From a virus, in the IMG/VR virus record IMGVR_UViG_3300005732_000002, positions 1 through 26,663 of that record: DNA of 26,663 nucleotides. One strand, written 5' to 3'. The position numbers were made by a program, and so were the translations under genes. Numbering within the stretch: position 1 is the stretch's first letter; each line of letters begins with the position of its first letter. Below the pieces are notes generated by a model. That model did no database searches and was not told where the DNA came from. It saw nothing but the letters and a program-made list of their open reading frames with translations. Positions 1-26,663 of the stretch are shown in pieces.

Positions 1-92
1 ACAAGCGCTTAACGGAATATCAATCCTTTTATGAGATAAACGGGCGACGAAACATCATGAAGGGTCGTGAAAGAAATGCAAAAAAAGAGTGA
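1..92 (+). CDS. 3' end of a truncated upstream gene, product unknown
   Basis: A reading frame open from the left edge (first full codon at base 3) runs 29 codons to a TGA at 90-92. The visible tail is strongly basic, with KGRER and NAKKE near the end. It overlaps the next candidate start at 76 by 17 bases, a spacing usual in the tightly packed genes here. Too little remains to name a family. An ATG inside it at 57 could only start an 11-codon peptide, so the C-terminus of a longer protein is the simpler reading. Confidence 0.45.
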   Translation, partial: KRLTEYQSFYEINGRRNIMKGRERNAKKE

Positions 93-297
93 TTTGACAG
101 GTGCTGATCTGGCTGAGAAAATAGCCAGCCTTGGCGGGGTAAACGGCCCTAACAAAGCCAAAATTATTGCATTGTGCGATAAGTACAATCTTGAGAGGAC
201 TAGATATGAAAAAAGCAATCAAAACTGCACTGTTGATCTTGATGTTAACAACGCCATTCGTGGCAATGTTGCCCGCATTAGGGCGGCCCGCCGATGA
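76..297 (+). CDS. Small hypothetical protein (73 aa)
   Basis: The function is not recognised. The first 40 residues look like a soluble, mostly helical protein (TGADLAEKIASLGG, then KAKIIALCDKYNLE). The last 30 residues share DNA with the signal peptide of the next gene in another frame, an overlap of 92 bases. The start could be the ATG at 76 or a GTG at 67; neither has a clear Shine-Dalgarno, although GGGTCGTGAAAG lies just upstream. The overlap is long for this phage, so either the protein really is extended over its neighbour or its coding role ends near 210 and the rest is an accident of the frame. Confidence 0.45.
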   Translation: MQKKSDLTGADLAEKIASLGGVNGPNKAKIIALCDKYNLERTRYEKSNQNCTVDLDVNNAIRGNVARIRAARR

Positions 298-715
298 ATG
301 GACAGTTTCAGCCATTGGCGAAACCGAGTTCCAAAGGAAAACATACGTCGCAGTAAAAGACGGGTTTGTACCGTATACCGGCGAGCGTTTGAAAGTCGGG
401 TTTTATTGTGAAGTGGGCGGCGAGTTGTATTTTGTGCGGACAATGTTGCCTGATAATTTCTTGTCGCTCAAGAATACACCCGCTTCGCTAAACGTTAGCA
501 TAAACGACAATTCGCCAATCTTTTACCCTGGCATAATTGACCACAACGGCGAGTCAGCTAATTTCCGCATGCGGTCTACTGATATGCGAATTATGGCGCA
601 GTATAGCCAATCAACTTGGAACATTGCCGCCAGTGATGGAACGCACGTTAGAATTCGTCTATTGCACGGCGCATTAAGCGACATTGTGGCGAATTTCTTG
701 GTGCGATGTGGGTAA
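206..715 (+). CDS. Secreted protein of unknown function (169 aa)
   Basis: The start is the ATG at 206, preceded by TTGAGAGGA at good spacing. A longer frame from 167 would bury the signal peptide. Residues 1-26 form a classical Sec signal: MKKAIK, a hydrophobic core, then a likely cut after PALG near residue 26. The mature part is about 143 residues, beta-rich in appearance, with one cysteine in the middle (GFYCEV) and one two residues from the end (RCG), which could form a disulphide in the periplasm. No family is recognised. It lies in the small-gene region upstream of the terminases, and another signal-bearing gene starts at the right edge of the window. A periplasmic role such as superinfection exclusion is speculation. 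Confidence 0.72.
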   Translation: MKKAIKTALLILMLTTPFVAMLPALGRPADEWTVSAIGETEFQRKTYVAVKDGFVPYTGERLKVGFYCEVGGELYFVRTMLPDNFLSLKNTPASLNVSINDNSPIFYPGIIDHNGESANFRMRSTDMRIMAQYSQSTWNIAASDGTHVRIRLLHGALSDIVANFLVRCG

Positions 716-802
716 GCGGTCTGACTTTAAGAGGGTGGAACGCGATCACGTAGGCGCAACAAGATTTGGGCTGAGGACGACAGCAACCAGTAAAGTGAAA
801 CA

Positions 803-1282
803 ATGAAATTATGCGAAAAGAAAATAGAAAAAGCACTGAAATCTTGTCGAAAGTCGCATCAGCGAACGCACGTATTGCGCTTTATTGAACAGGGCGGGCG
901 ATGCTATTATTGCCAGCGCAATATGTGGCATCCATTGCTGTATAGAAAGAAAACCGCGGCTAAGATACTGGGCACTTCAAAGTTATCACGACGCAGATCA
1001 ACAGCAGAGCATCTAAAGAGAAAGGCGGACGGCGGCGGCAACTCAAGAAAAAACCTTGTGGCGGCGTGCTATGATTGCAACTCCAAAAGAGGTGAAACAA
1101 GTGTCGAAGATCACAAAGCAGCAATGCAGAGAGCCGGACAAAATCGACCGCCTAGCAAAAGAGTTATGGCTTGCGATACCGGAAAAGTGCGACGAAATAC
1201 AGCCAGGCGAGCGCGAAATATACAGACACCCGCGCTGCAAAATGATCGCGCGTATTTTGCGCAACTACAACGTTTTTCCTGA
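803..1282 (+). CDS. HNH endonuclease
   Basis: This is an HNH-family nuclease. CYYC at residues 34-37 and CYDC at 89-92 form the zinc-binding pairs that frame the core. AEHLKRKADGGGN at 69-80 supplies the first HNH histidine, and NLVAACYDCNSKRG matches the end of HNH domains. Such enzymes next to phage terminases often assist packaging; free-standing homing is the alternative. The start ATG at 803 follows AAAGTGAAACA. The C-terminal 60 residues are rich in Arg and Gln and are encoded over a better-looking frame (1101-1298), giving a 182-base overlap. That suggests either a true overlap or an ancestral frameshift that replaced the original tail. Confidence 0.8.
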   Translation: MKLCEKKIEKALKSCRKSHQRTHVLRFIEQGGRCYYCQRNMWHPLLYRKKTAAKILGTSKLSRRRSTAEHLKRKADGGGNSRKNLVAACYDCNSKRGETSVEDHKAAMQRAGQNRPPSKRVMACDTGKVRRNTARRARNIQTPALQNDRAYFAQLQRFS

Positions 1283-1298
1283 CGCCAATAATGGCTAA
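1101..1298 (+). CDS. Small hypothetical protein overlapping the HNH gene (65 aa)
   Basis: A GTG at 1101 sits seven bases after a strong AGAGGT, in the same AGAGGTGAAACAA leader context as several early genes. An ATG at 1071 would lengthen the protein by 10 residues. The product is a balanced soluble protein: charged helix (DKIDRLAKELW), a central IPEKCDEIQPGE, then RHPRCKMIARILRNYNVFP. It looks more protein-like than the HNH frame lying over it, so I regard this as the likelier coding frame downstream of about 1100. The function is not recognised. It is the last gene before the terminator at 1410. Confidence 0.6.
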   Translation: MSKITKQQCREPDKIDRLAKELWLAIPEKCDEIQPGEREIYRHPRCKMIARILRNYNVFPDANNG

Positions 1299-1313
1299 GG
1301 GGCGGCACTGGTA

Positions 1314-1344
1314 AGCCTGTAACAGGCCGCAGCATCCACAGGCT
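1314..1344 (+). repeat. Short inverted repeats upstream of the terminase operon
   Basis: AGCCTGT at 1314-1320 can pair with ACAGGC at 1322-1327 or with ACAGGCT at 1338-1344, so two mutually exclusive hairpins are possible. The interval 1299-1409 holds no credible gene. A packaging (pac or cos) signal or an RNA switch are possibilities given the terminase genes just downstream, but the sequence alone does not decide this. Confidence 0.3.
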
Positions 1345-1409
1345 AGAGGCTCGCACCGTAAAAGATGGAGTGGGTATGGTGATTTGATTGACGTTTGACT
1401 AACCCGTTT

Positions 1410-1452
1410 GGGCCGGTTTTGTAGCTTTTACATTTCGCAACCGGCCCTTTTT
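1410..1452 (+). terminator. Rho-independent terminator before the terminase genes
   Basis: A perfect 9-bp stem, GGGCCGGTT at 1410-1418 with AACCGGCCC at 1439-1447, has a 20-base loop and is followed by five Ts. It insulates the HNH and small-gene region from the virion operon that starts at 1516. Confidence 0.8.
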
Positions 1453-1454
1453 GT

Positions 1455-1483
1455 TTGACTTATTTGCGACAAAAAACGATAAG
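1455..1483 (+). promoter_or_regulatory. Candidate sigma-70 promoter for the virion operon
   Basis: TTGACT at 1455-1460, a 17-base spacer and GATAAG at 1478-1483 match the -35 and -10 consensus at 5 of 6 and 4 of 6 positions. The site lies between the terminator at 1410-1452 and the small terminase start at 1516, where a promoter is expected. A second TTGACT at 1395 has no matching -10. Confidence 0.45.
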
Positions 1484-1515
1484 AGGCCAATTGCAACAAC
1501 CTCAATGGACTGCAA

Positions 1516-1986
1516 ATGACCGAAGAAATATGGCAAATAGCCGTCAGCAGAAAAATAAAGCTTGGGCGCCCGCCAGCATATGAAACACCAGAGCAATTGC
1601 TAGAAGTTGCTTTTGAGTATTTCGAATACATCAAAGAAAACCCCCTAAAAGAACAACGTGTATTTTCGACAGGAAAGCGCCAGACGCTAGACAAAATGCG
1701 CGCAATGACAATCCAATCGTTTTGTCTGTTTGCGGGCATTAGCCGCGTTACATTTGACGCATATCGCGACAAACAAAGCATGGAAGAGGCGGTGCAATTT
1801 ATTCGCGACGTGATTTATTCGCAGAAGTTTGAAGGCGCGGCCGCCGATTTGCTCAATTCAAACATTATCGCCCGCGATCTAAAGCTTGCAGAAATCAACG
1901 AACACACCGGCAAAGACGGAGCCCCGCTTGTGTCGCCAGCCGAAGAACTCAAAAAGATGTTAGATGCAATCTCAAAGCGGGATTGA
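1516..1986 (+). CDS. Terminase small subunit (gp3-like DNA-packaging protein)
   Basis: The small terminase recognises the phage genome and hands it to the large subunit for packaging. The 156-residue protein has the layout of the phage gp3-type packaging family: GRPPAYETPEQLLE at about 18-31, a helical section with EYFEYIKENP, then a DNA-binding helical region MTIQSFCLFAGISRVTFDAYR at about 62-82 (quoted here only to locate it), and NIIARDLKLAEINEHTGKDG near the end. The gene runs 23 bases into the large terminase, the usual arrangement. No strong Shine-Dalgarno precedes the ATG; a four-codon ORF (ATG at 1504) ends in ATGA at this start, so coupling is possible. A candidate promoter lies 30 bases upstream. 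Confidence 0.85.
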   Translation: MTEEIWQIAVSRKIKLGRPPAYETPEQLLEVAFEYFEYIKENPLKEQRVFSTGKRQTLDKMRAMTIQSFCLFAGISRVTFDAYRDKQSMEEAVQFIRDVIYSQKFEGAAADLLNSNIIARDLKLAEINEHTGKDGAPLVSPAEELKKMLDAISKRD

Positions 1987-3319
1987 ACGGCTGGCGCAAT
2001 TGCCGCCAAGTGAACGGGATGAAATCCTATCTGGGTTTTCTGAATCTCAGATTCGCGCTTTGTTATATGATTGGCGAAATTTCATTGCGCGCCCCGCGCA
2101 GGTCGCACCAAAGGGCGATTGGGATATATGGCTAATCTTGGCGGGTCGTGGATTTGGAAAAACAAGGGCCGGTGCTGAATGGGTTCGTGAGCAAGTCGAC
2201 GCGGGCGTCAAAAGAATTGCTCTAATCGGGGAAACCCAGCGCGATCTTGAAAAGGTTATGGTCGAGGGCGAAAGTGGGATTTTAAACGTATTCCCAGAAA
2301 ATGAGCGCCCGCACTACACAAAAAAGCCGGTTCAGTTGGTTTTCCCAAATGGGGCAATCGCCCAAGGATATAACGCAACAGAGCCTGAGCAGTTGCGCGG
2401 GCCACAGTTTGAGGCGGCATGGTGTGACGAAATCGCAAAATGGAGATATGCGCGCGAAACGTGGGACCAACTGCAATTTGCTTTGCGCTTAGGCAAGCAC
2501 CCGCGCCAAGTGGTCACCACCACGCCAAAGCCCATTGAACTTCTCAAATCGATCTTGACCGGTGCAGAAGGCGAAGTGGAAATCACGCGCGGCAGCACGT
2601 ACGACAACAAATCAAATCTTTCTGCCCGTTTTCTTAGCCGAATAGAGAACAGATACGCAGGCACAAGACTAGGCAGGCAAGAGCTAAACGCGGAAATGCT
2701 GGGCGATCTGCCGGGCGCATTGTGGACGCGCGGCAACCTTGATATTTACAGGCTCGCCAAGAAAGACGCCCCGAAAAGCTTCAAAAAGGTTATTGTTTGC
2801 GTTGACCCCGCAGTCACAAACACAGAGAAAAGCGACGCGCACGGGATTATTGTGATTGGGCTAGACGAAGATAACGAAGTTTATGTGTTGGAAGATTTTA
2901 GCCGCAAGGGTTCGCCCACAGAATGGGGCAGAGCGGTCCAAACCGCCTACAATAAACACCAGGCTGATTATGTAGTCGCCGAGGTGAACCAAGGCGGTGA
3001 TATGGTTGAGATGGTCATAAAAAGCGTTGACCCCATGATCACAGTTAAGCAAGTCCGAGCGACAAGGGGCAAGCACGTAAGAGCAGAGCCGGTTGCATCG
3101 CTCTATGAACAGGGCAGGGTTCACCACATCGGGGCATTCGCTGACTTAGAGGATGAAATGTGTTACATGACGCAAAGCGGGTACGAGGGGCCAAATTCCC
3201 CAGACCGCTTAGATGCTTTAGTTTGGGGTGTAACTGAGCTATTGCCGATAGTGACAAAACGTAAATCGAAACCTTCACCGCCACGACCTAGCGGCGGCCC
3301 CGGCAGTTGGATGGGATAA
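1964..3319 (+). CDS. Terminase large subunit (gene transfer agent type)
   Basis: This is the ATPase and nuclease motor that pumps DNA into the prohead and cuts it. Walker A is AGRGFGKT at residues 60-67, Walker B ends in CDE at 154-156, and the coupling motif TTTPKP is at 185-190. The RNase H-like nuclease half has acidic residues D281 (VDPAV), D291, E341 (AEVNQGGD, with D347) and D415/D418 (DRLDALVWG). At 451 residues it is full length. The block GRGFGKTRAGAEWV and the nuclease motifs are close to the g2 terminase of Rhodobacterales gene transfer agents, as I know that family. The tail ends in a short Pro/Gly-rich stretch. The portal start follows the stop codon directly. Confidence 0.95.
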   Translation: MQSQSGIERLAQLPPSERDEILSGFSESQIRALLYDWRNFIARPAQVAPKGDWDIWLILAGRGFGKTRAGAEWVREQVDAGVKRIALIGETQRDLEKVMVEGESGILNVFPENERPHYTKKPVQLVFPNGAIAQGYNATEPEQLRGPQFEAAWCDEIAKWRYARETWDQLQFALRLGKHPRQVVTTTPKPIELLKSILTGAEGEVEITRGSTYDNKSNLSARFLSRIENRYAGTRLGRQELNAEMLGDLPGALWTRGNLDIYRLAKKDAPKSFKKVIVCVDPAVTNTEKSDAHGIIVIGLDEDNEVYVLEDFSRKGSPTEWGRAVQTAYNKHQADYVVAEVNQGGDMVEMVIKSVDPMITVKQVRATRGKHVRAEPVASLYEQGRVHHIGAFADLEDEMCYMTQSGYEGPNSPDRLDALVWGVTELLPIVTKRKSKPSPPRPSGGPGSWMG

Positions 3320-5293
3320 ATGGCAAAAGCAGCAGAACGACCAAACCAAGACAAAGAAACAATCAAGGCCGCTCGCAATTGCGCACAGCGCGGGCTAGAC
3401 AACGACAAACACAATCGAGATTCCTATATTGTAGATACGAAATTCGCAAAGCTTGGCGAGCAATGGCCGTCAAAAATTGTGACAGAGCGCGAAAGCGCGG
3501 GCCGCCCATGTTTGACGATTAATAAAATGCCAGCCGTATTGCGACAGGTTCAGAACGACGCACGTCAAAACAAGCCGTCATTGCGCGTTATTCCCGCCGA
3601 CAGTCAAGCGGATAAAGACACCGCTAGAATTATGAGCGGCATTATTCGCAACATTGAAAATGTCAGCAATGCGGACGTTGCATATATTACGGCGCTGGAT
3701 TGTTCGACCACTGGCGGGTTTGGCTACATCAAAATTGATTTGGACTATCCACACCACGCATCATTTGAAATTGAGCCGATGATCAACGAGGTTCGCAACC
3801 CTTTAACCATCATCGGCGACCCTGACGTCAAGGAGTCTGATAGTTCGAATTGGATGAAGGCGCTTGTCATGGAACAAATGGGGCGCGACGATTTCAAGAG
3901 AAAGTACAAAGGGAAAAGCCAAATTGGATTTGATGACAATCAATGGGCTGGGCTTGATGACGGCTGGCTCGATGATGAAAATATTCGAATTGTAGAATAT
4001 TGGGTTCGCGAGCAGATCAAAGAAGAAGCATACTTGGTCAAAAACGCTAAAACAGGCATGACTAGCTTCTTTTCAAAGGAAATGATGGATAAGCCAGAAG
4101 TCCGCGCGATGGTTGAATCAAATATTCTTGCAGTCGAAAACACCAAAGAAATCACCAAGCACAAAGTCACTCAATATATCATGAGCGGCGTAGAGATTTT
4201 GGAGAAACACGATTGGCCTGGCCAATATATCCCAATTGTGCCGGTTTATGGCGAGGATTTTGAAATTGACGGCAAGCGCTATTTGCGCGGGTTGGTACAC
4301 AATGCGAAAGATGCGCAACGAAACTTCAATTATTGGCGCACCGCTTCGACAGAACTTGTTGCATTGGCTCCAAAAGTACCCTGGCTTGGTCCAGAGGGGA
4401 CATTTATAGGCGACGGCTGGGCAGAGGCGAATACAGGAAACCCGCCATATTTGGAGTATGACCCAGAAATTGGCATGCCACAGCGCCAGCCGTTGGACAC
4501 CGGCGCGGCAGCGGGGGCCTTGACCGAGGCCGCGAACGCAAGCGATGACATCAAAGCAACAACAGGGCTTTTTGACGCCTCAATGGGCGCGCGGTCTAAC
4601 GAAACAAGCGGGAAGGCAATTCTTGCCCGACAACGTGAAGGCGATGTTTCAACATTCCACTTTATCGACAACCTAACGCGGGCATTGCAACACGTTGGCG
4701 TCATTTTGGTTGACCTAATCCCGCACGTTTATTCAGCCGAGCGCATGGTTAGAATTTTGGGAGAGGACGAGGAACCCGAAATCGTCCAAGTCAATAAGGA
4801 AATGCCGCGCACAAACGATAAAGGCGAACCGGAAACAGACGAGAAGGGCAACCCATTGATGCAGATTTACGATTTGCGGGTTGGCAAATATGACGTAATC
4901 GCCAAGGCTGGCCCCGCATTCACTACGAAGCGCGAAGAAGCAGCAACACAAATGATGGAGCTATTGCGCGTTTACCCTGCATCGGCCCCGTTTGTTGCTG
5001 ATTTGCTGGCTAAAAATCTTGATTGGCCGGGCGCGGACGAAATAGCGGATCGCTTGAAGAAATTCGGGCCAATGGCGCAAAACGAGAGCGAAATCCCGCC
5101 AGAAATTCAAGAAAGAATGGCCGAATTTGCCGAAGCAATGGAAAAGCTCAAGGCAGAAAATGAAGAAATGTCTAAAAAATTGGCCGACAAAAGCGCGCAA
5201 AACCTTATCGATCTGTTTGAGGCCCGCACTGAGCGCATAGAAGTTGCTATTAAAAACGGCATGGACCCCAGAATTTTAATGGAACTAAAATAA
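3320..5293 (+). CDS. Portal protein, P22-like
   Basis: The portal forms the dodecameric ring at one capsid vertex through which DNA is packaged and ejected. The 657-residue protein fits the P22 portal family, slightly shorter than the 725 residues of P22 gp1. Supporting blocks are PCLTINKMPAVLRQVQND near 63-80, GGFGYIKIDLDY near 131-142, a crown and wing region with IPIVPVYGEDFEIDGKR, and TSGKAILARQREGD near 427-440. The last 100 residues form charged helices (EAMEKLKAENEEMSKKL), like the barrel region of P22-type portals. The ATG follows the terminase stop immediately, so translation is probably coupled. Position between terminase and scaffold supports the call. Confidence 0.92.
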   Translation: MAKAAERPNQDKETIKAARNCAQRGLDNDKHNRDSYIVDTKFAKLGEQWPSKIVTERESAGRPCLTINKMPAVLRQVQNDARQNKPSLRVIPADSQADKDTARIMSGIIRNIENVSNADVAYITALDCSTTGGFGYIKIDLDYPHHASFEIEPMINEVRNPLTIIGDPDVKESDSSNWMKALVMEQMGRDDFKRKYKGKSQIGFDDNQWAGLDDGWLDDENIRIVEYWVREQIKEEAYLVKNAKTGMTSFFSKEMMDKPEVRAMVESNILAVENTKEITKHKVTQYIMSGVEILEKHDWPGQYIPIVPVYGEDFEIDGKRYLRGLVHNAKDAQRNFNYWRTASTELVALAPKVPWLGPEGTFIGDGWAEANTGNPPYLEYDPEIGMPQRQPLDTGAAAGALTEAANASDDIKATTGLFDASMGARSNETSGKAILARQREGDVSTFHFIDNLTRALQHVGVILVDLIPHVYSAERMVRILGEDEEPEIVQVNKEMPRTNDKGEPETDEKGNPLMQIYDLRVGKYDVIAKAGPAFTTKREEAATQMMELLRVYPASAPFVADLLAKNLDWPGADEIADRLKKFGPMAQNESEIPPEIQERMAEFAEAMEKLKAENEEMSKKLADKSAQNLIDLFEARTERIEVAIKNGMDPRILMELK

Positions 5294-5316
5294 CCCAGCA
5301 CCAGGAGAACTAAACA

Positions 5317-6306
5317 ATGTCAGAAGAACAAACCGCAGCCGCAGAAAGTGCCGCACCGGCACCAATTCCAGCAGCGGAGCCCCGCCCGCACATTGAAGGT
5401 GTAACGATCGACAATGATGCGGAGTGGGACGAGGCGGGCAATGATACCAGCGACGATATGGACGCGGCACCGATCGCCGAAAATGAGCAAGTTGCAGACG
5501 ATCAGCAAGACGAACAAGCCCCGCTCGAAGAAGAACAAGAGCAAGAGGCCCCGCCAGAAGAAGGGGAAGCCGAAACCTTTGAGTTTGAACATGACGGCGA
5601 ACAGTACAGCGTCCCAAAGCCGCTTGAAGAACTGTTCATGAAACGGGCGGATTATACGCAAAAAACGCAAGAGGTCGCCCGCGAGCGCGAAGCGGTGATA
5701 AGGGACCGCGAGATTGTTAATTCAGCGGCAAAGCGTACCGTCGAGATGCAAAACGCGGATTATCGCATGCGCCAAATCAGTTCAGAGCTTGAAGAATATC
5801 AAGGCGTCGACTGGCGGTTGGAAGCCCAAGAGAACCCAGAAGGAGCGCAGCGGCATCAAGTTTTGTTTAATGAATTGGAGCGTGAAAAGCGCCAATTAGA
5901 GGGCGAAATCGGCGGATTGAAGCAGCAAGAACAAGCCGCACAGCAGCAAGAATACGCGCAACGGGTTGAATCTGGGCTGAATTATGGTAAAGAGAACATA
6001 CCCGGATGGTCGCAAGAGTTAGCAACCCAAATTGGGACTTTTATGCGGGATCAAGGTTTGTCTGATGAGTTTGTTCAGGAAAACTTTGGCCCAGAGTTCG
6101 TAAAAATATCCCATTTGGCCTACGTTGGCGCGAATCTATTGAAAAACCAAAACGACACAACCGCACCCGCGCCGAAGCAGGTCAAGAAGGTTGGCAAGGT
6201 TCAATCATCCAAAGCAACAAGCGTTGCCGACGCTGATATCCACGAAGCCACCTCAGACGAAGAATATTTCGCTATTCGCGAAGCCCAGCTAAAGCGGCGG
6301 GGATAA
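5317..6306 (+). CDS. Capsid scaffolding protein
   Basis: Scaffolding proteins guide coat assembly and leave before maturation. The 329-residue protein begins with a very acidic, Ala/Pro-rich stretch (about residues 1-85), then has the block LFMKRADYTQKTQEVARERE seen in scaffolds of related phages, and a long Gln/Glu-rich coiled coil at about 110-220. The end is basic (KKVGKV and KRRG), as expected for a coat-binding tail. Position between portal and coat matches P22 gp8. The start is supported by CCAGGAGAAC ten bases upstream. The call rests on composition, one family-like block and position; no protease motif is seen. Confidence 0.85.
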   Translation: MSEEQTAAAESAAPAPIPAAEPRPHIEGVTIDNDAEWDEAGNDTSDDMDAAPIAENEQVADDQQDEQAPLEEEQEQEAPPEEGEAETFEFEHDGEQYSVPKPLEELFMKRADYTQKTQEVAREREAVIRDREIVNSAAKRTVEMQNADYRMRQISSELEEYQGVDWRLEAQENPEGAQRHQVLFNELEREKRQLEGEIGGLKQQEQAAQQQEYAQRVESGLNYGKENIPGWSQELATQIGTFMRDQGLSDEFVQENFGPEFVKISHLAYVGANLLKNQNDTTAPAPKQVKKVGKVQSSKATSVADADIHEATSDEEYFAIREAQLKRRG

Positions 6307-6327
6307 ACGCCAAAAGGATTTTAAACA

Positions 6328-7572
6328 ATGGCTGATCGCGTATTAACCGCTTCCATTATCGCCCGTGAGGCGGTGATGGTTCTTGAAAATAACCTAGTTG
6401 CCGCAAAGAACGTTTACCGAGGTCATGAAGATGACTTCAAAGACAAGGTAAACGGCTACAAAATCGGCGATTCCGTTGACATCACCCGCCCTGCAAAGTT
6501 CACAGTTCGCAGCGGTGCCACAGCTTCAGCGCAAGACGTTGTTGAAGGCGAATTCACCATGACGGTTGATCAACAAAAGGGTGTTGATTTCGATTTCACG
6601 TCAAAACAACTTTCTTTGGACATCGACAAGCTTTCTGAGCGTGTTATTCAGCCCGCAATGACTGCAATCATGAACGAAATCGACAAAGACGTGTTGTCTA
6701 TGGTCAAAGAAGTGCCCAATTGGGTTGGCACACCAGGCCAAACAATCAATTCGTTTTCAGACCTTTCTAAGGGCCCAGAGCGCATGGATGAATTTGGCGT
6801 TGGCCCAAATCGCAATGGTTTTTTGGCACCAGCCGATTCTTGGGGATTGATTAACTCAATTGGCGGCACATCTGGCCCACTCCAATCAGAAGCGCAAAAG
6901 GCGTATAAAGACGGTCTACTAACCCGCGTTGCGGCAACTGACCTTTATGCCGCTCAAAACGTCTACCGCCACACAGTAGGCGCACACGGCGGCACCCCGC
7001 TTGTAAACGGGGCGTCTCAAAATGTGGCATACAGCGCGGCGCAAGACAGTGACGAGCAGTCGCTAATTACTGACGGTTGGACGAATGACATTACTGGCAT
7101 TTTGAAAGCAGGCGACATCATCACAATTGCTGGTGTTAACGCGGTTAATTCGGTGACCGGTGAAGATTTGGGCTTTTTGCGCCAGTTCGTTGTAAAGGCG
7201 GACGCAGACTCAGGCGCAACAACAGGCCCAGCCACGTTGACAATTTCACCGGCGATCATCACAAGCGGCGCGTTCAAAACTTGTTCGGCCGCACCGGCTG
7301 ACAACGCGGCGATCACTGTTTTGGGTACCGCAAGCACCACATACCCGCAAAGCACGATCTTGACACCTGACGCGTTCTCACTCGCAATGGTTCCGATGGT
7401 CATGCCCGCAGCGGTTAAAGGTGGCGCGCGTGCCACTCGCAACGGCATCAGCGTTCGGATTTTGCCGACCTACAATGGCACATCTGACGTATCAAGCTGG
7501 CGTTTGGACGTTCTTTATGGCAAGAAAGTAATTGACGCACATAAAGCGTGTCGGATTTCTGGCACAGCTTAA
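6328..7572 (+). CDS. Major capsid protein, P22 coat-like
   Basis: This is the HK97-fold coat subunit. Its 414 residues are close to P22 gp5 (430). The N-terminus (LTASIIAREAVMVLENNLV) and YKIGDSVDITRPAKF near 45-59 are typical of P22-type coat proteins. The segment GDIITIAGVNAVN near 261-273 followed by FLRQFVV fits the inserted beta-rich domain of that family, and the C-terminal SWRLDVLYGKKVIDAHKACR is conserved in type. An AAAGGATT leader precedes the ATG. A strong terminator follows the stop, which would let coat transcripts accumulate over those of downstream genes. Confidence 0.93.
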   Translation: MADRVLTASIIAREAVMVLENNLVAAKNVYRGHEDDFKDKVNGYKIGDSVDITRPAKFTVRSGATASAQDVVEGEFTMTVDQQKGVDFDFTSKQLSLDIDKLSERVIQPAMTAIMNEIDKDVLSMVKEVPNWVGTPGQTINSFSDLSKGPERMDEFGVGPNRNGFLAPADSWGLINSIGGTSGPLQSEAQKAYKDGLLTRVAATDLYAAQNVYRHTVGAHGGTPLVNGASQNVAYSAAQDSDEQSLITDGWTNDITGILKAGDIITIAGVNAVNSVTGEDLGFLRQFVVKADADSGATTGPATLTISPAIITSGAFKTCSAAPADNAAITVLGTASTTYPQSTILTPDAFSLAMVPMVMPAAVKGGARATRNGISVRILPTYNGTSDVSSWRLDVLYGKKVIDAHKACRISGTA

Positions 7573-7603
7573 AGGGTTGTTCTTAGTTTAGAGTAAGCAA
7601 CAA

Positions 7604-7630
7604 GGGGCGTCTTTCGGGCGCCCCTTTTTT
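7604..7630 (+). terminator. Rho-independent terminator after the coat gene
   Basis: GGGGCGTC at 7604-7611 pairs with GGCGCCCC (ending 7624) through an 8-bp stem with one G-T pair and a short TTTCG-type loop, followed by six Ts. Partial termination here would raise coat mRNA over the downstream tail genes. No convincing promoter is seen before 7651, so readthrough must feed the tail genes. Confidence 0.85.
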
Positions 7631-7650
7631 ATAACCAGAAGGAAAAAGAC

Positions 7651-8097
7651 ATGAATAAGAAACGTGAACCAATCCCGACATGGGCATATAAGGGCAAAGA
7701 GGCAAAATGTTTCCCAGATGTTTCGGAAGTGCCAAAAGGCTGGCATGACAACCCAGCGGATGCACTGGCCGAATGGGAAGATAAAAACCCAACCGGCGAC
7801 GTGACCGCAGAGGGCGTATTAGAGCGCGAGCAAGCCGTCAAAAAGCGAGAACAAGCTTTAGCTGAGGCGGAGGACGCGCTAAACGACAAAAGCGCAGCCC
7901 TTGGGTCCCGCGAAACAGTGGTTAAAGGCCGCGAGCAATCTTTAGCGATTGCAGAAAAGTCGCTTAAAGAAAGCCAAGCCGCGCTTAACGCTCAAGAAAA
8001 ATCGGTAAAAGAGGCGCAGGCATCATTCGACGCGGCAAAGGCGGCTCAAGATAAAGCTAACGCAGCAGCGAAAGCGCCGCAGAAAAAGCCTGAATAA
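7651..8097 (+). CDS. Coiled-coil protein following the coat gene (148 aa)
   Basis: The protein has two parts. Residues 1-45 form a compact head (PTWAYKGKEAKCFPD, VPKGWHDNPADALAEWED) of a type often found in proteins coded beside phage coat genes. Residues 55-140 are a long heptad coiled coil rich in Ala, Glu, Lys and Gln. In it, residues 58-85 and 86-113 are a 28-residue repeat with about 16 identities, including RE pairs at 59, 66, 87 and 94. AGAAGGAAAAAGAC supports the start. It is the first gene after the coat terminator. A virion decoration or connector-associated role is inferred from position only. Confidence 0.7.
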   Translation: MNKKREPIPTWAYKGKEAKCFPDVSEVPKGWHDNPADALAEWEDKNPTGDVTAEGVLEREQAVKKREQALAEAEDALNDKSAALGSRETVVKGREQSLAIAEKSLKESQAALNAQEKSVKEAQASFDAAKAAQDKANAAAKAPQKKPE

Positions 8098-8126
8098 TCT
8101 AACCACACAACGCAGGGGCCGAGAAC

Positions 8127-8750
8127 ATGGCAGAGACAAAAGCAAGCCTAAAATCTGACATATCGGATTGGGCGGTCAGAACGCTAACAGACGCGGAATT
8201 GGAACGAATTATCAAGTTTGGCGAATCTGGCTTGAATAAGAAAATTCCAGCTATTGCGAAAAGTTCATCGGCCCTTGCGACAGTTGCCGACAGCGCAACC
8301 GTTGACATTTCTTCACTAAATGCAAAAATTGTGCGCGCTGTTTTTATCCAATATGACAGCATCGAAGAAACGGAAATCACAAAGGGCTCGCCAACGGCCC
8401 CGCGCTTGCTTACCAGCGGCAGGCCCACAACTTACACAATCGAAAACAGATCGACTATTGTATTTAATCGGCCCGTAAACGGCGCATACACGATCCGCGT
8501 AGCATATGATGAGCAATTGAATTTGCATGGCGGCGATGATACGGCGGAAAATTGGCTTTTGGAAGATCACCCAGACGTTTACCTGGCCGCTTGTATGATT
8601 TGGAGCTCAACGCGGGTTGAAGATGTCGAACAGATAGCGGTTTGGACGCAAATGCTAAAGACAGACCTTAGCGGTATAATTTCAACCATTCGGCGCGAAA
8701 ATAAAGCATCTTTACGGGTCGATAACGCTTTGTTGGAGTGGTCAGAGTGA
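8127..8750 (+). CDS. Head-to-tail adaptor protein (SU10-type)
   Basis: Adaptor proteins attach beneath the portal ring and receive the tail. The 207-residue protein starts with a helical part (SDISDWAVRTLTDAELERIIKF), has a beta middle with TYTIENRSTIVFNRPVNGAYTIRVAY, and ends with ENWLLEDHPDVYL near 141-153 and a long amphipathic helix. That order, particularly the WLL-DxY block, is what I know of the SU10-type phage adaptor family and fills the role of P22 gp4. The gene ends in GTGA, shared with the next start. No muramidase motif like that of P22 gp4 is seen. Confidence 0.75.
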   Translation: MAETKASLKSDISDWAVRTLTDAELERIIKFGESGLNKKIPAIAKSSSALATVADSATVDISSLNAKIVRAVFIQYDSIEETEITKGSPTAPRLLTSGRPTTYTIENRSTIVFNRPVNGAYTIRVAYDEQLNLHGGDDTAENWLLEDHPDVYLAACMIWSSTRVEDVEQIAVWTQMLKTDLSGIISTIRRENKASLRVDNALLEWSE

Positions 8751-10204
8751 CGGATTTGCCCATAGGCGCATGGCGCCCTGATTTGCCACAAACGGCCCCT
8801 AATTTAGCGGGCGACGTTCTTAATGTTCTGCCCATTCAATCCCAAAACGGCATTGGTTGGGGGCCAATGAAGCAGCTTGCCAACCCAGACGGCGCCACAG
8901 CGCTAGGCGAAGCTCCAAGAGGCGCCGCGAACGTGTTTTTAAATGACGGTTCAAGCCAAGTATTTGTTGGGACGGCTGACGATATCTACAAGCTAAATGG
9001 CGATTACACATGGACGGCGATTGGCCCCGGGACTTTTGCGGTGCCAACGGGTGACGATTGGTCATTTGCCCATTTTGGCGATTGGTTGCTTGCAACAAAT
9101 GCAACAGACGGGCTTTGGGCGTACGACATCAATAATGGCGGCGCAATGGTGAACATAACAGCCGCGCCCGTTGCGAAATATATTTTCGTCACAAATAACA
9201 TGGTTGTTGCGCTGCAATGCGACGGCGATCTAACGCTTTTAAAGAACAGCGATTTTAACGACCACACAGAATGGGTGAACGGCGCGGCGGATAGTCAGCA
9301 ATTCCTAGAGGGTGGCGACTTAATGGGCGGCGCAGACTTGGCAAACAGCCAAGCCATTTTGGTTCAGAAGAACCGCGTTAGCCGCATGGATTTCACCGGA
9401 TCGGGCAACCTAATTTGGACAAACCCAACGGTTTCAAATCAAATCGGCGCATCATCGCCGGGGTCAATTGTTAGTCATGGCGGCGTTGTTCGCTTTTTGG
9501 GGCTGGACGGGTTCTGGGAAACCGACGGCTTTTCAATGAAGCCCATTGGCGCAGAAAAGATTAATCGAACATTTTTGGCCGACACATCGCCTGATGATCG
9601 CCTTCGCGTCCAAGGCGGCGTTGACCCTATCAACAAGGTGATTTGGTGGCGGTACAAATCTTTGCAATCCGTTGACGTTGAAATCTATCAAGACATGATC
9701 GGCTACGATTGGCAGCTGCAAGAATGGACGCGCTCAGATTATGCAACTTACGGCTTATTTACACTCGCAACCCCAGCAACGACGCTTGATGAGATCGGCA
9801 ATATCGACACGATCACCCGCAGCTTAGATTCTTACTTTTGGCTAGGCGGCGGGCGAAACGTTGCGGTGATTGACGAGAATTACAAAATTGCGTTTATGAC
9901 GGGCGATAATTCTTCTGGGCATATTCAAACAAACACAGTAAGCCCAGTAGGCAAGGCACCTCTTATCCGCGAGATTGAGCCCGAAACAGATTGCGACAGT
10001 GTCACGGTGGCAGTCGGGTATAAGACAACGTTGAAAGATGATTTTACGTGGTCAAGCAACTATTCGTTAACCGACGGTGTGGCATATCCGCGAAATAGAG
10101 GGCGTTTCTTTGCGTTTAAACTAAACATTCCAGCGGATGAAATTTGGAACGACGCGACGGGCTTTATTAACATGAGGGCGAGCAGTGGAGGGCGCAGAGT
10201 ATGA
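8747..10204 (+). CDS. Tail nozzle or hub protein (P22 gp10-like role)
   Basis: The start is taken as the GTG at 8747, which overlaps the adaptor stop and has GGAG nine bases upstream; the GTG at 8738 directly abuts that GGAG and is unlikely. The 485-residue product is beta-rich with repeated short blade-like segments (VFVGTADDIYKL, GDWLLATNATDGLWAYD, YIFVTNNMVVALQCDG, LIWTNPTVSNQIG), consistent with the beta-propeller body of podovirus nozzle proteins. Length and place after the adaptor match P22 gp10 (472 residues). The call rests on size, composition and order rather than on a diagnostic motif. Confidence 0.7.
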   Translation: MTDLPIGAWRPDLPQTAPNLAGDVLNVLPIQSQNGIGWGPMKQLANPDGATALGEAPRGAANVFLNDGSSQVFVGTADDIYKLNGDYTWTAIGPGTFAVPTGDDWSFAHFGDWLLATNATDGLWAYDINNGGAMVNITAAPVAKYIFVTNNMVVALQCDGDLTLLKNSDFNDHTEWVNGAADSQQFLEGGDLMGGADLANSQAILVQKNRVSRMDFTGSGNLIWTNPTVSNQIGASSPGSIVSHGGVVRFLGLDGFWETDGFSMKPIGAEKINRTFLADTSPDDRLRVQGGVDPINKVIWWRYKSLQSVDVEIYQDMIGYDWQLQEWTRSDYATYGLFTLATPATTLDEIGNIDTITRSLDSYFWLGGGRNVAVIDENYKIAFMTGDNSSGHIQTNTVSPVGKAPLIREIEPETDCDSVTVAVGYKTTLKDDFTWSSNYSLTDGVAYPRNRGRFFAFKLNIPADEIWNDATGFINMRASSGGRRV

Positions 10205-10536
10205 CAAGCGCATATAGCTTTGACAGTGGCGCGCTTATCCCCGCGCATGTACATTTATCTGGGACCGGCGCAACGGAAATAATCCCCAGCCAGTCGACTG
10301 CAGTTATTACCAGTATAATTTTGGCCGATATGAGTGGCAACGGTGACACTGTTTTGCTCGATATTTATGACGGCACAACGCAAACGGTTATTCAAAAGGT
10401 GGCAACAGTCCCCGCAAACGGGACTTACGAGCTTCCATTTGATCAGCTGATCCTAAAATCTCAATCTTTGCGCGCAACCGCGACAACGGCGGGGCGGATA
10501 AACGTTTTTGCGAACTACGTGCGGCCAAAAAGATGA
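10201..10536 (+). CDS. Small beta-rich virion protein (111 aa)
   Basis: The ATG overlaps the nozzle stop as ATGA, and the gene's own TGA overlaps the next ATG in the same way, so the three genes are translationally coupled. The sequence alternates short beta segments (AVITSIILADMSGNG, VLLDIYDGTTQTVIQKV, TYELPFDQLIL, GRINVFANYV) with no charge-rich regions, which suggests a single beta-sandwich of the kind used as small tail components. No family is recognised with confidence. A minor tail protein is inferred from position. Confidence 0.65.
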   Translation: MTSAYSFDSGALIPAHVHLSGTGATEIIPSQSTAVITSIILADMSGNGDTVLLDIYDGTTQTVIQKVATVPANGTYELPFDQLILKSQSLRATATTAGRINVFANYVRPKR

Positions 10537-10946
10537 AAACTTACGTTGAAGTCATTACGCCAGAAACAGCAAAAGAACATTGGGGGCAGATATTCCCCCC
10601 CCTCGAAAAGCTTGTTCTGGCAGAAAACGACAACGAGGCCGATTTTAAAGAAAAAGTTTGCACTGGAATTATCGACCTTTGGATGGTACATGGAAAAGGC
10701 AAAGGATTTATTGCAACCCAGATCAACGGCGACGAAAAAACGACTTTTCAGATACTTTACGCCGTTGGGAAATGGGACGGGAAACAAAACACCCGCGCAA
10801 TAATTCAGCAGTTCGGCAAACTGGCTAAGGCCAACAATTGTCATTCCCTCAAAATCACCGGTCGAAAAGGTTGGAAAAAGATTTTTCCAGAATTTGACGC
10901 CCAGATTGACAGTAACGGCAAGTGCACACTCCGAAAGGCTTTATAA
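10533..10946 (+). CDS. GNAT-like phage protein (T7 gp13-like type)
   Basis: The 137-residue protein has the layout of a small GNAT-fold protein coded beside internal virion protein genes in podoviruses. Features are a helical start (TAKEHWGQIFPPLEKLVL), a central strand pair (KGFIATQI, TTFQILYAVGKWDG), a helix with RAIIQQFGKLAKANNCHSLKI, and the block GRKGWKKIFPEF near residue 110. The last block is characteristic of this group, including T7 gp13 as I recall. The acetyl-CoA loop R/QxxGxG/A is not evident, so catalytic activity is doubtful. The product is more likely an assembly factor or minor virion protein. Confidence 0.65.
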   Translation: MKTYVEVITPETAKEHWGQIFPPLEKLVLAENDNEADFKEKVCTGIIDLWMVHGKGKGFIATQINGDEKTTFQILYAVGKWDGKQNTRAIIQQFGKLAKANNCHSLKITGRKGWKKIFPEFDAQIDSNGKCTLRKAL

Positions 10947-11789
10947 ATGGGTAGTAAAGGCGAAGATACCAGCAAACCAACAGACAAAACCCCGTGGCAG
11001 GGTGGCGCACCGAAAAACGACCCCGAAGGATTTAAAAAGAGCATCGGCGGAACGGCGCAGCTTTTGTTTGAACGCGGCCCTGAGTTTTTCGACAAGGATT
11101 TGCATGCGGGTTTTGGTGGCAAGACAACCGCCGCACTTGACGCAATAAGCCAGCGCGCGGGGCAGGGCGGGCAAGTATTTGAAAAAGCTTTGATGGGCGC
11201 GGAACAGTCGCTTGACAGCGCTGCGGCCCCAGGGCTCGCTAGATCAAATCTAATGGGCACAGCAACCGGCCAAAATTTGGGCGGGAACAATCCATTTTTC
11301 AAAGAAGGTATTGAAAACGCCATAGAAGACGCGCGCCGCGATGTTGGGGCCGCATTTAACGCAAGCGGGCGTTTTGGTGGCGGATCACATGCTGGCAAGC
11401 TAATGAACACGGCAGGGCGGATCAGAACGGACGCATTTAACCAAAACTATGAGCGCGAACGCGATAGGCAATTGCAGGCGATTAACGCAATCACCGGCGA
11501 AGATCAGGGCCGAACAGCACAGCAGTTGGCGATATCTAGCGCGTTGCCAGAGCTTTACGAAGCTTCATTCATGCCGGAAAACAAGCAATTATCAGTTGGG
11601 CGCGCCGAAGATCAGAATACACAAGCCGAATTGTTGGCGCAGGCCGATTTGTTTGATCGCGGTTCAGACTTTGCGCACCTTGCGAAGTTTATCAATATGA
11701 ACCCAGAGGCTTACAAAGAAGCCAAAAAATCAAACCCGTTTTTCGATATTCTGGGGCTGGGCATTCAGGCCGCGCCCCTTCTTTTGTAG
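10947..11789 (+). CDS. Internal virion (ejection) protein candidate A, 280 aa
   Basis: The start follows the previous stop directly (TAA then ATG). The product is hydrophilic and mostly helical, with Gly-rich loops. The segment NASGRFGGGSHAGKL near 131-145 and FNQNYERERDRQLQAINA near 163-180 resemble a podovirus protein type coded just before the ejection proteins. The last 15 residues are apolar (FFDILGLGIQAAPLLL), possibly for membrane contact on ejection. The position is that of the P22 gp7/gp20/gp16 ejection genes, but the sequence does not identify it with any one of them. Confidence 0.6.
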   Translation: MGSKGEDTSKPTDKTPWQGGAPKNDPEGFKKSIGGTAQLLFERGPEFFDKDLHAGFGGKTTAALDAISQRAGQGGQVFEKALMGAEQSLDSAAAPGLARSNLMGTATGQNLGGNNPFFKEGIENAIEDARRDVGAAFNASGRFGGGSHAGKLMNTAGRIRTDAFNQNYERERDRQLQAINAITGEDQGRTAQQLAISSALPELYEASFMPENKQLSVGRAEDQNTQAELLAQADLFDRGSDFAHLAKFINMNPEAYKEAKKSNPFFDILGLGIQAAPLLL

Positions 11790-11798
11790 GGGTGTAAC

Positions 11799-12896
11799 AT
11801 GGGACTTTTAACGAAATACGGTGTTATTCAGCCAAACCCCTTCTTTGACGCCATTTCAGAGAACGCGAACATTGTATCTAATTTGGGGCGCAGCATGGTC
11901 GGGGCAACTGACTTCAGCGATTTTGCCCGCCGTGCATCGGAAGGATACGCACCAGCGCGCCAGAGTGACCAGCTTGCGCAGGTCGAAGTCATAAAAGAAC
12001 AACGTCGACTTGCGGACTTAGACCGGCAGGAGCGCATGAAGCAAGACGCATTAGATTTTGTAACCCGCCGCGGCGGCGCGGACGCCGAGAGATTGACGGC
12101 AGGTATTAAAAGCGGTGCGCTTGAGGCTGCCGAGGCGTTCAAAACAGACACAAGCGACAAGTTTGACGAATACGGGCTATCGAAAACGGGCGCCAAATCG
12201 CAGCAAATGAAACTTTTGATTCAGCAAGGCGTCCCAGAGGATGACGCGCTGGGCATTGTTTCAGGCCGGTATAAAATCCACACAGACCCGTCAACAGGCC
12301 GCACCAGCAAAGTTGACATGGTTACAAACCAGCTGGTCCCGTTCGAATTGCCAATTGATACCGCTCAAAGCGCGGTTCCAAGCGCTGAGTTGCCAACGGG
12401 GGATTTCCAAGGCGGCGGAAGGCAAGAGGGTCTATATGATCAGGCGGGCGATGCGACGGGGGTTAGCTCTACGGTTTCGAATGTTCTAACAAACACCCTT
12501 GGGCAATTGCCCGGCGACCTTGGGCGGGCATTCACTAACGAAGAAGCGGCCCGTGCCGACGCTGAATTCCAGCTTTTTAAGCGCGATTTGATCCGAGCAC
12601 TGTCGCTTAACCCACGTTTCCCGGTCGCCGAACAACAACGCATTGAAAACTTGATACCGCGCGGCGCCATTGTTTCAGAAACAAAACTAAAGCTTGCGCT
12701 GGAATCTCTTGACGCTGAACTTGCAAGGCTTGAACAACAAACGATTGCAACGTTAAGTCAGCCAAACCAAAATCTCGAAGAACGGGCCGAAGACTTGCAG
12801 TCATTGAGGGCTTTGCGAGCCGCGCGCGAACGATTGGCGGTGCCACAGCAAGGCGGCGCTGGCGACCTATACGATAAATATGGATTAGAGCGGTAG
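11799..12896 (+). CDS. Internal virion (ejection) protein candidate B, 365 aa
   Basis: GGGGTGT precedes the ATG. The 365-residue product is helical and charged. Residues 45-85 (YAPARQSDQLAQVEVIKEQ onward) look like a coiled coil, the centre is Gln/Gly-rich and poorly ordered, and residues 250-350 are helical again (LKLALESLDAELARLEQQT). No enzyme motif is seen. In podoviruses the two or three large helical proteins after the tail-tube genes are ejected ahead of the DNA and form a conduit through the envelope. This gene and its neighbours fit that set by size, composition and order. Confidence 0.6.
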   Translation: MGLLTKYGVIQPNPFFDAISENANIVSNLGRSMVGATDFSDFARRASEGYAPARQSDQLAQVEVIKEQRRLADLDRQERMKQDALDFVTRRGGADAERLTAGIKSGALEAAEAFKTDTSDKFDEYGLSKTGAKSQQMKLLIQQGVPEDDALGIVSGRYKIHTDPSTGRTSKVDMVTNQLVPFELPIDTAQSAVPSAELPTGDFQGGGRQEGLYDQAGDATGVSSTVSNVLTNTLGQLPGDLGRAFTNEEAARADAEFQLFKRDLIRALSLNPRFPVAEQQRIENLIPRGAIVSETKLKLALESLDAELARLEQQTIATLSQPNQNLEERAEDLQSLRALRAARERLAVPQQGGAGDLYDKYGLER

Positions 12897-12903
12897 GCGG
12901 TTT

Positions 12904-15567
12904 ATGGCTGATTTAGGGCGCGTAAAACGAAACATCAAAAAGATGCTGGACGGCGGCGCTTCTGAGGAAGAAGTTGACCGCTATATTGCGTCAGAAAACA
13001 CCACAATTGAAGCTATTCGCAGCGCGCCCCTTGATGGGCAATCAGCCCCGCAACCCGAACGGCAGGATATAAATCCTGTTGCCGACGCAGCGTTTCAATT
13101 TGCGGGGCCAGGGTTCAATAAGGGGCTTTATGATTTTGCCTCTTTACCTGCAAACTTGCTTAATGCCGTGATTGAAGGCTCGAATACTGTAAGCCAAGGC
13201 ATTACAGGCGACCCAACGGCCGGTACAGATTTTCGATTTAAGGGGCCGCTTGCAGCGATCCCAGAGCTTGAGCAATTCTTTGTTGAAGGCGACCCACGAT
13301 TGCAGCCAGCCACATCGGCGGGGCGCGTCGCAAAGCGCGTAGGGGAATATGTCGGGGCGGATGCAATTCCAACCATGTTGACAATTGGTGCAGCGCCGAC
13401 CGTAAAAGCCATAACAGAAACCGCAAAACAAGGTATTCCAAGACTCGCAAATATTGCAGCAACAGGCGTAACCCGCGCACCGGGCGCGGTTGCGGCGGGC
13501 GAGATTACATCAAGCGTAACGGCTGGGCTCGGCGGTGAAATCGGGCAAGCAATCGGCGGCGACACCGGCGAGCTTATAGGTGCACTCGCTGGCGGCATTG
13601 CTGGCCCTGAAATCTTGGCGCGCACACCCGCAAATCTTGCTCGCAAGGGCGTCGTTCGGCTGAAGGATCATTTCAACCCTGAGAAGGTCGCGGCTCGCGC
13701 TGACACACAAACACGGCGATTGGTTAAAGAGGCGATTGAAGAAGGTGGAGACGCCGCAATCAGAGAAACCGCGCAGTTACAGCGCGATATCCCTGGCTAT
13801 AAGCCGTCTGTTGCCGAGGCAACGGAAAGCCCTGATTTTATTGCAACCCAGCGAGCGTTTGAACAGTCATCTTCTGGCGCGGACCTTAACCGCGCTAAGC
13901 GGCGATATGAATTGAATGAGGAAGCCGTGCGACAAGCAGCGCTTGATCAAGCACCGGACAGCCCAAGATCGCTTGACGACGCGTTGATTGACCGGCGCAC
14001 ACCAGCCGCAATCGAAATTATAGACGATGCAGATTTGGTCGCGGCGCGTTCACAATCAGAGCTTGCAGACGATTTGCAATCTGGGCGCAGTCGCGGCGAG
14101 CTAGGCGCGGAAATGCGCCAAGAGCTTTCTAATGTTCGAACGGATATGAAGGAGCAATTGCGGATCACAGCCGAAGATATGGGGCTAAACGATCCCGCCG
14201 CGCGCTTTAATTGGAAGGTTGAAAAGCAGTCAATTATTGACAGCGTGACCCCAAGGTCAAAACTTGCCGACAAGTCAGCACTGCCAACGTCAATTGTTAC
14301 AGATATAGAGCGAATGGGCGACGATGTTTCAATCGTTGACTTGATGGAGTTGCGCAGTCGGATTTCGAGCGATATTCGAGAGGCGCGCCGCACACCGACA
14401 GGCGAGAAGCGCGCCCCCTATCTTGCCCGCATGCAAGAGGCGGTAGACGATGCGACCACTCGCATTATCAGTCAATCAGACGACCCTGATTTGGCAGATC
14501 GCCTAATTGAATATCGAAAAATCTATTTTGATGACTTGATCGAGCCGTTCGAAAAGGGCGCAGCGGGGCGCCTTTTGTCCAAAGACATAAGCGGCGATTA
14601 TAAAGTCAGTGACGAAAAAGTTGCCAAACAGTATTTTGACACATGGTCAGAAAGCTCGGCAAAACAGTTCAATCAAACCTTTAAAAACAGCCCCGCAGCA
14701 TCTAAAGCGATGGAAGCCGCAGCCTTTGACAGTCTTTTTGAGGCGTCAGTTCGCGACGGCATTATTCAGCCAAATCTAATGGAGGCTTGGGTGCGCAGGC
14801 ATGCCGATACAATTGGGCAATTCCCAGAACTTCGCGCAAAAATCGACCAAATTGAGGGCGTGAATCAGCAACTCGCTCAGCGCCGCGCAACTTTAAACGA
14901 TCGAAAAATTAAGGCCGAGCGATCAGTTTTGGCTCGCGAATTGGCAAAAGTCAGTGATGGGCTCGCCGCGCCGGAGAAAGTTCTAGACGACGCCCTAAAG
15001 AGCCCCGCCCGCATGGCTAAAATTGTTATGGGCATTCGCGACGCAGACTCCACAAAGGCAATCGCGCGTCACTTCTGGGATAGCGCCTTATCCGCGCAAT
15101 CGCCAATGGGCTACTTAAACCGATATGAGAAATCTTTGCGAATCTCAATGGGGGATGAATTCTACAACCGAGCAAAACGACTCGCCCGTGCAGTCGAAAA
15201 AAATCAGCTTGTTCCCCGCCCTTCTGGGCGCCCAATTGACGCAAACCCAACCGCACAACTTGAAAGCGTTCTGGGTACCGGGTTAAACCAAATTTCATCT
15301 CGCATATTCGCGGTGAAATCTGGCAGAACATCGGCGCGCTATGCTGTGGCCGATATTGTTGGGCGCGCATTCCGGCAGATGACCGGCGACGCAGCGCGGA
15401 AGGCATTGCAGGAAGCTTTATATGACCCACGCATCGCCAAAGATTTTGAGGATGTATTGCGGTTCAAAAACCTAACGCCCGCCGCAGCGAAACGGCTGCA
15501 CACTCACTTAATCGGGACCGGCGCGATTGCGTTAAACAAAGAGGCTGTTGAAGATGACACAAATTAA
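12904..15567 (+). CDS. Large internal virion (ejection) protein, 887 aa
   Basis: This is the largest gene in the window. The N-terminus (GRVKRNIKKMLDGGASEEEVDRYI, quoted only in part: RNIKKMLDGGASEEEVDRYI) is a helical hairpin common at the start of phage ejection and internal core proteins. Residues 150-245 are weakly hydrophobic and Gly/Ala-rich (IGQAIGGDTGELIGALAGG), a possible membrane-active stretch. The rest is long charged helices, consistent with an extended structure. No lysozyme or transglycosylase motif is visible here; the following gene carries the muralytic-like domain. AGGCGG lies upstream of the ATG. The end overlaps the next gene by 14 bases. Confidence 0.7.
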   Translation: MADLGRVKRNIKKMLDGGASEEEVDRYIASENTTIEAIRSAPLDGQSAPQPERQDINPVADAAFQFAGPGFNKGLYDFASLPANLLNAVIEGSNTVSQGITGDPTAGTDFRFKGPLAAIPELEQFFVEGDPRLQPATSAGRVAKRVGEYVGADAIPTMLTIGAAPTVKAITETAKQGIPRLANIAATGVTRAPGAVAAGEITSSVTAGLGGEIGQAIGGDTGELIGALAGGIAGPEILARTPANLARKGVVRLKDHFNPEKVAARADTQTRRLVKEAIEEGGDAAIRETAQLQRDIPGYKPSVAEATESPDFIATQRAFEQSSSGADLNRAKRRYELNEEAVRQAALDQAPDSPRSLDDALIDRRTPAAIEIIDDADLVAARSQSELADDLQSGRSRGELGAEMRQELSNVRTDMKEQLRITAEDMGLNDPAARFNWKVEKQSIIDSVTPRSKLADKSALPTSIVTDIERMGDDVSIVDLMELRSRISSDIREARRTPTGEKRAPYLARMQEAVDDATTRIISQSDDPDLADRLIEYRKIYFDDLIEPFEKGAAGRLLSKDISGDYKVSDEKVAKQYFDTWSESSAKQFNQTFKNSPAASKAMEAAAFDSLFEASVRDGIIQPNLMEAWVRRHADTIGQFPELRAKIDQIEGVNQQLAQRRATLNDRKIKAERSVLARELAKVSDGLAAPEKVLDDALKSPARMAKIVMGIRDADSTKAIARHFWDSALSAQSPMGYLNRYEKSLRISMGDEFYNRAKRLARAVEKNQLVPRPSGRPIDANPTAQLESVLGTGLNQISSRIFAVKSGRTSARYAVADIVGRAFRQMTGDAARKALQEALYDPRIAKDFEDVLRFKNLTPAAAKRLHTHLIGTGAIALNKEAVEDDTN

Positions 15568-17131
15568 TTTGCCGCCAGAAGATGAACAGCAGCTTATGCG
15601 ATTGGTCGCCACAGAGGTTGACCACAAGCTTGCGCAAACAAACCCAGCGGAATACCGCAAGCAGGTTGCGGGGGTCATTGATACAGCACTGAACCGCATG
15701 GCGTCCGGGCAATTCCCAGATGACTTGACAGATGTTGCCAACCAGCGCCGCCAGTTTTCAAAGATCACCGGCCCCGCTCGGCTTAACCCATATGGTAGCA
15801 TTGAAGAAACGCCCGACAGTGTAATTCCTGACGTTATGCTCCAGCCATTTCAAGAGCATTTGGCCGCGCGCAAAGCTGGGGAGCGCTCAAGCGTTGGCGG
15901 GAATCTTCATTATGCAAACCCAAATTTCAGCGATGCTAAAAACCGGGAGTGGATAGACAAACTTGAAGGGCCAACTTTTGGGGCCGGTCAGCGCGTCCAC
16001 AAACACGGGACAACGCAGGGGTTTTACCCTATGGAAGCGCAGTTCCAAGACATCGTACCGCCACCGCGGCCGTCAGACGAAGAAACAGGCAGCGCGCAGG
16101 CGCAAGCCGTCAACCCTCTTATGCAGCCGTTTGAAAAAGGCGATATCGAACAGCCACAATTGCCACGGCCTCGTCCAGATCGCCAAAAAGATGAAGGTAT
16201 GGCCCCGCTAAAACCAAATCCGTTCATTGATGGATCATTTGATGCGGTGGCGGACGTGCAGCCGCCAGATGTTTTAAATGAAGCTATGCGGCAACGCTAT
16301 GTGCCAACAAACCAAGAGCGGATTGATGCGGCGTTTGATGCCGCGGAGCAAAACCCTGGCAATGATGATTTAAGCAAAGCTTTGCAGCAAAAATTCTTGC
16401 CGCCCGCAACAACGAAAGTAAAAATCGAAGGCGCTGACCCCGCGTCAATGGCTGGCGCAGCACAATTACCACGGGATTTTAGGCCGGATATAGCGCCGAA
16501 GATAGACGAGCCACAAAGTGATGTTTTTGACCCGACGCGCAGTCGCGTGGTGCGAAGCCTTCAAACAGCGGGGCCAGCTGGCATGAGCGCTATGGAGGCA
16601 GCCGGTGCCATGCCTTTGTTGTCGGAGCCTACACCCCCGCCCGCAAATAATTTGGTGGATCGCCCCGCTCCGACGCCGCCACCCCGCAGCCCAAATGCAA
16701 GCGGAAGGCGTTCACTATTATCCCAGATCGCGCCAACCGCCTCAAATGCCCTACATGATTTCGGCGGGCAAAAGGATGCAATAAAGATCGAAGGGCGCAA
16801 CCGCCTCAAGAACGCTTTTAGCCAATCCACATTTGGGCGGACGCTTGAAGAAACGACGCTTGATGACTTGAGAAAGCAGCATGGCGACGCTCTAAAGGTT
16901 GGTAAAAATGGTTATGCTTATTTAGATCAAGGCAAAGATCGGAAAGACAGATATAAGCAAATTGGCATTCTAAGCGACGATGATGCGCGGCGTTTGGGCG
17001 TTAAATCGGCTAGAGAAGGCCGTCGCCCATTGAAAAGAACCAGCGTTTTTAGGAACCCAGAGCGCACAACCAAGCAAGACGAGCGAACCCCAAGAAAGCG
17101 CATTTCTTTGCGCAGCATTTTCGGGCTTTAA
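15554..17131 (+). CDS. Virion-associated protein with SleB-like cell wall hydrolase domain
   Basis: The ATG at 15554 is preferred over a TTG at 15548; AGAGG lies about nine bases upstream inside the previous gene. Residues 10-160 fit the SleB or Hydrolase_2 muralytic fold: LVATEVDH with a candidate catalytic E21, VIDTALNRMASGQFPDDL at 41-58, NQRRQFSKI at 63-71, and NLHYANPNF with REWIDKLEG further on. Residues 170-400 are Pro-rich and low complexity, and the last 130 are strongly basic (RREGRRPLKR type), possibly DNA-contacting. Placed last in the ejection set, it probably cuts peptidoglycan locally at infection. It differs from the lysis endolysin at 19404. The catalytic residue is inferred from alignment by eye. 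Confidence 0.68.
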   Translation: MTQINLPPEDEQQLMRLVATEVDHKLAQTNPAEYRKQVAGVIDTALNRMASGQFPDDLTDVANQRRQFSKITGPARLNPYGSIEETPDSVIPDVMLQPFQEHLAARKAGERSSVGGNLHYANPNFSDAKNREWIDKLEGPTFGAGQRVHKHGTTQGFYPMEAQFQDIVPPPRPSDEETGSAQAQAVNPLMQPFEKGDIEQPQLPRPRPDRQKDEGMAPLKPNPFIDGSFDAVADVQPPDVLNEAMRQRYVPTNQERIDAAFDAAEQNPGNDDLSKALQQKFLPPATTKVKIEGADPASMAGAAQLPRDFRPDIAPKIDEPQSDVFDPTRSRVVRSLQTAGPAGMSAMEAAGAMPLLSEPTPPPANNLVDRPAPTPPPRSPNASGRRSLLSQIAPTASNALHDFGGQKDAIKIEGRNRLKNAFSQSTFGRTLEETTLDDLRKQHGDALKVGKNGYAYLDQGKDRKDRYKQIGILSDDDARRLGVKSAREGRRPLKRTSVFRNPERTTKQDERTPRKRISLRSIFGL

Positions 17132-17141
17132 GGAGAAATCA

Positions 17142-18698
17142 ATGAGCATTTATCTTTGGTCAACGACAGCCGCAGACAATGATAACGCGGACGCTGGGAT
17201 CAACTGGCTTGAAGGGCAAATGGGCGGCACTGTAAACAACAGCGCGCGCGCAATGATGAAGCGACAAGCTGATTGGCTTTATGACAATAGCGGGCAGATC
17301 ACAGCGGGCGGTACGGCGGACGCATTAACGGCGACGACGCGCGACCCGTTTGCCGCATATTCCGGCAATATTTCCATCAAGATTACCGCAGCGGCAGACA
17401 ATACCGGGGCGGCAACACTCAACGCTAATAGTGTCGGCGCGAAGAAAATTCGTAAACTGACAAGTGCGGGCGAGGTCGCCCTTGCGGCTGGCGACATCAA
17501 AAACGGCAACGTCTACAGCTTGATGTATGCAACTTGGGCCGACAGCGCCGCTGGTGCGTGGATATTGATCAATCCAACGGGCAACCAAGAAACGGTTAAT
17601 AACGACGATTGGTCAGGCACCGATTTGGCCGTTGCAAATGGCGGCACAGGATCGTCAACAGCAGTCGGAGCGCTGACCAGCCTTGGCGCCGTCGCGCTTG
17701 CTGGCGACACTATGTCAGGCACTCTATCTATGGCGGGGGAGATTGTTGACAATCCCTTGCTGCAAAATGTGCCAAGTATTAACGGCGGGCCACTAGGCGG
17801 CTTTCGTAACAAGATCATCAATGGTGATTTTGATGTATGGCAGCGCGGGACGAGTTTCGGACCGGACACAACGACCGAATATTCTGCCGACAGATGGGTC
17901 AAAGCGCCTAGCGGTGCAACCACCACATTATCCCGACAGGAGCACACATTAGGCCAAACAGGTGTCCCCGGTAACCCAAAATATTTCATGCGGTATCAAG
18001 TCACCGCCGCCGACGATAATGCTGGATTTTACCAGAGAATAGAAGGGGTTAGTAACTTTTCTGGCAAGAAAATAACTGCCACCTTCTATATTAAACATGT
18101 CACTTCGGGGCCAACGAACATCACCCTTCAAATGCGACAGCATTTTGGGTCTGGGGGCTCACCTAGTTCTGATGTCAACACGTCAACCGTGGTTTCGGTA
18201 ACATCTTCGACAAGTTGGCAAAAAGCGCAAGTTACCGTAGATATGCCGTCGATTTCTGGCAAAACATTGGGCTCAAATGGCGATGACTATATTCAAGCGT
18301 ATATCTACAACACAGCGAATGAAGCGTTCGATATGGACATCTCTCATGTTTCTATTGTCGAAGGCGATGCGACAAACGAAGACGACCCGTTTTCACCGCG
18401 CCCTATTCAGCAAGAACTCGCTTTGTGTCAGCGATACACTTATGCAACCAATAGGGATTTGAGAATTGTAAACACCACAACGCAAACCGCCTTTTCTGGT
18501 GACTTCGCGTTATATCAGGGCTTTCCTGTTACAATGCGGAGCGTTCCAACCCACACGTTTAATATTGTCGCTAATCTTAACCAAACTTTGCCCGGTACGA
18601 GCTTTTTAAATGAGGATGGTGTGGGTTGGGTCGCCACTGGGTACGCATCGGGGGACTACCTTTACACTAATGGCCACTTGTTCGCCGCGGAGTTATAA
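17142..18698 (+). CDS. Tail fibre or receptor-binding protein
   Basis: The 518-residue protein has three parts. Residues 1-65 (LWSTTAADNDNADAGINWLE, MMKRQADWLYDN) are an N-terminal virion-attachment module. Residues 65-220 include DLAVANGGTGSSTAVGAL near 160-177, the Gly-Thr motif shared by many fibres. The C-terminal half begins with NKIINGDFDVWQRGTSF near 223-239 and reads as a carbohydrate-binding-like beta sandwich, with RPIQQELALCQRY near 420-432, a block common at the tip of phage fibres. The start is supported by AAGGAGAAATCA. It follows the ejection genes as in many podoviruses. A pectate-lyase-type depolymerase motif is not seen. Confidence 0.85.
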   Translation: MSIYLWSTTAADNDNADAGINWLEGQMGGTVNNSARAMMKRQADWLYDNSGQITAGGTADALTATTRDPFAAYSGNISIKITAAADNTGAATLNANSVGAKKIRKLTSAGEVALAAGDIKNGNVYSLMYATWADSAAGAWILINPTGNQETVNNDDWSGTDLAVANGGTGSSTAVGALTSLGAVALAGDTMSGTLSMAGEIVDNPLLQNVPSINGGPLGGFRNKIINGDFDVWQRGTSFGPDTTTEYSADRWVKAPSGATTTLSRQEHTLGQTGVPGNPKYFMRYQVTAADDNAGFYQRIEGVSNFSGKKITATFYIKHVTSGPTNITLQMRQHFGSGGSPSSDVNTSTVVSVTSSTSWQKAQVTVDMPSISGKTLGSNGDDYIQAYIYNTANEAFDMDISHVSIVEGDATNEDDPFSPRPIQQELALCQRYTYATNRDLRIVNTTTQTAFSGDFALYQGFPVTMRSVPTHTFNIVANLNQTLPGTSFLNEDGVGWVATGYASGDYLYTNGHLFAAEL

Positions 18699-18700
18699 TC

Positions 18701-19126
18701 ATGGACATTCAAACCGCAGTTTACACCGAAAACAACGCTTCAATTATTGTAAATGGTAGCATCACTGTCCCTGTGGCAGGGGGGAACCGCGATTACCAAG
18801 CAGTTCTTGCATGGGTTGCGGAGGGCAACACGATTGCCCCCTATGTTGCGCCACCTGCTCCATTTGCCGCCCTATCTCGACCGGCGTTTTTATTCATGGC
18901 AGCCAAAATAGGCATGACGGAAAGCGTCATTCTTGGCGTTATTGCGACCATGCCGGAAAGCACTCAAGAAGAACAAGACGCTAAAATGTTGGCAGAGATT
19001 GTTTTCAAAAATCAACAAAGCTTTGAAAGAGACAATGCGCTTTTGGTGTCTCTTGCCGCATCAGCGGGGCTAACTACTGAGCAAGTTGACGCAGCTTGGC
19101 GCACAGCAGAGGCAATTGAGTGGTGA
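18701..19126 (+). CDS. Small protein downstream of the fibre, possible fibre-associated protein or chaperone
   Basis: The gene starts two bases after the fibre stop, with GGAG upstream. Residues 1-50 are beta-rich (AVYTENNASIIVNGSITVPV, YQAVLAWVAEGNTIAPYV), and 55-141 are helical (RPAFLFMAAKIGMTES, QVDAAWRTAEAIEW). A beta head with a PF-type linker and a helical tail is a common layout for small proteins coded right after fibres and for tail-fibre assembly chaperones. No specific family is confirmed. Its stop lies one base before the next start codon. Confidence 0.6.
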   Translation: MDIQTAVYTENNASIIVNGSITVPVAGGNRDYQAVLAWVAEGNTIAPYVAPPAPFAALSRPAFLFMAAKIGMTESVILGVIATMPESTQEEQDAKMLAEIVFKNQQSFERDNALLVSLAASAGLTTEQVDAAWRTAEAIEW

Positions 19127-19127
19127 T

Positions 19128-20333
19128 ATGTTTGGATTCAACGAAGCCTGCAATTGGTGGTTTGAGGGCTTCTTTTTTTTAGGATCGTGGGCTCATTGTT
19201 GTTTGAACCACGATAAAATTTATGAATTAGGCTTTGACAAATTAGCCGGTGATTTTGAGTTAATGTTATGCGTTGGGAGTTCGGCGGCCCACCCTTTCGC
19301 CAGCCTTTTATATTGGGTTGTTGGCTTGTTGATGTTTTTAGCAACATCGCTTTTTGGGTGGGTTTGGTATATTAAGGCAAGAAAAGAACGAGAAGGCAAA
19401 ACAATGGCAAGACAACGCACCACAGAAAATGGCGTAAAGCTTTTAAAGGAGATCGAGGGAGTAGTGCACACTTGCTACCTTGATTCCGTTAACGTCGCAA
19501 CAATATATGTTGGGTTCACCAGACATTCGGCGGTGGTCCGCCGTGAGCTTGGCAAGTTAATCCCAGGCAAAACAAAAATCACAAAGGCGGAAGGTGACCG
19601 CATTCTAAAGCTTATGCTGGCTGAAGAATACGAGCCCCCCGTTGTTGCCGGTATGCCAAACGCGAAGCCATACGAGTTTGACGTTGGCACATCGGTTTGC
19701 TGGAATCTTGGCCCTAAATCAATGTCATGGAATTGGGCGAAGCTTTTCCGCGCGGGCAAGATCAAAGCCGCAGCGGACTATTTGTCGAAGAACTATAATA
19801 AAGCCGGTGGCCGCGTCATCAAAGGGCTAACCCGCCGTCGCGAGCGTGAGGCTCATCTGCTTGCAACTGGTGATTATGGGTTTGGAGGCGTCAAAGCCGC
19901 CGGTGCACCTCGAAAAGTCACCAGTCAGCCAAAAGCAGCCGACCCGGTTGTCGTCGCAGTTCAAGAGCTTTTGACAGGGCAAGGTTTTGACCCAGGCAAG
20001 ATTGACGGTTGGATGGGGCAAAAAACCAAAGCTGCAGTTTTAGCGTACCAGAAAACTCACCCGCATTTGACCAATGACGGGGTTATTGGGCCAGCCACAA
20101 TCGCGCAACTGCAGCGCGACAGTGAAGCCGTAAAAAAGGTGATCGAACGCACAACCAAAACAAGCAGCATTCCTGCAGTCATTGCAGGCGGGGCAGCGTA
20201 CGCGCAAGGCTTGCCGTGGGGCTACATTGCTGGCGGCGTCGTTTTACTCGCCCTGGCGTGGTTTATCTGGGCTAATCGCGATATTTTTACGCGGCGGTTC
20301 AACACTATTCGCGGGATAGAGGTTGAGGTTTGA
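19128..20333 (+). CDS. Composite lysis protein: PLA2-like head, GH24 lysozyme, peptidoglycan-binding domain, C-terminal membrane segment
   Basis: The 401-residue frame holds four parts. Residues 1-58 contain CCLNHDKIYELG, with an HD pair at 28-29 as in phospholipase A2-like phage proteins. Residues 59-82 are a membrane segment. Residues 93-255 are a GH24 lysozyme: E110, D119 and T125 keep the exact E-9-D-6-T spacing of T4 lysozyme, and KAGGRVIKGLTRRRERE is typical of the family. Residues about 270-325 form a peptidoglycan-binding domain (DGWMGQKTKAAVLAYQ, DGVIGPATIAQLQ). A second membrane segment lies at about 350-376. An ATG at 19404 (residue 93) has AGAAGG six bases upstream, so a lysozyme without the head may also be made. 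I start at 19128, directly after the previous stop. Confidence 0.8.
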   Translation: MFGFNEACNWWFEGFFFLGSWAHCCLNHDKIYELGFDKLAGDFELMLCVGSSAAHPFASLLYWVVGLLMFLATSLFGWVWYIKARKEREGKTMARQRTTENGVKLLKEIEGVVHTCYLDSVNVATIYVGFTRHSAVVRRELGKLIPGKTKITKAEGDRILKLMLAEEYEPPVVAGMPNAKPYEFDVGTSVCWNLGPKSMSWNWAKLFRAGKIKAAADYLSKNYNKAGGRVIKGLTRRREREAHLLATGDYGFGGVKAAGAPRKVTSQPKAADPVVVAVQELLTGQGFDPGKIDGWMGQKTKAAVLAYQKTHPHLTNDGVIGPATIAQLQRDSEAVKKVIERTTKTSSIPAVIAGGAAYAQGLPWGYIAGGVVLLALAWFIWANRDIFTRRFNTIRGIEVEV

Positions 20334-20563
20334 TGATCTTTGCAAAAATTAAGGGTTATTTGGCACTCGCAGGCGGGGCGGTTTTGGCCGTTGCCGCCGC
20401 TTTTGTTTGGGGCATATTCACAGGCAAAAATATACAGCGAGCGGATTCTATGCGAAAAGAGCTTAAGGATCGACAGTATATCGACAAAAAGCGCCACCAA
20501 ATTTCTCAAATGAGCGACGACGAACTTACAAAGGAGTTGGAAGGAAAATGGACAAGGCGCTAA
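20333..20563 (+). CDS. Inner-membrane spanin candidate (Rz-like)
   Basis: The 76-residue product has one membrane segment at residues 9-29, then a charged helical tail (KNIQRADSMRKELKDRQYID, DDELTKELEGKWTRR). An N-terminal anchor with a periplasmic helix is the plan of i-spanins, which join the o-spanin to fuse the inner and outer membranes in the last lysis step. It is shorter than lambda Rz (153 residues) but similar short forms occur in alphaproteobacterial phages. The ATG overlaps the endolysin stop. The 3' end overlaps the lipoprotein gene by 16 bases, as spanin pairs often do. Confidence 0.68.
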   Translation: MIFAKIKGYLALAGGAVLAVAAAFVWGIFTGKNIQRADSMRKELKDRQYIDKKRHQISQMSDDELTKELEGKWTRR

Positions 20564-20736
20564 AATTCTCGCTCATTATTTTGGTCGCGTTTTCTCTTTC
20601 AGCTTGCAAAACAACAAGCGCCGCGCTTTGTGGCGTTTTACCAATTACACTTGAAAAAGGTGAAGCCCGCCAGTTATCAACAACCACAAAACAGAAGATT
20701 TTGACGGCCAATGAAGCAGCTAAGGGCATTTGCTGA
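20548..20736 (+). CDS. Outer-membrane spanin lipoprotein candidate (Rz1-like)
   Basis: The 62-residue protein starts with MDKALK, a hydrophobic core and the lipobox LSAC at residues 17-20, so the mature 43-residue lipoprotein should begin at C20. The following KTTSA lacks the Asp at +2 that would retain it in the inner membrane, so outer-membrane sorting is expected. The start lies inside the i-spanin gene in another frame, after AAGGAGTTGGAAGGAAA. Size, lipobox and overlap with a small anchored helical protein make an o-spanin the most likely role. The mature part is not Pro-rich as in lambda Rz1. Confidence 0.7.
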   Translation: MDKALKFSLIILVAFSLSACKTTSAALCGVLPITLEKGEARQLSTTTKQKILTANEAAKGIC

Positions 20737-20755
20737 AAACTTTAAGGGGCGCGCC

Positions 20756-21097
20756 GTGGAATGGTTGAGCCATATACTAGGAGACAAGGCCGAGCTTGCA
20801 ACGGCGGGGCTCGCGGGCTCTACGGTTAGCGCGGCAGTCGATTGGCGCGGGGTAGCCGCAGCAATGCGGCGGATTGTTGTAGGTACGTTATGCGCCATGT
20901 TTCTTTCACCGCTTGGCCTGCCTCTTCTGCGGTGGCTTTTGAGCGGTGCAAAAATACCGGTTGAAAATGCAGCCGGTATGAGTGGATTTTTAATGGGCGT
21001 TCTTGGCGTTGTGTTTATCGAATACTTGTTGCGCGTCTTTCGCGTTAAGCTAAACTCAGTCACAGGAGCGACGGGGAAAGATGATAGTAAAGATTGA
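20756..21097 (+). CDS. Holin candidate
   Basis: The 113-residue product has a short helical start (EWLSHILGDKAELAT), two clear membrane segments (VVGTLCAMFLSPLGLPLLRWLL, given here as VGTLCAMFLSPLGLPLL, and FLMGVLGVVFIEYLLRVF), a weaker Gly/Ala-rich apolar stretch before them, and a charged tail (GKDDSKD). That fits a holin, which would form inner-membrane lesions to release or activate the endolysin. I use the GTG at 20756, six bases after AAGGGG, which avoids overlapping the lipoprotein gene. An ATG at 20711 would add 15 residues with a 26-base overlap and a poorer leader. Confidence 0.62.
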   Translation: MEWLSHILGDKAELATAGLAGSTVSAAVDWRGVAAAMRRIVVGTLCAMFLSPLGLPLLRWLLSGAKIPVENAAGMSGFLMGVLGVVFIEYLLRVFRVKLNSVTGATGKDDSKD

Positions 21098-21602
21098 GCG
21101 CAGGCAGGGACAGGCAATTGAGGCGGCAATTGGACAAAGCCGCGTCTTGTTCGTTGCCGCTATTATCTTCATGGCGTGGGTTGTTCTGTTGTCGTCGCGC
21201 GAGCCTCTTTCTTATCTTGAGGCGAAGTATTTCCCAACGGTAACCAACTTTACGCAAAACCTAGATGTTTCATATTGTGACGGTTCTGACGCTATCGTTT
21301 TTGGCACAATGAACAAGTTGCGCGGCAATTACATATCACAGCAGCACCAGACCTTTTATTTTCTTAAAGATCAGGAATATCAACAACGCGCTTTTGTGAC
21401 GTTTTTAGACCAGCCAGAGAACCAAACGCGGAACAGATCGCCACACAAGCAAACGTGGGGGCCTTGGCTTCTACATGATGCTTGTAGTGGGGAGTTCGAC
21501 GCATGGGCGACATCGGTTGGTCACGAGTCATTCCACCCGTTTTGGATTTTAAAAACCTCTTTGGGGCCGTTCGATATCCCTAGTAAATCGGTTGCGAAAT
21601 GA
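21081..21602 (+). CDS. Membrane-anchored protein of unknown function in the lysis region (173 aa)
   Basis: After a basic start (IVKIERRQGQ), residues 22-38 form a single membrane helix. The remaining 135 residues probably lie in the periplasm. They contain cysteines at 66 (SYCDGSD) and 135 (HDACSGEF), which could form a disulphide, and many aromatic residues (TFYFLKDQEY, TWGPWLLHD). No family is recognised. It overlaps the holin candidate by 17 bases and is the last gene of the plus-strand late operon. A lysis-timing role such as an antiholin, or superinfection exclusion, is possible but unproven. Confidence 0.6.
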   Translation: MIVKIERRQGQAIEAAIGQSRVLFVAAIIFMAWVVLLSSREPLSYLEAKYFPTVTNFTQNLDVSYCDGSDAIVFGTMNKLRGNYISQQHQTFYFLKDQEYQQRAFVTFLDQPENQTRNRSPHKQTWGPWLLHDACSGEFDAWATSVGHESFHPFWILKTSLGPFDIPSKSVAK

Positions 21603-21622
21603 ATGGGGCCTAAAGCCCCATT
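21602..21622. terminator. Convergent hairpin between the lysis and recombination genes
   Basis: AATGGGGC at 21602-21609 and GCCCCATT at 21615-21622 form a perfect 8-bp stem with a 5-base loop, exactly between the plus-strand stop (21602) and the minus-strand stop (21610). It could stop transcription from both sides. The T run on the plus side (TTGTTTTTTC) begins about ten bases beyond the stem, and the minus side lacks a clean one, so it may act partly as a 3' end stabiliser. Confidence 0.5.
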
Positions 21623-22062
21623 ATCGCCCGTTGTTTTTTCGCAACGCTATTCGCTTCCGCAATCCCCGAATAAATGCCGATATAAACGCCTTTGACAATT
21701 ACCATAAAGCTATCGTTTTTGGGGTAGACGTTGCGCGGAAGCCCTGGGTTAACCATTCGAGAATGAGCCCAATTTTTAGGCATTGTAATGTCCCGCAAAT
21801 TTTCAATTTTGTCGTTGGTTGCATCTCGATCGTGGTGGTCGATAGTATGCTCAGGCCATTTCCCCACATTCAAAACCCAAACAATTGTCGCGCGCCAAAA
21901 AGTAAACGTCTTGTTGTTCACGCGGAAACTGACTTGCCAGCGCTTATGCTTTTTATGGAAATTGCCGACAAAGCGCCCCGTTTTTTTGTTGCGCACCATG
22001 CCGTCGATATATTCATAATCATCGAGAATTTTAGCCAATACAGACTTTGACTTTCTGCTCAT
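21610..22062 (-). CDS. HNH homing-type endonuclease
   Basis: The 150-residue protein reads as a small homing-type HNH nuclease. An N-terminal strand region (RWQVSFRVNNKTFTFWRA, IVWVLNVGKWPE) leads to the catalytic block IDHHDRDATNDKIENLRDI at 74-92, with DHHD at 75-78 and N88. The C-terminal NPGLPRNVYPKNDSFMVIV resembles the AP2-like DNA-binding segment of such enzymes. In the usual HRLxW block the His is replaced by Trp (FWRATIVW), which may affect activity. AAAGGTGTGAA precedes the ATG. It is the last gene of the minus-strand cluster, at a convergent junction where mobile HNH genes are well tolerated. Confidence 0.8.
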   Translation of the reverse strand: MSRKSKSVLAKILDDYEYIDGMVRNKKTGRFVGNFHKKHKRWQVSFRVNNKTFTFWRATIVWVLNVGKWPEHTIDHHDRDATNDKIENLRDITMPKNWAHSRMVNPGLPRNVYPKNDSFMVIVKGVYIGIYSGIAEANSVAKKQRAIMGL

Positions 22063-22071
22063 TTCACACCT

Positions 22072-22464
22072 TTAAAGTAAGCCGTCAATAACGCTTTGCA
22101 AATAATCCTTCTGGCTTGACACCTCAGCGTTATAGACAAGTCTTTTAGTAATCGCTATTTTTCGATGCAGCGCGACGCTTCGCAAAGACGCGACATTTGG
22201 ATCGAGCGCCGAAATATGCGCCCTTTTCATTCGCTTGCGGTGCTGGTCGGGCGTTAGCTTCAAAATCCGCCGCAAATCTTCTTTCGCCCATACTGTATCT
22301 ATTGCCTCTTGCGGCCCGCTACCTATGGGGCCTAATCCTGAATTTGTCAGTGGTGACGCACCTAGTGACAGCTCTGAAGCCGCCGAGTCTATTGCCTCTT
22401 TTGCGGTGGCTGGTGCGGCAACAGCCCCCCCGACTAGCCCTTTTAAAAAAGATCGTCTTTTCAT
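22072..22464 (-). CDS. Small protein with twin-arginine (Tat) signal, function unknown
   Basis: The N-terminus MKRRSFLKGLVGG carries the RRxFLK twin-arginine motif at residues 3-8, a moderately hydrophobic core and an ATA cut site near residue 21, all as in Tat signals. The mature part of about 109 residues has a Gly/Ser-rich start, then a basic helical region (LRRILKLTPDQHRKRMKR) and a helical end (SSQKDYLQSVIDGLL). No cofactor-binding motif is seen. It shares four bases with the coiled-coil gene upstream and sits in a cluster of cytoplasmic recombination proteins, so an exported product is unexpected here. GAGGACC precedes the ATG. Confidence 0.65.
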   Translation of the reverse strand: MKRRSFLKGLVGGAVAAPATAKEAIDSAASELSLGASPLTNSGLGPIGSGPQEAIDTVWAKEDLRRILKLTPDQHRKRMKRAHISALDPNVASLRSVALHRKIAITKRLVYNAEVSSQKDYLQSVIDGLL

Positions 22465-22757
22465 AACTTGGTCCTCAGCAATTCGACCTCAAGCGCGGAT
22501 TTCTCGCGAATTGAAAGTTCGTTCATTGTTTTTTGGTCGGAGATTTTGCGTTCAACGTTGCCCGCCATTGTCTCAAATTCCGCAATCGCGTTGCGGATTT
22601 CGGCCAATTCGTTCGACAGGGCCATAATTTCGCTATTGCCCGCAGAGATAGAAATCTCAAGTTCATCTCGCCGCGCCTCAACCGGCGACTGTTCGGGCTT
22701 TTCGTTTAGCCCCTTGCTTGCAGCCGCGATCCGCGCCCAACGTTCGTGATTTTCCAT
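22461..22757 (-). CDS. Small coiled-coil protein (98 aa)
   Basis: Residues 25-95 form an almost continuous coiled coil (EARRDELEISISAGNSEIM, NELAEIRNAIAEFETMAG). The N-terminal 25 residues (ENHERWARIAAASKGLNEKP) may cap it. No enzyme motif or membrane segment is present. AAAAGGTGAAACA precedes the ATG. The stop overlaps the Tat-signal gene by four bases, so the pair is probably translated together. A structural partner in the recombination cluster or an anti-defence protein are guesses from position only. Confidence 0.62.
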   Translation of the reverse strand: MENHERWARIAAASKGLNEKPEQSPVEARRDELEISISAGNSEIMALSNELAEIRNAIAEFETMAGNVERKISDQKTMNELSIREKSALEVELLRTKL

Positions 22758-22775
22758 TGTTTCACCTTTTAGCTT

Positions 22776-23585
22776 TTAGAGATTATTAAAATTTGGCTCT
22801 ACATATCCGTCATCGCCTGGTTGCTTTATGTCGCCCGCAGGCGGTTCGCTTGGCATCGCGTTCGCCGCGCTTTTCGTTTTCCATTTTGTGTGATCTTCGA
22901 AATGGTGCGAATAGATTAAATCTCGAATAGTGGGCTCAAGCGACTTGTAAAACCCCTCATACCCGCCAGCGTCCGCCGCAGTTTGGCAGTCTTTACGCAG
23001 CTGTTCGGGCAGCTTGGGTTTTTCTTGCGGGGTCCCAATCCCCAGCCCGTCCGTGTCCTCGCTGGTGACGATATTGAGCATTGCGACAGCCGTGTATCGC
23101 TTACCATAGGACAAAGTGCTGCCAGCGCCCTGCACGTCATTTTTTGAGCCGCTTCTATCAGCGGGCAGCTTCATATACCCGCTTCTTTCGACATGGCCGC
23201 CAACGTGAGACAATATTGCGCAAACTTGCGTCATGTTGTTGTCGTCTTGCTGGTCAAACCGAAGCGCAAAGCCATGTGATTGCAGAATAGGACGAATAAC
23301 GCGGTCAATATCTTCCCATCTTGCATATTTAGATTGGATGCGCCCATTTTTGCCAGTTATAGAACCATTTTTATCAATTTCCGGCAGTTCGGATTGCATG
23401 CGAATAAATGCCTGTTCAAATGCTCGCTTGGCGTCGCGTTCTTCGATTTGCATTTGCATAGATAAGAGCGCTTGCATTTTTTCGACATCAACATCTGGGT
23501 TGGAGGCCGCGCTTGAAATAATCGCCAGCATACTTAAATCGCTGGCATCTTCTTTTTTTACGTCTGTTGAAACTTGAGTTTCCAT
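22776..23585 (-). CDS. erf: ERF-family single-strand annealing protein
   Basis: ERF proteins anneal complementary single-stranded DNA ends and act in recombination and genome circularisation, as in P22. The core is visible at about residues 60-190: FIRMQSELPEIDKNGSITG, IQSKYARWEDIDRVIRPIL, SHGFALRF, VCAILSHVGGHVERS, and GSTLSYGKRYTAVAMLNIV followed by TSEDTDGLG. This is the signature order of the family. The C-terminal 70 residues are variable, as is usual. ATAGGTGTGAA precedes the ATG. It stands directly after the PDDEXK exonuclease gene, a classical exonuclease plus annealase pair. Confidence 0.9.
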   Translation of the reverse strand: METQVSTDVKKEDASDLSMLAIISSAASNPDVDVEKMQALLSMQMQIEERDAKRAFEQAFIRMQSELPEIDKNGSITGKNGRIQSKYARWEDIDRVIRPILQSHGFALRFDQQDDNNMTQVCAILSHVGGHVERSGYMKLPADRSGSKNDVQGAGSTLSYGKRYTAVAMLNIVTSEDTDGLGIGTPQEKPKLPEQLRKDCQTAADAGGYEGFYKSLEPTIRDLIYSHHFEDHTKWKTKSAANAMPSEPPAGDIKQPGDDGYVEPNFNNL

Positions 23586-23592
23586 TTCACAC

Positions 23593-24714
23593 CTATTCGT
23601 TTAGGAAATAATCGCTAAAATCCGCGTCGCCTATTGTACCAGTTGGGTCTATTGGGCGCCATTCATCGACCCCATAAATTTCTTGATTTCGCTGAAAAAT
23701 CTTGGCGCAATGTTCCATGTAGGTGGCCGCTTTTCTTGCTAAAAAAGATGGATTTTCATGGCATCCAATGTTGTGCTTTATGCTGTCATCAGTCAGACCA
23801 TCCCGCCACTTTGTTATGGGTTCTTGGGTCATTGCCCATAACTTCAAAAGAGTATTTGGAACGCCGCTTTTTTGCTGGAAAAGCCACCAAAATTCGTGCG
23901 GGTTTTTATTCGCGCGCAAGTTTTCTATAAAAAGCTTTTGATTTTCATCACCCTCAATTACGGGCAATTCACCAGCCTTAGTCAACTGGACGGCATGCCA
24001 ATAAATAAAGGCTTGCAGCCAATACCCTTCATATTGAATCGCTTGCGTGATTACCATATCTGTTGATTTTTTTCGGTAGTTTTCGAATGTTTTCATATCC
24101 AAGACGTGCCATAACGACAGGTAATCAATTCGGCACTTCCATTGAACGCCAAGCGCATCGGTCCATAGAACCGTTACCTCAGAATACCCGCCCTCAACAT
24201 ATCGAGAGAGTGACTTATCCTTGTGTATCGCTTCGACATCTTTCATCAATTGGTCATAATACGGCCCGTCAATTGCAATCTGATCCTTGCCCAACGAACG
24301 GTTAAATTCGTCCAAAATAATCTCGAAAATAGGTTGAGAATATCCCAAAGATTTCAACCGAATAGCGCGCTCTAACTTCTTTTCACCCGCTTTTGTCATA
24401 GCTTCGCCGCGTGACTTCAATTCGCTTTTTATTTCGTCATCTTTAAGCAATGCAGTCGGGAAGTCAGCCTCAACTGGACGACGCGCATAGATTTCAGCAA
24501 ACCTATCGGGCTCCAGCCGTGCCATATGGTAGGCGCTACCTAAAATCTGAGCGTTTGTTTCTTCTTTTGCGTCATCTTCGCGCGTGGGGTTCATCCAACT
24601 TGAGGCCCAAAAATCAGCTGGCGACATTAAAAGCTTAGCGCAACCGCTTGAGCTTAGACGCTCTATTTCATGGTAATTTTGTTCTGGTAAATCGAAATAA
24701 ATCCCGTCTTGCAT
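23593..24714 (-). CDS. RecE-like PDDEXK exonuclease (DUF3799 type)
   Basis: The ATG at 24714 with AAGAGGTGTGAAC upstream is chosen; the frame stays open 37 codons further up but that part crosses the divergent regulatory interval. The 373-residue protein starts with the exonuclease-VIII-like block YFDLPEQNYHEIERLSSSG, then ILGSAYHMARLEPDRF at 57-72. The nuclease core has E179 (SEVTVLW), D197 (CRIDYL) and D206-M-K208-T, followed by the Q-x3-Y motif in YWLQAFIYW. It resects double-stranded ends to give single strands for the ERF protein coded seven bases downstream. Full length for the phage form of this family. Confidence 0.88.
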   Translation of the reverse strand: MQDGIYFDLPEQNYHEIERLSSSGCAKLLMSPADFWASSWMNPTREDDAKEETNAQILGSAYHMARLEPDRFAEIYARRPVEADFPTALLKDDEIKSELKSRGEAMTKAGEKKLERAIRLKSLGYSQPIFEIILDEFNRSLGKDQIAIDGPYYDQLMKDVEAIHKDKSLSRYVEGGYSEVTVLWTDALGVQWKCRIDYLSLWHVLDMKTFENYRKKSTDMVITQAIQYEGYWLQAFIYWHAVQLTKAGELPVIEGDENQKLFIENLRANKNPHEFWWLFQQKSGVPNTLLKLWAMTQEPITKWRDGLTDDSIKHNIGCHENPSFLARKAATYMEHCAKIFQRNQEIYGVDEWRPIDPTGTIGDADFSDYFLNE

Positions 24715-24781
24715 GTTCACACCTCTTGCCTTCTTATCGGGGTTGTTGTAATGGTTGTACACCACTAAAAGAGGGGTTGCA
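24715..24781. promoter_or_regulatory. Divergent regulatory interval between the exonuclease and ribbon-helix-helix genes
   Basis: These 67 bases separate two divergent operons and must hold signals for at least one. On the minus strand, TTGCAA (24782-24777), a 17-base spacer and TACAAC (24759-24754) match sigma-70 at 4 of 6 each and would serve the recombination cluster. TTGTAATGG at 24746-24754 and TTGCAATGG at 24777-24785 are near-identical and 31 bases apart, about three DNA turns, and GGTTGT occurs at both 24741 and 24753. These are candidate operators for the adjacent ribbon-helix-helix protein. No good plus-strand promoter is seen. Confidence 0.4.
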
Positions 24782-24949
24782 ATGGCCGATTTAGAAAAAA
24801 ACGAAAAAGCAGAAAAGCGCATCAAGCGTTCGCTTTATATGACGCGCGCAGAATGGGATGATTTTCGCAAAGTGAGCGAAGCGAATAATCGCAGTCGCGG
24901 TGACCAAGTGCGGCACTGGACCAAGCAAGAGCTTAAGAAGTGCAAATAA
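24782..24949 (+). CDS. Ribbon-helix-helix (Arc/CopG-like) DNA-binding protein
   Basis: The 55-residue protein has a charged start, a short strand KRIKRSLYMT at 12-21, helix RAEWDDFRKVSEANN at 22-36, a SRGD turn at 38-41 and helix QVRHWTKQELKK. This is the beta-alpha-alpha order of ribbon-helix-helix proteins, which bind operators as dimers through the strand. The ATG at 24782 follows AAAGAGGGGTTGC. It lies beside a divergent promoter interval with repeated motifs, so control of the recombination operon, itself, or both is likely. It overlaps the resolvase gene by 10 bases. No toxin follows, so it is not an obvious antitoxin. Confidence 0.65.
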   Translation: MADLEKNEKAEKRIKRSLYMTRAEWDDFRKVSEANNRSRGDQVRHWTKQELKKCK

Positions 24950-25344
24950 GGCTCAAGCTTTCCCAGCCGCCGACCAGCACGAATAAGTTACACTATAGGG
25001 GCGGCGGAAGAACGAAAGAATACAACGCATGGATTGCCCAATCCATCGCGGAAATACGGCAGCAAACGCGGTTTGTCTTTCCAAAGCCGTGTCACTGGGA
25101 AACTGACCTATTAATTCCTGGGTCGTGTCGACTTGATTTAGATAACACGGTCAAGTCAACGCATGACGTTTTAGTAAAATCGGAGATTGTCCCCGATGAT
25201 CGTTATCTAGTGAGGTCAAGTCAATCTTTTTGGGCTGGCGAAAAAGTAATAATCAACATCAAAACCGGAGACTTACAAAAATGGATCAAAATCCGACAAT
25301 GGCGGAAATCAACGATATCGAAACTGGTGAAGGCGTCGAGGTAG
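24940..25344 (+). CDS. rusA: RusA-type Holliday junction resolvase
   Basis: RusA resolves four-way junctions during phage recombination. The N-terminal block SQPPTSTNKLHYRGGGR and EYNAWIAQ fits the family. RLDLDNTVKSTHDVL gives D66, D68 and K72, and PDDRYL gives D87. The spacing between these four residues equals that of D70, D72, K76 and D91 in E. coli RusA, so the active site appears complete. The start is a GTG at 24940 with only a weak leader, inside the preceding gene, so coupling is likely. The C-terminal 20 residues overlap the next gene in another frame. At 134 residues it is slightly longer than E. coli RusA (120). Confidence 0.87.
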   Translation: MQIRLKLSQPPTSTNKLHYRGGGRTKEYNAWIAQSIAEIRQQTRFVFPKPCHWETDLLIPGSCRLDLDNTVKSTHDVLVKSEIVPDDRYLVRSSQSFWAGEKVIINIKTGDLQKWIKIRQWRKSTISKLVKASR

Positions 25345-25946
25345 ACGTTAGCCGGTTGGTTGAGGGGTTGCGCGACAACTTGCTTCGAAGCATCAAGCAC
25401 AACAGCATGAAAACAGCTTGGCAGGATATGACCGAGCAAGAGCAAATGACCGAGATTGAGCGCGCCACAACTGAGGCGGCCAAGCTTGTCGCCAGCGTTG
25501 TTGATATTGTTGCATCTGGAAATTTTGCCGTTGTGCACGCCCGTCTTGATAACTTCAAAGTAAAGGACGGCGAAACAATCATCACCGCCAAAGGAATGGC
25601 GATGGACGAGGTCCTTGTAACACTGAACCACGGCACCAAGCACTCCGTTAAAATCGTTGTGTGTGATGCGAGTCAATTTGACCGGTCACGGTCTAATTTA
25701 GAGCCCGATCCTGACGAGCCCGAATTGTTTGAAGAAGAAGAAAAAGAACCCGAAGCGTTCAAGGATTTGGACGAGGCCGACGCTGAAAATGACGCGCGCA
25801 ATGATGGTTATTTGGCCTATCAGAACGGCGAAAGTGCGAACGCAAACCCGCACGAAGGCGGCACCCCAGAGAATGCCGCATGGCTCGAAGGGTTCGAAAG
25901 CCAAATGGAAACAGGCGACCCAGAAGGCGCGGCGGACGAAGAATAA
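25281..25946 (+). CDS. Early acidic protein with C-terminal Rmf-like motif (221 aa)
   Basis: The ATG at 25281 has CCGGAG about ten bases upstream and leads to MDQNPTMAEI; a longer frame from 25230 is unlikely. Residues 15-135 form a helical and beta domain (VDVSRLVEGLRDNLLRSIKH, TTEAAKLVASVVDIVASG, VVHARLDNFKVKDGETII) seen in other phage early proteins of unknown role. Residues 140-172 are an acidic linker. Residues 173-205 read as a ribosome modulation factor-like module: ARNDGYLAYQNGES, an NPHEGGTPE turn and AAWLEGFES. The tail is acidic. Such modules occur in phage proteins, but ribosome binding here is untested. Confidence 0.72.
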   Translation: MDQNPTMAEINDIETGEGVEVDVSRLVEGLRDNLLRSIKHNSMKTAWQDMTEQEQMTEIERATTEAAKLVASVVDIVASGNFAVVHARLDNFKVKDGETIITAKGMAMDEVLVTLNHGTKHSVKIVVCDASQFDRSRSNLEPDPDEPELFEEEEKEPEAFKDLDEADAENDARNDGYLAYQNGESANANPHEGGTPENAAWLEGFESQMETGDPEGAADEE

Positions 25947-25972
25947 AACAGAAGACCTCCCGACCCAACTTG

Positions 25973-26002
25973 CCCCGTCATTTCTGGCGGGGTATTTTTT
26001 TT
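25973..26002 (+). terminator. Rho-independent terminator after the RusA operon
   Basis: CCCCGTCA at 25973-25980 pairs with TGGCGGGG at 25985-25992 (8 bp with one G-T pair, loop TTTC), followed by TA and eight Ts. It ends the RusA operon just before the promoter at 26017. Confidence 0.9.
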
Positions 26003-26016
26003 GTTTGCATAAGCAG

Positions 26017-26045
26017 TTGACAGGGGGCTATGCACCCCTTATAAA
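26017..26045 (+). promoter_or_regulatory. Strong sigma-70 promoter with operator-like dyad
   Basis: A perfect -35 TTGACA (26017-26022), a 17-base spacer and -10 TATAAA (26040-26045) lie 28 bases before the ArsR-like gene. The spacer is a dyad, AGGGG then GCTATGCA-type centre then CCCCT, filling the space between the two boxes. A repressor bound there would block the polymerase, and the ArsR-like product of the next gene is the natural candidate. Confidence 0.82.
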
Positions 26046-26072
26046 AAAGAATGTGAAATGATGGAGATTTAA

Positions 26073-26339
26073 ATGGATTGTGAAACATATGCGGCAATAG
26101 GGAACCCCGTTCGGTTCAAAATCGTCAACTATCTTTTGAACAACCCGCGCAGCACCGTTGGAACTATTATTAGTGTTGCAGGGCAAGACATTTCGGCGCA
26201 AGCCATATCTGCACACCTTCGCGTTTTGAAGAATACAAACTTGGTCGACCGGCTGGATAATTGGAAATTCCGACGATACAGCTTACGCCCAGAATTTGCC
26301 GAATGGTTTAGACGCGCGCAGCGCAAGGAAGGTGAATGA
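26073..26339 (+). CDS. ArsR-like winged-helix regulator
   Basis: The 88-residue protein is a single winged-helix domain. AIGNPVRFKIVNYLLNNPRS at 8-27 matches the opening helix of ArsR proteins, ISAQAISAHLRVLKNTNLV at 40-58 is the helix-turn-helix with recognition helix about 43-54, and WKFRRYSL at 64-71 is the wing strand. The only cysteine is C3, so the usual metal sensor sites are absent and it probably does not sense metal. GGAGATTTAA precedes the ATG. It is the first gene behind the strong promoter at 26017, which suggests autoregulation through the spacer dyad and control of the small genes downstream. Confidence 0.78.
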   Translation: MDCETYAAIGNPVRFKIVNYLLNNPRSTVGTIISVAGQDISAQAISAHLRVLKNTNLVDRLDNWKFRRYSLRPEFAEWFRRAQRKEGE

Positions 26340-26340
26340 G

Positions 26341-26556
26341 ATGGACTTGTTTCGATGGTTTAAGCCAAAACATGGGCGTGTGTCGTTCGATGCTTTTGGG
26401 TTTACGTATCAAGAAGACGTAAAATTACTGCCTTACGGCGAGAAGTACGTAGAATTTGTGGGGGTGAGGTATTTTTTGGATGCCGAATCTAAAACTCTTA
26501 ACACAATAGATGGTGAGATTTACAAAAAATTCTTGTGGGACGTCAAGCCGCGATAG
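26341..26556 (+). CDS. Small hypothetical protein (71 aa)
   Basis: The ATG at 26341 lies one base after the regulator stop, with AAGGAAGGTG upstream, so the two genes are co-transcribed. The product is a compact, aromatic-rich protein (DLFRWFKPKHG, FDAFGFTYQEDVKLLPYGEK, GVRYFLDAESK, YKKFLWDVKPR), likely soluble and mostly beta. No family is recognised. Being right behind a strong promoter it may be an early host-takeover protein, but that is only positional inference. Confidence 0.62.
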   Translation: MDLFRWFKPKHGRVSFDAFGFTYQEDVKLLPYGEKYVEFVGVRYFLDAESKTLNTIDGEIYKKFLWDVKPR

Positions 26557-26589
26557 CATTGCCCACCCCCGACAACATAGGAAATAGAG

Positions 26590-26663
26590 ATGACTAAACT
26601 CCAATTCACCCTCACCGCTTTATTTTGCGCCCTAACGCCTGTTCTAGCTGGTTGGGCTTATGA
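26590..26663 (+). CDS. Start of a secreted protein, truncated by the window edge
   Basis: An ATG at 26590 with AGGAAATAGAG upstream opens 24 codons to the edge. They read as a Sec signal peptide (MTKLQFTLTALFCALTPVLA, likely cut after VLA) followed by GWAY. The frame is open at the edge. The mature protein is outside the window, so no function can be given. Confidence 0.55.
   Translation, partial: MTKLQFTLTALFCALTPVLAGWAY

Follow-up and report, generated by a model that had tools for sequence, protein, structure and literature searches.

The window analyzed was the whole 26,663-base virus record IMGVR_UViG_3300005732_000002. Its plus strand contains an open frame of 401 codons at positions 19128 to 20333 with zero internal stops, and the two alternative frames contain 12 and 13 stops within 19128 to 19700. 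An earlier note, made from the letters alone, had described this frame as a stop-free chain of a cysteine-rich head, a membrane helix, a GH24 lysozyme, a peptidoglycan-binding domain, and a second membrane helix, and all of these parts were recovered by translation, Pfam comparison, and hydropathy. The CCLNHD motif noted for the head occupies residues 24 to 29, the T4-like catalytic spacing is that of E110, D119, and T125 (E-x8-D-x5-T), and the two hydrophobic helices correspond to hydropathy maxima of 1.97 (from residue 58) and 1.84 (from residue 362), computed over 19 residues. The frame and its surroundings contained the following features.

18701 to 19126, plus strand: upstream gene, phrog_6034 (unknown function)
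19128 to 20333, plus strand: PLA2-like head, GH24 lysozyme, PG_binding_1, and C-terminal TMD in a single frame, 401 aa
19143 to 19277, plus strand: PLA2-like core, residues 6 to 50 (C8, C24-C25, H28-D29, Y32, D42, C48), phrog_6098, from profile, invariant columns, and model
19293 to 19397, plus strand: putative third helix of the PLA2-like fold and probable membrane anchor, residues 56 to 90, strongly hydrophobic, then KARKEREGK, from model, hydropathy, and PLA2 alignment
19391 to 19396, plus strand: Shine-Dalgarno-like AGAAGG before the internal ATG, from sequence (-4.9 kcal/mol)
19404 to 19406, plus strand: internal ATG (M93), the start codon of stand-alone GH24 relatives
19446 to 19850, plus strand: GH24 lysozyme domain with catalytic E110, D119, and T125 (PF00959, E = 1.4e-15)
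19947 to 20111, plus strand: PG_binding_1, peptidoglycan-binding domain (PF01471, E = 1.3e-10)
20166 to 20270, plus strand: C-terminal hydrophobic region with GLPW motif, from hydropathy and alignments
20333 to 20563, plus strand: i-spanin (Rz-like), phrog_1026 (E = 2e-10)
20548 to 20736, plus strand: o-spanin (Rz1-like lipoprotein), phrog_1275, overlapping the Rz gene (E = 1.4e-5)
20711 to 21097, plus strand: holin candidate, phrog_13918/phrog_2359

The spanin pair and the holin candidate downstream mark the region as a lysis cassette. The Rz-like and Rz1-like genes (20333 to 20736) overlap by 16 bases in different frames and form a two-gene spanin pair directly after the fused gene. The upstream phrog_6034 gene has relatives among the tail-fibre-assembly-like genes that lie ahead of the head in other contigs (neighbours in L027 and L037).

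The catalytic domain of the gene is a member of GH24, with muramidase function predicted: Phage_lysozyme (PF00959) matched residues 107 to 241 with 58.2 bits against a Pfam cutoff of 22.3, and the E110/D119/T125 triad was unchanged across the aligned GH24 relatives. The PG_binding_1 match at residues 274 to 328 also exceeded its Pfam cutoff. The C-terminal region consists of a weak helix (approximately residues 347 to 361) followed by a strong helix (residues 361 to 381), and the region was kept in the alignments of relatives. Beside catalytic T125 (19500 to 19514), the lysozyme has TIYVG where relatives have TIGTG or similar, a Tyr taking the place of the first glycine of that conserved motif.

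Residues 8 to 86 of the head matched positions 7 to 76 of the 78 in phrog_6098 (E = 2.5e-10), a family annotated as "unknown function." In total, 82 distinct head relatives were gathered via alignments, DNA patterns in viral contigs, and bacterial genomes. C8, C24, C25, H28, D29, and C48 were invariant among 54 aligned head sequences, the pattern-found members having been selected for part of this motif; in the first 19 sequences, which were picked without regard to D29, Y32, D42, or C48, those residues were likewise conserved, with few exceptions at Y32 and D42. The head thus carries the C-x-x-H-D-x-x-Y pattern of a catalytic helix and a second Asp (H28, D29, Y32, D42). The PHROG 6098 members of Pseudomonas phages USP_18, 8P, and ZRG1 and Aurantimonas phage AmM-1 have the same cysteines and CC..HD..Y and, like the window head, a hydrophobic third helix and a basic tail. 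They are separate genes of approximately 75 to 90 codons, usually in the tail module, whereas the window head is fused to an endolysin.

When the family profile was compared to PDB sequences, the top four were all secreted PLA2s (4aup, 7ygk, 8k1w, and 1faz; E = 0.012 to 0.15), and some family members matched PLA2G12 (best E = 2.3e-4) and Phospholip_A2_3 (best E = 0.016). The window head alone matched no Pfam PLA2 model; the PLA2-like nature proposed for it was supported by family profile and fold. Two structure models of the head were built, the second from a deeper head alignment, and the AlphaFold model (pLDDT 85.5) contained helices at residues 56 to 76 and 78 to 90. When heads and lysozymes were aligned jointly to the full frame, the second half of each head was placed wrongly, so this alignment was not used for folding. 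The three best structural matches of the head model were secreted PLA2s (Z = 7.1, 6.7, and 6.5, all below 8), superposed with rmsd values of 2.2, 2.3, and 2.9 over 68 to 74 residues; unrelated chains in the same comparison reached a Z of at most 4.2. Foldseek comparison to the PDB returned nothing significant for either head model, and the PLA2 signal came only from the second-look structural aligner and the sequence profiles. The best BFVD matches included a Siphoviridae protein annotated as phospholipase A2 and parvovirus-type capsid proteins. Taken together, these profiles and models make a PLA2 fold likely for the head family and support it well, with no one score decisive.

Secreted bacterial and fungal PLA2s (Phospholip_A2_3 and the same four PDB entries) share with the head family a D-x-C-T calcium-loop-like segment, the C.HD..Y helix, and a last helix ending in VR-FG. 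Compared to these enzymes, the head is shorter, is without a signal peptide, has an adjacent CC before HD, and has a third helix hydrophobic enough for membrane entry; its E6 replaces the calcium-loop Asp that is found at the aligned position in secreted PLA2s and in nearly all relatives. Cellular proteins with hydrophobic N termini from Alphaproteobacteria whole genomes (L123 and L124) also matched the head profile. Their motif is DGCSGG...CC..HD..Y...AD..L..CV...AVR.GG, and they may be cellular relatives of phrog_6098.

The segment first described as a separate membrane helix belongs to the head. The MF-GV-x-x-FGW pattern of the head family aligns with YYDAVRTFGWL, the last helix of PLA2 4aup. 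Since this alignment places the helix within the PLA2 fold, the head and the "membrane helix" form one domain and not two modules. A SAR endolysin starts with a weakly hydrophobic N-terminal helix able to exit the membrane; the window helix lies at residues 56 to 90, is strongly hydrophobic, and is part of the PLA2-like domain. Across the family, hydropathy of the third helix ranged from 0.4 to 2.6, with moderate values in many relatives and Arg often inside; membrane insertion is therefore likely in the window but not universal in the family. The PLA2-like fold might be catalytically dead and, with an effect like that of a SAR domain, anchor the N terminus of the endolysin in the membrane or signal its insertion, which would be consistent with E6 in place of the usual Asp, with the fully hydrophobic third helix of the window (peak, 1.97), and with the lack of a known function for phrog_6098. 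We regard this as quite unlikely, given that the head retains H28, D29, Y32, D42, and the four cysteines of the family, none of which would be required for anchoring, that the helix of many relatives is only moderately hydrophobic and often contains Arg, and that the enzymes already have C-terminal hydrophobic segments.

At the junction, the ATG of residue 93 is preceded by AGAAGG, as had been noted, at a spacer of 7 nt. Pairing of AGAAGG with the anti-SD (-4.9 kcal/mol) was equaled by 17% of all ATGs in the window, so this start signal is unremarkable by itself. The start is credible because stand-alone relatives begin at the equivalent codon, and an internal start, as proposed in the earlier note, is probable on these grounds. 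These stand-alone GH24 endolysins with a C-terminal TMD (phrog_7), from Agrobacterium phage Rivra, Rhizobium phage RHph_X2_25, and Nostoc phage Nsp-JY10, are 46 to 48% identical to the window protein from approximately residue 90 to the end and have the triad, PG_binding_1, and the GLPW-TMD in common with it. Unlike the window gene, they begin at the M93-equivalent codon or one codon later, and no head was found before the lysozyme in any of the three phages. Likewise, none of 80 further lysozyme relatives in viral contigs had an in-frame head. One of these 80 (L037) has a divergent head gene close by in the same gene order: a tail fibre gene, a small tail-fibre-assembly-like gene, an 88-codon head with its own stop, approximately 350 nt, and the lysozyme. 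The L037 head matched the profile weakly (E = 0.08 in a genome search and, separately, 17 bits) and retains C...CC..HD...D..L..C and the hydrophobic helix. This separate arrangement could be that from which the window fusion arose.

Endolysins made as two polypeptides from one gene are known (PMC9430671). In those genes an in-frame internal start yields long and short products that share a stop; in the window gene, the internal ATG with its SD-like site would give such a pair. They belong to Gram-positive phages, and their short form is the C-terminal part of the endolysin, whereas the short form in the window would be a complete lysozyme.

In-frame fusion of a head to a wall enzyme was found in two other viral contigs, from unrelated phages. 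L014 encodes a head fused to a GH19 domain (378 aa; PF00182, E = 5e-5, just below the Pfam cutoff; phrog_181 endolysin, E = 2.4e-40), and L027 encodes a head fused to Phage_lysozyme2, a tail-lysozyme domain (373 aa; E = 2e-18). The fused heads matched phrog_6098 with E values of 5.5e-21 (L014) and 1.2e-16 (L027). In both genes, an internal ATG preceded by an SD-like site (-5.8 and -5.4 kcal/mol, respectively) also marks where the enzyme begins. Each of the three internal SDs was matched by 17 to 19% of the ATGs of its own locus, a joint chance of approximately 0.005 if independent. The internal M92 of L014 falls where separate GH19 endolysin genes of isolated phages begin, exactly so in AP-16-3 and to within one codon in Pam5. 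C-terminal hydrophobic segments are present in each of the three fused enzymes, and the separate enzymes of L037, L281, and L150 likewise end in a TMD. In L281 the head and GH19 genes overlap as ATGA, an intermediate state between separate and fused genes. Separate heads also adjoin Hydrolase_2, Amidase_2, muramidase, and GH24 genes. The fusion is real and recurrent, and the head-plus-wall-enzyme architecture joins known parts in a new way and has arisen at least three times. Among the cultured phages in the collection examined, none had the fusion, and scans of viral contigs with a single protein (head or whole frame) recovered no relatives; alignments were required. A head-to-GH19 match in Rhizobium phage RHph_I4 was discarded since it runs into a separately annotated upstream gene.

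These contigs bear on whether the window fusion could be an artifact of sequencing or assembly, with a stop lost or a frameshift introduced between two adjacent genes. The record is a single-copy metagenomic contig, a near-identical record was looked for and none was found, the genes are apart in L037, and a stop could be masked by a single substitution or indel in the final codons of the head. Against this, the two other contigs show the architecture with different enzymes, and it is improbable that all three contigs independently acquired an error. The family-typical basic tail and the lysozyme start also lie in one frame with one residue between them, and the other frames are stop-free from 19376 to 19434, so that an indel there would still leave an overlap with the lysozyme. 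We consider an error in the window very unlikely. Overall, the reading in the earlier note was supported in part. The note had tied it to whether related genomes separate head and lysozyme and whether the fusion stems from such an error; related phages do have the genes apart (L037) or no head at all (Rivra, RHph_X2_25, and Nsp-JY10), but an error was not demonstrated.

Stand-alone head relatives were found mostly in tail modules, after tail-fibre or DUF4376 genes and before the tail sheath. The earlier note stated that phages often encode a separate PLA2-like protein near the endolysin; outside the fusions the head was almost always a gene of its own, but its usual place is the tail module and only sometimes beside the endolysin. 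Wall-enzyme genes made up about 8 of 126 neighbours of the head and 4 of 121 distant genes, a weak enrichment in counts that are approximate, being partly hand-chosen where the gene caller took opposite-strand frames and covering the 25 commonest families. Placement of the PLA2-like gene between tail-fibre(-assembly) and tail-sheath genes was seen in many myovirus-like prophages (for example, L013, L016, L024, L031, L139, L164, L180, and L207). P2-like phages carry extra host-affecting genes in this interval.

The prevalence in tail modules and the weak enrichment near lysis genes make it a serious alternative that the head has no part in lysis and is instead a tail-module or moron gene (for example, for a virion-associated or superinfection-exclusion membrane protein), joined by chance loss of a stop to an endolysin whose working form starts at M93, as do the headless stand-alone lysozymes. 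We hold this explanation to be possible but unlikely. Independent fusions to three families of wall enzymes, all with C-terminal hydrophobic segments, argue against it, as does the single other in-frame extension found, that in L289, which leads to a lipoprotein-like tail; none led to a tail gene. In L289 (IMGVR_UViG_3300027985_000521, minus strand; frame ending near position 1458 of the reverse complement), the head continues into a lipobox-like segment, FIAGLLLFLAGC, and approximately 140 further residues, a second kind of fusion.

The explanation we favour, and consider somewhat more probable than its opposite, is that two lysis-time modules have become naturally fused in frame and that the gene probably gives two products, a doubly anchored long form and a lysozyme from M93. 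The modules would be a small membrane-embedded PLA2-like protein (phrog_6098) and a GH24 endolysin with a C-terminal TMD, which are adjacent in other phages. The long form, from 19128, would place its PLA2-like domain in the envelope and hold the lysozyme to the inner membrane at both ends, and the short form, from 19404, would have the C-terminal domain as its sole anchor. Disulfides and Ca2+ suggest that the PLA2-like part lies outside the inner membrane, and a cytoplasmic lysozyme is favoured because the basic KARKEREGK comes after the helix. The weak and strong C-terminal helices around GLPW may pair as a hairpin resembling the Enc34 two-helix domain (PMC8943055). During lysis, phospholipid would be hydrolyzed or disordered by the PLA2-like part as the tethered lysozyme cleaves the wall, the fused protein working next to an ordinary holin and Rz/Rz1 cassette. 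Catalysis, topology, the two products, and the role of the fused gene in lysis are what we infer from these features.

Phages may have merged lipid attack and wall attack into a single lysis protein on more than one occasion. The broader proposal, that phages of Gram-negative hosts repeatedly built a bifunctional, doubly anchored PLA2 plus wall enzyme in which the membrane-embedded PLA2 domain opens the membrane for the tethered wall enzyme and the internal start sets the ratio of double-acting to wall-only product, is more doubtful. To our knowledge, textbook phage lysis comprises a holin, an endolysin, and a spanin, with no lipid enzyme; if that proposal is true, phospholipid hydrolysis would be a dedicated lysis step next to these three.

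Endolysins with a C-terminal TMD have been described. M4Lys lysed Escherichia coli without a holin and required its TMD (PMC7143992), and ORF39 of Enc34 has a C-terminal two-helix transmembrane domain (PMC8943055). In both and in the window gene, a catalytic domain is followed by a C-terminal transmembrane domain (in the window, hydropathy of 1.84 from residue 362). Theirs is of the PHA02564 family, without an N-terminal lipase-like domain, whereas that of the window gene is GH24; by its domain order the window gene is predicted to work like this type of endolysin but is not a member of it. The lipase domain would be one possible answer to how a TMD-tethered endolysin reaches the wall and, if active, could explain this for the C-terminal-TMD type in general. 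A phospholipase has been proposed to act in lysis in the cassette of phage WO (PMC9203015). That enzyme is patatin-like, is encoded by a separate gene, and was proposed for a peptidoglycan-free host, whereas the window head has a likely HD-type PLA2 fold. Among the papers searched, none described fusion of an HD-type PLA2 with an endolysin.

For phrog_6098, a widespread phage family with no assigned function, a PLA2 fold and active site are now likely, and its repeated fusion to wall enzymes provides a concrete, testable link to lysis. If active, the head fusion would define a lipid-plus-wall lysis enzyme. The two halves of the gene also differed in composition: G+C content was 41% in the head (19128 to 19403) and 53% in the lysozyme (19404 to 20333), compared to 50% in the window, a gap that may reflect separate origins of the halves or the hydrophobic codons of the head.
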